A DNA stretch of 64,000 nt, taken from positions 5,766,001 through 5,830,000 of the forward strand of contig NZ_CP107947.1 of the NCBI RefSeq assembly GCF_036059255.1, given 5' to 3'. Position numbers and translations under genes: made by a program. The notes under the pieces are model-generated. The model had not been told where the DNA came from. It did not search any database and saw only the letters and a list, made by a program, of their open reading frames with translations. Shown in pieces: positions 1 to 64,000 of this stretch. Position 1 is the first letter of the stretch; the number at the start of each line of letters is the position of its first letter. The DNA is from Micromonospora sp. NBC_00389 (GTDB lineage: Bacteria > Actinomycetota > Actinomycetes > Mycobacteriales > Micromonosporaceae).

Positions 1-120
1 GCCGTGCCATAACGGTGCCTCTTCTAAGTCGTCTCGGGCCCGGCTCACGGCCTCGGGGTTGATCACTTCTCTTGCGATCCACCGTACGAGGAGCGCAGGA
101 GACTCTCTATGCGCAGACAT
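1..120 (-). CDS. Unidentified protein, N-terminal 40 codons only (runs off the left edge)
   Basis: An open reading frame starts at ATG 118-120 on the reverse strand and continues without a stop to base 1. The 40 visible residues begin MSAHRESPALLVRW and include a charged helix-like stretch (EAVSRARDDLEE). The amino acid composition looks like a real actinomycete protein rather than a shadow frame. The ribosome binding site is weak (an AGAG directly before the ATG). It would be divergent from the AraC gene starting at 173, sharing a gap of about 50 bases, the usual arrangement for an AraC regulator and its target. I do not recognise the family, and a chance frame is possible. Confidence 0.4.
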   Translation of the reverse strand, partial: MSAHRESPALLVRWIAREVINPEAVSRARDDLEEAPLWHG

Positions 121-172
121 CTCTGATTCATACGCAAACGTCTTCGCGGAATGTCAGCGATAGACTCGACCG

Positions 173-1138
173 GTGGATGTGCTCAGCGATGTGATCGCCA
201 TCATGCGCACCGGACGGCCCCGTTCAGCGCGCGTTCAATGGCACGCGTCCTGGGGACAGCGCTTCCCCTCCGCCCCCGGCTCCGCGGGCATTCAAGTGAT
301 CCTGCAGGGTTCGTGCTGGCTCACCCCGCCCGACGGCGGCGCACCCATCGCGCTGGGCGTCGGCGACGTGGTGTTCTTCCCCCACGGGCACGGATACGGC
401 CTGGCCGACAACCCCGCCACCTCGCTGGCCGAACCCGACTGCGATCCGCTTGAAGAGGCCGAACTCTACGCCTCAGCGTCCATCGGCCAGCCTGTGCACG
501 GCACCCCCACCGTGACGCTCTGCGGCGGATATCGGCTCGACCCGGCCCGGGCTCATCCGCTGCTGGACGACCTACCCGGCATGGTCCACCTGCCCGCCCG
601 GCTCGGGCACCGCGCCGAAGTCCGCGCCGCCGTCGACCTGCTCGGCAGCGAACTCAATCACCCCCGTCTCGGCGCCGACACCATTGTGCAGGCCCTGCTC
701 GACATGCTGCTCCTCTACATCCTGCGAGCCTGGTTCGACGAGCAACCCGAGCGGGGCACCGTCACCGGCTGGTCCGCGGCACTGGCCGACCCGGCGATCA
801 GCGCCGCGCTGCACGCCATCCACCGCGACCCCGCACACCACTGGACGGTCGAGACACTGGCCGCACAGGCAAGACTGTCCCGCGCGGCCTTCTCCAAGCG
901 ATTCACCGCCATGATCGGCCAACCACCCCTCACCTATCTGACCTGGTGGCGCATGACCACCGCGGCACGGCTGCTCCACGGATCCGACGCCCCACTTAGC
1001 GAGGTGGCCACCCAGACCGGCTACACCTCGGAATTCGCCTTCGCAAACGCCTTCAAGCGGGAGTACGGCACCGCTCCCGGCAGATACCGCCGACGCAGCC
1101 AAGCGGGAACCCCGAACAAAGAACAGAACTCGGCGTAA
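173..1138 (+). CDS. AraC-family transcriptional regulator with N-terminal cupin
   Basis: A 321-residue regulator. Residues about 8-190 form an AraC-binding-like cupin domain (cupin_6 type), including the hallmark stretch around GVGDVVFFPHGHGYGLAD. Residues about 205-305 form the two helix-turn-helix motifs of the AraC family (TVETLAAQARLSRAAFSKRF, then LSEVATQTGYTSEFAFANAF), followed by the usual YR-rich end. The start is GTG at 173, which matches the normal start just before the cupin; no strong Shine-Dalgarno is visible. Members with this layout usually regulate a divergent oxidoreductase-type gene, here possibly the truncated gene at the left edge. The ligand cannot be told from sequence. 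Confidence 0.9.
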   Translation: MDVLSDVIAIMRTGRPRSARVQWHASWGQRFPSAPGSAGIQVILQGSCWLTPPDGGAPIALGVGDVVFFPHGHGYGLADNPATSLAEPDCDPLEEAELYASASIGQPVHGTPTVTLCGGYRLDPARAHPLLDDLPGMVHLPARLGHRAEVRAAVDLLGSELNHPRLGADTIVQALLDMLLLYILRAWFDEQPERGTVTGWSAALADPAISAALHAIHRDPAHHWTVETLAAQARLSRAAFSKRFTAMIGQPPLTYLTWWRMTTAARLLHGSDAPLSEVATQTGYTSEFAFANAFKREYGTAPGRYRRRSQAGTPNKEQNSA

Positions 1139-1292
1139 CCACACCTCAGCCAGTCGCCCTGCTCCAGAACACGCCACCGCCAGCCCGGCAGACGGTCTAC
1201 CTGCGAGAACGCCACCGTTCCTACAGAGGGCCAGCCGTTGCGGTTACCCGGTCGTAGTCCAGACGCTTGTCCAGGTCCAGCTCGAACCGGGC

Positions 1293-1449
1293 CATGCAGG
1301 TGCAGGGTCAGCATGGAGATCTCCTGCGCCTCCCGGTCGGAGCCGGGCAGTTCTGCCTCCCGCCCATAGTGGATCGCCACGTTCGCGGAGTTCCACTGCT
1401 CGATCACCTGCAGTGGCGGAAGTCGAGACATCCAGAGGCCACTCAACAC
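1293..1449 (-). pseudogene. Tn3-family transposase fragment, reverse strand
   Basis: Read on the reverse strand, about 50 residues match the extreme C-terminal region of Tn3 transposases: the core reads PPLQVIEQWNSANVAIHYG and then SDREAQEISMLTLHL, corresponding to the family's conserved WNSAN and QEISxLxLHLLQ motifs. After LHL the similarity stops and the frame runs into the antisense of the AraC gene. No upstream catalytic domain is present. This is therefore a scrap left after deletion, oriented opposite to the larger transposase copy that follows. The exact ends are approximate. Confidence 0.7.
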
Positions 1450-1494
1450 CGAGTGGATCGGGGCACCGCGGCCCCCTGATCACCATCCTGAATC

Positions 1495-1538
1495 CTTACG
1501 CACAAGAACTGTCATTATGATGTGCGGCCGTTATGCCC
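1495..1538. repeat. Candidate Tn3-type terminal inverted repeat
   Basis: Read on the reverse strand this 44-base stretch begins GGGCATAACGGCC and ends TTGTGCGTAAG. Known Tn3-family ends typically start with a G-run and finish with TAAG, at about 38-48 bp. It is more AT-rich than its surroundings and lies between the two oppositely oriented transposase pieces. I could not find a second copy in the window, so the assignment is inference. Confidence 0.35.
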
Positions 1539-1551
1539 TATTTGAGGGGAG

Positions 1552-1589
1552 GGATTGCCGGATTATCGTTACCGGTTATCCGGTAATCC
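1552..1589. repeat. Imperfect 12-bp inverted repeat, possible resolvase or regulatory site
   Basis: The left arm GGATTGCCGGAT (1552-1563) and the right arm ATCCGGTAATCC (1578-1589) pair at 11 of 12 positions around a 14-base spacer that carries a further CCGG. It lies directly before the start of homology of the truncated Tn3 transposase. It could be part of a res-like recombination site or a repressor site of the element; sequence alone does not decide. Confidence 0.4.
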
Positions 1590-3896
1590 GTCCGCGAGGT
1601 CTCCGAACCATGGCAGCGGATGCTCAACCTTCCACAGTGCGGAGCCGCAGCGGACAGCGACGTTGCTGATGACCGCCCGGCACCTGGAGGCCGCGGCGGT
1701 CGACGACGCCCTCGACCTGTTCGATTCGCTGATGGCCACCCGCCTGATCAGCCCGGCGCGGCGGGCCACGGACAAGGCCCGGCTGGCGGCGATGCCGAAG
1801 CTGGAAAAGGCGTCCACGACGCTGGTCGCGGTTACCAAGGTGATGCTGGAGCTGTTCGCCGGCGCCGAAGGCGCCCTCGACATCGCCTCGGCACGGGCGG
1901 CGATCGAGGAGGTCGCTTCCCGGGAAGAGGTCGCCGCGGCGGTGGCGACGGTGACCGAGCTGGTGCCCGACGAGGACTCGTGGGAGGCCGACAACCGGGC
2001 GGCGATCGCGGCCCGCTACGGCGTGGTGCGCCCGTTCGTACGGCTGCTGGCCACCGTGCTGCCGTTGCAGGCCGCCCCGGCCGGCCGCGAGCTCCTGGCC
2101 GAGATTCACCGGCTGCCGGAACTGCTGCGCCGCCGGATCTCGCAGAAGCCGTTGGGCGAGGCCGACCTGAACATGAACCTCGTGACCGGCACGTGGCGGC
2201 GCGCGGTGCTGGCCAACCCGGCCCTGGACGGTGCGGCCGACCGCGACGCCTACGTGATGTGTCTGCTCACCCAGCTCACCGCGGCGCTGCGCCGCAGGGA
2301 CATCTTCGCCTACCCGTCACTGCGCTGGGGCGACCCGCGCGCTCAGCTGCTCGACGGCGCCGAATGGAGCGGCGTACGCGATGACGTCCTGGCCGGTCTC
2401 GGGCTGACCGGGCCCGTCGAGGAGCACCTGGCCGAGATGGTGACCGCGCTTGACGGCGGCTGGCGCCAGCTCGCCCAGCGCATCGAGGAGGCCGGCCCGG
2501 ACGCCAGCGTCCGCGTCGTGCCGGGTGACGGGGGCCGGATGCGGCTGTCGGTGTCGCGGCTGGAGAAGCTGGGCGACCCGCCGTCGCTGGTGGACCTGCG
2601 TAAGCGGGTTGCGGCGATGCGGCCGCTGACCGACATCCCCGAGGTTCTGATGTACGTGCACTCCTGGACCGGGATGCTGGATGCCTACCAGCACGTTGGC
2701 GGGCTGAACACCAGCATGGACGACCTGCCGCTGACCGTGGCCGGGCTGCTGGTCGCCGACGCCTGCAACGTCGGCCTCGCCCCGATCATCAACCCGGCCG
2801 AACCGGCGCTGACCCGCGACCGCCTCTCCCACGTCGACCAGAACTACATCCGCCCGGACACCCACGGCGCCGCCAACGCCCGCCTGGTCGCCTACCAGGA
2901 GAAGATCGGCATCACCGACCTGTGGGGCGGCGGCCTGGTCGCCGGCGTCGACGGGTTGTGGTTCGTCGTGCCGGTCCAGACGATCCAGGCCGCGCCGAGC
3001 CCACGGTTCTTCGGCTACAAGCGTGGCATCACCTGGCTCAACGCGGTCAACGACCGGTTCGCCGGGCTCGGCGCGACCATCGTGACCGGCACCGTGCGCG
3101 ACAGCCTGCACATCCTGGACGCGCTGCTCAACCTCGACGCCGGACCCCGCCCGGAGATGATCACCACAGATACGGCCTCGTACTCCGACATCGTGTTCGG
3201 CCTGTTCCGGCTGCTCGGGTACCGGTTCTCACCGCGCATCGCCGACATCGGCGGCACCGGGTTCTGGCGTGCCGACCTGCCCGGCGCCGAGCCGGGCGAC
3301 TACGGGCCACTGAATGCGATCGCCCGCAACAAGGTCAACCTCAGCCGGATCGTCACGCACTGGCCGGACATGCTGCGCATCGCCGGATCGCTGGTCACCA
3401 GCCGGGTCCGGGCGTATGACCTGCTGCGGATGCTCACCCGCGACGGCACCCCGACCCCACTGGGGCAGGCCCTGGCCGAGTACGGGCGCATCCCCAAAAC
3501 CCTGCACCTGCTGGCGATGATCGATCCAGTGGACGAGACCTACCGGCGTACCGTCATCCGCCAGCAGAACATCGTCGAGTCCCGCCACGCCCTCGCACGC
3601 AAGATCCTGCACGGCAACCGGGGCGAGATCTCCCAGGCGTACCGGGCCGGGCAAGAAGACCAGCTCGGCGCGCTCGGCCTCGTGCTCAACGCGATCGTGC
3701 TGTGGAACACCCGCTACATCGACCTGACGGTCAACCTGCTGCGCGCCCAGGGCTACCCAGTGCGCGACGAAGACGCCGCCCGCCTTTCCCCGCTCGGGTA
3801 CGCGCACATCAACATGCTGGGCCGCTACAGCTTCCCCAAGCCGGGCGACGGGCCACAGCTGCGCCCGCTGCGCGACCCCGACCAGCCGGAGAACTT
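1555..3896 (+). pseudogene. tnpA: Tn3-family transposase, 5'-truncated and lacking its own stop
   Basis: From about base 1660 the translation matches Tn3-family TnpA, beginning inside the family's N-terminal half (LLMTARHLEAAAVDDALDLF) and running through the whole catalytic domain. The strand-transfer residues appear intact: Asp in MITTDTASYSDIVFG, and Glu in the QQNIVESRHALARK region that matches the family's QEGRH motif. The C-terminal block LGALGLVLNAIVLWNTRY and the ending LRPLRDPD are also present. About 200 N-terminal residues of a usual ~990-residue TnpA are missing, and there is no convincing start codon. The frame does not stop after LRPLRDPD but stays open to 4803, implying a junction or indel near 3890. 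Probably inactive. Confidence 0.8.
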
Positions 3897-4193
3897 ATGC
3901 GCGCCAAGGACATCGAGCCCGGCCGCGAGTACGGGCGCAACGCCTCTGCGAAAGCAGACAGCCGCTGTTGCAGGTGGCCGTGGAAGGCCTTCCCGTCCGC
4001 GCAGACGGCAGCAGCGGTCGGGCAGAGCTGGCCCTGGGTGCGCCGCTGCCCGTACGAGGGTGAAATCGAGATCCGGTGGGTGCTGCTCGAGTCCAGCCGA
4101 GTACGCCGTGCCGAGTCCGGAACGCGAGGACTACCTGCGGACGCAGATCGCGCACCGATTAGGTTTCCGCGCCGCGCCCGTCTGTACGTATAA
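3897..4193 (+). pseudogene. Degraded small ORF of mobile-element type (uncertain)
   Basis: An ATG at 3897 opens with MRAKDIEPGREYG, a beginning seen in many short actinomycete phage and mobile-element proteins. The remaining 85 or so residues look scrambled: an adjacent frame reads PLLQVAVEGLPVRADGSSG, which continues the plausible protein better, so one or more frameshifts are likely. It sits in the junction between the transposase and the reductase gene. I do not recognise a function and consider it a remnant. Confidence 0.3.
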
Positions 4194-4215
4194 GAACGAC
4201 TCACGAGAGGCTGGC

Positions 4216-4803
4216 ATGATGCGGAAACTGACCTTTGGCATGAATGTGACCCTGGACGGCTACATCGCCGCGCCCGGCGACGACCTCGGCTGGAGTGGGG
4301 GTGAGGGACCGGACTCGTCGTCGAGCGACGAGCTGTTCCAGTGGTGGTCCGACCGGGTGGGGGCGACTGGCCTGGCGCTGTATGGGCGCAAGCTGTGGGA
4401 GGCGATGAGTTCCCACTGGCCGACCGCCGACCAGCAGCCCGGCGCCACACAGGCGGAGATCGAGTTCGCCCGCCGCTGGCGGGACATGCCGAAGGTGGTG
4501 TTCTCCTCGACGCCCAGGACGGTCGACTGGAACACGCGCCTGGTCACCGGCGACGCGGTCGCCGAGATCACCCGGCTCAAGGCCGAGGACGGCGGCCCGA
4601 TGGACATCGTCGGCGCGACGCTTGCCGGGGCGGCCATGCGGGCCGGGCTGATCGACGAATACGCCCTGGTCACCCACCCGGTCCTGGTGGGCGGCGGCAC
4701 GCCGTTCTTCACCGCGCTGGACAGCTGGGTGAACCTGAACCTCGTGGAGACGCGGACTTTTTCCGGCGGCGTAGTGCTGACCCGATACGAGACGAGGCGA
4801 TGA
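4216..4803 (+). CDS. Dihydrofolate reductase-like protein (RibD C-terminal domain family)
   Basis: A 195-residue single-domain protein of the RibD_C family, which share the NADPH-binding fold of dihydrofolate reductase and pyrimidine reductase. Family marks are the opening KLTFGMNVTLDGYIA, the LYGRKLWEAM segment, KVVFSSTPRTVDWNTRL, and the late block LIDEYALVTHPVLVGGG. The start at ATG 4216 is supported by GAGAGG ten bases upstream; ATG 4219 follows immediately. The transposase frame runs into this gene with no stop, so a 1082-residue fusion is formally open, but the site before 4216 argues for separate translation. Stand-alone members are common in actinomycetes and their substrates are mostly unknown. 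Confidence 0.85.
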   Translation: MMRKLTFGMNVTLDGYIAAPGDDLGWSGGEGPDSSSSDELFQWWSDRVGATGLALYGRKLWEAMSSHWPTADQQPGATQAEIEFARRWRDMPKVVFSSTPRTVDWNTRLVTGDAVAEITRLKAEDGGPMDIVGATLAGAAMRAGLIDEYALVTHPVLVGGGTPFFTALDSWVNLNLVETRTFSGGVVLTRYETRR

Positions 4804-5127
4804 GCACGGGCCAGCTGCTCGGCTCGTGAGGCCGGGTCGAAATCCTTCCTGACGTGCTGACCGTGACCCTCGGCTATGAGGGAACCTTCCCCGGGCCCTT
4901 CCTTGCGTTCCAGTCAGATGTTGACCGACTTGCTGGAGATGAGGACGACGGCGTCGTTGATTGTGACGATGTTCTTCGGGCATAACGCCGCCCCGCCGGC
5001 AACGCCGGCGGGGCGGTGGTGTTCGCGTTGTCGCGTTGGTGTTCAGCTGGTCGGGGTGCTCATTCCGCAGTGACTTCGGTGATGCCGGCCCGTGCGCTGG
5101 ACTCGTCGACGATGGGGACTTGTGTGA
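4804..5127. other. Convergent intergenic region
   Basis: 324 bases between the reductase gene (ends 4803, forward) and the sigma factor gene (ends 5128, reverse). It holds the strong stem-loop listed separately. A short reverse-strand frame ending KSVNI* near 4918 runs back into the stem-loop and is not supported as a gene. I see no RNA gene. Confidence 0.5.
4988..5016. terminator. Stem-loop terminator between convergent genes
   Basis: A perfect 13-bp stem (CCGCCCCGCCGGC pairs with its complement at 5004-5016) closes a 3-base loop AAC. It lies between the 3' ends of two convergent genes and could serve both. As usual in actinomycetes there is no clear U-tract. Confidence 0.75.
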
Positions 5128-6141
5128 TCACAGTGTCGGGGGCAGGTCCAGCCATGGTTTGTCGGTGGCGTCGAATCCGGTGAGCTCGGCGATCTTCCCG
5201 TCGACGATGTGCAGGACCGCGATGTTGAATAACCGGTACTTTGGGTCGTTGGGGGTGCGGAGGTACAGCACGGCGGCGGGCATGCGGTTGATCGTCGTGG
5301 TGATACAGCGCCAGTCGTCGTAGCCGGGCTGGAAGAGCCCATTGGAGACCCAGCCGTCCACCGCGTCCTTGGCCGTGATGACCGAGGTGCCCGCCTCGGG
5401 CAGCATCACGAAGCGCAGGTCGTCGCGCAGCAGGGCCATCAGCCCGTCGAGGTCGTTGCGCTCATGGGCGTCGATATACAACTTCACCACGGCGCGCTCG
5501 TCATTCGACAGCTCGTGGGTGGCAGGGCTCCGCCAGTCGAGGCGGCGGTCGGGCAGCTGCGCGCGCATCGTCACGCGAGCCCGCTGCAGTGCGCTGGTGA
5601 CCGATGCGACGGTCAGCTCGAGGGCGTCGGCGGCCTTCGCCGCCGGCCAGCCGAGGACGTCGCGCAGGATGAACACCGCCCGCTGCCGCGGCGGCAGGTG
5701 CTGGACGGCGACGATGAAAGCCAGCTCGATCGTTTCCCGCGCCACCACCGATTCCTGCGGGTCCTCGGGGAGCATCCGGTCCGGGTACGGCTGCAGGTAG
5801 AGCACCTCGGAGCCGACGTCCGCCAGCTCGGACGGTACGGGTGTGCGGTCGTTGCGCTTCTCCAGGAAGTCGAGGCAGGCGTTCGTCGCGATCCGGTACA
5901 GCCAGGTCCGCAGGGCCGCGTGGCCCTTGAACGACGCCCGCTTGTTCCACGCTCGCAGGAACGTCTCCTGCGTCATGTCCTGGGCGTCCTCGTAGTTCGC
6001 GAGCATCCGGTAGCAGTGCACCTGCAGCTCACGCCGGTGGCGCTCCGTAATGAGTGCAAACCGCGCCGTGTCGTCTGAGCGGGCCGCCGCGATGAACGCG
6101 GCCTCGTCGGCGCCCAGCAGTCTGGCGTCGGTCATGGTCAT
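5128..6141 (-). CDS. ECF RNA polymerase sigma factor with C-terminal SnoaL-like domain
   Basis: A 337-residue extracytoplasmic-function sigma factor of the SigG/SigJ-like type. Region 2 is at about residues 25-95 (RMLANYEDAQDMTQETFLRAWNK). Region 4 is at about 140-205 (LPPRQRAVFILRDVLGWPAAKAA). Both are followed by an SnoaL_2 (NTF2-like) domain to the end. In such ECF groups the C-terminal domain takes the place of a separate anti-sigma partner, and no anti-sigma gene is adjacent here. The start at ATG 6141 is chosen because GGAAGG lies seven bases upstream; an in-frame ATG at 6153 precedes this site. The signal sensed is unknown. Confidence 0.9.
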   Translation of the reverse strand: MTMTDARLLGADEAAFIAAARSDDTARFALITERHRRELQVHCYRMLANYEDAQDMTQETFLRAWNKRASFKGHAALRTWLYRIATNACLDFLEKRNDRTPVPSELADVGSEVLYLQPYPDRMLPEDPQESVVARETIELAFIVAVQHLPPRQRAVFILRDVLGWPAAKAADALELTVASVTSALQRARVTMRAQLPDRRLDWRSPATHELSNDERAVVKLYIDAHERNDLDGLMALLRDDLRFVMLPEAGTSVITAKDAVDGWVSNGLFQPGYDDWRCITTTINRMPAAVLYLRTPNDPKYRLFNIAVLHIVDGKIAELTGFDATDKPWLDLPPTL

Positions 6142-6323
6142 CAATCCTTCCACCGGTGCGAGAGGCTAACAGAACTGACGACGTGACGGAGGATTTCTGA
6201 TCGGCGAAGCCGCTGACACCGGGCCGTTCGCCAGGCGGGCTGCGGCAGCTTGCCTCGCACGTGCCGGCATTGAGCCCGCGCACGTACAAGAAGGTGCGGC
6301 CGGTCGGGAGCACCTGGACGCAC

Positions 6324-6359
6324 TACTCGGTGGTACCGTATAGTGGTACTCGGTAGTAC
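6324..6359 (+). promoter_or_regulatory. Repeated operator and -10 element in front of the PadR gene
   Basis: Two 13-base copies, TACTCGGTGGTAC (6324-6336) and TACTCGGTAGTAC (6347-6359), differ at one position and are spaced 23 bases apart, about two helical turns. Each is an imperfect palindrome (GTACT...AGTAC). A TATAGT hexamer (6339-6344) lies between them and would make a good -10. This fits autoregulation by the PadR protein encoded 30 bases downstream; that link is inference. Confidence 0.65.
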
Positions 6360-6389
6360 GAGGTACCGGAGGGTCGAAGAGGAGCCGCG

Positions 6390-6716
6390 ATGGACGACCT
6401 GACAGAGATGCTGAAGGGCACGCTCGAGGGCTGCGTGCTCGAGATCATCGGCGGCGAGGAGACCTACGGGTACGCCATCACGCGTCGGCTGAACGAACTC
6501 GGCTTCGCCGACGTCGTCGAGGGGACGGTGTACACCATCTTGCTGCGACTGGAGAGGAACGGACTCGTCCAGGTGACGAAACGACCATCCGAGGTGGGCC
6601 CGCCGCGCAAGTTCTATGCGCTCAACGACGCCGGGCGCAAGGAGCTCGCGACGTTCTGGGCGAAATGGCAGTACGTCTCATCACGCATCGACAGGCTCAA
6701 GGAGGGCGGGAGATGA
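6390..6716 (+). CDS. PadR-family transcriptional regulator
   Basis: A 108-residue winged-helix protein of the short PadR class. It opens MLKGTLEGCVLEIIGGEETYGYAI, with the conserved LKG-LEGCVL-I and YGY blocks, and contains the wing segment GTVYTILLRLERNGLV followed by GPPRKFYALNDAGRKEL. The start ATG 6390 has GAAGAGGAGCC upstream. Its stop overlaps the start of the next gene by 4 nt (ATGA). The operon with two DUF1048 genes is a common arrangement: short PadR repressors often control a DUF1048 partner of unknown role. Autoregulation is suggested by the repeated operator just upstream. Confidence 0.93.
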   Translation: MDDLTEMLKGTLEGCVLEIIGGEETYGYAITRRLNELGFADVVEGTVYTILLRLERNGLVQVTKRPSEVGPPRKFYALNDAGRKELATFWAKWQYVSSRIDRLKEGGR

Positions 6717-7069
6717 GCTTCTGGGAGACCATCACAGGCAGCGATCTCACCAGGGAATGGAAGGTGTTCGAAGCCCGGGCAGAGGCATTGCCGGCCGACT
6801 ACCAGGCGGCATGGGAACAGGTCAAGGGCAACCTCTTCCCCTACACGGGCTTCACAGGTCGCAACCTGATGCCGATCCTCGACGCCGCCCTGGGGCTGCT
6901 CGAAGAAGCATCGGCGGACGGGCAGAGCATCCACGAGGTGCTCGGCGACGACATCCCCGGCTTTTGTACGGCGTTGGCCGGCGGAGAGGGTGCCCGTACC
7001 TATCGCGACCGGTGGCGCGAGCAGTTGGACAGGAACGTCGCAAGGAAATTGGGCCGGCTAGGAGGCTGA
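6713..7069 (+). CDS. DUF1048 family protein (first copy)
   Basis: A 118-residue cytoplasmic, mainly helical protein of the DUF1048 family (MSFWETITGSDLTREWKVFEARAEALPADYQAAW). The pattern of acid-rich helices with a W...Y..FT motif matches other members found beside PadR regulators. It starts inside the padR stop codon (ATGA overlap), so translation is probably coupled. The following gene, one base later, is a second member, so the pair may form a heteromer or be a tandem duplication. No biochemical function is known for the family. Confidence 0.85.
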   Translation: MSFWETITGSDLTREWKVFEARAEALPADYQAAWEQVKGNLFPYTGFTGRNLMPILDAALGLLEEASADGQSIHEVLGDDIPGFCTALAGGEGARTYRDRWREQLDRNVARKLGRLGG

Positions 7070-7070
7070 C

Positions 7071-7388
7071 GTGGGCATCCAGGACATCATCGAGGGCAAG
7101 AAGCAGTGGCGGGCGCACGTGGCTCGGGTCAAGGCGCTCCCGCCGGACTACCAGATCGTCTACAAGGAGATGCAGAGGTACCTGTTCAAGGTCGGCCCGG
7201 TCGACCTTTTTGATGGGCGCCTGCTCGCCGGGATCGTCGACTTCTTCGAGGAAGGTGCCGCGGCCGGCAAGGGGGTTCTGGAACTCATCGGCACCGACGT
7301 CGCCGCCTTCTGCGACGACCTGGTCAAGGACTCGCGCACCCACGCGGACGTCTTTCAGGAGTCCATCAGCGGGACGGACGAGAAGTAA
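7071..7388 (+). CDS. DUF1048 family protein (second copy)
   Basis: A 105-residue protein starting at GTG 7071, preceded by CTAGGAGG, a strong ribosome binding site. It reads MGIQDIIEGKKQWRAHVARVKALPPDYQIVYKEMQRYLF, resembling the preceding gene product in the ALPxDYQ and YLF positions, and so is a diverged paralogue. It is the last gene of the padR operon and is followed by a strong stem-loop. Function unknown; co-occurrence with PadR suggests a role in the stress or drug response that the regulator senses. Confidence 0.85.
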   Translation: MGIQDIIEGKKQWRAHVARVKALPPDYQIVYKEMQRYLFKVGPVDLFDGRLLAGIVDFFEEGAAAGKGVLELIGTDVAAFCDDLVKDSRTHADVFQESISGTDEK

Positions 7389-7425
7389 CACCCGTCGTCA
7401 TCATGGCAGCGGGCGTAAGGCCGCA

Positions 7426-7463
7426 CGACGCGCTGGCGAGCTGAGCAGCTTGCCAGCGCGTCG
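7426..7463. terminator. Long stem-loop terminator
   Basis: A 12-bp perfect stem CGACGCGCTGGC/GCCAGCGCGTCG (7426-7437 with 7452-7463) continues through a G-U pair into AGCT/AGCT around a GAGC loop. It separates the convergent DUF1048 operon and acetyltransferase gene and can act in both directions. Confidence 0.8.
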
Positions 7464-7479
7464 GCAGATCCGCGCTCCC

Positions 7480-8043
7480 CTAGTCGGCCTTCGGCTGGTT
7501 GTCGGCGGTTGCCTCGGCGATCATCGAAAAGCTGGCCAGGTCATAAGCCTCGCGCCCCTCCTGCTCGGGCATCCGCAGTGTGCTCTCCCGCTGGTACCCG
7601 GCCTTTTCGGCCACCCGCAGGGACGCCACGTTGTCGACGCGGGAGTGCAACTGAACCCGCCGCATCCCGCCGTCGGTAAGCGCCCACCGTCCAACCGCCC
7701 GGGCCGCCTCGGTCGCATAGCCGCGACCTCGCTGACTGATGTGTATTCCGTAACCGATCTCGGTGCGACCAGCCTGCCAGTCGGTGTCCCGCAACCCGGT
7801 ACTGCCGACAATCCGGCCGGTGGTCCGCTCCACTATCGCCAGGTGTACGCCCTCGCCGCCCAAACGCCGCTGATGCACCTTGTCCGCCAGCCACTCGTCC
7901 ACGTCAGCGACCGCCTCAGGGAAGCCTGGCGGCAGTGCCGTGCGATCCCCGGCCGCCACGAATGCCGCCACAGATACGGCATCCTGCGGCCCGAACTCAC
8001 GAATCTCCAACCCGCCGGAGATGATCTTCACTGGAGGGAACAT
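7480..8043 (-). CDS. GNAT-family N-acetyltransferase (RimJ/RimL type)
   Basis: A 187-residue acetyl-CoA-dependent acetyltransferase of the Acetyltransf_3 group. It reads LEIREFGPQDAVSVAAFV at the start, has the acetyl-CoA pyrophosphate-binding loop QRGRGYATEAARAVGRWA in the middle, and ends with VDNVASLRVAEKAGYQRES, the conserved N...S..vaeK.Gf block of ribosomal-protein or small-molecule acetyltransferases. I use ATG 8043 (MFPPVKIIS); the frame is open upstream to 8136, with a GTG at 8064 as an alternative. The substrate is not predictable. Confidence 0.88.
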   Translation of the reverse strand: MFPPVKIISGGLEIREFGPQDAVSVAAFVAAGDRTALPPGFPEAVADVDEWLADKVHQRRLGGEGVHLAIVERTTGRIVGSTGLRDTDWQAGRTEIGYGIHISQRGRGYATEAARAVGRWALTDGGMRRVQLHSRVDNVASLRVAEKAGYQRESTLRMPEQEGREAYDLASFSMIAEATADNQPKAD

Positions 8044-8190
8044 GGTGCGCAGGGTAAGCCGCACCCCGTGCGCGGTGCAGGGGGTTTTGCGCTCGTCGCG
8101 AACCAAGCGGATCGTGCCACCGCAACTCATCGGCAAGGCCCGACGTCTCTGGCGGAAGCACCGGAATTGGCCCGCCGCTGGGACCGAAAG

Positions 8191-9090
8191 TTACGGCCCG
8201 ACAACGACGTTCGCGAGCGGCTTGCCCGCCGCGTACCGCCGTACCTGGTCGACCAGCAGCCGGCGGGCCCGGGGTGCCAACGCGGCGGTCAGGCCGCCGA
8301 CGTGCGGGCTGATCAGGACGTTCGGCGCGGACCACAGTGGGTGATCGGCGGGCAGTGGCTCGGGTTCGGTGACGTCCAGGGCAGCGTGCAGCCGGCCCGC
8401 GTTGAGCTCGGCGAGCAGCGCCTCGGAGTCCACCACCCCGCCCCTCGCCACGTTCACCAGCAAGGCACCGTCGGCCATCCTGGCGAGGAAATCCTTGTTC
8501 ACCAGGCCCGCGGTCTCCGGGGTCAGCGGGGTGGCCAGGATGACAATATCGGCGTGTGGCAACAGTTCCGCAATTTCGGAAATCGGCCTCACGCCGGGGC
8601 GGGCGCTCCGGGCCACCCGGCTGATCTCCACCTCGAACCCCACCAGCCGGCGCTCGATCGCGGCGCCGATCGAGCCGTACCCGACGATCAGCACCCGGGC
8701 GTCAGCCAGCCCGGTCGACCAGCCCGAGGCCCAGCGGCCCTCGCCCCCCGCCCGGACGAAGTCCGGCAGCCGGCGCCGGGCGGCCAGGGTGAGTGCCACG
8801 GCCAGCTCAGCGGTGGCCGCGTCATGCACGCCCCGGCCATTGGCCAGGATCAGGCCGGGCCGCAGGAACGGCAGGATGTGGTCGTAGCCGGCGGTCACGG
8901 TCTGCACCACTGTGAGCCGGGGCATCCGGGCGATCGGCTCGCAAAGGCGCGGATCGATAATCCCGTACGGGATCGCATAGAACTCGACGTCGTCCAGGTT
9001 CTCGGCCATGGGCTGAGTGCCGTCGTACAGCGCGATGTCGAGATCGTCGAGATCGGCCACTGCGTCGGGGTGAGGGATCAGGTAGCGCAC
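8191..9090 (-). CDS. D-isomer specific 2-hydroxyacid dehydrogenase
   Basis: A 299-residue NAD(P)-dependent oxidoreductase. The N-terminal substrate domain is followed by a Rossmann domain with VLIVGYGSIG (about residue 137). The catalytic triad is visible: Arg in LLVNVARGGVVD, Glu in DVTEPEPLPADHPLW, and His in VLISPHVGG. The length is close to the shorter phosphoglycerate dehydrogenase-like members (glyoxylate/hydroxypyruvate reductase type). No operon partner is adjacent. The precise 2-hydroxyacid cannot be assigned. Confidence 0.92.
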   Translation of the reverse strand: MRYLIPHPDAVADLDDLDIALYDGTQPMAENLDDVEFYAIPYGIIDPRLCEPIARMPRLTVVQTVTAGYDHILPFLRPGLILANGRGVHDAATAELAVALTLAARRRLPDFVRAGGEGRWASGWSTGLADARVLIVGYGSIGAAIERRLVGFEVEISRVARSARPGVRPISEIAELLPHADIVILATPLTPETAGLVNKDFLARMADGALLVNVARGGVVDSEALLAELNAGRLHAALDVTEPEPLPADHPLWSAPNVLISPHVGGLTAALAPRARRLLVDQVRRYAAGKPLANVVVGP

Positions 9091-9217
9091 GGCGGCATTA
9101 TCCCGAAGCCGTCGCCCGGGCCGAAATCCTCTGCAATCTGCCCTGGCGCCGCCACGGCACCGGGTTCACGAGCAGGGAGTTTGACCCTCGGGTAGGTCGA
9201 GGCCCGAGGGTCGCGGC

Positions 9218-9700
9218 ATGGACATCCAGAACGAACAGACCGCACCCGACGAGACGATGGCGAGCATCGTCGCCGCGGTGGAGCTCGGCCGCTCAGGCCA
9301 GCGCGCGCAGGCCAGGGAGGCGCTCACCGCGCTCTGGGATCAGATCGGCGAAGCCGGCGACGCCTTCCACCGCTGCACCCTCGCGCACTACCTGGCCGAC
9401 CTCCAGGACACCACCGAAGCTGAACTCGGCTGGGACGAGCGTGCCCTGGCCGCGGTCTCCGACCTCACCGACGAACGGGCCCAGCAGTACCACCACTCGT
9501 TTCAGGTCCACAACTTCCTGCCGTCGCTGCACCTCAACCTCGCCGACGACCACCGCCGCCTGGGCAACAACACCCGGGCCCGAGAACACCTGGCCCTGGC
9601 CGAGCGCTTCGTCGGGCGGCTGCCGGACGACCCGTACGGCGAGGTGATCCGCGCCGGCATCCGCAACGCCGCCGAGGCGTTGGGGCCAGTGCGGGAGTAG
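9218..9700 (+). CDS. Tetratricopeptide-like cytoplasmic protein
   Basis: A 160-residue all-helical protein. Helical pairs resembling TPR units are visible (ASIVAAVELGRSGQRAQAREALTALWDQIG, then FHRCTLAHYLADLQDTTEAELGWDERALAA, then LHLNLADDHRRLGNNTRAREHLALAERFV). This family is common as a single-copy hypothetical in Streptomyces and Micromonospora. There is no signal peptide. The start is ATG 9218. Function unknown; a scaffold or binding role is inferred from the TPR-like fold only. Confidence 0.8.
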   Translation: MDIQNEQTAPDETMASIVAAVELGRSGQRAQAREALTALWDQIGEAGDAFHRCTLAHYLADLQDTTEAELGWDERALAAVSDLTDERAQQYHHSFQVHNFLPSLHLNLADDHRRLGNNTRAREHLALAERFVGRLPDDPYGEVIRAGIRNAAEALGPVRE

Positions 9701-9810
9701 TCGACCGCGAACCGCTGCGAACGTCGGGCCATGCCGGCGGGGCCGTCGCCAACCTCGCCGGTATCCGCGCCCGCGAGCCGGGTGACCGCCCGATCTTGCA
9801 ACTTACCTTC

Positions 9811-9839
9811 TTGACGTGCGGCAGATGCGTAGCTAAGTT
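9811..9839 (+). promoter_or_regulatory. Candidate vegetative promoter for the nagZ operon
   Basis: TTGACG at 9811-9816 and TAAGTT at 9834-9839 are separated by 17 bases, a standard primary-sigma spacing, and end 30 bases before the nagZ start codon. Confidence 0.55.
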
Positions 9840-9869
9840 TCAGCCACCCGGACTGAGAGGCCGCCGTCT

Positions 9870-11690
9870 ATGCAGACTCGACTCACTCCCGCAGCTACCT
9901 GGGTGACCACACTGGCGACCGCGCTCGCCCTCCTGCCCGCCCAGGCCTCGGCCGCACCGGCACACCCCCCGTCGGCCGAGCACGGCTGGGTCACCTCCAC
10001 GCTGCGGCACATGAGCCTGGAGCAGAAGGTCGGGCAGCTCTTCGCCACCTACGTCTACGGCTCAGACGCCACCGCGCCCACGGCCGCCGACCGCGCCGCG
10101 AACCGGGCCGCGTTCGGCGTCGAAACGCCGGCCGAGGTCATCGGCCGGTACCACCTCGGCGGCGTCTGCTACTTCTCCTGGTCGCACAACCTGGACAGTC
10201 CTCGCCAGATCGCGACCCTCTCCAACGGACTTCAGCAAGCCGCGCTCGGCGACCGGTCGAAGGGCCGCGTGCCCCTGCTCATCTCCACCGACCAGGAGCA
10301 GGGCGCGGTGGTACGGATGCCCTCCCCCGCCGCCCAGTTCCCCGGGTCGATGGCGCTTGGTGCCGCGCGGTCCCCCGAGGCCGCCCGGACGGCGGCGGAG
10401 ATCACCGGGCGTGAGCTGCGCGCGGTCGGCATCCGCCAGCCGTACGCGCCGATCGCCGACGTCAACGTCAACCCGGGTAACCCGGTGATCGGCGTCCGGT
10501 CCTTCGGCGCCGACCCCACCCTGGTGGCTGACCTCACCGCCGCCCAGGTCACCGGCTTCCAGGACCGGGCTCGGGTCACCGCCGTGGCGAAGCACTTCCC
10601 CGGGCACGGCGACACGGCCACCGACAGCCACACCGGCCTGCCGGTGATCAACCACAGCCGCGCGGAGTGGGACCGGATCGACGCGCCACCGTTCCGGCGG
10701 GCGATCAAGGCCGGCGTCGAATCGATCATGACCGCGCACATCGTGGTCCCCGCGCTCGACCCCTCCGGCGACCCGGCGACGTTGTCGCCGACGATCCTCA
10801 CCGGTGTGCTGCGCGGTGAACTCGGCTTCCGGGGCGTCATAGTCACCGACGCGCTGAACATGGCTGGCGTGCGCGCGAAGTACGGCGACGAGCGGGTACC
10901 CGTACTGGCGCTCAAGGCCGGCGCCGATCAGCTCCTGATGCCGCCGGACCTCGCGCTGGCCCGGGACGCGGTGCTGCGGGCCGTCGCCGCCGGCGAGCTC
11001 ACCGAGCGAAGGATCGACGAGTCGGTCCGTCGCATCCTCGGCATGAAGTACCGCCAGGGGCTGGCCCGCTCACCGCTGGTCGACGTCGAGAAGGCGGTAC
11101 GCACGGTCGGCGCGCCGGAGCACCTCGCCGCCGTCGCCCGGGTCACCGACCCGACGCTCACCGCCGTCCGCAACGACGCCGGCATACTGCCGCTGCCCCG
11201 CGCCGACCGGTCGGTGCTGGTCACCGGCTGGGACAGCGCCGCCTTCGCCCCGGTCGCGACGGTCGCTGACGGGTTCACCGCCCGCGGCGCCCGAGCCACC
11301 GCCCGACCGGCGACGCTGCCCTCCGACGCGGCGATCGCCGCGACAGCCGCCCAGGCCGCCGAGCACGACCTCACCGTCGTGCTGGTGAACAAGGCGTGGG
11401 ACACCACTGTCACCGACCCGCGCGCCACCCAGCAGCGCCTCGTCGCGGCGCTGCTCGGCACCGGCAAGCCGGTGGTCGTCGTGGCCGTCCGAGACCCCTA
11501 CGACATCGCGTACCTGCCGGGCGTGACCACCTACCTGGCGACCTACTCGTACACCCGGGCGGCGATGGACGCACTCGTCCGCGCGCTGCACGGCGAGCTG
11601 TCCCCGAGCGGGCGGCTGCCCGTCACGATCCCCACGGCCGAGGGGGCGGGCTCCGTGCTCTACCCCTACGGCCACGGTCTGAGCTGGTAG
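9870..11690 (+). CDS. nagZ: Secreted glycoside hydrolase family 3 beta-N-acetylglucosaminidase
   Basis: A 606-residue exported protein with a signal peptide (hydrophobic core TTLATALALLPAQASA, cleavage predicted near ASA-APA). The GH3 N-terminal domain carries the NagZ-type loop KHFPGHGDTATDSHTGLP, whose Asp-His pair acts as acid/base, and the nucleophile Asp in GVIVTDALNM. A GH3 C-terminal domain follows (about residues 430-600), as in the two-domain Bacillus NagZ/YbbD. It releases GlcNAc from MurNAc-containing cell-wall fragments. It is first of three genes with namZ (12 bp later) and a serine hydrolase, an arrangement matching the Bacillus subtilis nagZ-namZ-amiE muropeptide cluster. Confidence 0.92.
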   Translation: MQTRLTPAATWVTTLATALALLPAQASAAPAHPPSAEHGWVTSTLRHMSLEQKVGQLFATYVYGSDATAPTAADRAANRAAFGVETPAEVIGRYHLGGVCYFSWSHNLDSPRQIATLSNGLQQAALGDRSKGRVPLLISTDQEQGAVVRMPSPAAQFPGSMALGAARSPEAARTAAEITGRELRAVGIRQPYAPIADVNVNPGNPVIGVRSFGADPTLVADLTAAQVTGFQDRARVTAVAKHFPGHGDTATDSHTGLPVINHSRAEWDRIDAPPFRRAIKAGVESIMTAHIVVPALDPSGDPATLSPTILTGVLRGELGFRGVIVTDALNMAGVRAKYGDERVPVLALKAGADQLLMPPDLALARDAVLRAVAAGELTERRIDESVRRILGMKYRQGLARSPLVDVEKAVRTVGAPEHLAAVARVTDPTLTAVRNDAGILPLPRADRSVLVTGWDSAAFAPVATVADGFTARGARATARPATLPSDAAIAATAAQAAEHDLTVVLVNKAWDTTVTDPRATQQRLVAALLGTGKPVVVVAVRDPYDIAYLPGVTTYLATYSYTRAAMDALVRALHGELSPSGRLPVTIPTAEGAGSVLYPYGHGLSW

Positions 11691-11701
11691 GAGGCAACCC
11701 A

Positions 11702-13006
11702 ATGCAGCGGAGGAATTTCCTTGTCGGCGCGGTCGGTACGGGCGCGCTGGGGGCGAGCGCGGGAGCGCTCGGCGTCGGTGCCCTGGCACCGGCGGCGGCC
11801 AGCTCCCGTGGCCGTCGGGTCCGCACCGGTCTCGACGAGTTGGTGTCCTCCGGGTTCGCCGACCTCGCCGGCCAGCGGGTGGGCGTCGTCTCCAACCCGA
11901 CCGGCGTCGACGCGGCGTACCGGCACCTCGTCGACCTGATGCACGGCTCGGGTCGGGTTCAGCTGGTCGCGGCGTTCGGCCCCGAGCACGGCTTCCGGGG
12001 CTCCGCGCAGGCCGGCGGCAGCGAGGGCAACGGCGTCGACGCCCGCACCGGCATCACGGTGTACGACGCGTACGGCGCCTCGCAGGCCCGGTGGGAAGCC
12101 ATGTTCACCGAGGCCGGGGTGGACACGGTGGTCTTCGACATCCAGGACGTCGGGGTCCGCTTCTACACCTACATCTGGACGATGTACACCTCGATGGTCG
12201 CGGCGGCGCGGGTCGGCAAACGCTACGTCGTGCTGGACCGGCCCAACCCGATCGGCGGGCGGGCCTACGGGCCGATGATGACCACGCCGTACACCTCGGG
12301 TGTGGGTCTGAAGGAGATCATCCAGCAGCACGGGATGACCGTCGGGGAGCTGGCCCGGTTCTTCAACGCCACGTTCCTGCCAACCGAGGCGGGGCGACCG
12401 GTCGACCTGCACGTGGTGCGGTGCCGGCACTGGAAGCGCGACGACCTCGCCGCCGACACCGACGTGCCCTGGGTGATGCCCAGTCCGAACATGCCCACCC
12501 CGGACACCGCGCTGGTCTACCCGGGCACCGGGCTGTTCGAGGGCGTCGCGTCGATCACCGAGGGGCGCGGCACGTGCCGCCCGTTCGAGCTGATCGGCGG
12601 GCTGGCGACCGACTTCGACCACCACTGGGGTGACCGGCTCAACGCCCGGAACCTGCCCGGAGTCGAGTTCCGCGAGGCGTACTTCTCGCCGACCTCGGCC
12701 GGGCAGAAGCCGGACCTGCTCAACAAGCTCTGCGCAGGCGTGGAGGTCAAGGTCGTCGACCGGGCCGTGTACGACCCGATCCGCACCGGCGTGGCGATGC
12801 TGGTGGAGGCGCACAAGTACCCGGCATTCGCCTGGCGACGCGACTCGTGGGACACCGTGCGCCCGTACTGGATCGACAAGCTCACCGGCTCGCCGCGACT
12901 GCGTACCCAGATCGACGCCGGCGCCGACGTGGACGACGTCGTGGGCGCCTGGGCCGACGAGCTGACCACCTTCAACCGGCAACGCCGGCCCTACCTGCTC
13001 TACTGA
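11702..13006 (+). CDS. namZ: Exo-beta-N-acetylmuramidase, DUF1343/YbbC family
   Basis: A 434-residue protein of the DUF1343 (YbbC) family; Bacillus NamZ of this family is known to remove terminal MurNAc. Signature segments are LVAAFGPEHGFRG, TVVFDIQDVGVRFYTYIWTM, VVLDRPNPIGG and ITEGRGTCRPFELIG. The N-terminus MQRRNFLVGAVG followed by an Ala/Gly-rich stretch looks like a Tat-type signal, so the enzyme is probably exported folded. ATG 11702 has TAGGAGG nine bases upstream. It acts downstream of NagZ: GlcNAc removal exposes the MurNAc end that NamZ cleaves. It is co-transcribed with both neighbours (gaps of about 11 bases). Confidence 0.9.
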   Translation: MQRRNFLVGAVGTGALGASAGALGVGALAPAAASSRGRRVRTGLDELVSSGFADLAGQRVGVVSNPTGVDAAYRHLVDLMHGSGRVQLVAAFGPEHGFRGSAQAGGSEGNGVDARTGITVYDAYGASQARWEAMFTEAGVDTVVFDIQDVGVRFYTYIWTMYTSMVAAARVGKRYVVLDRPNPIGGRAYGPMMTTPYTSGVGLKEIIQQHGMTVGELARFFNATFLPTEAGRPVDLHVVRCRHWKRDDLAADTDVPWVMPSPNMPTPDTALVYPGTGLFEGVASITEGRGTCRPFELIGGLATDFDHHWGDRLNARNLPGVEFREAYFSPTSAGQKPDLLNKLCAGVEVKVVDRAVYDPIRTGVAMLVEAHKYPAFAWRRDSWDTVRPYWIDKLTGSPRLRTQIDAGADVDDVVGAWADELTTFNRQRRPYLLY

Positions 13007-13017
13007 GGAGTGCGGTC

Positions 13018-14823
13018 ATGACCAGGTCGACCCGTCGTCCGCTCCGCTCACTCGCGCTCGGCCTGGCCCTGGTGGTCCTGGGCACGACGCTGCCGACCGC
13101 CGCCGCGGTTGCCGCGTCACCCCCGGCCCCGTCGGGACCGCCGACCGTCACGCCCGCCGACATCCACTTCCGACACGACACGCTGCGGCGCGGCAGCGCC
13201 CGCCAGGTCGGCCTGCTCCCCGACCAGGTGGATCGCCTGCCCGCCGACCTGGCGGCGTACCTCCAGCCGACGCCCGACCATCCCGGATACCCGATGTACG
13301 CGGGCGCGGTGGTCCTGGCCGCGAAGGACGGCGTGATCGTGGAGCACGCCGCCGTGGGCAGCGCGGTGAAGTACGCCTCCGTCGGGCCGCCGCCCGGCCT
13401 GGTCGGCGTGGAACTCCCTGCCGACCAGCAGATCGCGACCCGTCCCGACACCATCTTCGACCTGGCGTCGGTGTCGAAGCTGTTCACCACGATCGTCACC
13501 ATGCAGCAGGTGGAGCGGGGGCGGGTGGAGCTGGACGCGCCGGTCGCCCGGTACGTCCCGGAGTTCGCCGCTGGCGGCAAGGCGACGGTCACCGTCCGGA
13601 TGCTGCTCACCCACACGTCGGGTCTGCCCGCGTTCACGGCGCTGTGGAGCAGGTACCCGACGCCGGCCGAACGGTTCGCCGCCACGCTCGCCACGCCCCT
13701 CGCCGCCGGGGCGACACCCGGCTCCCAGTACGTCTACTCGGACCTCGGGCTGATCGCGCTGGGCGTACTGGTGGAACGGGTGACCGGTCGGCCGCTGGCC
13801 GAGCTGGTCCGCGACGGCGTGACCGGGCCGCTGGGCATGACCGACACCGGCTACAACCCGGGCCCGGAGCGGCGGTCGCGGATCGCCGCGACCGAGTACC
13901 AGCCGTACGCCGGGCGCGGCATGGTCTGGGGTGAGGTGCACGACGAGAACGCCTGGTCCCTCGGCGGGGTGGCCGGGCACGCCGGGGTCTTCTCCACGGC
14001 AACGGACCTGGCCGTCCTCTGCCAGTCACTGCTCAACGGCGGCGAGTACCGGGGTCGGCGGATCCTGCGCTCGGAGACGGTGCGCACGATGCTGGTCAAC
14101 TACAACGCGCCGCTGGAGTCGGCCTACCCGGAGAGCGACCGCGGGCTCGGCTTCGAGCTGAACAAGCACTGGTACATGATGGGGCTCTCCTCGCCGGTGG
14201 CCTTCGGGCATACCGGCTTCACCGGAACGTCGATCGTCATCGACCCGCTCTCCCACTCGTTCGTCGTCATGCTGAGCAACCGGGTTCACCCGGACCGGGG
14301 CTGGGGCAGCAACAACGTGGCCCGCAGGGCCGTCGCGCGTGACCTCGCCGAGGCGATGCCGGTGCGACCGCGCTCGGCCAGCGCCTGGCGGGCCGACCCA
14401 CGCGACTCCGCGACGAGCACGCTCACGGCGCCGCTGCGCCGGCCCGCGCGGGGCGCGACGGCGAGCTTCCTGCTCTGGTACGACACCGAGCCCCGCTACG
14501 ACAGCGCGCGGTTCGAGGTCTCCACCGACGGCGGGCAGACCTGGGCGCCGGCGACCATGCAGCTACGCGACGCCGGCCGACGGTGGACCGCCGACGGCAC
14601 GGTCACCGGCTACGGGGGCCGGGTGTGGTGGCAGGTCTCGGTGGCGCTGCCCGACCAGGCCACCCACCTGCGATGGAGCAGCAGCACAGACGGCTCTGGC
14701 CAGGGGCGTGGCGTCTACGTCGACCGGGTCGTGGCGGCGGACCGGTACGGCGTGCTCTTCCAGGGCGAAGGCGGCGACGCCTCCCGGCTCGTCGCCGACG
14801 GGTGGTCACCCGCGCGCAGCTGA
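13018..14823 (+). CDS. Secreted serine hydrolase of the class C beta-lactamase fold (AmiE/YbbE-like)
   Basis: A 601-residue exported protein (signal peptide within the first 33 residues, cleavage after AVAA). The serine beta-lactamase domain shows the SxxK motif as SVSK (in FDLASVSKLFTT), YSD as the YxN equivalent, and HTGFTG near the KTG position. A C-terminal beta-rich domain (about residues 470-600, FEVSTDGGQTWAPA...) is an addition, possibly for substrate binding. In Bacillus the same position in the nagZ-namZ operon is held by AmiE, an N-acetylmuramoyl-L-alanine amidase of this fold. An amidase role is inferred from context; an esterase or carboxypeptidase is the alternative. It ends immediately before a strong terminator. 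Confidence 0.85.
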   Translation: MTRSTRRPLRSLALGLALVVLGTTLPTAAAVAASPPAPSGPPTVTPADIHFRHDTLRRGSARQVGLLPDQVDRLPADLAAYLQPTPDHPGYPMYAGAVVLAAKDGVIVEHAAVGSAVKYASVGPPPGLVGVELPADQQIATRPDTIFDLASVSKLFTTIVTMQQVERGRVELDAPVARYVPEFAAGGKATVTVRMLLTHTSGLPAFTALWSRYPTPAERFAATLATPLAAGATPGSQYVYSDLGLIALGVLVERVTGRPLAELVRDGVTGPLGMTDTGYNPGPERRSRIAATEYQPYAGRGMVWGEVHDENAWSLGGVAGHAGVFSTATDLAVLCQSLLNGGEYRGRRILRSETVRTMLVNYNAPLESAYPESDRGLGFELNKHWYMMGLSSPVAFGHTGFTGTSIVIDPLSHSFVVMLSNRVHPDRGWGSNNVARRAVARDLAEAMPVRPRSASAWRADPRDSATSTLTAPLRRPARGATASFLLWYDTEPRYDSARFEVSTDGGQTWAPATMQLRDAGRRWTADGTVTGYGGRVWWQVSVALPDQATHLRWSSSTDGSGQGRGVYVDRVVAADRYGVLFQGEGGDASRLVADGWSPARS

Positions 14824-14824
14824 G

Positions 14825-14867
14825 CCGTTCGCCCGGGGTCGGAGTGTGGCCGGCCCCGGGCGAACGG
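14825..14867 (+). terminator. Terminator of the nagZ-namZ-hydrolase operon
   Basis: A perfect 14-bp stem (CCGTTCGCCCGGGG at 14825-14838 with 14854-14867) with a 15-base loop begins one base after the stop codon. Confidence 0.8.
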
Positions 14868-14931
14868 GCTGCCCTGCAACCGCGCGTCGAATCGCGTTGC
14901 GGTGACCGGCGGGCGCTGCGAGGCTCGACGG

Positions 14932-15507
14932 ATGCCAGCCATGGACGGCGCCGACGTACGCGACGCGGCCGACGAGATGACCCGGGTCCTGGACCCGCAC
15001 CGGGACCGGGACTGGTCGGTGCCGGCCGGCACGCTGCGCTGGACCTGCTGGACCACGGCCGCCCACGTGGCACACGACCTGCTCGGGTACGCCGGCCAGG
15101 TCACCGGCCGACCCGATGACGCCTACCTGCCGTACGACCTGCGGGTCTCCCCCGACGCGAGCCCGGCGCAGGTGCTGACGGTTGTCCGGGCCTGCGCCGG
15201 CCTGCTCGCCGCTGCGGTCGACGCCGCCTCGCCGGAGACCCGGGCCTGGCACTTCGGCCCGTGCGACCCGGCCGGCTTCGCCGCCATGGGAGTGGCGGAG
15301 ACCCTGTTGCACACGCACGACATCACCCTCGGCCTCGGCGTGCCATGGCTGCCGCCGCACCGGCTGAGCACGCTGGTGCTGCGGCGACTGTTCCCGGACG
15401 CCCCGGCCGGCGCCGCGCCCGAGGTGCTGCTGTGGATGACCGGGCGCGGTGAGCTGCCCGGCCGGGCGCGGCGCACCTCGTGGAGTTGGCGCGCCGCGCT
15501 GGACTGA
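14932..15507 (+). CDS. DinB-like maleylpyruvate isomerase N-terminal (mycothiol-dependent) family protein
   Basis: A 191-residue helical-bundle protein of the DinB/MDMPI_N superfamily: opening DVRDAADEMTRVLDPHRDRDWSVPAGTLRWTCWTTAAHVAHDLLGYAGQ, with the conserved metal-binding type His in the AAHVAHDL and ETLLHTHDITLGLG segments. Actinobacterial members use mycothiol as cofactor or act as metal-dependent transferases. The start at ATG 14932 is chosen over the in-frame upstream ATG 14902, which overlaps the terminator region; ATG 14941 is also possible. The substrate is unknown. Confidence 0.82.
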   Translation: MPAMDGADVRDAADEMTRVLDPHRDRDWSVPAGTLRWTCWTTAAHVAHDLLGYAGQVTGRPDDAYLPYDLRVSPDASPAQVLTVVRACAGLLAAAVDAASPETRAWHFGPCDPAGFAAMGVAETLLHTHDITLGLGVPWLPPHRLSTLVLRRLFPDAPAGAAPEVLLWMTGRGELPGRARRTSWSWRAALD

Positions 15508-15514
15508 ACGAGCC

Positions 15515-16066
15515 TCAGCTCACTGAGGGGGCGGCCAACGAGTGCCGGTGACCGTCGCGCGGGAACGGCGGGTACGCCGGCAGCACCTCCTGGAAGAGGT
15601 AGCCGCTCTTCTCCGCCACCCGGCAGGAGGCCGGGTTGTCCACCTGGTGCAGCAGGTCGAGGCGCGCCAACCCGGTGAACCGGTCGAACGCCCACCGGCT
15701 GAGTGCGGTGACCGCGCGCGGGGCGACGCCCCTACCGCGCGCCCACGCCGCCGTCCAGTAGCCCACCTCGGCCACCGGGCGTCCGGGCGCGACCCGCTTG
15801 AGCACCACGCACGCCACCAGCCGTGGACCGTCCGCGCCGTCCTCCAGCGCGGCGAAGGTGAACCGCCGGCCGTCGTCCCAGTCCTGCCGGGCCTGCTCCA
15901 GCCACTGCCGCCCCTCGTCGACGGTGGTCACCGGGTTCTGGGTCCACCGTTGCAGCACCGGATCCCGGTACGCCTCCAGCAGGGTGTCCAGGTCGTCGTC
16001 ACGCCAGGGGCGTAGGACGAGGCCCGGCGCAGCGGTGGTAACCATCGCGGGCAGCTCGATTCGCAT
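15515..16066 (-). CDS. GNAT-family N-acetyltransferase
   Basis: A 183-residue acetyltransferase of the RimJ/RimL type: LVLRPWRDDDLDTLLEAYRDPVLQRW at the N-terminus, the acetyl-CoA loop ARGRGVAPRAVTALSRWAF, and the conserved LLHQVDNPASCRVAEKSGY near the end. It converges on the preceding gene with only 7 bases between stops. ATG 16066 is chosen; a GTG two codons upstream (16072) is equally placed. It is not closely similar to the GNAT at 7480. Substrate unknown. Confidence 0.88.
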   Translation of the reverse strand: MRIELPAMVTTAAPGLVLRPWRDDDLDTLLEAYRDPVLQRWTQNPVTTVDEGRQWLEQARQDWDDGRRFTFAALEDGADGPRLVACVVLKRVAPGRPVAEVGYWTAAWARGRGVAPRAVTALSRWAFDRFTGLARLDLLHQVDNPASCRVAEKSGYLFQEVLPAYPPFPRDGHRHSLAAPSVS

Positions 16067-16117
16067 CCGCACAGTCTGCCGTGACGGTGCTGGTCAGGCT
16101 GACCCGCCGCTGGCGGT

Positions 16118-16603
16118 TCAGGTCGCCCGGCGGCGCCACGGCAGCCACGCCCACCGGGACCGGCGGGCCGGTGCAACGGCGGGCGCCGGCGTGGCGGCGG
16201 GTGCCCTGGTGGCGGGCGGGGTGTGCTCGGCGCGCCAGCGGCGGACCACCTCGTCGGCGTTCACCGGCCGCACCACGACCCGGGGGCCGTCCGGGTTGCG
16301 CAGCCAGGCCACGATCTGTGCGTTCAGGTTCCCCACGAAGTCCCGGACGGACTGCTCGGTGGGCAGGTCGCGGACCTCGTCGGGCACCTGTTCGATGCGC
16401 CGGCGTAGTTGCAGCGGGGTGGGCAGCAGCAGGTCGCTGGGCAGCTTCTCGCGCTCCAGGAAGCTCTTGATCCACCACGACTCGTCGTACGGCATCCCTC
16501 GGCCGGGGATGGGCTTGCCCATGCCGGGCAGGTCATCGAACTCGCCGCGTTGCACGGCTCCCCGGATCTGCGCCTCCACGGCCGCGTCCCACGCTTCAGT
16601 CAC
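16118..16603 (-). CDS. DUF1992 / DnaJ-homologue subfamily C member 28-like protein
   Basis: A 161-residue cytoplasmic protein whose N-terminal 75 residues match DUF1992: IRGAVQRGEFDDLPGMGKPIP then SFLEREKLPSDLLLPTPLQLRRR. The family is conserved but uncharacterised; it is also found in eukaryotic DNAJC28. A Pro/Ala linker and a basic, Trp-rich tail (RRSRWAWLPWRRR) end the protein and could bind membrane or nucleic acid. GTG 16603 is chosen because CAGGGAGGTG lies just upstream; the longer open frame above it has no such site. Confidence 0.85.
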   Translation of the reverse strand: MTEAWDAAVEAQIRGAVQRGEFDDLPGMGKPIPGRGMPYDESWWIKSFLEREKLPSDLLLPTPLQLRRRIEQVPDEVRDLPTEQSVRDFVGNLNAQIVAWLRNPDGPRVVVRPVNADEVVRRWRAEHTPPATRAPAATPAPAVAPARRSRWAWLPWRRRAT

Positions 16604-16828
16604 CCTGCGGCACCTCCCTGGCCACCGTAACGCGCCGCCTCCGGACGGTGGCGCGCCCCGCAACGGACAGCGCGGTCGGGCCCGTGACCATTCCCGTCGG
16701 TCTCCGTCGGGGGTGGTTTCGGACCGAAAGACCGGTTCGAACGGCAGGCCACGGTCTGGCAGGTGGCCCTGGGCCGGGGTGCCCGCCCGGCCTACGGTCG
16801 GTGCGGGTATCGGTGAACGGGGGGCGTC

Positions 16829-17479
16829 ATGGTGGGTACGGCTGCACTGCTGGGCATCGCGTTGGTGGCCTTGGGGCTGGTGCTCACACCCGGCCCGAAC
16901 ATGGTCTACCTGATCTCCCGCTCGGTGGCGCAGGGCCGCCGGGCCGGGCTGATCTCGCTGCTCGGGGTGGCCGCCGGGTTCGGCGTCTACCTGGCGGCGG
17001 CGGTCGCCGGGCTGGCCACCGTCTTCGTCCTGGTGCCGACGCTGTACGCGGCGGTGAAGCTGGCCGGGGCCGGCTATCTGCTCTGGCTGGCCTGGCGGAC
17101 GCTGCGCCCGGGTGGGCAGTCCCCGTTCACGCCCGCGCCGCTGCCCCCGGACCAGCCGCGACGGCTGTTCACCATGGGCCTGGTCACCAACCTGCTGAAC
17201 CCGAAGATCGCCATCCTCTACGTCTCGCTGCTGCCGCAGTTCATCGACCCGGCGCGGGGGCACCTGGCGGCGCAGAGCCTGCTGCTCGGCCTGACCCAGA
17301 TCACCGTCGCGCTGACCGTGAACGCGCTGATCGTGCTCAGCGCCGGCTCCCTCGCCGGGTTCTTCGCCCGCCGGCCGCTGTGGCTGCGGGTGCAGCGCTG
17401 GGTGACCGGCACGGCGTTGGCCGCGCTGGCCGTCCGGATCGCCACCGACCGCTCCCGCGCCGCGGTCGCCACCCCCTGA
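16829..17479 (+). CDS. LysE/RhtB-family amino acid exporter
   Basis: A 216-residue membrane protein with about six transmembrane helices. The opening LLGIALVALGLVLTPGPNMVYLISRS carries the TPGPNM motif typical of LysE/RhtB exporters, and GLVTNLLNPKIAILYVSLLPQFI is the second conserved block with the NPK triplet. It exports small amino acids or homoserine-type metabolites by proton antiport. It stands alone; the next gene is convergent, with its 3' end 13 bases away. The exported substrate cannot be deduced. Confidence 0.92.
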   Translation: MVGTAALLGIALVALGLVLTPGPNMVYLISRSVAQGRRAGLISLLGVAAGFGVYLAAAVAGLATVFVLVPTLYAAVKLAGAGYLLWLAWRTLRPGGQSPFTPAPLPPDQPRRLFTMGLVTNLLNPKIAILYVSLLPQFIDPARGHLAAQSLLLGLTQITVALTVNALIVLSAGSLAGFFARRPLWLRVQRWVTGTALAALAVRIATDRSRAAVATP

Positions 17480-17492
17480 GCCGGCAGTACGG

Positions 17493-18317
17493 TCAGTTGC
17501 CCAGGTCGCGGTGCCGGCGCAGCATGCCGGCGGCCAGCGGCGCGGCGTCCAGGTCGCCGGCGGCGAGCCGGGCGGCGAGGGTACGACGTACCAGCCGGTC
17601 GGCCAGCGCTGGCGCGTGCCGGCCGACAGCCATCTCCAGCCGGCCGCGCGCGGTGGTCGCCACGTCCCGGGGTGCCCGCCGGGCGGTGGCGGTGCGCAGG
17701 ATCGCCGCGACCACCCCCTCGACGGGCTCCGGCCGGGACACCCCCTGCAGGGACAGGCCGGCCTCGGCGGTGCTGTCGTGGATCGGTGAGGCCACCATGC
17801 TCGGGTAGACGACGCTCACCCCGACGTGGGTGCCCACCTCGTGGCGCAGTGCGTCGGCGTACGCGACCAGCGCCCGCTTGCTCACCCCGTACGCGGCGGC
17901 GAGCGGCAGCGGCAGCACCGCCATCCGACTGGACACGAAGATCACCCGTCCCCGTGCGGCGAGCAGTGCGGGCAGCGCCGCGGCGGTGGTCCGCCAGGCG
18001 GCCAGCAGGTTGACCTCGAGCTGCCGGCGAACCATCTCATCGGGCGGCAGCTCGGCCGGGGCGGGGCCACCGACCCCGGCGTTGTTGACCAGCAGGTCCA
18101 GCCCGCCGAGCCGGTCAACGGCAGCTCGCACCGCCGGCGGCACGGCGGCTGGGTCGGTCAGGTCGCAGCCGAGCACGGGCAGGTCGTCGTCGGGTCGCGC
18201 GTGCAGGTCCAGCCCGACCACCCGGGCGCCGGCGGCGTTCAACGCGGCGCCGAGGTGACGGCCGAACGTGCCGCTCGCCCCGGTCACCAGCACCCGGCGG
18301 CCGGTCAGCCCGGTCAC
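17493..18317 (-). CDS. Short-chain dehydrogenase/reductase
   Basis: A 274-residue classical SDR. The nucleotide-binding TGASGTFG is at residues 13-20 and NNAG is near residue 90. The catalytic Ser and YxxxK are in VIFVSSRMAVLPLPLAAAYGVSKRAL. It starts at GTG 18317 inside the stop of the upstream monooxygenase gene (GTGA overlap), so the two are translationally coupled. They probably act in sequence, the monooxygenase oxidising a substrate and the SDR interconverting an alcohol or ketone. The pair is part of the TetR-controlled locus. The C-terminal extension resembles SDRs of mycobacterial lipid-type metabolism. Confidence 0.9.
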   Translation of the reverse strand: MTGLTGRRVLVTGASGTFGRHLGAALNAAGARVVGLDLHARPDDDLPVLGCDLTDPAAVPPAVRAAVDRLGGLDLLVNNAGVGGPAPAELPPDEMVRRQLEVNLLAAWRTTAAALPALLAARGRVIFVSSRMAVLPLPLAAAYGVSKRALVAYADALRHEVGTHVGVSVVYPSMVASPIHDSTAEAGLSLQGVSRPEPVEGVVAAILRTATARRAPRDVATTARGRLEMAVGRHAPALADRLVRRTLAARLAAGDLDAAPLAAGMLRRHRDLGN

Positions 18318-19678
18318 CGTCCGGCTCCGACCGGCGCGGTGGCGTCGGGACCGCCACCGCGCGGTGCGGTCGGGCGCGCGCGGCGGGCGCCGGCGGTCAG
18401 CTCCCGGGTCAGCTCGGCCAGGTAGACGTCGAAGTCCACCCGCATCGCCGGTCTGCGCTGACCCCAGCGGGCGGTCGCCGCCCGGAGCTCGGCGCGGCAG
18501 ACGGCCCGCTGCCGGTCGGCCTCCGGTAGCGCGTACCGGCCGGCGAGCTGCGCGGCGATCAGCTTGGCCTGCGCCTCCACCAGGGGGAACGCGGACCCGG
18601 TGGACTGCATCAGCCCGACGAAGGTCAGGCCGGGGGCGTCGGGGTGGAACACGTGCCGGTACAGCGACAGGGTGTCCGCGCCCTCGTTCAGCAGCGCCGG
18701 GTCGAGGAACGGGATCTCCACCCGGTAGCCGGTGCACCAGATGATCAGGTCGACCGGGTCGCTGCGGCCGTCGGTGAACTCGACCCGGTCGCCGTCGAGG
18801 GTGGCGATGCCGGGGCGGGCCTCGATGTCGCCGTGGGTCAGCCGGGACAGCAGCCCGTCGGAGAGCGTCGGATGGTCCTGGAGGAAGCCGTGGGTCGGTG
18901 CGGGCAGCCCGTAGCGGGCGGGACTGCCGACGGTGGTGCTGAGCATGGTCTGGCTGATGCGTTGGCGCAGTCGCCACGGCAGCCGGCGGGCCAGCGCCCC
19001 GTTGAGGGTGTCGGAGGGGCGGCCCAGCAGGTACTTCGGGACCACCCACACGCCCCGGCGCAGCGACAGCAGGGTGCGGGTGGCCGCGTACGAAGCGTCC
19101 ACCGCGATGTCCATCGCGGAGTTGCCGCCCCCGACGACCAGGACCCGCTTGCCGGCCAGTTGTTCCGGGCCCCGGTAGTCGTGGCTGTGCAGCTGTTCGG
19201 CGGTGCTGGCGCCGGGGTACGGCGGGCTGGGCAGCCGGGGCACCCGGTTGTGGCCGTTGGCGACCACCACGGCCTCGACGGTGACCTCGACCGGCCCGTC
19301 CGGTCCGCTCGCCCGCACGGTCCAGGTGCCCGAGGGATCCCGGGTGACCCGCTCGACGGTGTGGCGCAGGCGGATGGTGTCGCCCAGCCCGAAGCGGTCG
19401 GCGTACCCGGCCAGGTAGCCGGCGATCCGGCGGTGGTCGGGGTAGTCGGGCCAGTCGGCGGGCATCGGGTGGTCGGCGAACTGGGTGCGGCCGCGGCTGG
19501 TGTTCAGGTGCAGCGTGCGGTACGCGGGCGAATCGGGCGCCCCGTACACCCAGAGGCCGCCGACCTGGTCGGTGGCCTCGAAGCAGACCGTCGGCACGTC
19601 GGCGTCTCGCAGTGCCTTGACGGCGGCGAGCCCGGCCGCGCCGGCGCCGATCACCGCCACCCTGGGTGGTACGCCCAT
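18314..19678 (-). CDS. Flavin-containing monooxygenase
   Basis: A 454-residue FAD/NADPH enzyme. The FAD-binding VAVIGAGAAGLAAVKAL is at the N-terminus, and the NADPH-binding GKRVLVVGGGNSAMDIAVDAS is near residue 180. The family stretch DLIIWCTGYRVEIPFLDP is near residue 320, and FVGLMQSTGSAFPLVEAQAKLIA follows. This matches FMO or Baeyer-Villiger-like monooxygenases that oxygenate N, S or ketone groups. ATG 19678 is chosen (GGGGGC upstream); a GTG at 19690 is an alternative. A TetR operator copy (19694-19711) lies directly upstream, between this gene and tetR. Confidence 0.9.
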   Translation of the reverse strand: MGVPPRVAVIGAGAAGLAAVKALRDADVPTVCFEATDQVGGLWVYGAPDSPAYRTLHLNTSRGRTQFADHPMPADWPDYPDHRRIAGYLAGYADRFGLGDTIRLRHTVERVTRDPSGTWTVRASGPDGPVEVTVEAVVVANGHNRVPRLPSPPYPGASTAEQLHSHDYRGPEQLAGKRVLVVGGGNSAMDIAVDASYAATRTLLSLRRGVWVVPKYLLGRPSDTLNGALARRLPWRLRQRISQTMLSTTVGSPARYGLPAPTHGFLQDHPTLSDGLLSRLTHGDIEARPGIATLDGDRVEFTDGRSDPVDLIIWCTGYRVEIPFLDPALLNEGADTLSLYRHVFHPDAPGLTFVGLMQSTGSAFPLVEAQAKLIAAQLAGRYALPEADRQRAVCRAELRAATARWGQRRPAMRVDFDVYLAELTRELTAGARRARPTAPRGGGPDATAPVGAGR

Positions 19679-19693
19679 CGCTGCCCCCACTTA

Positions 19694-19711
19694 ATCCAAC
19701 GTCCGATGGAT
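19694..19711. promoter_or_regulatory. TetR operator copy 1, upstream of the monooxygenase gene
   Basis: ATCCAACGTCCGATGGAT, with ATCCA/TGGAT arms. Compared with the reverse complement of the second copy at 20404-20421, 15 of 18 bases match. It sits in the short gap between tetR and the monooxygenase start, so it would control the monooxygenase-SDR pair independently of tetR. Confidence 0.75.
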
Positions 19712-19734
19712 AATCGTCGTGAGCGGGCGGCCCG

Positions 19735-20391
19735 TCAAGAGGCCGCCGGTCCGTACAGCCCGTCCAGGAAGCGGTGCACGAACACCCGGAACTCGCGCCG
19801 CTCCCGGGCGCCCGGCGCACCCGCGGCCAGCGCCACCACGTGCCCGTGTGCGGCCCAGACCAGGCTTCGCACCGTGATGTGCGGTGTCGGTTCGACCAGC
19901 GCGCCGGCCGCCGCCGCGGCGGTGAGCAACTCCGTCACCAGCCGGTACAACGGCTCGGCGTAGCGCTGGTCGAGCTCGGCGTGCCGCTGCGGTTCCAGCC
20001 AGCGTCGCAGCCACAGCGCGGTGGTCTCCGGACGGTCCTCCAGGAAGTCGACGAAGACGTCGACCAGGTCGTGCAGGGCGCGCCGCGCCGCGTCCGGCCC
20101 CGCGTCGAGGGCCGATCGGGCCTGCTCGGCGGCCTGCGTCAGGACCTCCCGTTCGGCGCTGAAGACCCGGGCGAAGCAGGCGTCGTAGAGCGCCGCCTTC
20201 GTACCGGTGTGGTGGGCGACCGTGGCGACGTCCACGCCGGCGGCGGCGGCGACCTCCCGGAGCCCGACGGCGTCGAAGCCGCGCTCGGCGAAGAGCGCGG
20301 TGGCCGCGGTGAGCACCACCTCGCGGGTCGGGCGGCTCTGGTCCCGGCGGGGCCGACCCGGACGGCGTTGGGGCATGGTCATGGCCGCCAT
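19735..20391 (-). CDS. TetR-family transcriptional repressor
   Basis: A 218-residue regulator. The N-terminal helix-turn-helix (about residues 22-70) reads VVLTAATALFAERGFDAVGLREVAAAAGVDVATVAHHTGTKAALYDACF, with an unusual HHTG in place of the common YYHF. The C-terminal ligand domain is TetR_C-like and all-helical. The start at ATG 20391 has TAGGGG seven bases upstream; internal ATGs at 20382 and 20376 are less likely. Two near-identical palindromes, one before this gene and the divergent MFS gene and one before the monooxygenase gene, are its likely binding sites, implying control of itself, the MFS exporter and the oxidative enzymes. Confidence 0.9.
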   Translation of the reverse strand: MAAMTMPQRRPGRPRRDQSRPTREVVLTAATALFAERGFDAVGLREVAAAAGVDVATVAHHTGTKAALYDACFARVFSAEREVLTQAAEQARSALDAGPDAARRALHDLVDVFVDFLEDRPETTALWLRRWLEPQRHAELDQRYAEPLYRLVTELLTAAAAAGALVEPTPHITVRSLVWAAHGHVVALAAGAPGARERREFRVFVHRFLDGLYGPAAS

Positions 20392-20403
20392 TCTGCCCCT
20401 AGA

Positions 20404-20421
20404 ATCCATCAACCGTTGGAT
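20404..20421. promoter_or_regulatory. TetR operator copy 2, between tetR and the MFS gene
   Basis: ATCCATCAACCGTTGGAT (AATCCA...TGGATT when extended by one base each side). It lies 12 bases upstream of tetR and 32 bases upstream of the MFS start, placed to repress both divergent promoters. It matches copy 1 in inverted orientation. Confidence 0.75.
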
Positions 20422-20453
20422 TGGTGGGCTGCTGCCCTGGAGAGGATGCGGCG

Positions 20454-21803
20454 ATGACCGGGCTCGACCGGCGGCCCGCCGCCGCCACAGATGCGACGCT
20501 GCCCCGCGGCCCGTTGGCCGGCTTCGCCGCCGGCTCGATCGGCATGGGTGTCTGGGTGACCGTGCCCGGCCTGCTGCTGCTCTACTTCCTCACCGACGTG
20601 CTGGCCGTCGAGCCGTGGCTGGCCGGTCTGGCGCTGCTGTTGCCGAAGGTCGCCGACGTGCTGCTGCACCCGTGGGTCGGGCATCGCGCCGACGTGGAGC
20701 AGACCCGCCGGGGCGACCGGCGGCGACTGCTGCTGCTCGGCTGCGTCCTGCCGCTCGCGTTCGCCGCGATCTTCGCGGTGCCCGGCGAGCTGACGGGCGC
20801 ACCGGCCGCCGCGTGGGTGGCGGTGTTCTTCGTCGCCGGCAACCTGCTCTTCGCCGCCTACCAGGTCCCCTACCTGGCCACCCCGGCCGACCTGCGGATC
20901 GGCTACCACGAACGCACCCGGCTGATGGCGTTCCGGATGGTGGTGCTGACCCTGGGCATCCTCGTCTCCGGGCTGCTGGCCCCCCTGCTGACCGGCGGCG
21001 ACGCCGCGACCCGCACCGGCTACCAGCGGATGGGTGTGGTCCTGGCGGTGGGGATGCTGGCCGCCATGCTGGTCGGCGTCGCCGGCATCGCCCGGCTGCG
21101 CGGCTCCGCGGCGGCGACCGGTCCGGCGGGGCACGGCGGGTGGCGGGCGTTGCGCACCGCGCTGCGCGACCGGCAGTTCCGCTGGCTGGTCGCCGCCTAC
21201 CTGGCCATGTCCACCACCACCCATCTGGTACTGGCCGCGGTGCCCTACTACGCCGAGTACGAGCTGCGCGCCCCCGGCCTGACCACGGTGCTGGTGGCCG
21301 CGTTCGTGGCGCCGGCCCTGCTGGTCACCCCGGCCTGGCTGGTGCTGGCCCGCCGGGTCGGCAAGCAGCGGGCGCTGCTCGGCGCGCAGGGCGCGTTCGC
21401 GGCCGGCTCGCTGGTGCTGGCGGTGGGCCGACCGGCCGGCCTGCCCCTGCTGATCGGCGCGGTGGCGGTGCTCGGGGTGGCGTTCGCCGGCATGCAGCTG
21501 CTGCCGTTCTCGATGCTGCCCGACGTGATCCGCGCGGCCGACACGACCGGCGCCGGCACCTACACCGGGGTGTGGACGGCCACCGAGGCCACCGGCGCGG
21601 CCCTCGGCCCGTACGCGTACGCCCTGTGCCTGACCGTCGGCGGGTTCGTGGCCTCGACGGCCGGTCAGACGCCGGTCCAGCCGGACGCGGCGCTCGCGGC
21701 GGTCCGCTACGGGTTCGGGCTGCTGCCCGCCGTGGCGATGCTCGCGGCGCTGCTGCTGCAACGCCGCTACACCCTGGACGCGACCGCCCGGACGGCCGGC
21801 TGA
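20454..21803 (+). CDS. MFS transporter of the glycoside-pentoside-hexuronide type
   Basis: A 449-residue 12-helix membrane protein. It opens GPLAGFAAGSIGMGVWVTVPGLLLLYFLTDVLAVEPWLAGLALLLPKVADVLLHPWVGHRAD, with the conserved K..D...P..G..D pattern of GPH (MelB-like) cation symporters, and contains the QVPYLA segment. ATG 20454 has GGAGAGG upstream. It is divergent from tetR with an operator copy between them, so it is probably induced together with the monooxygenase and SDR, for uptake or efflux of their substrate. The transported compound is unknown. Confidence 0.88.
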   Translation: MTGLDRRPAAATDATLPRGPLAGFAAGSIGMGVWVTVPGLLLLYFLTDVLAVEPWLAGLALLLPKVADVLLHPWVGHRADVEQTRRGDRRRLLLLGCVLPLAFAAIFAVPGELTGAPAAAWVAVFFVAGNLLFAAYQVPYLATPADLRIGYHERTRLMAFRMVVLTLGILVSGLLAPLLTGGDAATRTGYQRMGVVLAVGMLAAMLVGVAGIARLRGSAAATGPAGHGGWRALRTALRDRQFRWLVAAYLAMSTTTHLVLAAVPYYAEYELRAPGLTTVLVAAFVAPALLVTPAWLVLARRVGKQRALLGAQGAFAAGSLVLAVGRPAGLPLLIGAVAVLGVAFAGMQLLPFSMLPDVIRAADTTGAGTYTGVWTATEATGAALGPYAYALCLTVGGFVASTAGQTPVQPDAALAAVRYGFGLLPAVAMLAALLLQRRYTLDATARTAG

Positions 21804-21849
21804 CGGCGCGGCGACGCCGTCAGTTGCCCGGCACTAGACTTCGCCCTCG

Positions 21850-23007
21850 ATGGACGCCCAGCCCACCCCCACCGAAACCCGCCCGTGTGCCCACTGTGGA
21901 CAGCCGGTGCCGCAGCGTGTCGGCGCGGGTCGACCGTTCCGCTACTGCCGGGACAACGACGGCGCCTGCCAGCGCGCCTCCCGCAACAGTCGGATGCGCC
22001 ACCGCAACGCCCCCGGCCTGCCCGGGCAGGTGGCCCGCACCTGGGAGGCGGTGGACCGGCTCGACCAGATCGTCGAGACGTTGACCGAGTCCCTGCACGC
22101 CGAGCTGTCCCCGGTGGGTGTGCAGCGGCAGTTGGCCCAGGCCCGCGCCGAGGCGGCCACCGAGGTCGCCGCCGCGCAGGCCGAACGCGATGAGGCCCGC
22201 GGCGACGCCGAGGACGCGGCGGCGGACGCGGCCCGGGCCCGCGAGCAGGCCCGTGGTGCGCTGGCCGACGCCGAGGACGCCCGGCAGCGCGCCGAGCGGG
22301 CCGTACAGCAGGCCGGCGCGGCCGACGAGCGGACCCAGCGGGCCGAGGCCGCCCGCGACCAGGCACGTCACGACGCCAGTGCGGCCGAGGCGCTGCGGAG
22401 CCAGGCCGAGCGGGACCGCGACCAGGCGCGACACGACCTGCGCGACCTGCGCGCGCACCATGACACCGAGCGGCAGCGGGTGGCGGACCTGACCGTCGAG
22501 CGCGACGCGGTGCGCGCCGACGCCGAGCGGGCCACCCGGGCCGCGGCCGAGGCGACCGAGCGGGCGCAGCGGTGGCAGGCCGAGGTGCAGGACGTCCGGC
22601 GTCAGATCGAGCAGGCCCGCGCGGACGCCGCGCGGACCCGCACCGAGGCCGCCGACGCCGCCCGGGCCCGGGAGCAGGCCGACCGGGCCCGCGACCGCGC
22701 GCAGGTCGCCGCCCGCGAGGCCGACGACGCCCGGCAGGAGGCGGCCGAGCTGGCCGCGCAGCTACGCGCGGAACTGGCCGCCACGGCCGCGCAGCGCGAC
22801 ACGCTCGCCGCCGAGGTGGGCGCCGCCCGGCAGGCCGCGGCCACCGCCGAGGGCCGGCTCAGCGCCCTGACGGTACGGCTGGAGGCCGCCGAGACCGACC
22901 GGGACCTGGCCCAGCGGCGGGTGGCGCAGCTCGGCGACCAGGTCAGCGACCTGGCCTTGGCGCTGGCCCGGCTCGGTGCCGCCACTGCCGACGACGCCAC
23001 CCGCTGA
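21850..23007 (+). CDS. Long coiled-coil protein with N-terminal zinc-binding motif
   Basis: A 385-residue protein. Residues 13-41 contain CAHCGQPVPQRVGAGRPFRYC and a later C (GACQRAS), a zinc-ribbon-like cysteine set seen in actinomycete hypothetical proteins. From about residue 85 to 375 the protein is an almost continuous Ala/Arg/Glu-rich heptad coiled coil. There is no signal peptide or membrane segment. The layout (small DNA- or metal-binding head plus a very long coiled coil) recalls KfrA-like plasmid proteins and nucleoid-associated scaffolds. Function is unknown; the role as a DNA-organising or structural protein is inference. Confidence 0.8.
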   Translation: MDAQPTPTETRPCAHCGQPVPQRVGAGRPFRYCRDNDGACQRASRNSRMRHRNAPGLPGQVARTWEAVDRLDQIVETLTESLHAELSPVGVQRQLAQARAEAATEVAAAQAERDEARGDAEDAAADAARAREQARGALADAEDARQRAERAVQQAGAADERTQRAEAARDQARHDASAAEALRSQAERDRDQARHDLRDLRAHHDTERQRVADLTVERDAVRADAERATRAAAEATERAQRWQAEVQDVRRQIEQARADAARTRTEAADAARAREQADRARDRAQVAAREADDARQEAAELAAQLRAELAATAAQRDTLAAEVGAARQAAATAEGRLSALTVRLEAAETDRDLAQRRVAQLGDQVSDLALALARLGAATADDATR

Positions 23008-23030
23008 CGCGGCCCGGTGCTCAGGCCCGG

Positions 23031-24512
23031 TCAGTGGATGCCGGCCATCAGCGCGCGGATGTGCCGGGCGAACATCACCGCGCCCAGCCCGAACGCCACC
23101 GACGCCAGGCCGAAGGTGAGGAAGTAGGTCGGCTCGGACCAGGTGTCGGCGAGCCGGGCCACCTGCCCGCCGATCGCGTCGCCGACGGCGGTGGCGAGGA
23201 ACCACAGCCCCAGCATCTGGCTGGCGTACTTCACCGGCGCCAGCTTGGTGGTGGCGGACAGGCCGACCGGGCTCAGCGACAGCTCACCGGCGACCTGGAG
23301 GGCGAAGACCGCCACCAGCCACCACGGGGACACCTGGTCGCCGCCGACGGCGGCCTGCGCGGCGGCGGCCATCAGCACGAACGACAGGCCGTTGAGTACC
23401 AGACCGACGGCGAACTTCACCGGCGTGGACACCCGGTGGCCCACCCGCAGCCACAGCAGCGCGAACAGCGGCGCGCCGATGATGACCAGGATCGGGTTGA
23501 CCGACTGGAGCCAGGACGCGGGGAAGGTGAAGCCGGCGACGTTCCGGTCGGTGCGTTCGGCGGCGAAGATGTTCAGCACCGACCCGGCCTGGTCGTAGAT
23601 CAGCCAGAACGCGGCGGCGAACACGAACAGCCACAGGTACGCCTTCATCCGGCTGCGCTCGGTCGTGCTGAGCTCCCGGTCGGTCATGATCCGGGCGAAG
23701 TAGCCGATGGTGACCAGCACGGTGACCGCGGTGAGCAGGTTCACCACCGAGTCGATGGTGAACAGTCCGGCCAGCGCGAGCGCGGCGACGAGTACGACGA
23801 GCGCCGCGACCGCCACGCCGACGCGGGTCAGCGCCCGGCGGCGGTCCGCGCCCAGCAGCGGGTCGGCCGGGCGGTCCCCGGCGTCGCCCAGGTTGCGCCG
23901 GCCCAGCACGTACTGGATCACACCGAAGGTCATTCCGACCGCGGCCACGGCGAATCCCAGATGCCAGTTGATCTTCTCGCCGAGCAGGCCGGTGATCAGC
24001 GGGGCGATGAACGCGCCCAGGTTGATGCCCATGTAGAAGATCGAGAAGCCGGCGTCGCGGCGTGGGGAGTCCCGGTCGTACAGGGCGCCGACCATGGTGG
24101 AGATGTTCGGTTTCAGCAGGCCGGTACCGAGGACGATGAGGACCATCCCGGCGAAGACGCTCCACCGCGTGGGCACCGCCATCACGTAGTGCCCGGCGGC
24201 GATCACCACCCCACCCCACAGCACGCTGCGCCGGGCGCCGATCAGCCGGTCGGCGACCCACCCGCCGGGCAGCGCCATCAGGTACACCATCGCGTTGTAC
24301 GTGCCGTAGACCGCGGTGGCGCTGGAATCGCCCAGGCCCAGCCCGTCGTCGGTGGTCTCGGCCGTGAGGTACAACACCAGGATCGCCCGCATGCCGTAGA
24401 AGCTGAACCGCTCCCACATCTCGGTGAGGAAAAGGGTGGCCAGTGCGCGGGGATGACCGAAGAACGTCCGCTCGGTCGGGGCACCGCGCTCGACCGGCAC
24501 GTCATGGGCCAT
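23031..24512 (-). CDS. Proton-dependent oligopeptide transporter (POT/PTR family)
   Basis: A 493-residue membrane protein with about 14 helices. The POT signature ExxERF appears as EMWERFSFYGMRAILVLYL near residue 32. PTR2 signatures follow: GTGLLKPNISTMVG, then DAGFSIFYMGINLGAFIAPLI. It imports di- and tripeptides with protons across the cytoplasmic membrane. ATG 24512 follows a GGAGG-like purine stretch on the reverse strand. It stands alone, divergent from rbpA. The fit to DtpT-like bacterial members is good over the full length. Confidence 0.94.
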   Translation of the reverse strand: MAHDVPVERGAPTERTFFGHPRALATLFLTEMWERFSFYGMRAILVLYLTAETTDDGLGLGDSSATAVYGTYNAMVYLMALPGGWVADRLIGARRSVLWGGVVIAAGHYVMAVPTRWSVFAGMVLIVLGTGLLKPNISTMVGALYDRDSPRRDAGFSIFYMGINLGAFIAPLITGLLGEKINWHLGFAVAAVGMTFGVIQYVLGRRNLGDAGDRPADPLLGADRRRALTRVGVAVAALVVLVAALALAGLFTIDSVVNLLTAVTVLVTIGYFARIMTDRELSTTERSRMKAYLWLFVFAAAFWLIYDQAGSVLNIFAAERTDRNVAGFTFPASWLQSVNPILVIIGAPLFALLWLRVGHRVSTPVKFAVGLVLNGLSFVLMAAAAQAAVGGDQVSPWWLVAVFALQVAGELSLSPVGLSATTKLAPVKYASQMLGLWFLATAVGDAIGGQVARLADTWSEPTYFLTFGLASVAFGLGAVMFARHIRALMAGIH

Positions 24513-24666
24513 CGCAACCTCCGCTGCACTCGGGCGGTTAACATCCCCGGTGGCAGCCGAAACACTCCACCGTTGCGAACCGGCCGGGGATCACCTGGTG
24601 GGGTGGTCGTCCTGGCCGGCTACCCTTGGTCCCGGCCCACCCGTGGACGCCTCACGCCCCCGGGCG

Positions 24667-24693
24667 GGAATGGCTGGGCGGGAACGCACCGTT
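24667..24693 (+). promoter_or_regulatory. Candidate SigR-type promoter of rbpA
   Basis: GGAAT at 24667-24671 and GTT at 24691-24693 are separated by 19 bases. The Streptomyces SigR consensus is GGAAT-N18/19-GTT, and rbpA is a known SigR target there. The site lies 42 bases before the start codon. Confidence 0.6.
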
Positions 24694-24734
24694 ACACCCA
24701 GAAGACCAGCACCACGAACGAGGGGAAGTCGATC

Positions 24735-25076
24735 ATGGGCGAGCGTATGCTGCGCGGAAGCCGCCTGGGCGCGGTCAGCTATGAATCCGACCGCAACACG
24801 GAGCTCGCGCCGCGTCAGACCCGCGAGTACCTCTGTGCCAAGGGCCACCAGTTCGAGGTGCCGTTCGCCGTCGACGCCGAGGTCCCGACGACCTGGGAAT
24901 GCAAGTTCGACGGCAGCGTCGCTCGACTCGTCGACGGCAACGAGCCGGAGCAGAAGAAGGCCAAGCCGCCGCGTACCCACTGGGACATGCTGCTGGAGCG
25001 GCGCTCCATCGCCGAGCTCGAGGACATCCTCGCTGAGCGGCTGCAGGAGGTCCGTACCCGCCGCGGCCGCGCCTGA
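24735..25076 (+). CDS. rbpA: RNA polymerase-binding protein RbpA
   Basis: A 113-residue actinobacteria-specific transcription factor. It contains the basal linker and core domain (LRGSRLGAVSYESDRNTELAPRQTREYLCAKGHQFEVPFAVDAEVPTTWECKFDGS) with the two cysteines of the core fold, and the C-terminal sigma-interaction domain (RTHWDMLLERRSIAELEDILAERL). RbpA stabilises RNA polymerase with the principal sigma factor and promotes open-complex formation. ATG 24735 has GAGGGGAAG upstream. A SigR-like promoter upstream and a strong terminator after the stop make this a monocistronic unit. Confidence 0.97.
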   Translation: MGERMLRGSRLGAVSYESDRNTELAPRQTREYLCAKGHQFEVPFAVDAEVPTTWECKFDGSVARLVDGNEPEQKKAKPPRTHWDMLLERRSIAELEDILAERLQEVRTRRGRA

Positions 25077-25092
25077 GCCGCACCGCACCGCA

Positions 25093-25136
25093 CGACACGG
25101 CGCCCCCGGGGTTTCCCCCGGGGGCGCCGTCGTGTC
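25093..25136 (+). terminator. Terminator of rbpA
   Basis: A 13-bp perfect stem (CGGCGCCCCCGGG, 25098-25110, with 25117-25129), extended by one inner pair and by a bulged GACAC/GTGTC outer helix. It lies 21 bases after the rbpA stop and also faces the end of fxsA. Confidence 0.8.
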
Positions 25137-25144
25137 TCTACCGG

Positions 25145-25669
25145 TCAGTTACGGCCAGGCTCGACGATCTCGCCCTCGATGGCCCGGCCGCCGTCGACCA
25201 CCACCGGCTGCTCCGGTTCCGGACGGGGCGTCGGTCGCGGCGCACCCTGGCGCACCCGCACGGTACGCGGGCCGAACAGGTCACCGGCGACCATCGACGA
25301 CACCCGCCGCTCGGTGGTGCGTTGCATCCCGGCGCGGGCCAACCGCCGCAGCGGCGGCACCAGCAGCAGCAGGCCGACCACGCCGCTGACCAGACCGGGC
25401 ACCGCCAACAGCAGCGCGCCGGCCAACCCGACCAGCCCGTCGGTCACCTGCCGGCCCGGTGGCTGTCCCGCCTGCGTCGCGGAGCGGAATCCACGCCAGG
25501 CGCGCATGCCCTCGCGGCGCAGCAGCACCAGCCCGAGCAGCGAGGCCCCGAACACCAGCAGCACCGCCACGCCGAACCCCAACGCCCGCCCCACCAGGAC
25601 GAACACCGCAAGTTCCAGCACCACCGCCAGCAACAGGGCCAACGGTACGAACCTCAGTCCTCGGCGCAT
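25145..25669 (-). CDS. fxsA: FxsA family membrane protein
   Basis: A 174-residue protein with the FxsA domain in its first 120 residues: PLALLLAVVLELAVFVLVGRALG, then LLGLVLLRREGMRAWRGFRSA, then GLAGALLLAVPGLVSGVVGLLLLVPPLRRL. Three to four transmembrane helices are visible. The C-terminal 55 residues are a cytoplasmic Pro-rich tail. In Escherichia coli, FxsA overproduction relieves phage T7 exclusion by F plasmids; its normal role is unclear. It follows ppm1 on the same strand by about 65 bases, so it may be the end of the lnt-ppm1 unit. Confidence 0.88.
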   Translation of the reverse strand: MRRGLRFVPLALLLAVVLELAVFVLVGRALGFGVAVLLVFGASLLGLVLLRREGMRAWRGFRSATQAGQPPGRQVTDGLVGLAGALLLAVPGLVSGVVGLLLLVPPLRRLARAGMQRTTERRVSSMVAGDLFGPRTVRVRQGAPRPTPRPEPEQPVVVDGGRAIEGEIVEPGRN

Positions 25670-25734
25670 CTCACCTCATCGCCATCCCGCGGCACACGGA
25701 CAAGTACCGCCCTTCCAGCATGACACGGCCGCGC

Positions 25735-26544
25735 TCACGGCCACCGCACCTGACCGGTGGGGGTGCCGTGCAGGCCCCGACGCACCGCCTGCCGCCGGTC
25801 CTGCACCCCCCAGGTGGTGATCCGCCACAGCGCCTCCGCCACGATCCGCGGGCTCATCTTGCTGTCCCCGCGTTCCCGTTCGGCGAAGGTGATCGGCACC
25901 TCCACGATCCGTACTCCGGCCTGGTGCGCCAGCCGGGACAGCTCCACCTGGAACGAGTAGCCCTGGGAGCAGACCGATGCCAGGTCGATGGCGTCCAACG
26001 CGCTGAGCCGGTACACCCGGTAGCCGCCGGTGGCGTCGGACACCGGCATGCCCAGCGCGAGGCGCGCGTACAGGTTGCCGCAGCGCGACAGCAGCAGCCG
26101 CCGCAGCGGCCAGTTCACCACCTGCGCGCCGCTGGTCCACCGCGACCCGATGACCACGTCGGCGTCGCGGGCGGCCTCCAGCAGCGCCGGCAGGTCCTCC
26201 GGGGCGTGCGAGCCGTCGGCGTCCATCTCCACCACGGCGTGGTAGCCGCGCTCGCGGGCCCAGCCGAACCCGGCCAGGTACGCCGCCCCGAGGCCCTGCT
26301 TGCCCTCCCGGTGCAGCACCCGCACCTGCGGGTCGGCCTCGGCCAGGGCGTCGGCGATCACGCCGGTGCCGTCGGGGCTGTTGTCGTCGGCGATCAGGAT
26401 CTGCACCGCCGGGGCGGCCCGGCGGACCCGGCCCACGATCGCGGCGACGTTGTCGGCCTCGTTGTAGGTGGGGATCACCACCAGCACCCGGCCCACGCCG
26501 GGCACCTCATCCGAACGCCGGACCGTATCGGTCGCCTGGATCAC
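25735..26544 (-). CDS. ppm1: Polyprenol monophosphomannose synthase
   Basis: A 269-residue GT2 glycosyltransferase that transfers mannose from GDP-mannose to polyprenyl phosphate. It shows VLVVIPTYNEADNVAAIV, the IADDNSPDGTG nucleotide-binding segment, the DXD-type AVVEMDADGSHAPEDLP, and GSRWTSGAQVVNWPLRRLLLSRCGN followed by the C-terminal RERGDSKMSPRIV, all typical of actinobacterial Ppm1/Dpm1. There is no membrane domain, consistent with association with the neighbouring Lnt, with which it is fused in some mycobacteria. It lies 34 bases downstream of lnt on the same strand. The product feeds protein O-mannosylation and lipoglycan synthesis. Confidence 0.93.
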   Translation of the reverse strand: MIQATDTVRRSDEVPGVGRVLVVIPTYNEADNVAAIVGRVRRAAPAVQILIADDNSPDGTGVIADALAEADPQVRVLHREGKQGLGAAYLAGFGWARERGYHAVVEMDADGSHAPEDLPALLEAARDADVVIGSRWTSGAQVVNWPLRRLLLSRCGNLYARLALGMPVSDATGGYRVYRLSALDAIDLASVCSQGYSFQVELSRLAHQAGVRIVEVPITFAERERGDSKMSPRIVAEALWRITTWGVQDRRQAVRRGLHGTPTGQVRWP

Positions 26545-26578
26545 GGTTCCTCCGCTCCCGCCGGCGTACCGGCTGCTG

Positions 26579-28213
26579 CTATCCGGGCATGACCCGCTGC
26601 CGCCGACGCAGCACCGCCGCGCCGACCAGGGCGGCCGCGGCCAGCCCGGCGAGCGCCACCTCCGGCCACCAGCCGAGCCGGGTGGCGAGGGTGGTTCCGC
26701 CGTCGAGCCGTAGCTGCCGCACCACGACCTCCCGGGTGTTGAACCCGGTGGCGTCGCTTACCCGCCCGTCGGGGGCCACGAACCCGGACACTCCGACCGT
26801 GGAGGCCATCAACGCCGGCCGGCCGTGCTCCACCGCCCGCAGCCGCACCATGGCCAACTGCTGGCGGGCCTCGGCCACGTTGAACGTCGCGTTGTTGGTC
26901 TGCACCACGAGCAGTTGCGCGCCGCCGGTGACGGTGTCGCGGACCACTTCGTCGTAGGCGACCTCGAAGCAGATGACGTCGCCGAGGACCGTCGAGCCGG
27001 CGCGTACCACGCCCGGGGTGCTCCCGGCCACGAAGTCCGACCGGATCAGGTCGACCTTGTCGCTGACCATGCGGGCCACGTTGCGCAGCGGCACGTACTC
27101 GGCGAACGGCACGGGGTGCCGCTTGGCGTACACCTGGGTCAGGTCCGGGCCGGTGCCCGGCTGCCACAGGACACCGGCGTTGCGGACCTCGCCGGGGCCG
27201 GGGCCGAGCAGCACCGCGCCGACCAGGATCGGCGCGCGGATGGCGTCGGCGGCCTGGGAGATCCGGGCCCCGGCGGCGGGGTTGCGCAGCGGGTCGATGT
27301 CACTGGAGTTCTCCGGCCACACCACCAGATCGGGTTGGCGCTGCTCACCGGAGGCGACCCGCGCGGCCAACTCCACGGTGGCGTCGACGTGGTTGTTCAG
27401 CACCGCCTGCCGCTGGGCGTTGAAGTCCAGCCCGAGGCGCGGCACGTTGCCCTGCACGATCGCCACGGTGACCGGGGCGCCGTCGCCCACGGCGGCGACC
27501 GGCACCAGCAGGCCCGCCGCGCTCAGCGCCACCGCGGCGGCGGCCGGTACGGCCACCGGCAGCCACCGGCGCGCCGGAGCGGCGTCCCCCGGTGCTGCCC
27601 GGACGGCGGTCCAGCCCCGCCAGGCGGCGGTGACCAGCAGCCCGCCGACGAGGGCCACCGCGAAGGTGACCAGCGGCGCGCCACCCAAGGCGGCCAGGCG
27701 CAGCAGCGGGGAGGAGTCCTGGCTGAACGCGAGCCGCCCCCACGGGAACCCACCGAACGGGGTGCGGTCGCGCAGCGCCTCCTGCCCCACCCAGAGCAGC
27801 CCGGTCAGCGCCGGCCACGCCCACCGGGTGCGGTCGGCCAGCGGCGACACCCAGGCCGTGGCCATGCCGAGCAGCGCCAGATAGCCGGCCTGCAACAGCG
27901 ACAGCAGCACCCACGGCAGGTAACCGGTGTGCAGGTTCGTCCAGGCCAGCAGCGGCCCGAAGAGCGCCAGCCCGGTGAGGAAACCCAGGCCGGCGCCAGC
28001 GCGCAACCGTCGCCGGTGCGCCGCGGCGGCCAGCAACGCCACCCCGACCGGCGCGAGCGGCCACACCCCGTACGGCGGGAACGCCACCAGCAGGGCCAGA
28101 CCGGCGGCCAGCGCCATCGGCGCGGCGACCTTCAGCGGCAGTGGCCGGCCGGCGACGACCGGCGCAGCCGGCACCGCCGGGGCGTGGGCCTCATCCCGGT
28201 CCAGTGTCGTCAC
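26579..28213 (-). CDS. lnt: Apolipoprotein N-acyltransferase
   Basis: A 544-residue membrane enzyme. An N-terminal bundle of six to seven helices (about residues 25-225) is followed by a nitrilase-fold catalytic domain (about 235-495) and a final helix. The catalytic triad is visible: Glu in DLVVWPENSSDID, Lys in VYAKRHPVPFAEYVPLR, Cys in DVICFEVAYDEVV. It N-acylates the N-terminal cysteine of lipoproteins. It is first in the lnt-ppm1(-fxsA) unit, the same order as in mycobacteria where Lnt and Ppm1 interact. Confidence 0.95.
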   Translation of the reverse strand: MTTLDRDEAHAPAVPAAPVVAGRPLPLKVAAPMALAAGLALLVAFPPYGVWPLAPVGVALLAAAAHRRRLRAGAGLGFLTGLALFGPLLAWTNLHTGYLPWVLLSLLQAGYLALLGMATAWVSPLADRTRWAWPALTGLLWVGQEALRDRTPFGGFPWGRLAFSQDSSPLLRLAALGGAPLVTFAVALVGGLLVTAAWRGWTAVRAAPGDAAPARRWLPVAVPAAAAVALSAAGLLVPVAAVGDGAPVTVAIVQGNVPRLGLDFNAQRQAVLNNHVDATVELAARVASGEQRQPDLVVWPENSSDIDPLRNPAAGARISQAADAIRAPILVGAVLLGPGPGEVRNAGVLWQPGTGPDLTQVYAKRHPVPFAEYVPLRNVARMVSDKVDLIRSDFVAGSTPGVVRAGSTVLGDVICFEVAYDEVVRDTVTGGAQLLVVQTNNATFNVAEARQQLAMVRLRAVEHGRPALMASTVGVSGFVAPDGRVSDATGFNTREVVVRQLRLDGGTTLATRLGWWPEVALAGLAAAALVGAAVLRRRQRVMPG

Positions 28214-28694
28214 CGCAGCTTCACCTCGATCACGGGGCGAAGGCTACCTGGCCGGCGGGCCCGGCGACCGCATCGGGCCGCCGGGGACGAACCACCCGGC
28301 GGACATGAAATCGGGGCGCGGCTCGCGCCGCGCCCCGATGCTCCCAGGCCCTCCCCGGCCGGTGCGGCGAGAACGAGGCACGCCGACCTTCGGACCGACC
28401 GGACGCGGACTGGCTGCCCCCGCCGGGCCGTTGTCTACTGGCCGTGCACCTCACCCTGCCCGTACACCGGTAACCGCGACCGGTTCGCGCCGCCCCGCCG
28501 ACCCCCGCCCGCTGGACCTGGCCGCCGCGACGATGACGCTGAAAATGTCGCTCGGCCAGCGGACGAAGGGACGAAGCGAACAACAGCCGCTTCCCGTGGT
28601 AGGACTCAAAGACGGTACGTGTTGCACCCCGCCCCCTGTCAACCCGCCCCCGGCCTGTCGTGTGTTGCGACACGGCGTGTCGGGTCGGCGAGTC
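28214..28694. other. Noncoding gap downstream of the kam operon
   Basis: 481 bases between the end of the mutL-like gene (28695) and the lnt start (28213). Besides the listed terminator it carries a small CGACACG/CGTGTCG hairpin near 28663-28680. It should include the lnt promoter on the reverse strand. I see no supported gene; the open frames across it are antisense artefacts of high GC. Confidence 0.5.
28310..28339 (-). terminator. Stem-loop terminator, probable end of the kam operon
   Basis: A perfect 12-bp stem (ATCGGGGCGCGG with its complement) closes a 6-base loop. It lies about 355 bases past the last kam operon gene and about 100 bases before the lnt start on the same strand, so it separates the two units. 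Confidence 0.7.
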
Positions 28695-30032
28695 TCAATG
28701 CGTGGCCAGATGGTGGCGCAGCAGCGCTCCCGCCGCCGACCGGTGCTCCTCGGCGAGCAGCCCACCGGCGGCCAGCACATAGTCGACGTCCACCACCGCA
28801 CGCGCGGCGCGCGGCAGCGCCCACCCCCCGGCGTGGTCGCCGAGGACGCTCGCCAGGACCTGCCCCGCCGTGCCCGCCGGGGCGTGCCGCAGCACCCCAC
28901 CGGAACCCACCATCAGCCGCACATCGCGCAGGTCCCGTCCGGCCCGTTCCCCGGTGGCGGCACCCCGGGCGTGCCGGCGCAGCGCCACCGTCGCCGCGAG
29001 GGTGGCGATGCGCCGGTCCACGGCCCGCTCGGGCTCGTCGGCGGCCAGGAACGCCGGGTCGGCGGCACGACGTACCGCGGCCGCCGTCAGAGCGTCCTGC
29101 TCACCGGGGGCCAGCAGCCGTTCCTCCGCCGCGGCGCGGACCACCCCAGGGGCGCTCCACCGCATGCCCAGGTCCCCCTCCACGGTCCGGGCCCGCCACA
29201 GGCTGCCGGCGACCTCCCGGCCCGGCCCGGTGGCCCGCTCGTCCGGGGTGAGCACCGAGTACACGTCGGTGGTGGCCCCACCCACGTCGACCACGGCCAG
29301 GTCCCCGCCGATGGTGTCGGCGAGCACCTCCACGCCGGTGAGCACCGCATCCGGGGTGGCCGCGCGCACCAGCCGGGCGAACCGGGTGCCCCGCGACAAC
29401 CGCTTGCCGCCGATGACGTGCCGCAGGAACACCGCGCGGATCGCCGCGCGCGCCGGCGCCGGGGCGAGCACCCCGATGCGGGGCAGCACGTTGTCCGCGG
29501 CCGTCACCGGCACACCGGCGGACTCCAGCAGCGCGGTCACCTCGGCGCGTACCTCGCCGTTGCCGGCGAGCACCACCGGCACCCGCCAGCGGGCCCGGGC
29601 CAGCCGGGTCGCGTTGTGGGTGATCGTCTCGGCGTCACCGCCGTCGGTGCCACCCACGAGCAGCACCACATCCGGCCGGGCCGCCCGCAGCGCCGCCAGG
29701 TCCGCCGCACCGAGGCGGCCGGCCGCCACGTGCACCACGTGCGCGCCGGCGGACAACCCGACCCGCCGGCCCGCCTGCGCGGTGACCAGCGGCTCGTAGC
29801 CGATCACGGCCAGCCGCAGCCCACCGCCGGCCGACGAGCAGACGTACCAGGGCAGGTCCCGCCCGCCCAGCCCGGCGGTGGCGGCCGCGACCGCGGCGTC
29901 CAGGCCGTGCAGCACGTCGGTGCCCACCGTGGTCGGCGCCGCCGCGGCGCCCACCAGCACACCGGCGGCCAGGTCCACCACGGCCGCCTTGGTGTACGTG
30001 GAGCCGACGTCCGCGCAGACCGCCAGGGTCAC
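28695..30032 (-). CDS. MutL-family (GlmL-like) reactivating protein for a B12-dependent mutase
   Basis: A 445-residue ASKHA-fold protein of the glutamate mutase L family. It opens CADVGSTYTKAAVVDL (phosphate-1 motif), continues VVLLVGGTDGGDAETI, and has the second phosphate motif LAVVDVGGATTDVYSVL with the family's MRWSAPGV. Such proteins accompany adenosylcobalamin aminomutases and are thought to exchange damaged cofactor using ATP. It begins at GTG 30032 within the stop of kal (GTGA). Its presence last in an operon with kamD and kamE indicates a chaperone role for lysine 5,6-aminomutase; direct proof for this family is limited. Confidence 0.85.
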   Translation of the reverse strand: MTLAVCADVGSTYTKAAVVDLAAGVLVGAAAAPTTVGTDVLHGLDAAVAAATAGLGGRDLPWYVCSSAGGGLRLAVIGYEPLVTAQAGRRVGLSAGAHVVHVAAGRLGAADLAALRAARPDVVLLVGGTDGGDAETITHNATRLARARWRVPVVLAGNGEVRAEVTALLESAGVPVTAADNVLPRIGVLAPAPARAAIRAVFLRHVIGGKRLSRGTRFARLVRAATPDAVLTGVEVLADTIGGDLAVVDVGGATTDVYSVLTPDERATGPGREVAGSLWRARTVEGDLGMRWSAPGVVRAAAEERLLAPGEQDALTAAAVRRAADPAFLAADEPERAVDRRIATLAATVALRRHARGAATGERAGRDLRDVRLMVGSGGVLRHAPAGTAGQVLASVLGDHAGGWALPRAARAVVDVDYVLAAGGLLAEEHRSAAGALLRHHLATH

Positions 30033-30421
30033 GACGCGGCGGGAACGACCACGGTGCCGGTCGCGGTGACCGCCACGACCGGCGGGTCCAGGACCTCGGC
30101 GGCGGACTCGGAGCGGTCCGGGCGGCCCCGGCACACCACCGCGCAGCTCAGCTCCAGGGTGCGGCTGCGGGTGCCCACCCGGGACACCTGCGCGGTCACC
30201 TCCACCACGTCACCGGCGCGGATGGGCGCCGTGAACCGCACATCGGAGTAGCCGGCGAACAGGCCCTCGTCGCCGTCGGTACGGATGCACACCTCGGTCG
30301 CCACGTCCCCAAACAACGCCAACGCGTACGCCCCGTCGACGAGGTTGCCGGCGTAGTGGGCGTGCGAGTACGGCACGTACCGCCGGTGCGTCACCGTCAA
30401 CCCGAGCCTGGAGTCGGTCAT
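30029..30421 (-). CDS. kal: 3-Aminobutyryl-CoA ammonia lyase
   Basis: A 130-residue hot-dog-fold protein. It closely follows clostridial Kal in the segments PYSHAHYAGNLVDGAYALALFGDVATEVCIRTDGDEGLF and VRFTAPIRAGDVVEVTAQV. Kal eliminates ammonia from L-3-aminobutyryl-CoA to give crotonyl-CoA in the lysine fermentation pathway. It starts at ATG 30421 within the stop of kamE (ATGA) and its own stop overlaps the next start. Its substrate normally comes from Kce, which is not encoded in this window, so the supply of substrate must involve a gene elsewhere or a different reaction. Confidence 0.85.
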   Translation of the reverse strand: MTDSRLGLTVTHRRYVPYSHAHYAGNLVDGAYALALFGDVATEVCIRTDGDEGLFAGYSDVRFTAPIRAGDVVEVTAQVSRVGTRSRTLELSCAVVCRGRPDRSESAAEVLDPPVVAVTATGTVVVPAAS

Positions 30422-31182
30422 ACCATCGCCTTCCGCTGCGTGATCAGGGCGTGCACCAGATAGCTGGCCACCTCGCCGGGCGTGGTGCCCCGACCGAAGA
30501 TCCGGTCCACACCCAACTCGTCGGTCATCGTCTCGTCGAACCGGGGACCGCCGACGATCAGCAGCGGCCGCCGCCCGGCCGGCATCGCCTCCCGGAACGC
30601 CGCCGACATCTCCCGGGTGTTGTGCAGGTGCGCGTCGCGTTGGGTGACCACCTGCGACACGAGCACCGCGTCGGCCTTCTCCACCCGGGCGGCCTCCACC
30701 AACTCCGGCACGCTGACCTGCGCACCCAGGTTGGTGACCTTCAGCTCCCGGTAGTACTCCAGGCCCTTCTCCCCCGCGATGCCCTTCACGTTGAGGATCG
30801 CGTCGATGCCCACGGTGTGCGCGTCGGTGCCGATGCACGCCCCGACCACGGACAGCTTGCGCCGCAGCCGCTGCTTGATCACCGTGTTGACGTCCTTGGC
30901 CGACAGCAGCGCGAAGTCCCGCTCCACCACCTGCACCGCGTTCAGGTCAACCAGGTGGTTCACCCGCCCGTAGACGACGAAGAACGTGAACTCGTCACCC
31001 ATCGGCTTGGCGTGCACCACCATCGCCGGGTCGATGCCCATCCGATTGGCCAACTGCACCGCCGCGCCCTCGGCCCGCTTGTCATGCGACACCGGCAGGG
31101 TGAACGACACCTGCACCATCCCGTCGCCGGTGGTGTCCCCGTACGGCCGCACGATCTTCTTCGCGGCGTCGGTGGCGCTCAT
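30418..31182 (-). CDS. kamE: Lysine 5,6-aminomutase beta subunit (B12-binding)
   Basis: A 254-residue subunit. An N-terminal dimerisation region is followed by the cobalamin-binding Rossmann domain with D120-x-H122-x-x-G125 (GTDAHTVGID), in which His122 should ligate cobalt. Lys133 in ILNVKG corresponds to the PLP-binding lysine of the clostridial enzyme. Further B12-domain segments are DAVLVSQVVTQRDAHL and PLLIVGGPRF. With KamD it moves the 6-amino group of L-beta-lysine (or D-lysine) to C5, using PLP and adenosylcobalamin. The ATG overlaps the kamD stop (ATGA), and the product is followed directly by kal. Confidence 0.95.
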   Translation of the reverse strand: MSATDAAKKIVRPYGDTTGDGMVQVSFTLPVSHDKRAEGAAVQLANRMGIDPAMVVHAKPMGDEFTFFVVYGRVNHLVDLNAVQVVERDFALLSAKDVNTVIKQRLRRKLSVVGACIGTDAHTVGIDAILNVKGIAGEKGLEYYRELKVTNLGAQVSVPELVEAARVEKADAVLVSQVVTQRDAHLHNTREMSAAFREAMPAGRRPLLIVGGPRFDETMTDELGVDRIFGRGTTPGEVASYLVHALITQRKAMV

Positions 31183-32741
31183 GCCGCATCCCCTTCCAGG
31201 ATCTCGGTGGCCGGGTTGCAGTAGTCCGCCTCGTGCGCGGCGACCCCGGCGAGGCCCTTGCCACGGTCCGCCGGCCGCTTCATGATCCCGAAGGTCCCCT
31301 CGGCGATCGCGGTGAGCAGCGTCTGCTCCCCGATGCGCTCCAGCAGGTCCAGCGCCTCACCGAGAACCTGGTTGGCGCGCCGCCGGATGAACCCACCCGG
31401 CGCCGGCACGAAGTCCTCGTGCAACCCACCGGCCGCGCCCAGCACGTACCGCACGTTCTGCAGGGCAATGTCCCGGTCGGACAACCACGGCGTCACCACC
31501 GCCTCGGTCATCATCCCCACCAGCAGGATGCCCTGCCCGGTCATCGCGCCCGCCAGGTTGAAGAACCCGTCGAGCAGGTTGCCCCGGAACACGTCGCCGG
31601 TCATGTGCTTCGTCGGCGGCATCCACTTCAACGGCGCGTCCGGGAACAGCTCCCGGGCCAGCAGCGCGTGCGCCAACTCCAACCGGAACGACTCCGGCAC
31701 CTCCGGGTTGATCTCGAACGCGTGCCCCAGCCCCAACTGCCAGTCCGCCAAGCCCGCCTCGTGGGCGAAGAACTCGTTGAGCAGCTGCGACACCGTCACC
31801 GTGTGCGCCTCGTCGACCGCGTCCGCGGTGGTCAGGTAGTTGTCCTCACCGGTGTTGATGATGATCCCGGCGCGCGCGTGGACCTGCCGGGAGAACCGCT
31901 GGTCGACGAAGGTGCGGATCGGGTTGATGTCACGGAACAGGATCCCGTACATCGAGTCGTTCAACATCATGTCGAGCCGTTCCAACCCGGCGAGGGTCGC
32001 CATCTCCGGCATGCACAGCCCGGAGGCGTAGTTGGTCAACCGCACGTAGCGGCCCAACTCCTTCGACGACTCGTCCAACGCCGCCCGCATCAGCCGGAAG
32101 TTCTCCTGGGTGGCGTACGTACCGGCGAACCCCTCCCGGGTCGCGCCCTCCGGCACGTAGTCCAGCAGCGACTGCCCGGTGGAGCGGATCACCGCGATCA
32201 CGTCCGCGCCCGCCCGCGCCGCCGCCTGCGCCTGCGGGATGTCCTCGTAGATGTCCCCGGTCGCCACGATCAGGTAGATCCACGGCCGCTGCTTCGGGTC
32301 CCCGTGCCGCTTGATGAGGCGGTCCCGTTCCGCGCGCCGCCGGTCGATGCGCCGGATACCCGCGCCGACCGACCGACGCGCCGCCGACCGGGCCGCCGTG
32401 GCCGCCCGACCGGTGGGCAGGCCGAAACGCACCGACCCGGCCGCGGCCTTCTGCGCCAGCAGCGTCACATCCGAGAGGCCCTCGCGGGCCAGCGCGTCGA
32501 ACACCGGCACCGCCACCCCGTGACCCAGCCCCACGTCCGCGACGACCGCGTCGACGAGCCGGTTCACCCACGGGATGCCGTCCGGGTCCGCGCCGCTCAC
32601 CCCGGCCAACCGCAGCACCGCCCGCTCCACCGACACCGTGGTGTGGCTGCGCGCCAGGTCCACCACCGGCTGCCCGGCCCGGCGCGCCAACTCCCGCGCC
32701 CGCGCCACCAGCACCGGATCAAGATCAAGCTTTCCGGTCAC
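31179..32741 (-). CDS. kamD: Lysine 5,6-aminomutase alpha subunit
   Basis: A 520-residue TIM-barrel subunit, full length for the family. Recognisable blocks are WIYLIVATGDIYEDIPQAQAAARAGADVIAVIRSTGQSLLDYVPEG, ATQENFRLMRAALDESSKELGRYVRLTNYASGLCMPE, DMMLNDSMYGILFRDIN, and KWMPPTKHMTGDVFRGN. It binds the substrate and PLP while KamE carries cobalamin. It starts at GTG 32741, four bases overlapping the end of a 35-codon ORF. Lysine 5,6-aminomutase gives L-erythro-3,5-diaminohexanoate, the substrate of Kdd encoded in the same operon. Confidence 0.95.
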   Translation of the reverse strand: MTGKLDLDPVLVARARELARRAGQPVVDLARSHTTVSVERAVLRLAGVSGADPDGIPWVNRLVDAVVADVGLGHGVAVPVFDALAREGLSDVTLLAQKAAAGSVRFGLPTGRAATAARSAARRSVGAGIRRIDRRRAERDRLIKRHGDPKQRPWIYLIVATGDIYEDIPQAQAAARAGADVIAVIRSTGQSLLDYVPEGATREGFAGTYATQENFRLMRAALDESSKELGRYVRLTNYASGLCMPEMATLAGLERLDMMLNDSMYGILFRDINPIRTFVDQRFSRQVHARAGIIINTGEDNYLTTADAVDEAHTVTVSQLLNEFFAHEAGLADWQLGLGHAFEINPEVPESFRLELAHALLARELFPDAPLKWMPPTKHMTGDVFRGNLLDGFFNLAGAMTGQGILLVGMMTEAVVTPWLSDRDIALQNVRYVLGAAGGLHEDFVPAPGGFIRRRANQVLGEALDLLERIGEQTLLTAIAEGTFGIMKRPADRGKGLAGVAAHEADYCNPATEILEGDAA

Positions 32742-32845
32742 GCCGTCGCCCCCGCCACATCGATCATCCGCCCGCTCACGCCACCGCTTCGCGGCGCGAG
32801 CACCCCGCTGCTGTCCTTACCGGTTCGCTCGCTCAGCTCGCTCAC
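32738..32845 (-). CDS. 35-residue ORF coupled to both neighbours in the kam operon
   Basis: A GTG at 32845 overlaps the amidohydrolase stop (GTGA) and the ORF's TGA (32738-32740) overlaps the kamD start GTG (32741), so both junctions are 4-nt stop/start overlaps like the rest of the operon. The product begins VSELSERTGKDSSGVLAP and ends DVAGATA; it has no membrane segment or motif I recognise. It fills the only sizeable gap in the operon. It may be a genuine micropeptide or simply a coupling device carrying ribosomes to kamD. The GAGCGAG-repeat-like beginning could also be an extragenic repeat. Confidence 0.5.
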   Translation of the reverse strand: MSELSERTGKDSSGVLAPRSGGVSGRMIDVAGATA

Positions 32846-34407
32846 GACGACCCTTCCTGATAGATGACCTCACCGCGCAGCACCAGGCTCCGGCACACCG
32901 GCAGCGGCGTCGGGTCCTCCGGACCCCGCAACTCCGGGTCCTCGGCCAACAACACCGGCAGGCCCCGCTCCACCCCGGCCGGCGTCGACCACACCGCGAA
33001 CGTCGCCGGCGCACCCAACGCCAACACACCCTCGACGTCCAGGTGCACCGCCCGCCACCCGCCACGGGTGTGCGCGGCGAACGCCGCCCGCACACCCATC
33101 CGCTGCGCCGGGTTGTGATGCGCCGCCGCCGCCCGCACCGACCCCCACGGATCCAGCGGCGTCACCGGCGAATCCGAACCGAACGCCAACGCCACGCCCA
33201 CCCCGTGCATCGAGCCCATCGGGTTGGACTCCAACGACCGGTCCGGACCCAACCGCGCCTCGTACATCCGGCCCGCGCCACCCCACAGCCGGTCGAACGC
33301 CGGCTGCATGCTCGCCACGACCCCGTACTCCACGAAATGGGCGATCATCCGCTTGTTCATGATCTCCGCGTGCTCGATGCGGTGCCGGGCGGCGCGCAAC
33401 CGCTCCACTCCCAGCGTCCGCGCCGCCGCCGCGAAGCCCTCCAGCACCGTGCCGATCGCCGCGTCACCAATCGCGTGGAACCCACCCTGCATGCCGTGCG
33501 CCGCGCAGTCCAACAGGTGATCCCGCACCTGCTCGGCCGAGAGGTACCCGTGCCCGCACCCGTCGCCGTCGCCGTACGGCTGCGACACGTGCGCCGTCCG
33601 CGAACCCAACGCCCCATCGGCGAACAGGTCACCGCCAGCGCCCACCGCACCCAACTCCCGGGCCCGCGCCGCGCCACCCAGCTCACCCCAGTACCCGTAC
33701 ACCTCCGGCAAACCGGCGCCGGAGATGCCCAGCAGACCGGTGAAGTCCTCCTCGTCGGAGATCTCCGGGCCACCGCACTCGTGCACCGCCGCGATACCCA
33801 GCGACGCCGCGTGCGCGAGCGCCACCCGTTGCGCGGCGACACGCTGCGCCCGGCTCACCGAACCCTGCGCCGCCGCCCGCACCACGTGATGCGCATCACG
33901 ACGCAACCACCCCGACGCGTCGTACCCGGCCTCGGCCGCCGCCTGCGGACACGCCGCCAGCAGCGCCGTCGACACCAACGCCGAATGGATCGACGCCTGC
34001 GACAGGTACACCCGCCGACCACCGGCCGCCCGATCCAGCGCCGCCGCGTCCGGCAGTGCCGGATCCGGCCAACCCGACTCGTCCCAGCCATGCCCCAGGA
34101 CCACCGCGTCCACCGGCAGACCGGCCGCGAACGCGGCAACCGCGTCGAGCAACTGCGCCGCCGAACGCACCCCGGACAACTCCAGCCCGGACAGCGCCAA
34201 CCCGGTGTCGGTGGCGTGCACGTGCGCGTCGACGAACGCCGGCGTCACCAGCGCACCGCCCAGGTCCACCACCCGGTCGGCCGGCGGCGCGTCACCGTCG
34301 GTCCCCAGCCAGGCGATCCGCCCACCGGAGACCAACAGCGCGGTCGCGCTCGGGTCGGCGGGACAGTGCAGCACGCCGCCGCGGTACAAGGTCGAGGGGT
34401 TCGTCAT
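32842..34407 (-). CDS. Amidohydrolase family 3 (YtcJ-like) metal-dependent hydrolase
   Basis: A 521-residue enzyme of the amidohydrolase superfamily. The metal ligands are suggested by FVDAHVHATD (HxH), AAVHECGG and HRIEHAEIM histidines, and the catalytic Asp in LAFGSDSPVTPLDP. The closest recognisable group is YtcJ/NfdA-like amidohydrolases that cleave N-acyl, formyl or cyclic amide bonds. It lies inside the lysine operon, 4 bases after kdd and overlapping the 35-codon ORF. It is not part of the classical clostridial pathway, so it may release an amino acid from an amide or lactam precursor; this is inference. Confidence 0.85.
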   Translation of the reverse strand: MTNPSTLYRGGVLHCPADPSATALLVSGGRIAWLGTDGDAPPADRVVDLGGALVTPAFVDAHVHATDTGLALSGLELSGVRSAAQLLDAVAAFAAGLPVDAVVLGHGWDESGWPDPALPDAAALDRAAGGRRVYLSQASIHSALVSTALLAACPQAAAEAGYDASGWLRRDAHHVVRAAAQGSVSRAQRVAAQRVALAHAASLGIAAVHECGGPEISDEEDFTGLLGISGAGLPEVYGYWGELGGAARARELGAVGAGGDLFADGALGSRTAHVSQPYGDGDGCGHGYLSAEQVRDHLLDCAAHGMQGGFHAIGDAAIGTVLEGFAAAARTLGVERLRAARHRIEHAEIMNKRMIAHFVEYGVVASMQPAFDRLWGGAGRMYEARLGPDRSLESNPMGSMHGVGVALAFGSDSPVTPLDPWGSVRAAAAHHNPAQRMGVRAAFAAHTRGGWRAVHLDVEGVLALGAPATFAVWSTPAGVERGLPVLLAEDPELRGPEDPTPLPVCRSLVLRGEVIYQEGSS

Positions 34408-34411
34408 GACC

Positions 34412-35479
34412 TCAGTCTGCCGCGACCCGTGCCGCGAACAGCTGACGCACCCCCGGCTCGGCGCGCAGCAGCCCCAACGCCAGCTCCGCGTGCCCCGGCA
34501 CGTACCCGTTACCCACCAGCATCGTCACGTCCGCCGCCAGCCCCTCGGCGCCCAACGCCGCCGCGGAGAAGCTCGTCGCCATCGAGAAGAAGATCACCGT
34601 GCCGCCGTCGGCGGTGGCCAGCACCGCTCCGTGCTCGCAGCCCGGCACATCCACGCAGACCACGGTGACGTCCGCCGGGCTGCCCAGGGCGGTGGTCACC
34701 GCCGTGGACAGGGCCACCGGATCCCGGGCGTCGGCCAACGCCACCGCCGAAGCCAGGCCAGCGGCCGTCAGCGCGTCGCGCTCCGCCGCCACCGGCACCA
34801 CCCCGACGGTACGCGCGGCACCCGCCCGCCGCGCCGCGGCAAGCGACAGGGAGCCGCTCTTGCCCGCCCCGCCGATCACCGCGACGCGCACCGGCGTCGG
34901 GTCACCGGTCCGGCGACGATCCTCGACGTAGCGCGACACCACCCGCGCCGTCAGCGCGGGCGCCCCGCACACGTCCAGCACCGCCAGGGACAGCTGCGGG
35001 TCCTCGTCGTCGGGCAGCACCGCGGCGATGGAGCGGGCGAACAGAATCGCCCACCCGTCGCAGGGCACCTGCTCGCTACGCCCGTCCCAGCGCGCCAGCC
35101 CGTCGGTCACCACCAGCGGGGTCAGCGTCAGCGACACCAGGGTGGCGACCCGCTCCCCGGGCTTGAGGCCGAGCGGGGAGCGCCGGCCGGCCTCCTCGAC
35201 GACGCCGATCAACATCCCGCCGGAACCGGTCACCGGGTTCTGCATCTTCCCCCGGGTGGAGATGATCTCCAACACCTCGGCGCGGACCGCGTCACCGTCA
35301 CCGCCGTGCTTCTCCGACAACTGCCGGAAGCTCGCCGCGTCGAGGTTCAGCCGCTGTACCCGGATCCGCACCTCGTTCGGTGCGATCACGGCGGACGTGT
35401 CCAACCGCCAAGCCGCCTGCGGCAGCACCCCCGCCGGTTCCACGACGCGGTGCAGTCCCACCGGTGACGTCACGTCCAC
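34412..35479 (-). CDS. kdd: L-erythro-3,5-diaminohexanoate dehydrogenase
   Basis: A 355-residue NAD-dependent dehydrogenase of the Kdd family. It begins DVTSPVGLHRVVEPAGVLPQAAWRLD and contains LNLDAASFRQL, ISTRGKMQNPVTGSGGMLIGVV, the nucleotide-binding VAVIGGAGKSGSLSLAAARRAGA, and the late IFFSMATSFSAAALGAEG. It deaminates 3,5-diaminohexanoate to 3-keto-5-aminohexanoate, the third step of lysine fermentation. It is the first gene of the reverse-strand operon and divergent from kamA, with an AT-richer promoter region between them. Confidence 0.93.
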   Translation of the reverse strand: MDVTSPVGLHRVVEPAGVLPQAAWRLDTSAVIAPNEVRIRVQRLNLDAASFRQLSEKHGGDGDAVRAEVLEIISTRGKMQNPVTGSGGMLIGVVEEAGRRSPLGLKPGERVATLVSLTLTPLVVTDGLARWDGRSEQVPCDGWAILFARSIAAVLPDDEDPQLSLAVLDVCGAPALTARVVSRYVEDRRRTGDPTPVRVAVIGGAGKSGSLSLAAARRAGAARTVGVVPVAAERDALTAAGLASAVALADARDPVALSTAVTTALGSPADVTVVCVDVPGCEHGAVLATADGGTVIFFSMATSFSAAALGAEGLAADVTMLVGNGYVPGHAELALGLLRAEPGVRQLFAARVAAD

Positions 35480-35613
35480 CTCCCCTGCTCAGCCGTCCGA
35501 AGCCCCGGTCAAGGCTCGCGTAACGGGAAAACTTACGGCAGACTAATTTCTTCACCGAATATTTTCCAGTAGCCTTCGGGTTTCGTGATCAGCCGCAGCA
35601 CCGAGGAGGGGCC
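35480..35613. promoter_or_regulatory. Divergent promoter region between kdd and kamA
   Basis: 134 bases, with a markedly AT-richer core (about 35521-35570) in otherwise GC-rich DNA. GGAAAA (35526-35531) and TTTTCC (35562-35567) form widely spaced inverted arms. No cobalamin-riboswitch consensus is visible. A GAGGAGGGGCC ribosome binding site precedes the kamA GTG. The AT-rich core would suit an Lrp-type regulator, but this is a guess. Confidence 0.45.
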
Positions 35614-37020
35614 GTGACCCAGACCCAACCGGTTGAGACCATCCCTCAACCCCGTCACGCCCCGGTCGCCGTTCCGACCGCCGGGCAGCCATACGAATAC
35701 CACCGCCGCCCCCTGGTCGAACCCGACTGGACCCGCTTCCCGGGCTGGCGCCACGTCACCCGCGACCAGTGGGAATCCGCACAGTGGCAGCGCGTCAACT
35801 GCGTCAAGAACATCAAGCAGCTCCGCACCGTCTTCGGTGACCTCATCGACGAGAGCTTCTACGCCGACCTCGAGGCCGACCAGAAGGCCCTGGCCACCAT
35901 GTCGATGCTGGTGCCACCCCAGATGATCAACACGATGGTGCCGTTCGCGCCCCTCACCACCGAGGCGCTGCTCGCCGACCCCATCCGGCGCTACATGATC
36001 CCGGTCGCCTCCGACCGACGCACCGACTGGCCGTCACACCCCTACGCCAGCCGCGACTCCCTGCACGAGCACGACATGTGGGTCGCCGAAGGGCTCACCC
36101 ACCGCTACCCCACCAAGGTCCTCGCCGAACTGCTCTCCACCTGCCCCCAGTACTGCGGGCACTGCACCCGCATGGACCTGGTCGGCAACTCCACCCCCAC
36201 CGTCGACAAACTCAAGCTCACCCTCAAGCCCGTCGAGCGCTACGACGCCCACATCAGCTACCTCAAGGCCCACCCCGGCGTCCGTGACGTCGTCGTCTCC
36301 GGCGGCGACGTGGCCAACGTGCCCTGGCGCAACCTCGAGTCGTACCTCATGCGCCTGCTCGAACTGGACACGGTCCGCGACATCCGGCTCGCCACCAAGG
36401 CCCTGATGGGCCTGCCCCAGCACTGGCTGCAGCCCGACGTGGTCGAGGGCCTCGAACGCGTCGCCCGCACCGCCGCGCGGCGCGGCGTCAACCTCGCCAT
36501 CCACACCCACGTCAACCACGCCCAGTCGCTCACCCCGCTGGTCGCCCGCGCCGCCCAGACCGCCCTCGACGTCGGCGTCCGCGACGTCCGCAACCAGGGC
36601 GTGCTCATGCGCGGCGTCAACGCCACCACCCCCGAGCTGCTCGACCTCTGCTTCGCGCTCCAAGGCGAGGCCGGGATCCTGCCGTACTACTTCTACATGT
36701 GCGACATGATCCCCAACGCCGAGCACTGGCGCGTCCCGGTCTGGCACGCCCAGCAGCTCCAGCACGACATCATGGGCTACCTGCCCGGCTACGCCACCCC
36801 GCGGATCGTCTGCGACGTCCCCTTCGTCGGCAAGCGCTGGGTGCACATGCTCACCGACTACGACCGCGACCGCGGCATCTCCTACTGGACGAAGAACTAC
36901 CGCACCTCCATCGAGTCCGCCGACCTGGAGGCGCTCAACAAGCGCTACGCCTACTACGACCCGATCGACACGCTGCCCGACAGCGGGCAGCAGTGGTGGG
37001 CCGACCACCGCGACGACTGA
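35614..37020 (+). CDS. kamA: Lysine 2,3-aminomutase (radical SAM, PLP)
   Basis: A 468-residue radical SAM enzyme starting at GTG 35614 with a strong ribosome binding site. The [4Fe-4S] motif CxxxCxxC is C177-P-Q-Y-C181-G-H-C184 in LLSTCPQYCGHCTRMDLVG. Other family blocks are DVVVSGGDVANVP and VNLAIHTHVNHAQSLTPLVA. It converts L-lysine to L-beta-lysine, supplying KamDE encoded by the divergent operon. It is somewhat longer than clostridial KamA at the N-terminus. A strong stem-loop follows. It could alternatively feed beta-lysine to secondary metabolism, but the adjacent kamDE, kdd and kal favour catabolism. Confidence 0.93.
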   Translation: MTQTQPVETIPQPRHAPVAVPTAGQPYEYHRRPLVEPDWTRFPGWRHVTRDQWESAQWQRVNCVKNIKQLRTVFGDLIDESFYADLEADQKALATMSMLVPPQMINTMVPFAPLTTEALLADPIRRYMIPVASDRRTDWPSHPYASRDSLHEHDMWVAEGLTHRYPTKVLAELLSTCPQYCGHCTRMDLVGNSTPTVDKLKLTLKPVERYDAHISYLKAHPGVRDVVVSGGDVANVPWRNLESYLMRLLELDTVRDIRLATKALMGLPQHWLQPDVVEGLERVARTAARRGVNLAIHTHVNHAQSLTPLVARAAQTALDVGVRDVRNQGVLMRGVNATTPELLDLCFALQGEAGILPYYFYMCDMIPNAEHWRVPVWHAQQLQHDIMGYLPGYATPRIVCDVPFVGKRWVHMLTDYDRDRGISYWTKNYRTSIESADLEALNKRYAYYDPIDTLPDSGQQWWADHRDD

Positions 37021-37030
37021 CCACCAGCAC

Positions 37031-37062
37031 GACGCCCCCGGGATCACCTTCCCGGGGGCGTC
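37031..37062 (+). terminator. Terminator of kamA
   Basis: A perfect 12-bp stem GACGCCCCCGGG (37031-37042) with its complement at 37051-37062 and an 8-base loop, ten bases after the kamA stop. Confidence 0.85.
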
Positions 37063-37099
37063 ACCCGTTGCGGTGCTGGTGTGACCGGTGCCGGGCCGG

Positions 37100-38008
37100 T
37101 CAGCCGGCGGCCAACACCTCGGACAGCGCCGCCGGGACCAGGCCACGCTCACGCAGCCCGGCCAGGATGCGCGGCAGCGCCTCGTCGGTCATCCGGGCGT
37201 TCGCCTCGGTCACATGCATGATCACGACCGACCCGGGGCGTACGTTGTCCAGCACCGCCCGCACGATCGGCTCCCAGGCGGTGGCGAAGGGATCCCCACT
37301 GACCACGTCCCCGTCGACCACCGTCACGCCGAGCGGTGCGAGTGCCGCCAGCGCCGCCGCGTCGTGGCAGAGCCCCGGAAAGCGGAAGTACCGGGTCTGC
37401 CGACCTCCGTACGGTTCGATCACCTCGAAGGTCTTCGCCGCGTCGCCGGTCATGCCCTTCGGGGGCACGCGAGGCAGGTCGTAGCAGTTGCCGGTGTACG
37501 CCGCGTGCCCGTAGGTGTGGTTGGCCAGTTCGAAGCGCGGGTTGTCGGCGATCCGCCGGGTGAGGTCCGGATACCGCTCCACCCACTTGCCGGTCAGGAA
37601 GAAGGTGGCCGGAACCTGCTCCCGCTCCAGCAGGTCGAGGATGCGCAGGTTTGCATAGGACTTCACCCGCCCGGTACGCAGGTTCTGCAGCATCGCGTCG
37701 GTCATGTCCGCGTCGAACGTCAGCGCCACCCGGTTGCCGCTGCGGGGTCCGTGATCCACCACCGGCGGCCGGGTCCCCACCCGCGTCGCTCCAGGGACGG
37801 TGGCCGCCGGTCGGCGCTCCTGCCCAGTGGCGCTGACCGACGGCGCTGCCGAGGCGGTGGGTTGGACGAACGATCCGCCGACGGTCGATGTGGACGGCGC
37901 TGGTGCCGTGGACAGCGCGATCGCGGACGCCGCGGTGCCGACAATGGCCGCCGCGACCAGTACGCCGAGCAGCGGGCGCAGCCGAGGTCGGATCACGACG
38001 GTGATCAT
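37100..38008 (-). CDS. Secreted polysaccharide deacetylase (NodB family)
   Basis: A 302-residue exported protein with a signal anchor (LLGVLVAAAIVGTAASAIALS) and a Ser/Thr/Pro linker to about residue 90. The NodB domain follows. Its metal-binding motif is TFDADMT in place of the usual TFDDG; HTYGH gives the HxxxH ligands and YFRFPG is motif 3. It would remove acetyl groups from chitin oligomers or cell-wall GlcNAc outside the membrane. The Asp-Ala-Asp variant is known in some actinobacterial members, so activity is plausible but not certain. It converges on kamA with a terminator between them. Confidence 0.88.
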   Translation of the reverse strand: MITVVIRPRLRPLLGVLVAAAIVGTAASAIALSTAPAPSTSTVGGSFVQPTASAAPSVSATGQERRPAATVPGATRVGTRPPVVDHGPRSGNRVALTFDADMTDAMLQNLRTGRVKSYANLRILDLLEREQVPATFFLTGKWVERYPDLTRRIADNPRFELANHTYGHAAYTGNCYDLPRVPPKGMTGDAAKTFEVIEPYGGRQTRYFRFPGLCHDAAALAALAPLGVTVVDGDVVSGDPFATAWEPIVRAVLDNVRPGSVVIMHVTEANARMTDEALPRILAGLRERGLVPAALSEVLAAG

Positions 38009-38143
38009 CCCAGACGCGAAGGCCGCTCACTGTCCCCGCCGCGGGGGGCGTACATGACGACGGCGACGCCGATCTCCGCCAGCGCGAACAACACCAGGGA
38101 AACGGAGCACGGTCACCCCGCGGCCCTAGGCGCGGCACACGAC

Positions 38144-38175
38144 GGGTCCCCGGGCGATGCTGCGCCCGGGGACCC
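38144..38175 (-). terminator. Terminator of the csbD-like gene
   Basis: A perfect 13-bp stem GGGTCCCCGGGCG (38144-38156) with 38163-38175 and a 6-base loop, just past the stop of the CsbD gene on the reverse strand. Confidence 0.8.
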
Positions 38176-38190
38176 GCGGACCCGTTCAGG

Positions 38191-38385
38191 TCACTTCTTG
38201 AAGGCGTCCTTCACGTTGCTGCCCGCCTCCTTGACGTTCTGACCGGCCTGCTTGGCGCGCGCGTCACTCTGCTGGCTGGCGCCCTCGCCACGCATCCGCT
38301 CGTTGTCTGTCACATCGCCGATCCGCTCCTTTGCGGCACCGGCCACCTGCTCGACCTTGTTACGTGCCTTCTCGGTGAAGCTCAT
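38191..38385 (-). CDS. CsbD family stress protein
   Basis: A 64-residue hydrophilic, helical, Lys/Ala/Glu-rich protein: MSFTEKARNKVEQVAGAAKERIGDVTDNERM at the start and KEAGSNVKDAFKK at the end, matching the CsbD domain (general stress proteins under sigma-B-like control in other bacteria). The open frame extends upstream to 38508, but ATG 38385 has GGAGGAGG seven bases before it and is the standard start. Followed by its own terminator, so it is monocistronic. Molecular role unknown. Confidence 0.9.
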   Translation of the reverse strand: MSFTEKARNKVEQVAGAAKERIGDVTDNERMRGEGASQQSDARAKQAGQNVKEAGSNVKDAFKK

Positions 38386-38579
38386 CGCGCCTCCTCCGTC
38401 TGGCGACTGTTCCGGATCGCTTGCCCGCTCTGCCGGTGCCGAAACCGGCGGTGCCGGTCGGCACACCCTGTAAGGCATCCTAGGAAGATAGGTGGGGTTT
38501 TTGACCAAGCCTGACCGGATAGGGACGCGGCATCGGTGGCCACCGGGTGCCGCCCTGCCAGCGGTGGTTAACTGGCCGC

Positions 38580-39191
38580 ATGGGAGAGCTCCTGCTGATC
38601 CGGCACGGCGAGACCACCTGGAGCGCCACCCGGCGGCACACCTCGTACACCGATCTGGAGCTGACCCCCGACGGCGAGCGGCAGGCCCGCACCCTCGCCG
38701 CGTTCCTGGCCGGCCGGCGGTTCGTGACCGTGCTGGCCAGCCCTCGCTCCCGGGCGCTGCGCACCGCGCAGCTGGCCGGGCTCACCGTCGACGCCGTCGA
38801 CGAGAACCTCAGCGAGTGGAACTACGGCGAGTACGAGGGACGCACCACCGTCGACATCCACGAGGACCACCCGCACTGGAACATCTGGACCGACGGCTGT
38901 CCCGGTGGGGAGTCACCCGCGCAGGTGGGCGCCCGGCTGGACCGGGTGCTGGCCCGAGTCACCCCGCTGCTCGACCGGGGCACCGTGGCGCTGGTCGGCC
39001 ACGCGCACAGCCTGCGGGTGCTCGGCGCCCGCTGGATCGGCCTGCCCCCGTCCGCTGGCGGCCTGCTGCGGCTGGACACCGCCACGGTCAGCGCGCTCGG
39101 TCACGAGCACGGGCGGCGTGTCATCCTGCGGTGGAACCAGCCGGCTCCTCCGGCACCCGGGACCGCGACCGACTCGGTGCCCCGGCACTGA
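38580..39191 (+). CDS. Histidine phosphatase family protein
   Basis: A 203-residue phosphatase of the phosphoglycerate mutase/acid phosphatase superfamily. The catalytic RHGE motif is at the very start (LLLIRHGETTWSATRRHTSYTDLELTPDGERQA). The second histidine is in TVALVGHAHSLRVLGARWIGL and the acid/base Glu is in NLSEWNYGEYEG. ATG 38580 is the natural start just before the motif. Its last 71 bases overlap the 3' end of the opposite-strand Lrp gene. The substrate may be a phosphosugar or nucleotide; it cannot be assigned. Confidence 0.9.
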   Translation: MGELLLIRHGETTWSATRRHTSYTDLELTPDGERQARTLAAFLAGRRFVTVLASPRSRALRTAQLAGLTVDAVDENLSEWNYGEYEGRTTVDIHEDHPHWNIWTDGCPGGESPAQVGARLDRVLARVTPLLDRGTVALVGHAHSLRVLGARWIGLPPSAGGLLRLDTATVSALGHEHGRRVILRWNQPAPPAPGTATDSVPRH

Positions 39192-39627
39192 TCTTCGGCG
39201 GCCGGTTCTCGTACGGGGTGGACAGCACGACCGTGGTCCGGGTGGTCACGTTCGCCGAGGTGCGGATCTCCTGGAGCACCCGCTCCAGGTCGGTCGGGCT
39301 GGCCACCCGCACCAGCAGCATGTAGAAGTCCTCCCCCGCCACCGAGTAGCAGGAGTCGATCTCGGGCAGGTGAGCCAGTCGCTCGGGCGCGTCGTCCGGC
39401 TGCGACGGGTCGAACGGCCGGATCGCCACGAACGCGGTCAGCGGCAGGTCCAGCGCCTCGAAGGAGACCCGGGCGGCGTACCCCTTGATCACCCCGCGCT
39501 GCTCCAGCCGGCGCACCCGCTGGTGCACGGCGGACACCGACAGACCCACCTTCTCGGCCAGGTCGGTGTACGACAGCCGGCCGTCATCGGTCAGTGCCGC
39601 GACGATGGCGCGGTCGATCTCCTCCAC
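39121..39627 (-). CDS. Lrp/AsnC-family transcriptional regulator
   Basis: A 168-residue regulator. The N-terminal helix-turn-helix reads DRAIVAALTDDGRLSYTDLAEKVGLSVSAVHQRVRRLEQRGVIKGYAARV, followed by the RAM ligand domain (LTAFVAIRPFDPSQPDDAPERLAHLPEIDSCYSVAGEDFYMLLVRVAS, with the conserved GxxDxxx variant GEDF). GTG 39627 is the usual start immediately before the HTH. The C-terminal tail, rich in Pro/Arg/Ser, is encoded opposite the phosphatase 3' end. Lrp proteins bind amino acids; a link to the nearby lysine genes or the acyl-CoA dehydrogenase is possible but unproven. Confidence 0.9.
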   Translation of the reverse strand: MEEIDRAIVAALTDDGRLSYTDLAEKVGLSVSAVHQRVRRLEQRGVIKGYAARVSFEALDLPLTAFVAIRPFDPSQPDDAPERLAHLPEIDSCYSVAGEDFYMLLVRVASPTDLERVLQEIRTSANVTTRTTVVLSTPYENRPPKISAGAPSRSRSRVPEEPAGSTAG

Positions 39628-39742
39628 GGCGAGCAACCTACCGGGAAAAACGCCCGACGGCGACGACGCTTCCACCGCACCGCGCCGACGGCGGCTGCGA
39701 TGGACCCACCGCAGCCGCCCCGCCACGTACCGTCGACCGCGC

Positions 39743-40885
39743 TCAGCCCCGCGCCAGCGCGCGGGAGATCACCAGTCGCTGGATCTGGTTGGTGCCCTCC
39801 ACGATCTGCAGCACCTTGGCCTCACGCATGTACCGCTCCACCGGGTGGTCTGCCACGTAGCCGGCGCCGCCGAGCACCTGCACCGCGTCGGTGGTCACCC
39901 GCATCGCCATGTCGGTGGCGAAGAGCTTCGCCTTGGCCGCCTCGATCGAGTACGGCCGCCCGGCGTCGCGCAGCCGGGCCGCCGCGAGGGTCAGCGCGCG
40001 GGCGGCGGAGATCTGGGTGGCCGCGTCGGCGAGGGTGAAGCCCAGCCCCTGGAAGTCGATGATGGCCCGGCCGAACTGCTGCCGCTCCCGGGCGTAGCCA
40101 ACCGCGTAGTCCAGCGCTGCCTGGGCCAGCCCGACCGCGCAGGCCGCGATGCCCAGCCGGCCGGAGTCCAGTGCGGACATCGCGATGGTGAAGCCCGCTC
40201 CCTCGCCGCCGATCAGCCGTTCGGCCGGCACGCGCGCCTCGTCGAACGCGATCTGTGCCACCGGCGAGGAGCGCAGCCCCATGGTCCGCTCCGCCGCCTG
40301 CGGGGTGACGCCAGCGGTGCCAGCGTCGGCGAGCAGGCAGGAGATGCCCTTCGGGCCCGGCCCGCCGGTGCGGCAGAAGATGTTGTAGAAGTCGGCGACC
40401 CGGGCGTGGGTGATCCACGCCTTGGTGCCGGAGACGAGGTACGCGTCGCCGTCGCGGACCGCCCGGGTGCTCAGCGCCGCGGCGTCGGAGCCGCCCTGCG
40501 GCTCGGAGAGGCAGTACGCGCCGAGCAGCTCGCCGCCGAGCATGTCCGGCAGCAGCTTGCGCTGCTCATCAGTGCCGAACGCGGCCACCGGATAGCAGGA
40601 CAGGGTGTGCACGCTGACCGCCTCGGCGACGGCGAGCCAGCGGCTGGCCAGGATCTCCAGCACCTGCAGGTACACCTCGTACGGCTGGGCCGCACCGCCG
40701 TGCTCCTCCGGGTACGGCAGGCCGAGCAGGCCAGCCCGGCCGAGGGTGCGCAGCACGTCGCGGGGGAACTCGGCGCGCTCCTCGAAGCCGGCGGCTTTCG
40801 GTGCGAGCTCGCGGTCGGCGAGCTCGGTGGCGAGGTCCAGCAGATCGTGGGCCTCGTCGGTGGGGAGGATCCGGTCGACAGTCAT
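39743..40885 (-). CDS. Acyl-CoA dehydrogenase
   Basis: A 380-residue FAD enzyme with the full acyl-CoA dehydrogenase architecture. Signatures are GAYCLSEPQGGSDAAALSTRAVRDGDAYLVSGTKAWITHA and, near the C-terminus, the FAD-binding QVLGGAGYVADHPVERYMREAKVLQIVEGTNQIQRLVI, which contains the usual catalytic Glu (EGTNQ). The start ATG 40885 overlaps the stop of the upstream M24 peptidase gene (ATGA). It oxidises a short or branched acyl-CoA to the enoyl-CoA; chain specificity is not visible. No electron transfer flavoprotein genes are nearby. Confidence 0.94.
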   Translation of the reverse strand: MTVDRILPTDEAHDLLDLATELADRELAPKAAGFEERAEFPRDVLRTLGRAGLLGLPYPEEHGGAAQPYEVYLQVLEILASRWLAVAEAVSVHTLSCYPVAAFGTDEQRKLLPDMLGGELLGAYCLSEPQGGSDAAALSTRAVRDGDAYLVSGTKAWITHARVADFYNIFCRTGGPGPKGISCLLADAGTAGVTPQAAERTMGLRSSPVAQIAFDEARVPAERLIGGEGAGFTIAMSALDSGRLGIAACAVGLAQAALDYAVGYARERQQFGRAIIDFQGLGFTLADAATQISAARALTLAAARLRDAGRPYSIEAAKAKLFATDMAMRVTTDAVQVLGGAGYVADHPVERYMREAKVLQIVEGTNQIQRLVISRALARG

Positions 40886-41997
40886 AGTGCGATGAGCTCC
40901 GTGGGGGTGGTGTTGAGCCGTTGCACGCCGTCCGTGGTGCAGACGACGATGTCCTCGATGCGGGCGCCGTGCCGGCCCGCCAGGTAGATGCCCGGTTCGA
41001 TGGAGAACGCCATCCCGGGTTCCAGCGGCCGGTCGTTGCCGGCCACGAGGTAGGGCTCCTCGTGACCGTCCAGGCCGATGCCGTGGCCGGTGCGGTGCAG
41101 GAACGCGGGGCCGTAGCCGGCGGCGGTGATCGGCTCCCGGGCGGCGGCGTCGGCCGCCGCGCCGGTGATCCCCGGCCGCACGGCCGCCACCGCGGCGCGC
41201 TGGGCGTCGTGCAGCACCGCGTAGTAGTCCACGAACTCGGCCGGTGCCGGCCCGCCGGCGACGTAGGTGCGGGTGCAGTCCGAACGGTAGCCCGACGGCA
41301 TGGTGCCGCCGATGTCCACGACCACCGGCTCGCCGGCGCCGATCGGCCGGTCCGAGGTGCCGTGGTGCGGGCTGGCCCCGTTCGGCCCGGCCGCCACGAT
41401 GACGAAGTCGACGGTGACGTGCCCGGCGGCCCGGATCGCCGCGGCGATGTCGCTGGCCACCTCGGCCTCGGTACGCCCGGGGCGCAGCCACTCCCCCATC
41501 CGCAGGTGCACCTCGTCGATCGCCGCGCCGGCCTCGGCGAGCGCCGCGATCTCCGCGGGGGATTTGCGGATCCGCAGCTCGCGCAGCACCTCGCCGGCCA
41601 GCCGCTGGGCGGCGGTGGGCAACGCGGCGCGCAGCGCGAGGACCTGCTCGGCCCACATCCGGTCGGCCAGCCCGACCGCCGCGAGCGGCCCGTCGAGGGC
41701 GGCGACGACCAGGGGGTACGGGTCGGTGCCGTCGGCGTGGTCGACGATGCGTACCCCGGTGGCGGGCGCCGGGGACGCCTCGGCGGCCGGGCGCTCCAGG
41801 GTCGGCACGATCAGGGTCGGCTCGCCCTCGGCGGGCAGCACCAGGCAGGTCAGCCGCTCCCCCTCGTGGGCGTCGTACCCGGTCAGGTAGCGCAGGTCGG
41901 AGCCGGGGGTGAGCAGCAGGGCGTCCAGGCCGGCGGCGGCGGTGGCGCGCTGCGCGGCGGTCAGCCGGTCCGGCGGGTACAGCTCGTCGATTCCCAC
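40882..41997 (-). CDS. M24-family metallopeptidase (Xaa-Pro dipeptidase type)
   Basis: A 371-residue protein. An N-terminal creatinase-like domain (residues about 1-135) precedes the pita-bread catalytic domain. The five metal ligands are visible: Asp in VVVDIGGTM, Asp in SDCTRTYVAG, His in FLHRTGHGIGLDGHEEP, Glu in FSIEPGIYL, and Glu in RIEDIVVCT. It cleaves N-terminal residues before proline or acts on related dipeptides. It is the first gene of a two-gene operon with the acyl-CoA dehydrogenase (4-nt overlap), a pairing with no obvious pathway. Confidence 0.92.
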   Translation of the reverse strand: MGIDELYPPDRLTAAQRATAAAGLDALLLTPGSDLRYLTGYDAHEGERLTCLVLPAEGEPTLIVPTLERPAAEASPAPATGVRIVDHADGTDPYPLVVAALDGPLAAVGLADRMWAEQVLALRAALPTAAQRLAGEVLRELRIRKSPAEIAALAEAGAAIDEVHLRMGEWLRPGRTEAEVASDIAAAIRAAGHVTVDFVIVAAGPNGASPHHGTSDRPIGAGEPVVVDIGGTMPSGYRSDCTRTYVAGGPAPAEFVDYYAVLHDAQRAAVAAVRPGITGAAADAAAREPITAAGYGPAFLHRTGHGIGLDGHEEPYLVAGNDRPLEPGMAFSIEPGIYLAGRHGARIEDIVVCTTDGVQRLNTTPTELIAL

Positions 41998-42097
41998 GCG
42001 GCCAGCTTAACGGTCGTTTGGGGATACCCGGGGGTAGGCGCTTGGCCGCGTCCCGTACATCTCGGCCGCCGAAAACCCGGAAATTCACCGACGTTGA

Positions 42098-42127
42098 TTG
42101 ACGCGGACAGTTAACACTCTTTAAGAT
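42098..42127 (+). promoter_or_regulatory. Candidate promoter of the chitinase gene
   Basis: TTGACG at 42098-42103 and TAAGAT at 42122-42127 with 18 bases between them, about 105 bases before the chitinase start, in a locally AT-richer stretch. I saw no TGGTCTAGACCA-type DasR site. Confidence 0.5.
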
Positions 42128-42231
42128 TTGGCTGCCTCGAGGCCACCCGTCCCTGCGTACCGCAACCTCACCCCCGCCCGCGACGACCCTGCGCGGGCGG
42201 CTGTCGTCCCCCGCCCACGGGAAGGCCCCCG

Positions 42232-43597
42232 ATGTCCCCATCACCACGCCGCGCCCTCGCCGCCGGCCTGCTCACGCTCGCCACCGCCGGCGCCACCCTC
42301 GCCCTCGTTCCCACCGCCGCGCAGGCCGTGGTGCTGCCGAACAACTTCAAGAGCGTCGGCTACATGCCCTCCTGGGCCGGCAACGTCAACACCATCCAGT
42401 ACAACAAGCTCACCCACATCAACTACGCCTTTGCCCAACAACGACGGCAGCCTGCGCGCGGTGGAGAACCCGAGCAAGCTCTCCTCGCTGGTCTCGCTCG
42501 GGCACGCCAACAACGTCAAGGTGTCGATCGCGGTCGGCGGCTGGAACGACGGCAACGACTCCGCCTTCGAGGCGCTGGCCGCCAACGCCGGCAGCCGGAC
42601 CAACTTCGTCAACAACCTGGTCAACTTCGTCAACCAGTACAACCTGGACGGCGTCGACATGGACTGGGAGTACCCGGACCCGGGCGCCTCGGCGAACAAC
42701 TACACCCAGCTCATGACGCAACTCGGCAGCGCCATGCACAGCCGCGGCAAGCTGCTCACCGCCGCCGTGGTCTCCGAGGGCGGCAGCGTCCAGGGCGTGC
42801 AGACGGCCGTGTTCGGCCAGGTCGACTGGCTCAACATCATGGCGTACGACGGCGGCAACCCGCACGCCAACTACGACTGGTCGATCGCCAGCATCAACCT
42901 GTGGAAGTCACGCGGCCTGCCCGCCAGCAAGGCCGTACTCGGGATCCCGTTCTACAGCCGCCCCGGCTACTACACCTACTCGGCGCTGGTCGGTATGGAC
43001 CCGGCCAACGCCAACCGGGACTGCACCACCGTCGGCGGAGCGCAGCAGTGCTACAACGGCATCCCGACGGTCAAGCGCAAGACGCAGTGGGCGCTGGCCA
43101 ACGCCGGCGGTGTGATGAACTGGGAGCTGTCCCAGGACACCACCGGCTCCACCTCGCTGGTCAGCGCGATGTACGACACCATCATGGGCGGCACCACCCC
43201 GCCGCCGACCGGCCGCACCGGCCCGATCACCGGGATCGCCGGCAAGTGCGTCGACGTCGCCTCGGCGAGCACCGCCAACGGCACGGCCGTGCAGTTGTGG
43301 AGTTGCAACGGCACCGCCGCGCAGAGCTGGACCGTGGCGAGCAACGGCACGTTGCGCGCCCTCGGCAAGTGCGCCGACATCACCAGTGGCTCCACCGCCA
43401 ACGGCGCCAAGATCCAGCTGTGGGACTGCAACGGCAGCGGCGCGCAGGTCTGGCAGGCGCAGTCCAATGGCACGCTCCGCAACCCGCAGTCGAACAAGTG
43501 CCTGGACGCCAGCGACAACAGCTCGGCCGACGGCACCCGGTTGCAGATCTGGGACTGCTTCGCCGGCGCCAACCAGCGCTGGACTCTCCCGGCCTGA
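42232..43597 (+). pseudogene. Secreted GH18 chitinase with ricin-type domain, frameshifted
   Basis: The frame starting at ATG 42232 gives a signal peptide (LAAGLLTLATAGATLALVPTAAQA) and mature N-terminus through KLTHINYAFA, then loses homology. Near 42430-42436 the correct reading moves to another frame beginning LPNNDGSLRAVENPSK and continues to 43597. The GH18 active site DGVDMDWEYP and the AYDGG block are intact in the second frame. It ends with a ricin B-type (CBM13) domain with repeated IQLWDCNG/W motifs. Relative to the expected NYAFALPNNDG the DNA is five bases short. Either a real inactivating deletion or a sequence error. A strong terminator follows. Confidence 0.88.
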
Positions 43598-43608
43598 CCC
43601 GGCCGCAT

Positions 43609-43641
43609 GGAAGGCCCCCCGCGTAGCGCGGGGGGCCTTCC
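43609..43641 (+). terminator. Terminator after the chitinase gene
   Basis: A perfect 15-bp stem GGAAGGCCCCCCGCG (43609-43623) with 43627-43641 and a 3-base loop TAG, 12 bases after the stop; the convergent regulator gene ends 19 bases further on. Confidence 0.88.
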
Positions 43642-43659
43642 CACGCCCGTGGCGGCGGA

Positions 43660-44541
43660 TCAGGCGGGGCGGTGCTCGCGGACCAGGTCGAGCATCTCGT
43701 CCACCGACCCGGCCGGGTCGGTGACCGGGAACTGCACGGCGCGAACCACCGCCGACGGGTCGACCAGCAGCGTCAGCCGCTTGAACCGTGAGACCCCACC
43801 GGCGCGGAAGGTGGGCAGCAGCAGCCCGGCGGCGAGCCGACCGTCCTGGTCGGACAGGAGCGGGAACGGCACCCGGGCGTGCGTGGCGAAGTCGGCGAGC
43901 TGGTCCGGCCGCTGCGTGCTGATCCCCCGCACGTCCGCCCCGGCGGCCTGGAAGTTCGCGTACCGAGCGGCGTAGGTGGTCGACTCCAGGGTGCAGCCGC
44001 GAGCCCCGGGAATGTCCGCCCAGCCCGGCGGGTAGCCCTGCGTCTCCGGCGCGTACGCCCCCGGGAAGAAGTACAGGACGCTCCAGGCGTCGGCGTCGAT
44101 CAGCGCGACCGACTGGCCGTCGGGCCCGGGCAGGCCGACCTCGGGCAACCGCCGCCCGATCAGGTCGTGCACCCGGCGCGCCTCGGCCGAGGCGGCGTCG
44201 GCGGTCGCGGTCAGCTCCCCATCGCCCATCAGGTGCCTCGTTCCCCAGTCCTGCAGTGCGATCAGCACCGGCAGCAGCCCCTCACCCTTGGCGGTGAGCA
44301 GGTAGTCGTAGCGCGGCGGGTGCTGGGAGTACGGCCGGCGCTCCAGCACGCCGTGCTCGACCAGCGCGGCGAGGCGTTCGGTCAGCGCCCGCCGGCTGAC
44401 GCCCAGCTCGCGCTGGAGCGCGTCGAAGCGGGTCGTCCCGCCGGCGACGTCGCGCACGATGAGGAACGTCCACCAGTCCCCCAGCACGCCGAGCGCCTGC
44501 GCGATGCCGCAGTCCGCGTCGGCAAGATCCTCCCGCCGCAC
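43660..44541 (-). CDS. HxlR-type regulator fused to a peroxiredoxin-like domain
   Basis: A 293-residue fusion. Residues 1-105 form an HxlR winged helix (CGIAQALGVLGDWWTFLIVRDVAGGTTRFDALQRELGVSRRALTERL...) with the conserved N-terminal Cys11. Residues about 125-290 form an AhpC/TSA-type thioredoxin fold (VLYFFPGAYAP, then GCTLE with Cys183 at the place of the Bcp-type peroxidatic cysteine, then ISTQRPDQLADFATHARVPFPLLSD). These are the only two cysteines, suggesting a built-in redox switch. HxlR proteins such as HypR and YodB sense oxidants or quinones through the equivalent N-terminal cysteine. It is divergent from an MFS gene over a perfect palindrome, its likely operator. Confidence 0.88.
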   Translation of the reverse strand: MRREDLADADCGIAQALGVLGDWWTFLIVRDVAGGTTRFDALQRELGVSRRALTERLAALVEHGVLERRPYSQHPPRYDYLLTAKGEGLLPVLIALQDWGTRHLMGDGELTATADAASAEARRVHDLIGRRLPEVGLPGPDGQSVALIDADAWSVLYFFPGAYAPETQGYPPGWADIPGARGCTLESTTYAARYANFQAAGADVRGISTQRPDQLADFATHARVPFPLLSDQDGRLAAGLLLPTFRAGGVSRFKRLTLLVDPSAVVRAVQFPVTDPAGSVDEMLDLVREHRPA

Positions 44542-44573
44542 CCGTCACCCCCATCTGTCCCGCCCCCGACTAT

Positions 44574-44598
44574 AGTGCGTTTCAGATTGGAACGCACT
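44574..44598. promoter_or_regulatory. Perfect palindrome between the HxlR-fusion gene and the MFS gene
   Basis: AGTGCGTT (44574-44581) and AACGCACT (44591-44598) with a 9-base spacer. It includes a TATAGT hexamer at its left edge and lies 33 bases from the regulator start and 27 bases from the MFS start, placed to control both. Confidence 0.75.
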
Positions 44599-44624
44599 GG
44601 TGCGCGCGAACGGGGGCGGACGAC

Positions 44625-45902
44625 ATGCACGTCGGAGAGCGGGCCGGGGTGTTCTGGCGATGGTGGACCGCCGGCACGACCAGCATGGTCGGGTCGGCGG
44701 TCGGCGCGGTGGCCCTGCCGCTGACCGCGCTCACCGTGCTCGACGCCACCGCGTTCCAGATGGGCCTGATCGCCGCAGCCAGCTACGTCGCCTGGATCGT
44801 GATCGGTCTGCCCGCCGGCGTCATCGTGCAGCGCCTGCCGCTGCGCGGCGCCCAGATCGGCGCCGACCTGGCCCGCGCGGTCGCCGTCGCGTCGATCCCG
44901 CTGGCCTGGTGGTGGGGCCACCTCACCGTCGCCCACCTGGTGATCACCGCTCTTGTGATCAGCTTCGCCAACGTGCTCTTCGACGTGGCCAACTCGACCT
45001 TCCTGCCCAGCATCGTGAACCGCGAGCAGTTGCAGTCCCGCAACAGCCTGACCTCGGCCACCCACGCCGCCACCCAGCTCAGCGGCCCCTCCCTCGGCGG
45101 GCTCGCCGTACAGGCACTCGGCGCGGTGCCCACCCTGCTCGTCGACGCCGTCAGCTACCTCGTCTCGGCGGCGCTGCTGCGCACCCTGCCCGCCCGCCGA
45201 GACGACGCGCCGGACCGCTGGCCACCGGTCGGCGAGCTGATCCGCGAGGGTTGGCGCTTCGTCGCGTACCACCCGGTGATGGGGCCGGGCATGTGGGCCG
45301 CGACGGCGATGAACTTCGTCTGCGGCGCGCAGTTCGCGCTCTACCCGCTCTACCTGGTCCGTGAGCTGCACGCCCCGGCCGGCCTGGTCGGGGTACTGCT
45401 CGCCGTCGAGGGGGTCGGCGCGCTGGTCGGGGCGGCGTTCACCTCGCGGATCACGGCACGGATCGGCACCGCACGCGCGCTGATCGTCGCCGGGTTCACC
45501 ACGGTCGCCGGCGCGTTCCTGATTCCCTGGGGCACCGGCTGGCTGGCGTACGCCGCCTTCGCCGCCGGCAACGTCGTCTTCTCCCTCGGGACGGTGGTGC
45601 TCAGCGTGACCACCCGGACCTACCGGCAGATCGCCAGCCCACCCGACCTGCTCTCCCGGGTGATGGCGACCGTCCGGTTCGTCTCCTGGGGCGCGATCCC
45701 GGTCGGCGGGCTGGTCGCTGGCGCGGTGGCCGGGCCGCTGGGCGCCCGGGCCACCCTGCTGATCGTCGCGGGCGTGGTGGTCGCCGCGCCGCTGGTGCTG
45801 CTGCTCTCCCCCGTCCGGCACCTGCGTGACCTCACCGACCACGACCGGGGCGACGACCCGACGCTCCCGGCCGCGCCGACGGTCACCGTCGGAGGTCGGT
45901 GA
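44625..45902 (+). CDS. MFS transporter (EntS/MFS_3-like exporter)
   Basis: A 425-residue, about 12-helix membrane protein: VFWRWWTAGTTSMVGSAVGAVALPLTALTVLDATAFQMGLIAAASYVAWIVIGLPAGVIVQRLP, then ANSTFLPSIVNREQLQSRNSLTSATHAATQLSGPSLGGLAVQALGA, matching the MFS_3 group of exporters (enterobactin exporter-like and drug efflux). It is divergent from the HxlR-peroxiredoxin regulator with a palindromic site between them. An oxidant- or quinone-induced efflux role is the simplest hypothesis; the substrate is unknown. Confidence 0.9.
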   Translation: MHVGERAGVFWRWWTAGTTSMVGSAVGAVALPLTALTVLDATAFQMGLIAAASYVAWIVIGLPAGVIVQRLPLRGAQIGADLARAVAVASIPLAWWWGHLTVAHLVITALVISFANVLFDVANSTFLPSIVNREQLQSRNSLTSATHAATQLSGPSLGGLAVQALGAVPTLLVDAVSYLVSAALLRTLPARRDDAPDRWPPVGELIREGWRFVAYHPVMGPGMWAATAMNFVCGAQFALYPLYLVRELHAPAGLVGVLLAVEGVGALVGAAFTSRITARIGTARALIVAGFTTVAGAFLIPWGTGWLAYAAFAAGNVVFSLGTVVLSVTTRTYRQIASPPDLLSRVMATVRFVSWGAIPVGGLVAGAVAGPLGARATLLIVAGVVVAAPLVLLLSPVRHLRDLTDHDRGDDPTLPAAPTVTVGGR

Positions 45903-46092
45903 ACCGCACGGCCTTTCGCAGTCGGCCAGCCGGCGTACCCGGCGGTCGGTGTCCGGCCGGAGAAGACGGCGTACCGAGCGGACTGCGCCGCACGGTGACC
46001 GGCCCGCACGACGGTTTTCCGGGCCGGACGCCCCGAAGGGTCATAGCCTGGATCCGGGTGCCCGCGCGGGCATCCCGACCGGGAGGACCGAC

Positions 46093-46320
46093 GTGGCACC
46101 GAACGAGGCGGACCGGGCGGCGACGCGCCGTCGCCGGCAGCTGTGGGCCGGGGTTCTCGCGCTGGTCGGCCTGGTCCTGCTGGTCATCGGCCTGACCGTG
46201 GCCGACGGTGTCGCGGCCTGGGTCGAGGTGGTGGTCGCGATCCTGCTGCTGGTGGCGAGCTACGTCGTGCAGTACCTGGCCCGGCGGGAGACCGTCTACC
46301 AGCACGACGAGCGGCGCTGA
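46093..46320 (+). CDS. Small two-helix membrane protein
   Basis: A 75-residue protein starting at GTG 46093, ten bases after GGGAGGACC, a strong ribosome binding site. A basic N-terminus (ADRAATRRRRQLW) is followed by two hydrophobic helices (GVLALVGLVLLVIGLTV and WVEVVVAILLLVASYVVQYL) and a charged tail. The frame is open upstream to 45826, but that part is low-complexity. Function unknown. It precedes the exonuclease gene by 58 bases. Confidence 0.7.
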   Translation: MAPNEADRAATRRRRQLWAGVLALVGLVLLVIGLTVADGVAAWVEVVVAILLLVASYVVQYLARRETVYQHDERR

Positions 46321-46378
46321 CGCCGCCGGCGGCCGGGCGTACCCCTGATCGTCGGGGGGTTGTGCCAGGCTGTCGGGC

Positions 46379-47305
46379 GTGGCACACCGATCCCCGATCC
46401 TGCTGATCGACGCACCCAGCCTCTACTTCCGCGCATACTTCGGCATCCCGGAATCGGCCGCCCGGGCCGAGGACGGCACCCCGGTCAACGCGGTGCGCGG
46501 CTTCCTCGACATGCTCGCCACCCTGATCCGGGGTCGCGGTGCGGACCGGATGGTCTGCGCCATGGACTACGACTGGCGCCCGGCGTGGCGGGTCGAGCTG
46601 CTGCCGTCCTACAAGGCGCACCGGGTGGCCCCGCAGGGCGGCGAGGTCGTGCCGGACACCCTCTCCCCGCAGGTGCCGATGATCCTGGAAGTGCTGGCCG
46701 CGGTCGGCATCACCGTCGTCGGCGCGACCGGCTACGAGGCCGACGACGTGCTGGGCACCTTGTCGGTGACCCAGCCAGGCCCGGTGGAGGTGGTCTCCGG
46801 CGACCGGGACCTGTTCCAGCTCATCGACGACGCCCGGCCGGTCCGGCTGCTCTACGTCGGGCGCGGCGTGGCCAAGCTTGACGACTGCGACGACGCCGCG
46901 GTGCGGGCCCGCTACGGCGTGCCGGCCGACCGGTACGCCGACTTCGCCGCGCTGCGCGGCGACCCAAGCGACGGGCTGCCGGGGGTGCAGGGCGTGGGCG
47001 AGAAGACCGCCGCCCGGCTCATCGAGCGGTACGGGAGCATCGCCGGCATCCTGGCCGCCCTGGACGACTCTGACTCGTCCTTCGCGCCGGGCCTGCGGGC
47101 CAAGCTGGCCGCCGCCCGCGACTACCTGGCCGTCGCGCCGACGGTGGTGCGGGTCGCGCTGGACGTGCCACTGCCGGAGCTGCCCACCGCACTGCCGACC
47201 GCGCCCGTCGATCCGGACCGGCTGCTGGAGCTGGCCGGGACGTGGAACCTGGCCGGCTCCGCCCGCCGCCTGGTGGACGCCCTCGCCGCCCGCGCCGACG
47301 CCTGA
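46379..47305 (+). CDS. 5'-3' exonuclease (DNA polymerase I N-terminal domain type)
   Basis: A 308-residue stand-alone flap-type exonuclease, lacking any polymerase domain. It carries the acidic metal-binding clusters of the family: ILLIDAPSLYFRAYFG, MVCAMDYDWRPAWRVELLPSYKAHR, GYEADDVLGTL, VVSGDRDLFQLIDD, and the helix-hairpin-helix LRGDPSDGLPGVQGVGEKTAARLIERYGS. It starts at GTG 46379. Actinobacteria commonly carry this extra enzyme beside PolI; it removes RNA primers or 5' flaps. It is isolated in the window. Confidence 0.93.
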   Translation: MAHRSPILLIDAPSLYFRAYFGIPESAARAEDGTPVNAVRGFLDMLATLIRGRGADRMVCAMDYDWRPAWRVELLPSYKAHRVAPQGGEVVPDTLSPQVPMILEVLAAVGITVVGATGYEADDVLGTLSVTQPGPVEVVSGDRDLFQLIDDARPVRLLYVGRGVAKLDDCDDAAVRARYGVPADRYADFAALRGDPSDGLPGVQGVGEKTAARLIERYGSIAGILAALDDSDSSFAPGLRAKLAAARDYLAVAPTVVRVALDVPLPELPTALPTAPVDPDRLLELAGTWNLAGSARRLVDALAARADA

Positions 47306-47341
47306 CCACCGATCCGCCGCCTCCGGTGCCGGTGACGGCCC

Positions 47342-47565
47342 GCTGGTGACATCACCCGCGCGGTCCTCCTGCGGGCAGCGGTTCCGCCGTTCGTTCAGTT
47401 GATCATCGGTGTTGCGATCGGCATCGGGCTCGGCGACGGGCTCATCTACGCCTTCGGCACCGGCCCGTGGCAGCTGGCCGTGATCGTCCTGCTGGCGATC
47501 ATTGTCACGACCTTCCTCGGCGGTGGTCCTGCGGTCATTACCCAGGCCGCGGCGACCGCCGTGCT
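47342..47565 (+). pseudogene. Fragment of a FUSC/aromatic acid exporter-like membrane protein
   Basis: A frame of about 75 codons encodes VQLIIGVAIGIGLGDGLIYAFGTGPWQLAVIVLLAIIVTTFLGGGPAVITQAAATAVL, which resembles the second half of the membrane domain of FUSC-type (DUF939-like) transporters, then breaks off at 47565 and reads out of homology to a stop at 47617. The N-terminal helices and the long cytoplasmic part are absent and no ribosome binding site is seen. It is a remnant. Confidence 0.65.
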
Positions 47566-47573
47566 ACCCGACG

Positions 47574-48056
47574 TCAGGGTTGGTCCAGTTCGATGCGCAC
47601 CGTCAGCGGGCTCGTAGCCACCGCCTCGGAGGTGCTGACACAGAGCCGGCGAGCGAGACTGCTCCGCGCGATGTACCGCTGGCGCTCGCGCGGGTCATCG
47701 TCGTCGACGATGTGCGCCGTCCCGGTCCGCCAACGTGCGCTCCGCCCGCCGCCCGTCTTGACCCGGACCCGGGGATCGGCCTCGAGGTTTCGCACCCAGT
47801 CGGCGCGGCGCCCCCGCTGGGCGACCAGCCAGAAGATGTCACCGTCCATGCCATCGCACACCGGGGTGTACCGCAGCCGGCCGGTACGACGTCCGGTGGT
47901 CTCCAACAGCGCGTCGCCGGGGATCGGGAGTTTCACGTCCCACGCGAACCGGACGATCGGGTTGATCAGGCGCTGCTGGAGCGCGCGGAGCAGCGCTGCC
48001 CGCCACGACACCTCAGCAACCGTCCGCTCGCGCCGACGGACAGCTGTGCCGCCCAC
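47574..48056 (-). CDS. Deazaflavin (F420)-dependent nitroreductase family protein
   Basis: A 160-residue split-barrel protein of the Ddn family: INPIVRFAWDVKLPIPGDALLETTGRRTGRLRYTPVCDGMDGDIFWLVAQRGRRADWVRNLEADPRVRVKTGG matches the conserved TxGRxSGxxRxxP...W..NL.A.P.V region that binds cofactor F420 and quinone-like substrates. GTG 48056 is the first start; the first 15 residues are basic. Its 3' end abuts the FUSC remnant. Likely an F420H2-dependent quinone reductase; the exact substrate is unknown. Confidence 0.85.
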   Translation of the reverse strand: MGGTAVRRRERTVAEVSWRAALLRALQQRLINPIVRFAWDVKLPIPGDALLETTGRRTGRLRYTPVCDGMDGDIFWLVAQRGRRADWVRNLEADPRVRVKTGGGRSARWRTGTAHIVDDDDPRERQRYIARSSLARRLCVSTSEAVATSPLTVRIELDQP

Positions 48057-48150
48057 ACCGACTGTCGAATTCCGTCATGGCCCCGTCCCGTCGAGATGTT
48101 CAGCTCGCCGCAACTCCCACACCAGATCGGGTTTCCCCGGGCGCCAGAAC

Positions 48151-48600
48151 TTAAGCGCGCACCCTCGGGTCTCGCAGCGCCCGCGCAATGGCAGCGAGCA
48201 TGCCGCTTTCGCACAAACCGGGTGCTCCGATCAGGAACTCCTCCCGGTCATACCACTCGACCAGGTCCACACCGGGCCGAGCGGCGATTGACCTGTCGAC
48301 GGGCAGCTCGGCGTCATCGTCATAGCAGCCGTAGATCTCATCGGCGGCCCACATGCCCCAGTGCAGCGGGCCAAGCTGAGACTCGTTCTGCTCCTCGTCA
48401 AAGACGGTCATGAACCGCTCTTTCGCGTTCACCGGCCGCACGCCGAGCGACCCGGTCGCAAGCAGTTGCTCGAAGGTGGGGTCTTCGTCCCAGTCCTGGC
48501 TGGGGATGACCAGCGTGAGCACATCCTCCAGGTGCTCGTGGCAGGCGCAATCGGGACGTTGTGGCGGTCGCCAATCGTCCTTCGTGGAGAAGATTCCCAT
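48151..48600 (-). CDS. Hypothetical acidic cytoplasmic protein
   Basis: A 149-residue acidic protein (MGIFSTKDDWRPPQRPDCACHEHLEDVLTLVIPSQDWDEDPTFEQLLATGSLGVRPVNAKERFM...). It has a CAC-H cluster near residues 18-22 that might bind metal, and no signal or membrane segment. I do not recognise the family. Codon usage and length fit a real actinomycete gene. The lack of overlap with better candidates supports it. Confidence 0.65.
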   Translation of the reverse strand: MGIFSTKDDWRPPQRPDCACHEHLEDVLTLVIPSQDWDEDPTFEQLLATGSLGVRPVNAKERFMTVFDEEQNESQLGPLHWGMWAADEIYGCYDDDAELPVDRSIAARPGVDLVEWYDREEFLIGAPGLCESGMLAAIARALRDPRVRA

Positions 48601-48676
48601 CTGGCGATCGTATGCGGCGCGCCATCGTCGCCGCCGCCCTGACTCAGCAGCGGCCGGTCGGTGAACACCCCGACCC

Positions 48677-49597
48677 TCAGCTCGCGACCGGCGATCGAGG
48701 TGCGGTCGGGGTAGTCCGAGACGGTGTGGCCTGTGCCGCGAGGCCGATCCTCGGGTGGCCGGGCAACTGACCGAGCAGGGTGCCGGCCAGCGCGACGACC
48801 AATCCCAACACCTGCACCGGGCGCAGCGTCTGACTGAGCGCCAGCCAACCCAGAACCGCCGCGGTGATCGGGCTGAGCAGGGCGAGGAACGCCACCGAGG
48901 TCGCCGGCAGCGCGGCGATCCCGCGGAACCAGAGCCAGTACGCCAGCGCCGTGCCGACGGTGGCCAGGTATCCGTACCCGGCGAGATGGGTGCCGGTCAG
49001 GGCGGCCGGCAGTCCTTCCGCGACGAGTGCCACCGGGGCGAGCAGCAGACCACCGGCGGTGAGCTGCCACGCGGTGAACGGCAGTGCGCCGACCCCGTCC
49101 GGGCGTCCCCATCGTTTCGTCAGGACGGTGCCGGTGGCCATCGAGGCTGTACCGAACAGACCCGCCAGGATGCCCAACAGGTCGAGCTGGGCATCCGGGC
49201 GCAGGACCACGAAGGAGACGCCGAGCACCCCGAGCAGTCCAGCGCCCACCGCGATCATGGTGGGTCGGATCCGGAGCAGGGCGGCCGAGAGGCCGACCGT
49301 GAGCAGCGGGCCGGTGGCGCCGAGCACGGCCGCGACGCCGCCGGGCAGCCGGTAGGCGGCGTAGAAGAGCATCGCGAAGAACACCCCGATGTTCAGCGTG
49401 CCGAGGACCGCCGCCTTCCACCACCACGATCCGCGGGGCAGGAGGCGGGTCACCGCGAGCAGGACGAGGCCGGCCGGCAGTGCCCGTAGCGCCGCGGCCA
49501 GCAACGGCCGGTTGTCCGGTAGGAGTTCGCTGGTCACGGCATAGGTCGTGCCCCAGACGATCGGTGTGATTGCGGTGCTGACGAGCATCCGGTTCAT
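48677..49597 (-). CDS. EamA-family (drug/metabolite) transporter
   Basis: A 306-residue membrane protein with ten predicted helices in two EamA repeats: MLVSTAITPIVWGTTYAVTSELLPDNRPLLAAALRALPAGLVLL at the start, and GYLATVGTALAYWLWFRGIAALPATSVAFLALLSPITAAVLGWLAL in the second repeat, typical of RhaT/EamA exporters. It lies 38 bases downstream of the frameshifted MFS gene on the same strand, so it may share the MarR-controlled promoter. Substrate unknown (metabolite or amino acid export). Confidence 0.92.
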   Translation of the reverse strand: MNRMLVSTAITPIVWGTTYAVTSELLPDNRPLLAAALRALPAGLVLLAVTRLLPRGSWWWKAAVLGTLNIGVFFAMLFYAAYRLPGGVAAVLGATGPLLTVGLSAALLRIRPTMIAVGAGLLGVLGVSFVVLRPDAQLDLLGILAGLFGTASMATGTVLTKRWGRPDGVGALPFTAWQLTAGGLLLAPVALVAEGLPAALTGTHLAGYGYLATVGTALAYWLWFRGIAALPATSVAFLALLSPITAAVLGWLALSQTLRPVQVLGLVVALAGTLLGQLPGHPRIGLAAQATPSRTTPTAPRSPVAS

Positions 49598-49635
49598 CGC
49601 GGTATCCCCTCACAGGCGGCAGCAGTTGTGGCTCA

Positions 49636-50950
49636 CTAGGCGGCAGCGGTCACGGGGACCTGGGCGGGCCGGAGGTGACCCGGCTCGGTGCCGCTCGGCT
49701 CGACGGGAACGCCGGGGCGGTTTTGATTGACGGTCGGGGCTTCGGAGGTGTTGAGCGCCGCCGCTGGTAGCCGCCGTTCGAGCCGGATGATCAGCGCGGC
49801 ACCGGCTAGCACGGATCCGGTAAGGAACAGCCAGGGCAGCCGGCCGTCGACCACCAGCAGCGCGGTGAACAGCGCAGGCGCGATGGTGGCCGCCAGCGAC
49901 CAGGACAGTTGGTAGGCCGCCAGGTATCGACCCCGGGCGTCCTCCGGCGCGGCGGCGATCGCCAAGGTGCTCGCGGCCGGGCTGTGCAGCAGTTCGCCGC
50001 CGGTATAGAGGACCGTGGTACCGACCAGCACGACGAGCAGTACGGCGGTGCTGCCGGGGCGGGCGGTGCCGAGCAGGATGAATCCGAGGAACGCCAGGGC
50101 GAACACGGCCGCGCCGGTCGCGGCCACCCGGGTCCGCCGTCCCATCCGGACCGCGAGCCGGGTCACCGGCACGCCGGCGAGCGCGCAGAGCGCGGTGTTG
50201 ACCGCGAACAGCGCGCCGACGGTGGCCGCCGGGGGCGTGCAGGACGGTGATCGCGTACGCCGGCAGCAGCAACGACAACGCCGAGTAGCCGAGCGCGATG
50301 AGGAAGTTCGCCCCGGTCAGGCCGAGGAACGGCCGGTCGGCGAGCACCTCGCGGTAGCCGATCCGGGCGCGCGAGCGGATCATCGGCATCCGGCGGGGCA
50401 CCCGACGAGCGAACAGCGCCGCGACCAGGAAGCTTGCCGCGTTGAGCCAGGCGGTGACGGTGAACCCCGCGTCGCCGGCCAGCCCGATGATCAGTGAGGC
50501 GATCAGCCCCCCGGCGCCGAGACCGCCGTTGCGCAGGCTGCGGGCCAGGGCGTTGAGGCGGTCACGGTCCGCTCCCTCGGCGATGTCGCCGATGGTCGCC
50601 TGCTGGATTGCCGGGAAGGCCCGGTCGCCGGCGGCGGTGAACAATGCGACGGCCGCGAACGCTGGCAGGGTGACCGCGAGCGGGTACGCGGCAAAGCCCA
50701 GGCCCCGCACGGTGTACCCGACCAACTGCATCCGGCGCGCGCCGAACCGGTCGACGGCGGCGCCCGCCAACGGCAGCAACGCCATGCCCGCGAGTCCGGC
50801 GACGGTCAGCACCGCGCCGATGGCAGTGAGCGGGAGGCCGGTGACCCTCTGAAAGAAGACGAGCGAGAACGGGACGTACATCCCGGAGCCCAGCGCGTCG
50901 ATCGTCATGCCGGTGATGAGGGCCCGCTCGCCGGGGTTTCGTCTGGTCAT
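49636..50950 (-). pseudogene. MFS transporter with a single-base frameshift
   Basis: The first 240 or so residues from ATG 50950 form an MFS N-terminal half (LITGMTIDALGSGMYVPFSLVFFQRVTGLPLTAIG..., LLLPAYAITVLHAP). Homology then continues in another frame (AATVGALFAVNTALCALAGVPVTRLAVRMGRR...) to 49636. Removing one base from the five-G run at 50231-50235 joins the halves exactly. The full length of 1315 bases is one more than a multiple of three. This is either a recent inactivation, phase variation, or a sequencing error in a homopolymer. The gene is divergent from marR with a palindrome between. Confidence 0.88.
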
Positions 50951-50984
50951 CGTGCCGCCTCCCGTTAGCTTGCAGATAGCTTAG

Positions 50985-51001
50985 GACTAAGAAACTTAGT
51001 C
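50985..51001. promoter_or_regulatory. Palindromic MarR operator candidate
   Basis: GACTAAG (50985-50991) and CTTAGTC (50995-51001) are perfect inverted arms around AAA, in an AT-rich divergent gap 35 bases from the MFS start and 42 from the marR start. A nearby TTAGCTTGCAGATAGCTTA repeat may be part of the same control region. Confidence 0.72.
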
Positions 51002-51042
51002 AGGAGCATCTGAGCTTGTATGAGGTGTGACACAATCGGACC

Positions 51043-51549
51043 ATGCGGCAGAAGAGAGCGACGGCAACCGGTGACGGGGTGGACGTGATCGTCGGTCAGT
51101 GGGCGGCCGAGCGCCCCGAGCTTGAGACCCTCCCGATGGAGGTCTTCGGCCGGATCTACCGGATCTCCCGCCTGATGGGAGACCGGGTCGAGCGGGCGTA
51201 CGCGCCGAGCGGCATCGGACGCGGTGAGTTCGACGTGCTCGCCACCCTGCGCCGCGCCGGCGAGCCGTACACGCTGTCGCCGAGCCAGTTGTCGGCGGCC
51301 CTGATGCTCACCACCGGCGGCATGACCGGCCGGTTGGACAAGCTGGAGCGGGCCGAGCTGGTGCAGCGGATTCCCGATCCGGCCGACCGGCGTGCGCTGC
51401 GTGCCCGGTTGACCACCAAGGGTCGACAGGTGGTGGACGAGGCGCTCACCGCCGGGCTCGCCGAGCAGGCGGCGGCACTGAACCAGCTACCGGCCGCGCA
51501 GCGTGAGCAACTCGCAGGACTACTCCGTACGCTGCTCGCCGCCTGCTGA
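51043..51549 (+). CDS. MarR-family transcriptional regulator
   Basis: A 168-residue winged-helix regulator: FGRIYRISRLMGDRVERAYAPSGIGRGEFDVLATLRRAGEPYTLSPSQLSAALMLTTGGMTGRLDKLERAELVQRIPDPADRRALRARLTTKGRQVVDEAL. The DxRR motif at the wing is present. It resembles the actinobacterial MarR group with the LSPSQLS recognition helix. It is divergent from an MFS gene (and the EamA gene beyond), with a palindrome in the gap, so it probably represses itself and the efflux genes until an inducer binds. Confidence 0.92.
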   Translation: MRQKRATATGDGVDVIVGQWAAERPELETLPMEVFGRIYRISRLMGDRVERAYAPSGIGRGEFDVLATLRRAGEPYTLSPSQLSAALMLTTGGMTGRLDKLERAELVQRIPDPADRRALRARLTTKGRQVVDEALTAGLAEQAAALNQLPAAQREQLAGLLRTLLAAC

Positions 51550-51561
51550 ATCGCACCACTG

Positions 51562-51589
51562 CGGCGTGGCGTGGCGTGGCGTGGCGTGG
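51562..51589. repeat. GGCGT pentanucleotide tandem repeat
   Basis: Five exact copies of GGCGT followed by GGC, 13 bases after the marR stop. A pentamer repeat in a noncoding position can vary by slippage. Confidence 0.85.
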
Positions 51590-51601
51590 CCGCTCCGCCG
51601 G

Positions 51602-52087
51602 TCACCCTGTCGTAGCGGGGCCAGGGTCGCACAGTGCGTCGACACGCTGATGCCAAGCGCTTCCCTCAACCGCGACGGTATAGCTGATCTCGTGGGTTCG
51701 CTGGTCCGCGGTCTGGACCGAGAAGCGCATCGGCAGAGGATCGGGCTCGGCGATCTCGCACTCAACCGTCACCCGGAGATCGATCACCCCTGTGCCGCCT
51801 GGATCCAACAACTGCGGCTGGCCAGCGTCGCGCACCAGAACGCCGGACTCCTGCGCTCCCACAACACGAGCGGTAATCGGCGCATGACCAGCATTGATCA
51901 CTATCAGCTGGGCGTCCAGGTCCGCGGTTCCGTTGCCTCGATCGCCCCCGTTGCTCCCGCCGGCCATGGCCACAAGTGCGACCGTGGCTGACTGCGCCCG
52001 CTCATCGCGACGGTCCTGCAGCTTGGCAACACCGACGCCGCCAATCGCCACTCCGAGCGCGAAGGCGGCGACGAGGTGTACGGCCAC
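51602..52087 (-). CDS. Membrane-anchored hypothetical protein
   Basis: A 161-residue protein with one N-terminal transmembrane segment (LVAAFALGVAIGGVGVA, residues about 5-22) and an extracytoplasmic beta-rich domain (LIVINAGHAPITARVVGAQESGVLVRDAGQPQLLDPGGTGVIDLRVTVECEIAEPDPLPMRFSVQTAD). It starts at GTG 52087; the frame is open about 25 codons further upstream without an ATG or GTG. I do not recognise the family. A cell-surface or periplasm-like role is inferred from topology. Confidence 0.65.
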   Translation of the reverse strand: MAVHLVAAFALGVAIGGVGVAKLQDRRDERAQSATVALVAMAGGSNGGDRGNGTADLDAQLIVINAGHAPITARVVGAQESGVLVRDAGQPQLLDPGGTGVIDLRVTVECEIAEPDPLPMRFSVQTADQRTHEISYTVAVEGSAWHQRVDALCDPGPATTG

Positions 52088-52270
52088 GCGTCGTCCAGAC
52101 GGTACGCGCTCGCGCGGGCTCTCGTCCGACGGCGGTTGCTCGCCGGCACGGCGCAGTAAGCCCCGTCAGTCATTGCCGGATCCCGGAACTCTGCGGTTCA
52201 TCGGCGTACTGAAGCCGCTCGCACTGCGGCACCGTTCACCAGCGACGCTACCTGTCCCCGCGTGTCCACA

Positions 52271-52741
52271 TCAGCCGTCGTCCCGCCCGGAACCCCACCG
52301 GTCGAGTTCGCCCCGAACGGCGGCTGCACCGGCCGGCACCACCTGACTCGCGGTGGTGGAGACGGCTTGCTGCATCTCGTCGGCCAGCCAGGCCGAGCCG
52401 CCTCCGGCCGCCCGCAGCTGCTGCAGGCCGGCCCGTCCCAGCACAACGGCGGCCACGAGGTAGCCGCCGGTGAGGCCCGCGGTAGCCAGCCGGCGGGGCA
52501 GAAAGGTCTCCAGCATGCGCAGCGCGGTCGCCGAAGCTGCGCCGGCTCCCAGGACGAGACATCCCCCGGCGGTCGCGAGCAGCGCCAGCCCCACTCCGGT
52601 CGGACGAGCCACCCTCATCAACTGGCTGCGTACCTCCCGGACCTCCTCACGCACCACCTCGGCCACGTCCGCGGCCAGGCGATCTGTCGCACCGACCGGC
52701 CTTTCGGCTCCTCGGGACCGTTCCGCCGCCGGGTCACTCAT
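52271..52741 (-). CDS. Putative holin-like / phage holin superfamily III membrane protein
   Basis: A 156-residue protein with two transmembrane helices (GVGLALLATAGGCLVLGAGAASATAL and LATAGLTGGYLVAAVVLGRAGLQQL) between a charged N-terminal helix (ATDRLAADVAEVVREEVREVRSQL) and a C-terminal amphipathic part. This matches the actinobacterial phage-holin-family (DUF1469-like) proteins encoded in chromosomes, usually not within prophages. No other phage genes are near. Function is unproven. Confidence 0.7.
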   Translation of the reverse strand: MSDPAAERSRGAERPVGATDRLAADVAEVVREEVREVRSQLMRVARPTGVGLALLATAGGCLVLGAGAASATALRMLETFLPRRLATAGLTGGYLVAAVVLGRAGLQQLRAAGGGSAWLADEMQQAVSTTASQVVPAGAAAVRGELDRWGSGRDDG

Positions 52742-52864
52742 GGTCAGGTCACCCCTTCCGCGTCCGCTGCGGGCAGCCGCTTACCCACGAACGTCACCGC
52801 CATGCCTGTCCAGGGCTGTTCCGGGCAGGGACGAACAATGCGTTCCGGCCGTCGCCGGTCGAGG

Positions 52865-53110
52865 CTAGGTGTCGGATGCCCGGATCGTGCGGAGCAGGTA
52901 GCCGGGCAGAATAAGTTCCTGGCCGCCTGTCTTTGCGGCCACCTCGGTCTCCTCGATCTGCGTGTCGAACCATTCCGGCTCGGGGAATCCCGTCCGCAGC
53001 AACTCCTCAGTCACGCCCCAGCCGTGGCCCGCCTTCAGTGACACCGCCAGGACGAAGACGGTCGCGCCCGGAGCGGCGAGGCCCGCCAGTAACGCGAGGT
53101 ATCCGTCCAT
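52865..53110 (-). pseudogene. C-terminal fragment of a class I SAM-dependent methyltransferase
   Basis: An 81-residue frame (LALLAGLAAPGATVFVLAVSLKAGHGWGVTEELLRTGFPEPEWFDTQIEETEVAAKTGGQELILPGYLLRTIRAS) corresponds to the last third of small actinobacterial methyltransferases (the strand PGATVFVL and the final substrate-cap region). The SAM-binding GxGxG part is missing. Upstream, the frame runs through sequence without recognisable homology. Most likely a remnant. Confidence 0.6.
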
Positions 53111-53235
53111 CTCGCCACCGCCGCGCCGGTGGAGGACACCAAGACCACCTGCCCTGCCGCCCCGGTGTCCGCCACCCGCCCGGCGGGCACGTCACGCCAC
53201 ACGTCCGGCCTCCTGCCCGGTTGACGATCTGGGCG

Positions 53236-53892
53236 TCACATCCCGGTCGGCTCGGGCGCGTCGCCCGCCGGATGCGCCAGGACGAACCGCTCCACGACGG
53301 CGCCACTGACCGAGGCGCAGAACTGCCGGTACCCGGCGTGCGCGCCCCAGTGCGACAGGGCGATCGGACGGCCGGCCGGGAACGCCCCGTACCCGGGGTC
53401 CCACGGCGCCACCACGAACCTGCCCCCGTACCGGTCGCCACCGAGCTTTCGGGCCAGCGCCCGCAGCGCCTCGATCTGGTCGTGAGCGAGCGGTTCGACG
53501 TACCAGAGGATGGTGTACCCGTGTTCGAGGTTGTGGACCAACGTCTCGACAGGCGGACGGTCCCGGGCGGTGTAGAACCGGCGCACGGTCGGGGCCGGCA
53601 CCACGAAGTGTGGCCCGGACGACGGCGGGACCAGGTCGTACTGGATCCGGGTGACGTGCGGCTCGGCGGTGCCGGGGCCGACGTGGACGCCAGCGCCGCG
53701 GATCGGGTCGGTCAACTCCGGGTCGCATCCGGCCCGGTCGGCGGCGACCCCGATCGCGGCGGCAGGCCGGCGGGCGACCGGGTCGGCGTACGCGCGAAGG
53801 AACGGGATGATCGCCACCACGAGCAGGACGACGCCGAATGCGACGGCCACCGCGGCGATCCGCGGCCCGTACCCGGGGCGCGCCTCAGCCAC
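53236..53892 (-). CDS. DUF3105 family membrane-anchored protein, in the lanthipeptide operon
   Basis: A 218-residue protein. One N-terminal transmembrane helix (IAAVAVAFGVVLLVVAIIPFL) is followed by the extracytoplasmic DUF3105 domain: PPSSGPHFVVPAPTVRRFYTARDRPPVETLVHNLEHGYTILWYVEPL, with the characteristic histidines (VHNLEHG). GTG 53892 overlaps the lanD stop by 8 bases, so it is translated with the cluster. The family is uncharacterised. Its attachment to the lan genes suggests a role in immunity, maturation outside the cell, or mere co-expression. Confidence 0.82.
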   Translation of the reverse strand: MAEARPGYGPRIAAVAVAFGVVLLVVAIIPFLRAYADPVARRPAAAIGVAADRAGCDPELTDPIRGAGVHVGPGTAEPHVTRIQYDLVPPSSGPHFVVPAPTVRRFYTARDRPPVETLVHNLEHGYTILWYVEPLAHDQIEALRALARKLGGDRYGGRFVVAPWDPGYGAFPAGRPIALSHWGAHAGYRQFCASVSGAVVERFVLAHPAGDAPEPTGM

Positions 53893-54517
53893 GACCTTCT
53901 CCCCCGCCGCGCAGGTGGACGGCGGCCCACTCCAGTACCACCTCGACGGCCGGCATCCCCCGGCCGGCGAGGGTGCCGGTGCTCAGGGCGAGCACGGGTA
54001 CGGGCGGCACCACGCCGTACCCGTCGGCGCGCAACTGCGCCACGTTGCGCTGCACCGCCGGGCGCTGCCACATCGCCGAGTTCATCGACGGCACCAGCAC
54101 GACGGGAGCGGCGGCGGCCAGCACGCAGGTGCCGACCAGATTGTCGGCGATCCCCAGAGCCGCCTTGGCCAGGGTGTTGGCGGTGGCCGGCATGACGAGC
54201 ACCAGATCCGCCCACGCCGACAGGGCCAGGTGCGGAACCTCCGTCATCGCCTCCTCGTCGGTGAGGGCCGGGTGTCCGGTCAGCAGAGCGAACGAACGGG
54301 CCGGGACGAAGCGGGCCGCGGCGGCAGTGAGCACGACCCGGACGTCGAGCCCCAACGCGTGTCGCATCACCATGATCGACTGGGGCAGGGTCAGGACGTC
54401 CGCGGAGCCACAGGCGGCGACGAGGACCCGCCGCGCCGGGAACGCCTTCGGGTCGACGTCGGCGGACGCGGCGGGGCGGTCCGGCGCTTCGCCGGCGGTC
54501 ACGGTACGGGTATCCAC
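53885..54517 (-). CDS. lanD: LanD-type flavoprotein cysteine decarboxylase
   Basis: A 210-residue HFCD-family flavoprotein (EpiD/MrsD and Dfp relatives). It shows the FMN-binding start RVLVAACGSADVLTLPQS, VPHLALSAWADLVLVMPATANTLAKAALGIADNLVG with the catalytic-type His and the PATANT motif, and PSMNSAMWQRPAVQRN, the PxMNxxMW motif. LanD oxidatively decarboxylates the C-terminal Cys of a lantibiotic precursor, leading to an aminovinyl-(methyl)cysteine ring. GTG 54517 has AGGAGGCGACCC upstream, and the gene overlaps the lanT end by 19 bases. The LanA here ends in Cys, as required. Confidence 0.9.
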   Translation of the reverse strand: MDTRTVTAGEAPDRPAASADVDPKAFPARRVLVAACGSADVLTLPQSIMVMRHALGLDVRVVLTAAAARFVPARSFALLTGHPALTDEEAMTEVPHLALSAWADLVLVMPATANTLAKAALGIADNLVGTCVLAAAAPVVLVPSMNSAMWQRPAVQRNVAQLRADGYGVVPPVPVLALSTGTLAGRGMPAVEVVLEWAAVHLRGGGEGRG

Positions 54518-56724
54518 GGGTCGCCTCCTGAACGGGCGGGTTCGTCGTCGGTCAACTGACACCGGACCAGGTCGGCGTAGACGCCCCCGGCATGCAGCAG
54601 GTCGTCGTGCCGCCCGCGCTCCACGATTCGGCCTGCGGCGACGACGAGGATCTGGTCGGCGTTACGGACGGTGCTCAGGCGGTGGGCCACCACGATCCGG
54701 GTGCAGCGCATCGCCGAGATGGCCTGGTCGACGCGCCGCTCGGTGGCCACGTCGAGGTGGCTGGTCGCCTCGTCGAGCAGGAGCACGGCGGGCTGCCCCG
54801 CCACGGCCCGCGCGATGGACAGCCGCTGCCGCTGCCCGCCGGAGAGGGCCTGGCCCCGCTCGGCGACCTGGGTGTCGTACCCCATCGGCATCGCCGCGAT
54901 GTCCTGGTCGATCGCGGCGACCTCGGCGGCCGCCCGGATCGCCGGCATGCCGACGCCCGGGTGCACGAGGCTGATGTTGCGCCGGATGGAATCCCGGAAC
55001 AGGTAGCTCTCCTGCAGCACCACACCGAACTGACGGCGCAGCGCGGTCGGGTCGATCCGCGACAGCGGCACCCCGTCGAAGAGGATCTCCCCGCCGGTGG
55101 GCCGGTAGAGGCCGGTCAGCAGCATGGCCAGTGTGCTCTTGCCGCTGCCCGACGGACCCACCACGGCGACCTTCTCTCCCGGCGCGACGTCGAAGGAGAC
55201 GTCCCGCAACACCGGCGCGGCGCCGCCGTCGTAGCGGAAGCTCAGGTCGCGGACACTGATCCGGCCGGTGAGCCGGGGCGCGGGCAGGTCGGGGTCCCCG
55301 GCCGGTTCGGGCTGGGCGGCGAAGACATCGCGCAGGCGTTGCAGGTGCGACACGACCGACTGGAGGACCTGGGCGCTGGCCACCAGGGAGGCGAGCGGGA
55401 TGAGCGCGGACAGCGCCAGCGCCTGCAGGCCCAGGGTCTGGCCGAGGCCAGCGCCGTCGAACAGTCGACCGGTGCCGAGCCACAGCAGCGCCAGTGGCCC
55501 GGCGAGCTGGACGCTCGCGGTGATGTTCGCGACCGTTGCGGAGAGCCGGTTCTGGGCGACGTCGGCGTCCAGTGCCGTGGTGTAGCGGCGCAGCCAGCCG
55601 TCGAACACCTGCCGCTCGGCACCCATCGACTTGACGGTCGCGATGCCCGACAGCGCCTCCATCAGCGCGCTCTCCGCGTCAGCCTGCACGGTCAGGTGGC
55701 GCTGGTTCAACCGCAGCAGCCGGCCGTTGACCACCGCGACGGCCACCACCTGGGTGACGCCGATCGCGGCGGCGAGTCCGGCGAAGGCGAGGTCCTTGGC
55801 GAACAGCACACCGAAGTACGCGATCACCAGCACGCCGTCGATCACCGCGGTCAGCACCTGGGTGGTGACCAGTTCGCGCAGCAGGATGCTGCTGGACAGC
55901 CGCTGCATCAGGTCACCGCTGGCCCGCTGCTGGAAGAAGGCGTACGGCAGGCGCAGCAGATGCCGGAACAGTCGGGTCATCAGCGCGGCGTCCACCTTCG
56001 CCTGCAGCGTGACCAGGAGCCGGGACCGCAGGTAGGCCACACCGAACTGGGTGAGCACCAGTGCCGCGATGCCCAGCGCCAGGTACGGCATGAGGGCGGT
56101 CTCCCGGGCCGGCATGATCTGGTCGAAGGTGACCGTGGTGGCCAGGGGCAGTGCCAGTCCCAGCGCCTGCAGCACGAGCGAGACGCTGAACGCGGCTCCC
56201 AGTCGGGGCAGGAAGGGTCGCAGCAGCGGGTGAGCGCGCCGCCACCTGGCCAGCGGACCGGGCCGGGTGGGGGGCGGCTCGGGTGCGGACTGCGGGTCGT
56301 GGGTGAAGGTCAGCACCGTTCCGCTGAAGCCGGCGGCGAACTCGGCCGGGGTGAGCAGCCGACGCCCGAGCGCCGGGTCGACGAGCCGGAACCCTCTCGG
56401 ACCGACGTGTTCCACCACGACGAAGTGGGCGTCCTCCCAGTGCGCGATGGCCGGCAGGGGCAGTGCCCCGACCTGACCGGCGTCGGCCCGGAAAGCCCGG
56501 CCGCGCAACCCGAACCGCGGAGCCGCGGCCAGCAGCGCCCGCGCGGTGACCCCGTCACGGCCGACGTCCAGCCCTTCCCGCACCCGGGCCAGCGAGGCGC
56601 GTACGCCGTGCCGGCGGGAGACCATGGCCAGGCAGGCGGCGCCGCAGTCAGCGTCGGTCATCTGCATCACCAGCGGCACCCGCCGCCGGCCCGGCCACCC
56701 CGGGACGACGGTCAGGCGGCGCAC
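54499..56724 (-). CDS. lanT: Peptidase C39-ABC transporter for lantibiotic export (LanT)
   Basis: A 741-residue bifunctional transporter. Its parts are an N-terminal C39 protease domain (Cys27 in TDADCGAACLAMVSRRHGV, His in HWEDAHFVVVEHV, Asp in LVDPALG), a six-helix ABC membrane domain (about 165-460), and a C-terminal ATPase. The ATPase has Walker A GPSGSGKST, signature LSGGQRQR, Walker B VLLLDEATSHLD and the switch His in VAHRLST. It removes the leader at the double glycine and exports the peptide. GTG 56724 overlaps the lanM stop by 13 bases, so the two are co-translated. Confidence 0.95.
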   Translation of the reverse strand: MRRLTVVPGWPGRRRVPLVMQMTDADCGAACLAMVSRRHGVRASLARVREGLDVGRDGVTARALLAAAPRFGLRGRAFRADAGQVGALPLPAIAHWEDAHFVVVEHVGPRGFRLVDPALGRRLLTPAEFAAGFSGTVLTFTHDPQSAPEPPPTRPGPLARWRRAHPLLRPFLPRLGAAFSVSLVLQALGLALPLATTVTFDQIMPARETALMPYLALGIAALVLTQFGVAYLRSRLLVTLQAKVDAALMTRLFRHLLRLPYAFFQQRASGDLMQRLSSSILLRELVTTQVLTAVIDGVLVIAYFGVLFAKDLAFAGLAAAIGVTQVVAVAVVNGRLLRLNQRHLTVQADAESALMEALSGIATVKSMGAERQVFDGWLRRYTTALDADVAQNRLSATVANITASVQLAGPLALLWLGTGRLFDGAGLGQTLGLQALALSALIPLASLVASAQVLQSVVSHLQRLRDVFAAQPEPAGDPDLPAPRLTGRISVRDLSFRYDGGAAPVLRDVSFDVAPGEKVAVVGPSGSGKSTLAMLLTGLYRPTGGEILFDGVPLSRIDPTALRRQFGVVLQESYLFRDSIRRNISLVHPGVGMPAIRAAAEVAAIDQDIAAMPMGYDTQVAERGQALSGGQRQRLSIARAVAGQPAVLLLDEATSHLDVATERRVDQAISAMRCTRIVVAHRLSTVRNADQILVVAAGRIVERGRHDDLLHAGGVYADLVRCQLTDDEPARSGGDPWIPVP

Positions 56725-59700
56725 TGCCGCCCCCGATCGCCGAGCCTGCTGGTGGTGATGCGGTCGCGCACCGGCGCATCCGTCGGGGGCGCCAGCAGGA
56801 GCACCGACGGCACTCGGCCGGGTGCGGCCAGCCGCAGCAGGGCAAGTCCGATCCCCGACAGGCCGGTCATCAGCTCCGGTGAGGCGAGCGCCGTCGGGTT
56901 CGCGCAGCGCCAGCCGCCGGCGAGACCGTCGCGCAGCACCGCTGCGGCGGGTGCCGCCACCTGCTGCGGGGCGGCCGCCAGCAGCAGGTCGAGATTGCCG
57001 AGGTCGCCATGGCACAACGAGTGGTTGCGACCGAAGCCGGTGGCCAGGGTGGTGGCGACCGCCGTGGAGATCTCCGCGTCCAGGACCTCGTCGGTGCCGA
57101 GGGCGTCGCGGACGAGCAGCCGCGACAGGCCGATCCCCGGGGCGCCGTGGCACCAGGTCACCGTGCTCTGCCCGGGGCGGCGCAGGTCGGCCCAGTTCGC
57201 CAGCGCCGGGCGGAACAGGCTGCGGTCGTAGGCCAGGGCGCGGGCAGCGGCGTCGGCGTACCCGGGCTCGCCGGTCGCCTGCCGGGCCTGGGCCAACGCG
57301 GCGGCGAGCCCGGCCGAACCGTGGGACAGCCCGCCCAGGGGGACGCCGGTCGCCGCTCCGGCGGGGTGCGAGTAGCGGTCGGCGGCGACGCACAGTCGTC
57401 GGGCAGCGGCGCGCACGGCCGGCCCGACCCGCTCGGGATCCAGGCCGGCGCGGCACACTGCGAGGACGGCACCGGCGTACCCGTCGACCAGATCGGGGGC
57501 CTGGTCGGTGGCGGCCAGCGTGACGATCCGCGCGAGTGCCACGTCGACGACCGGCGTGAACCGGCGGGTCTGCCACAGCGCTCCGAGGTGGCCGAAGGTG
57601 TAGAGCAGCCCCGCCCAGCCGGTGAACGCGCCGATCCGGTCGCCGGGGATCCGGCGGTCGAGGACGCGGGCGGCGAGCCCGGCCGCCGCGCGATCGGCGA
57701 GGTCGGTGAAGCGCTGCTCACCGCTCAGCCGTCCGGCGTGGGCCAGGAAGAGTGCCACCCCGGCGACGCCGTCGTAGAGGTGCGGACCGAACGGCGCTGG
57801 CGCCCACCGACCCGGGTCCGCGGCGCTGGGCGTGAGACCGAACCAGGTCGGCTCGGCACCCGGGCCGGCGAGCCCGGCCACGAGGGCCGCCACCTCGGTC
57901 GCGGCGGCCAGGTACGCCGCCGGCGGAGGCGTCGGTGCCGGTGGGACGTCCGCGAGCCGCCAGCGCACCCGTGCATGAGGTGCGTCGGTGGCGTCCACCC
58001 GGGAGGCGAAGGCGGCCTCGATCAGCCAGCGTTGCCGGGCCAGGTCGGCCGCGTCGAGCCGGGCGACCCGACGACGCGCCTCAGCGAGGCCCGACCGGGC
58101 CAGCAGTCCGGGCAGTCGCCGTCCCCGACCGGTCCACAGGTCCCGGGAGTCCACCCTGGTGGTGAACATCGGCACGTCACGGCGCGCCAACTCGGCCCGT
58201 TCCTCGACGACGGTGGCCGCCAGCAGCGGCAGTTCGGCCACCCCCGACCAGAGCCAGTCGTGCAGGCGTTCGGTGTCGAGGCCGTCCTGCAGCGCGTCGG
58301 TGTGCAGGGCGGCGTCCCGCAGCCGCAGGTAGGTGCGGGTGGGGCGGAGCACGACGCGGATCTCGTCGGCCGAGAACGCGGTGACCGGCCCGTCCGGGGC
58401 CAGCAGTTCGTCGCGTACGTCGGCAAGGAGGAGGTACATCGCGTCGAAGCCGGCCAGCACCTGCGGCAGATGCGGGGCGACGTCGGTCACCGGCGGAGCG
58501 GCGGCGGGGTCGTGGGAGGCGGCCTCCTCATGGTGGTGGCCGGGTGCGCACAGCCGCATCTCGTCGGTCCCCTCGGCCTGCCAGGCCGAGCAGTTGCAGC
58601 CGTCGCCGGCCGGTCCCGCCGCCTCGTCGGCGCGTGGCAACAGGCCGACGGCGAGCACCGAGTCGGCGATCGCGTCTCCACCACGGGCACTCGCGGCCCG
58701 GACGACCGACGGGGTGAACACGGTCTCCAGGTCCACCAGGACGGGATGTTCGCCGTGGGCGATCACGTTTTCCTGGTGGCAGTCGGTGGCGCCAACGGCC
58801 TGCAGCAGGGCCAGCAACGCGCCGACCCGGCGGGCGAAGTCGCGGTGGCCGGCCGGTGTGCTGGGGGTCCGCAGGTCGACGTACTCGGCCCAGCCGTGCT
58901 CGCCGCGCGGCAGGACGGTGAAGGTGTGCAGGTCGGCGCCGCGCTCGTTGAGCCAGGCCAGCAGGTCCTGGAACCGTGCCTCGACGTCGACGGGGCGGGG
59001 CTTGTAGACCAGCCGCAGGCCGGTGTCGAAGGTGGCCACCAGCACCCTGCGACCGTCGCGGTGCGGGTCGCCGGTCTCCTGGACCTCGACCAGGCGACCG
59101 ACCGGGGCACCGGCGTGGAAGATCGCGCCGAGGGTTGGCGCGTCGCTGCTGAGCCGCTCCAGGAACTCGATCGTGCGCTCCGCCCAGTTGCGGGTCAGCT
59201 CGTACGCCTGACGTGCCAGGACCGGGTACTCGGCCAGCAGGGTCAGGGCGGCCTCGGGCGAGCGATACCGGCGGAAGAAGGCCGCGAAGCGCTCCTGCGG
59301 CGTCTCGCCGGGCGACGTGCCGCGCAGCCGGTCAATGTTGAGTTCCAGAACGACGGCCCGGCTGAGGACCACCACCAACTCGTCGAGCAGGCCGGTCAGG
59401 CCCAGCCGGTCGGCGTCGGCGGGCAGCAGGTCGGGGGCGTCGTCGGCGAGCTGGCGGGTCCGTCGCGCCACCCGGGCGCGGGCCTGCGCGACCACTGGCG
59501 CCACCAGGGCGAGGCAGGCGTCCAGCGGGCGGCCGGGCAGCAGCTGGGGTTCGATCTCCCCGCCCATCGGCTGGCCGTAGCAGGCCAGCAGGCGGCGGAT
59601 CCACTCCGGGGGCCGGCCGAGGCGGGCGGCGAGCCGTTCCGGCGTCTCGTCCAGGAGCGCGAGGAGCACCTGCTCGTCGACACCCTCCGCCGCCAGCCGG

Positions 59701-59894
59701 CGTCGCCAGTCCTCATCGTCGGTGAACGCGCCGCCGGTGCGCCACCGGGACAGCCGCCACCGCGCCCGCTCGCCGGGCGGCGTCTCCGTCGACACGGGCG
59801 CGGCCAGCCGTTCCGTGATGGTCAGCGCGGCCAGGAGGCGCTCCTCGGCGCGGGCGGTCGGGTCGTCGTCGGCGCGGTGCGGTGGTACGGACAT
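56712..59894 (-). CDS. lanM: Class II lanthionine synthetase LanM
   Basis: A 1060-residue bifunctional enzyme. The N-terminal dehydratase domain (about 150-640) shows kinase-like motifs: TFDTGLRLVYKPRPVDVEARF, GATDCHQENVIAHGEHPVLVDLETVF and GTDEMRL. The C-terminal LanC cyclase domain (about 720-1050) binds zinc through C915 (TWCHGAPG) and C961-H962 (HSLCHGDLGN). It dehydrates Thr in LanA and joins Cys to form methyllanthionine. ATG 59894 has GGGAGC upstream; a longer open frame above it overlaps lanA and is rejected. A short Cys/His-rich insertion (CNCSAWQ ... APGHHHEE) in the dehydratase part is unusual. Confidence 0.96.
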   Translation of the reverse strand: MSVPPHRADDDPTARAEERLLAALTITERLAAPVSTETPPGERARWRLSRWRTGGAFTDDEDWRRRLAAEGVDEQVLLALLDETPERLAARLGRPPEWIRRLLACYGQPMGGEIEPQLLPGRPLDACLALVAPVVAQARARVARRTRQLADDAPDLLPADADRLGLTGLLDELVVVLSRAVVLELNIDRLRGTSPGETPQERFAAFFRRYRSPEAALTLLAEYPVLARQAYELTRNWAERTIEFLERLSSDAPTLGAIFHAGAPVGRLVEVQETGDPHRDGRRVLVATFDTGLRLVYKPRPVDVEARFQDLLAWLNERGADLHTFTVLPRGEHGWAEYVDLRTPSTPAGHRDFARRVGALLALLQAVGATDCHQENVIAHGEHPVLVDLETVFTPSVVRAASARGGDAIADSVLAVGLLPRADEAAGPAGDGCNCSAWQAEGTDEMRLCAPGHHHEEAASHDPAAAPPVTDVAPHLPQVLAGFDAMYLLLADVRDELLAPDGPVTAFSADEIRVVLRPTRTYLRLRDAALHTDALQDGLDTERLHDWLWSGVAELPLLAATVVEERAELARRDVPMFTTRVDSRDLWTGRGRRLPGLLARSGLAEARRRVARLDAADLARQRWLIEAAFASRVDATDAPHARVRWRLADVPPAPTPPPAAYLAAATEVAALVAGLAGPGAEPTWFGLTPSAADPGRWAPAPFGPHLYDGVAGVALFLAHAGRLSGEQRFTDLADRAAAGLAARVLDRRIPGDRIGAFTGWAGLLYTFGHLGALWQTRRFTPVVDVALARIVTLAATDQAPDLVDGYAGAVLAVCRAGLDPERVGPAVRAAARRLCVAADRYSHPAGAATGVPLGGLSHGSAGLAAALAQARQATGEPGYADAAARALAYDRSLFRPALANWADLRRPGQSTVTWCHGAPGIGLSRLLVRDALGTDEVLDAEISTAVATTLATGFGRNHSLCHGDLGNLDLLLAAAPQQVAAPAAAVLRDGLAGGWRCANPTALASPELMTGLSGIGLALLRLAAPGRVPSVLLLAPPTDAPVRDRITTSRLGDRGRQCAA

Positions 59895-59929
59895 TCGGTG
59901 CTCCCGTGGCGGTGGATTCGGGCGGGACG

Positions 59930-59958
59930 ACGGGGTCCGGGCCAGGCCCGGACCCCGT
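59930..59958 (-). terminator. Strong stem-loop between lanA and lanM (partial terminator or processing site)
   Basis: A perfect 14-bp inverted repeat ACGGGGTCCGGGCC (59930-59943) with 59945-59958, one base apart, so the hairpin must open to a small loop. It lies 27 bases after the lanA stop and 36 bases before lanM. In many lantibiotic operons such a structure lets abundant short lanA mRNA form while limiting lanM. Confidence 0.78.
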
Positions 59959-59985
59959 GCGGACCCGAGGGTCGGTCGTTCGAAA

Positions 59986-60168
59986 TCAGCAGACGCAGTG
60001 GCAGCAGGCCGTGGTGTGGCCGGTGGTCGCGGCGGCACCGCCGGCCACCGTCTCCAGCTGGTCACGGTCCAGCTCGACCACGCCGGCCGGGTGGCTCTCC
60101 ACGGCCTCGGCCGAGGCGGCGCGGCGATACTCGTCCTTCCAGCTGCTGACGATGTCGGTGATGGACAT
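59986..60168 (-). CDS. lanA: Lanthipeptide precursor LanA
   Basis: A 60-residue precursor with a strong ribosome binding site (AAAGGAG, start ATG 60168). The leader (residues 1-44) is helical and acidic: MSITDIVSSWKDEYRRAA ... ELDRDQLETVAGG, with the double-glycine site for the C39 protease. The predicted core is AAATTGHTTACCHCVC (16 residues): four Thr, four Cys, no Ser, with all Thr before all Cys and a C-terminal Cys. The last feature and LanD predict an aminovinyl-methylcysteine ring, as in mersacidin-type peptides, which also end in a CxC. Ring topology is not predictable by eye. I see no second precursor. Confidence 0.9.
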   Translation of the reverse strand: MSITDIVSSWKDEYRRAASAEAVESHPAGVVELDRDQLETVAGGAAATTGHTTACCHCVC

Positions 60169-60489
60169 TCAGGGCTCCTTTCACGACGACCGCCGGCCTG
60201 CCCGGCGGTCGCTGGCAGAAACAGCCTCCGTGCCAGGGGGGTGCCGGCACATGAGTAGCCGGTACCTCACCCCCGACCGGCGCTGTCACGGTCGTGACAA
60301 CCGAATCGGCGGATCGGGGCGTCAGGTGTGCAGGCGTGTCTGGAAGGCGACGGCACCACCCGTCAGGGTGTGTGAGGGTGAGGCCCGCGCCACCCAGACC
60401 GCTGTGCGCACGACCGGCTGTGAGAGCGGGTCGAGACGGAGATGGCGACCGGGCCCGGGGCGGGAACCCGGCCGGGTTGAAGGGGTTCC
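60169..60489. promoter_or_regulatory. Divergent control region of the lan operon and the LAL regulator
   Basis: 321 bases hold the promoters of lanA (reverse) and the LAL gene (forward). A perfect palindrome TGTCACGGTCGTGACA lies at 60284-60299. A second imperfect stem pairs GGGGGTG (60237-60243) with CACCCCC (60268-60274), continued by CCGG/CCGG, and contains GTGCCGGCAC. These are the best candidates for activator or repressor binding. No ORF is supported here. Confidence 0.55.
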
Positions 60490-63126
60490 GTGTCTGCACC
60501 AGGAGGCTTCGTCGACGGAGACGCCGGATGGCCCTTCGTTGGCCGGATGCGCGAGCGGGACCGGGCGGTCGAGGCCCTCACCGCGCCGGCGGGTCAGGGG
60601 GTCCTGCTCACCGGCGATGCCGGGGTGGGAAAGAGCCGGCTGTTGGAGGAGGTGCTGGATCACGCGCTACGACGGCAACATGTCGTACTGCGGGTCACCG
60701 CCACGCCAGGCTGGCGCGGCGTACCGTTCGGCGTGCTCGCCAGCCGCCTGCCGCAGCCGTCGGACGCGAGCGTGGCCGACGTCTTCCGGGACGCGGAGCG
60801 CCGCCTGCGCGAGGTCGCGGCGGGCCGGGGCGTGGTGGTCGGCGTGGACGACCTCAACTGGCTGGACGACGCGTCCGCCGCACTGCTCGAACGTCTCGTG
60901 GCGGGGGGCACCGTGCGAGTGGTGGCGAGCGTGCGCGGCGCCGCCCTGGACGCCGCGCCGGTGGCGGCGCTACGACGGTCCCGAGCCGTCGACCGGGTCC
61001 ACGTGCCACCGCTGAACCCGGACGAGACCGCCCTGCTGGTCCGCGAAGGGCTCGGTGGCCCGGTCGACGGTCTGACCCTCGGCGCGCTGTGGCGGATCAG
61101 TCAGGGCAACCCGCTCTTCCTGCGTGAGGCGGTGCGGTGTGGGCTGCGCGACGGCGGCCTGGTCCAGCGCGACGGGATGTGGACGTGGCCGGCCGAGTCA
61201 CTGTGTCCCACTCATCTGGCCGACCTCATCGAGCAGACCCTCGGCACGCTCACCCCGGAGGAGGCCGAGGCGCTGCAGTACGTCGCTCATGCCGAACCGG
61301 CGCCACTGGCCCTGATCGAGCGGACGGTGGACCCGCTCGTCGCGGAACGGCTCGAGGAACGGGGCCTGATCCGCCTGGTCCGCCACGATGCGGCGGTGCT
61401 GGTGCAGACCGGCCACCCGCTGTACGCCGAGGTGGTCCGCAACCGCACCGGGGCGCTGCGGGCCCGCCGGCTGCGCCGGACCCTGGCCGAGGCACTCGCC
61501 GCGGTGGACGGCGGCACTGACGACCGGGCACGGATCGCGGCCTGGCGCTGCGAGGCGGACCTGCCGGTCAACGCGGACGACCTGCTGGTGGCGTCGGAGT
61601 ACGCGCTACGCCGGCACGACGCGGTGCTGGCCGAACGGCTGGGCCGCCGAATCGACTCCGCGCGCGGCGACTGGCAGGTGGGTCGAGCACTGGTGGCGCA
61701 GGGGCGCAGCGACGAAGCGGACGGGTACCTGGCCCGCGCGGCGGCCGACCTCACCGACCCGCGGGACCGCGCGGAGGCGACGGCGCTGCGGGCCTTGAAC
61801 ATGTACTGGGGAGGTCGACGGCCCGACCGTGCCCGTGCGGTGATCGACGCGGGCCGCCGCGAGCTGCCCACCGAGGCACTTTCCGGGCTGCTCGCCGCAG
61901 AGGTGGGGGTCGCGGCGTTCGGCGGCGACGCGGGCGGTGCCCGGGCGTCCATGGCGCGGTTGGCCGCCGATCGGCCCCGGGACCCCCTGCTGGCGACGGC
62001 CGTCGCGGCGCTGCTCCCGTACCTGCTGCTGTTCAGCGGGCAGCCGGGACGGGCGGTGCGGATGTTCGACACCGGCGACGTCGACATCCCGGAGACCTGG
62101 CCGACGATGCGGGCCGCGACGCAGGCCTGCCACGTGCAGTCCCTGCTGTTGTCCGGACGGCTGCACGAGGCCGAACGACTGGCTCAGTGCTACTACCAGG
62201 ACGCGGTGGCCCGGGGCGTCGCGGACGCGGTCGGGCTGCTCGCCTTCTCCCGGGGCAAGTGTGCCTATCACGCCGGGCAGATGCGCCGGTCGATGCGCTG
62301 GCTGCACGAGGCGCGCACCCTCGCCGCCAACACCCTGTTCCCGATCCGGGACTACGTGCTGTCGGCCAACGCCTACGTGGCGGCGCAGTTGGGTGAGCTG
62401 GCCGAGAGCAGACGACTGCTGCGGCAGCTCATCGACGACCGTGCCGACGGCGACGGGAACTCCGGCGGCCTGGTGGCCATCGACGCCGAGCTGACCACGG
62501 CCTGGCTGACCGCCGCCGAGGGACGGCCGGCCACGGCCACCGCCATGCTGCGCGAGCTGCACGGGCGGGCTGAGCAGGCGACGACGGTCACGGTCGAGTG
62601 CCTGCACCTGCTCTCCCGCCTGGAGCCCAGCGTCGCGACCGCTGAGCAACTGGCCAAGGCCACGGCCGACTGTGACAGTCCGCTGTTCGAACTGTGGTCC
62701 GACTACGCCCACGCGCTCGCCGGCGACGACCCGGCGGCGCTGGAACGGGTCGGCACCGCGCTGGAGGCCAGTGGATACCTGACGCTCGGCTTGGAGGCGG
62801 TGGTCGCCGCCGAGGCGGCGTGCGGGCGCCGCGGCGACCAACGCCGGGCGAACCTGCTGGCCCGTCGGGCGGATCTGCTACGGGAACGGTGCGACGGATA
62901 CTGGCCGCCCCTGAGCCCTCGGCCAACGGACCGGGACGGGCTGACTCCGCGGGAACGGCAGATCTGCGAACTGGCCTCGACCGGGCACGACAACGCGGCG
63001 ATCGCGGCGGAGTTGGTGTTGTCGGTGCGGACCGTGGAGAACCATCTTCAGCGGGCGTACGTCAAGCTCGGCGTGCGGGGCCGGAACGGACTGACCAAGG
63101 CGATCGACGCACGGCAGGCCGGTTGA
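60490..63126 (+). CDS. Large ATP-binding LuxR-family (LAL) regulator
   Basis: An 878-residue LAL regulator. The N-terminal AAA/NACHT-like ATPase has Walker A GDAGVGKS (42-49) and Walker B VVVGVDDLNWLDDASAALLERL near residue 115. A long helical TPR-like middle part follows, then a C-terminal LuxR helix-turn-helix (about 815-875: LTPRERQICELASTGHDNAAIAAELVLSVRTVENHLQRAYVKLGVRGRNGL). GTG 60490 has GAAGGGG upstream. It is divergent from lanA, the usual place for a pathway-specific activator in actinomycete biosynthetic clusters. The signal it senses is unknown. Confidence 0.93.
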   Translation: MSAPGGFVDGDAGWPFVGRMRERDRAVEALTAPAGQGVLLTGDAGVGKSRLLEEVLDHALRRQHVVLRVTATPGWRGVPFGVLASRLPQPSDASVADVFRDAERRLREVAAGRGVVVGVDDLNWLDDASAALLERLVAGGTVRVVASVRGAALDAAPVAALRRSRAVDRVHVPPLNPDETALLVREGLGGPVDGLTLGALWRISQGNPLFLREAVRCGLRDGGLVQRDGMWTWPAESLCPTHLADLIEQTLGTLTPEEAEALQYVAHAEPAPLALIERTVDPLVAERLEERGLIRLVRHDAAVLVQTGHPLYAEVVRNRTGALRARRLRRTLAEALAAVDGGTDDRARIAAWRCEADLPVNADDLLVASEYALRRHDAVLAERLGRRIDSARGDWQVGRALVAQGRSDEADGYLARAAADLTDPRDRAEATALRALNMYWGGRRPDRARAVIDAGRRELPTEALSGLLAAEVGVAAFGGDAGGARASMARLAADRPRDPLLATAVAALLPYLLLFSGQPGRAVRMFDTGDVDIPETWPTMRAATQACHVQSLLLSGRLHEAERLAQCYYQDAVARGVADAVGLLAFSRGKCAYHAGQMRRSMRWLHEARTLAANTLFPIRDYVLSANAYVAAQLGELAESRRLLRQLIDDRADGDGNSGGLVAIDAELTTAWLTAAEGRPATATAMLRELHGRAEQATTVTVECLHLLSRLEPSVATAEQLAKATADCDSPLFELWSDYAHALAGDDPAALERVGTALEASGYLTLGLEAVVAAEAACGRRGDQRRANLLARRADLLRERCDGYWPPLSPRPTDRDGLTPRERQICELASTGHDNAAIAAELVLSVRTVENHLQRAYVKLGVRGRNGLTKAIDARQAG

Positions 63127-63164
63127 GGGCGGCTGCGACCGCACGGCACCCGTCCAGCATCCGG

Positions 63165-63188
63165 TGACCCGGCGCCATGGCCGGGTCA
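63165..63188. terminator. Stem-loop between convergent LAL and membrane protein genes
   Basis: TGACCCGGC (63165-63173) pairs with GCCGGGTCA (63180-63188) around a 6-base loop; it lies between two convergent gene ends and could terminate both. Confidence 0.65.
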
Positions 63189-63214
63189 GCCGGTGCGCCG
63201 GGTCAGCCGGTGCG
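63181..63214. repeat. 17-bp direct tandem repeat at a gene end
   Basis: CCGGGTCAGCCGGTGCG occurs twice in perfect tandem (63181-63197, 63198-63214). The second copy includes the stop and last codons of the membrane protein gene, suggesting a recent duplication that also copied the gene's 3' end. Confidence 0.85.
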
Positions 63215-63646
63215 CCGGGAGCGGGCCAGAGCCAGCCCACCGAGGACCATGGCGATCAGCCCCACCACCAGGGCCACGTAGGCCCCGCCTCGCCCGTTGC
63301 CGGTGCCGATGCCGCTGTCGGAGGTGGCCACCACCAGCCCGCCGAGGGCCAGGCCGATCAGCCCTCCGGCCAGGGCCATGGTGGCCCCGAGGAGCCCGTT
63401 GCTGGTGCCGATACGACCGGTGGGGCGGGCCAGCGCCAGCCCACCGATGATCGCGCCGGCCAGCCCCAGCACGGCGGCCACGCTTGCCCCGAGTCGCCCG
63501 GCGCTCATGGCGTAGACATCGGCGGCGGTCGGCTGGGCCGAGACGTTCGCTACCGCCGGTGCGGCGAACCCGAAACCTCCGAGCAGGACGGCTCCGGCCA
63601 CGGTGAGTACACGTCGGACTGACGTCAGGGCTCCCGGTGGGTTCAT
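63203..63646 (-). CDS. Repetitive Gly/Ala-rich membrane protein (DUF6223-like)
   Basis: A 147-residue protein with a signal peptide (VLTVAGAVLLGGFGFAAPAVA) followed by three related hydrophobic units of the form GLxGaxIGGLALARptGRIGTsNG (near residues 60, 88 and 122). It ends VLGGLALARSRRTG. This internal triplication matches DUF6223-type actinomycete proteins of unknown function. ATG 63646 follows GGAGAGAAC. It is convergent with the lanthipeptide regulator gene; whether it belongs to the cluster, for instance as immunity, is not shown by the sequence. Confidence 0.75.
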   Translation of the reverse strand: MNPPGALTSVRRVLTVAGAVLLGGFGFAAPAVANVSAQPTAADVYAMSAGRLGASVAAVLGLAGAIIGGLALARPTGRIGTSNGLLGATMALAGGLIGLALGGLVVATSDSGIGTGNGRGGAYVALVVGLIAMVLGGLALARSRRTG

Positions 63647-63875
63647 GTTCTCTCCAAATTCGTGCGGCTGCCTGCCGAGGTTTCGGATGCCGCCTGATCA
63701 TGTCGCCGGGCGCACCGCCAGTCGTCCAGCAGATGCAGGCAATTCGCGCTGCCGCCGATGACGCACCCGACTACTGCGGACGCCGCAGGCGCCGGGAAGG
63801 TACTGCGTTCGCGGTAGACAGCCGCTCGTCCGTGAGCAGGAGTCGCCAGCAGCGACATCGGACTAAGGTGCGGCC

Positions 63876-64000
63876 ATGAGCACAGGACGGTCCGGCGATC
63901 GGGCCGCTGTCACCGATTGGGCGATCGCCGTTTGCGTGGCAGCGGTGCTGGTGGTCGCCGGGCTGTCCGAGAACCACTCCACCACGGACCTTGACCTACT
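63876..64000 (+). CDS. Membrane protein, N-terminal 41 codons only (runs off the right edge)
   Basis: ATG 63876 opens a frame that stays open to the window end. A short charged start (MSTGRSGDRAAVTDW) is followed by one clear hydrophobic segment (AIAVCVAAVLVVAGL). The pattern is that of the first transmembrane helix of a sensor histidine kinase of the NarX/DesK type, but too little is visible to assign it. Confidence 0.5.
   Translation, partial: MSTGRSGDRAAVTDWAIAVCVAAVLVVAGLSENHSTTDLDL

Follow-up and report, generated by a model that had tools for sequence, protein, structure and literature searches.

A recurrent six-gene class II lanthipeptide cluster in Micromonospora that probably makes a tiny ring-shaped peptide

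What does a small set of lanthipeptide genes in Micromonospora sp. NBC_00389 make, and does its peptide lose the carboxyl group of its last cysteine? The natural point of comparison is the mersacidin cluster of Bacillus, with MrsA, MrsM, MrsT and MrsD. A preliminary description of the DNA analysed here (a stretch of 64,000 nucleotides, the window) had placed lanA, lanM, lanT, lanD and a DUF3105 gene in one reverse-strand run beside a divergent LAL regulator and had called them a class II lanthipeptide cluster. Family models recover all of these genes in the window as a six-gene unit, and the models for LanA, LanM, LanT and LanD uphold the class. The features are as follows.

53236..53892, minus strand: DUF3105 protein, 218 aa (PF11303, 64.1 bits)
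53885..54517, minus strand: LanD, flavin-dependent Cys decarboxylase, 210 aa (Pfam Flavoprotein, 94.7 bits)
~54499..56724, minus strand: LanT, exporter carrying its own C39 leader peptidase (C39, PF03412; ABC membrane, PF00664; ATPase, PF00005), starting at GTG 56724 or at 56679
56712..59894, minus strand: LanM, class II lanthionine synthetase, 1060 aa (TIGR03897, 689 bits against a cut-off of 304)
59930..59958, minus strand: 13-bp hairpin between LanA and LanM (minimum-energy fold)
59986..60168, minus strand: LanA precursor, 60 aa (TIGR03898, 30.3 bits against a cut-off of 23.5)
60252..60269, no strand: near-palindrome TGAGGTACCGGCTACTCA, within a conserved block of the LAL-LanA intergenic region
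60490..63126, plus strand: divergent LAL-type regulator (LuxR, large ATP-binding; AAA_16 and GerE)

Borders, enzymes and control of the cluster

Of 160 Micromonospora genomes, 10 (that of the window among them) have the identical gene order, with one of these clusters ended by a contig edge, and so do two Catellatospora-type genomes; the order persists down to about 50% LanM identity. Since the same six genes recur in the same order in other genomes, the unit is not a chance run. When the flanking DNA (49500-51600, 51501-53260 and 63100-64000) was compared by blastn with ten relative loci, the only match at E <= 1e-5 was a 29-bp piece at the DUF3105 end, and the LanC-like model has a single match in the whole genome. 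The cluster is genuine and its borders are correct. Among 396 genomes sampled across the phylum, 395 of them in addition to the window's, a single weak match appeared, in G453. The family search covered 354 genomes, 35 of them with a match, and cores were read from the returned loci with weaker matches left out; two loci (L078 and L079) have relatives of LanM and LanT with different cores, and no LanD or DUF3105 match.

LanM fuses a dehydratase to a LanC-like cyclase (PF13575 and PF05147), as class II synthetases do, has LicM2 and CylM among its relatives, and keeps the dehydratase motifs and the zinc Cys-Cys-His in the window and in aligned relatives. The class III model (LanKC) reaches 52.4 bits against 575, so that LanM is not a synthetase of the noursin type. 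LanT has the Cys, His and Asp of a C39 exporter all in place. It had been remarked that no extra leader protease is present; none is needed, because LanT itself carries this peptidase. Aligning the window with nine other family clusters (L054 and L059 left out) shows that LanM, the LanT C39 protease and LanD all retain their family motifs.

Overlaps had been described at every junction after lanM. That of LanD and DUF3105 stands (8 nt), while the other two depend on the start codon chosen: LanM and LanT overlap by 13 nt only with the LanT start at GTG 56724, not 56679, and LanT and LanD by 19 nt with GTG 54517 as the LanD start, a candidate preceded by AGGAGG. The 91-nt gap between LanA and LanM contains the hairpin, whose central stem is at least 11 bp in all nine folded loci (three others were left out) with a sequence that differs between lineages. 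Its energy z-scores run from -0.02 to -5.12 and are -3 or lower in four of the nine; in one locus the fold does not surpass shuffled sequences, and in three more it is weak. It is possibly an attenuator or processing stem, and as a putative attenuator it would let LanA be produced in excess of the enzymes. A LAL relative sits at the same place in all 12 clusters, the window's included, and would control the cluster; the near-palindrome, which lies in a conserved block of eight aligned intergenic regions (all from close Micromonospora), is a possible operator or promoter part.

A short core with invariant cysteines and histidines

LanA scores above the TIGR03898 cut-off (NCBIfam) and so belongs with the mersacidin/lichenicidin-family precursors. 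Its leader ends in ...LETVAGG, and the predicted cleavage after GG would leave a 16-aa core, AAATTGHTTACCHCVC. LanA records from Micromonospora and Catellatospora at NCBI (e.g. M. globbae) are of the same precursor family; they are named there only as mersacidin/lichenicidin family type 2 lantibiotic, and the material searched describes no product or core motif for them. The core is identical in all eight close Micromonospora clusters, the window's included, and just 3 of its 16 codons vary there, all synonymously; 14 of the 44 leader codons are amino-acid-variable in the same clusters. The Catellatospora core is AAIDGHTSMCCHCVC. Across 12 aligned LanA rows with nine distinct cores, only H-T-x-x-C-C-H-C-x(1-4)-C is common (H51, T52, C55, C56, H57, C58 and C60), that is one Thr, two His and four Cys. 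The rows were picked for having this motif, which makes the family definition partly circular; it occurs in 12 of the 73 proteins found at E <= 0.1 and is missing from 61. For seven records (P0011-P0015, P0018 and P0019) the analysis covered the record alone, and the core of P0012 was seen in its cluster via L062 and L071. The invariant Thr, Cys and His had gone unnoticed in the preliminary description. Searching the literature for the core strings returned no lanthipeptide paper and one match, a grape-soil paper by title (supplementary files are not searchable); for lanthipeptide with Micromonospora, mersacidin and aminovinyl nothing was found, and for lanthipeptide with Catellatospora nothing, by title, about this cluster.

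How many rings can such a core carry? The loss of up to four waters, as proposed earlier, suits the window core with its four Thr and four Cys but not the family, since in six further distinct cores the Ser/Thr number only two or three. Seven of the nine have more Cys than Ser/Thr, and four have just two Ser/Thr against four Cys; in those four, therefore, at least two Cys lie outside thioethers. The calculated mass of the unmodified window core is 1548.594 Da, which would fall to 1484.578, 1466.568, 1448.557 or 1430.546 Da on decarboxylation and one, two, three or four dehydrations. The Catellatospora core allows two dehydrations at most, and its calculated mass with both of them and the decarboxylation is 1467.534 Da. 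An ordinary antibiotic lanthipeptide, in which the four Thr pair with the four Cys into three methyllanthionines and one AviMeCys, the His bind the target and DUF3105 gives immunity, would agree with the window core, with the mersacidin/lichenicidin-family leader and with the MrsD-like LanD. Such a tetracyclic product is nevertheless a minority possibility in our judgement, as Ser/Thr are too few for four thioethers in those seven cores, which keep the same invariant residues, and as both His are invariant. In addition, TxTxEC, the lipid II motif of mersacidin in the accessible text of PMC7268733, is missing from all nine cores, which are thus not mersacidin-type lipid II binders by this sign.

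The likeness to mersacidin is otherwise broad: the window cluster has a class II LanM, a mersacidin-type leader and an MrsD-like Cys decarboxylase, and shares an exporter with leader peptidase and a core ending in C-x-C. It differs in a shorter core with two invariant His, in the excess of Cys over Ser/Thr in seven of nine cores, and in having DUF3105 and the LAL regulator. Because of that excess some thiols would be free for a disulfide or a metal, and the spare Cys and the His together suggest one or the other, although a part in recognising an enzyme or the target is an alternative role for the His. Noursin of Streptomyces noursei, a class III product that binds copper (PMC10206099, in the portion available), offers a proposed likeness in that a His matters; in contrast, a LanKC enzyme, labionin with histidinobutyrine and a class III leader are noursin's, and LanD is absent from the noursin genes named in that portion.

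Predicted decarboxylation of the last cysteine

The earlier expectation of an aminovinyl ring had been drawn from a LanA that ends in Cys and a LanD in the operon. Both are borne out: the window core ends in Cys, as do all nine, and LanD is encoded in all 11 clusters whose contig extends that far. Its best solved matches are 7cfu (127 bits; TvaF of the thioviridamide type) and mersacidin MrsD (95 bits), both Cys decarboxylases, and its His, PATAN and PxMNxxMW align with both as in LanD-type enzymes. It could be argued that LanA is not the substrate of LanD, which would then be a leftover or act on something else, the Cys staying carboxylated, since its top model is CoaBC (124.4 bits, under the cut-off of 219.7) and CypD scores only 15.8 against a cut-off of 215. 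However, the solved matches, the Cys ending of every core, and the retention of LanD, motifs included, even in the four remotest clusters (~65-70% identity) make this very improbable.

With the family motifs of LanM, LanT C39 and LanD intact, the product is best read, on these sequence grounds, as a class II lanthipeptide whose C-terminal Cys is decarboxylated to Avi(Me)Cys. LanM would dehydrate core Thr, always that of 'HT', and close at least one methyllanthionine; LanD would oxidatively decarboxylate the last Cys, and its enethiol would add to dehydrobutyrine to give AviMeCys, in a ring pattern that is predicted; LanT would then cleave after GG and export the peptide, where some thiols, with the two invariant His, may engage in disulfides or in metal-ion binding. 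In L060 and L061 the core offers no Ser/Thr beyond the invariant Thr and one Ser placed two residues ahead of the last Cys, and therefore the usual AviCys ring is awkward there, unless the invariant Thr partners in an 11-residue ring. We know of no settled ring-closing enzyme for AviMeCys in LanM systems, and no dedicated LanX-type AviCys cyclase was found in the cluster. The thioviridamide-type and class Va AviCys systems (TvaF, LanX) have a LanD of the same flavoprotein family, with 7cfu the best match, but the window cluster dehydrates by LanM, without LanX or a kinase/lyase pair. Class Va is defined by a LanK/LanY/LanX set with no LanC domain (PMC12291118, in the text available), whereas LanM here has a LanC-like domain and Pfam assigns none of the six genes to a kinase-like family.

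DUF3105, possible metal binding and self-protection

No LanFEG immunity transporter is among the six genes by Pfam matches, as had been stated, but the conclusion that self-protection must lie elsewhere does not follow, because DUF3105, likely membrane-anchored, belongs to the conserved unit (11 of 11 clusters whose contig extends that far, the frame being split in L057). The protein has an N-terminal helix at 9-36 that probably anchors it (model pLDDT 91.5) and a C-terminal domain, residues ~104-208, somewhat like thioredoxin in a fold search on the model; by sequence, the best solved relative reached only E 0.52. H70, H95, H120, E123 and H124 are invariant in a 49-row alignment, H70 not in a 26-row one. 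Outward-facing by prediction, it would protect the producer or handle the exported peptide, and is the likeliest candidate for either. A search for DUF3105 in the literature found no paper. The idea of DUF3105 as a general lanthipeptide gene was rejected: LanM, LanT and LanD of the window are unmatched in 36 other DUF3105 loci.

Would the peptide be a secreted copper or zinc binder, with the Cys/His set as its working part? The invariance of two His and four Cys in nine cores and the at least two Cys that lack a Ser/Thr partner in four of them would fit, as would a genus-wide DUF3105 paralogue that adjoins a DUF305 relative in all 30 loci fetched (Pfam-confirmed for L080 only), given that CopM, a protein with DUF305 domains, binds Cu(I) (PMC4335983, in the part accessible). 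However, CopM is devoid of Cys, and Met and His are the residues to which its authors attribute the binding, and a tblastn search with a Micromonospora DUF305 found no relative in 29 loci of ~3.5 kb around the closest, cluster-like DUF3105 of other actinobacteria. The cluster also lacks metal-related genes: none of the six is a known metal gene, and the LAL regulator belongs to no metal-sensor family. Seven flank proteins of the window gave no metal-specific family match; three are MFS or EamA transporters with substrate unassigned and two have no match. In 16 of the 29 loci the genes were compared by eye, and 9 of these 16 have a sugar-nucleotidyltransferase-like neighbour and 5 an F420-ligase-like one. 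We thus consider the metallopeptide unlikely, and its fuller version, an AviMeCys-capped class II product whose leftover Cys/His bind copper or zinc extracellularly with DUF3105 as dedicated, membrane-anchored partner for metal or peptide, slightly more so. Metal binding is speculative, and copper via DUF3105 stays only a lead, because the genus-wide paralogue supports it and the cluster-like DUF3105 of other actinobacteria does not.

We favour, with a probability of about 0.6, a self-contained class II AviMeCys lanthipeptide cluster with spare thiols and His for disulfide or metal and a protective or handling DUF3105, the product probably being a tiny ring-shaped peptide. The cluster is small, well-bounded and recurrent and its core short, and therefore AviMeCys formation in a LanM system would be testable with few genes. 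Invariant His with surplus Cys are, to our knowledge, unusual among lanthipeptides, and they turn a metal or disulfide role into a concrete and cheap test, while DUF3105 is placed for the first time in a genetic context that offers a defined candidate substrate.

Gene content and recurrence of the cluster

Translation and family searches placed LanA, LanM, LanT, LanD, a DUF3105 gene and a divergent LAL regulator at 53236–63126 of the window, on a single 7.87-Mb contig, and so bore out the gene list of the preliminary description. LanA scores 30.3 bits against TIGR03898 (cut-off 23.5) and LanM 689 bits against TIGR03897 (cut-off 304). With start codons picked by hand, LanT/LanD and LanD/DUF3105 overlap; overlaps had been described at every junction after lanM, and that of LanM with LanT depends on the upstream LanT start.

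Starts and LanM motif in the window
59894, reverse strand: LanM start, ATG
56724 or 56679, reverse strand: LanT start, GTG
54517, reverse strand: LanD start, GTG, with AGGAGG upstream
LanM residues about 433–439: C-x-C-x-x-W motif, dehydratase part; also at this position in nine further clusters of the family, absent from two outgroup LanMs

Among 160 genomes of the genus, LanA is found at 85% identity or more in eight and at 63–66% in two more, the window's own genome being counted among these ten. The LAL gene and LanM flank LanA in all ten, and LanT, LanD and DUF3105 follow in the same order in the nine where the contig continues; in the tenth, G099, it stops within LanM. All six genes also occur in two genomes of another genus of the same family, with LanM at ~50% identity. 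The cluster is a real unit. Window DNA past DUF3105 and 0.9 kb at the opposite end gave no blastn match beyond 29 bp in ten relative loci, so that, judged by sequence, the six genes look like the whole of it. Frames are split in two assemblies, either by sequencing error or by decay, those of LanM and LAL at locus L054 and that of DUF3105 at L057.

Just downstream, a short ORF (52865–53110) without a Pfam match looks by eye like the C-terminal part of a methyltransferase-type gene and may be left over from an insertion. Just past the LAL gene lies a DUF6223 protein (63203–63646, 108 bits), within a stretch (63100–64000) unmatched in the ten relative loci.

In all nine loci folded, lanA is followed by a hairpin of at least 11 bp, whose sequence differs between lineages (z against shuffles −0.02 to −5.12; −3 or lower in four). 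The LAL–lanA spacer contains a block, conserved in eight close relatives, with a near-palindrome.

Enzymes and known systems

LanM, a relative of LicM2 and CylM, keeps the dehydratase and zinc-site motifs in an alignment of the window with nine further clusters of the family, from which L054 (split frame) and L059 (the cut-off G099 cluster) were excluded. These ten also have the C-x-C-x-x-W motif in common, at a site that a longer loop occupies in the outgroups L078 and L079. In LanT the Cys, His and Asp of the C39 domain are all present, and this domain should therefore suffice for leader removal, with no need of an extra protease. LanD scores 127 bits against 7cfu, which we take to be a thioviridamide-type decarboxylase, and 95 bits against MrsD, and the His, PATAN and PxMNxxMW motifs line up with both.

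Overall the cluster resembles the mersacidin system, and family tests place its leader, LanM and LanD accordingly, but the mersacidin-type lipid II motif TxTxEC, as given in PMC7268733, is absent here. Class Va AviCys systems employ LanX, according to PMC12291118, whereas this cluster lacks it. Noursin, which according to PMC10206099 can bind copper via a His crosslink, is a class III lanthipeptide and no relative of this cluster. Literature searches, with most subscription journals and preprints outside their scope, found no paper on this core or, by name, on DUF3105.

Two further arrangements occur in Micromonospora. Two larger Cys-rich mersacidin-family precursors (ends, for example, TCGGTTCGTCQTQSTCGLCTA and CNGTCAAFTAGCCG) lie side by side in eight other genomes (loci L012–L022) and are a separate, two-peptide-like family. 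Genus-wide, a DUF3105 gene is paired with a DUF305 gene, in 30 of 30 loci fetched (L080–L109).

Invariant core residues and predicted rings

The 16-residue core is identical across eight close clusters, only three of its codons varying, all synonymously, while the 44-codon leader has 14 codons with amino-acid changes and a further 10 with synonymous changes alone. A profile run against 5.8 billion proteins matched 73 at E ≤ 0.1, 12 of which end in HTxxCCHCx(1-4)C. In an alignment of 12 rows (9 distinct cores, locus sequences added) selected for this motif, H, T, C, C, H, C and C are invariant in that order, with variation at the residues that separate and follow them. Records P0018 and P0019 keep the motif unchanged with a strongly altered leader (overall identity 42–43%).

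Each distinct core has four Cys, with 4, 2, 2, 3, 2, 2, 4, 3 and 3 Ser/Thr, only one Thr being invariant. At least two Cys thus lack a Ser/Thr partner in four of the nine cores and at least one in three more, and the ring count of the preliminary description therefore fails as a property of the family. In the simplest common scheme, a thioether would form on the invariant Thr, the C-terminal Cys would become Avi(Me)Cys and the spare thiols would either pair as a disulfide or ligate a metal. The cores at L060 (10080–10256) and L061 (10030–10206), which carry just one Thr ahead of their first Cys and finish in Ser-Pro-Cys, are hard to fit to the usual AviCys ring. In both, the second Ser precedes the final Cys by only two residues, which makes the invariant Thr the more probable partner in AviMeCys.

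The cluster finding is sound, and it is the invariant Cys/His set, rather than the presence of LanD, that is worth following.
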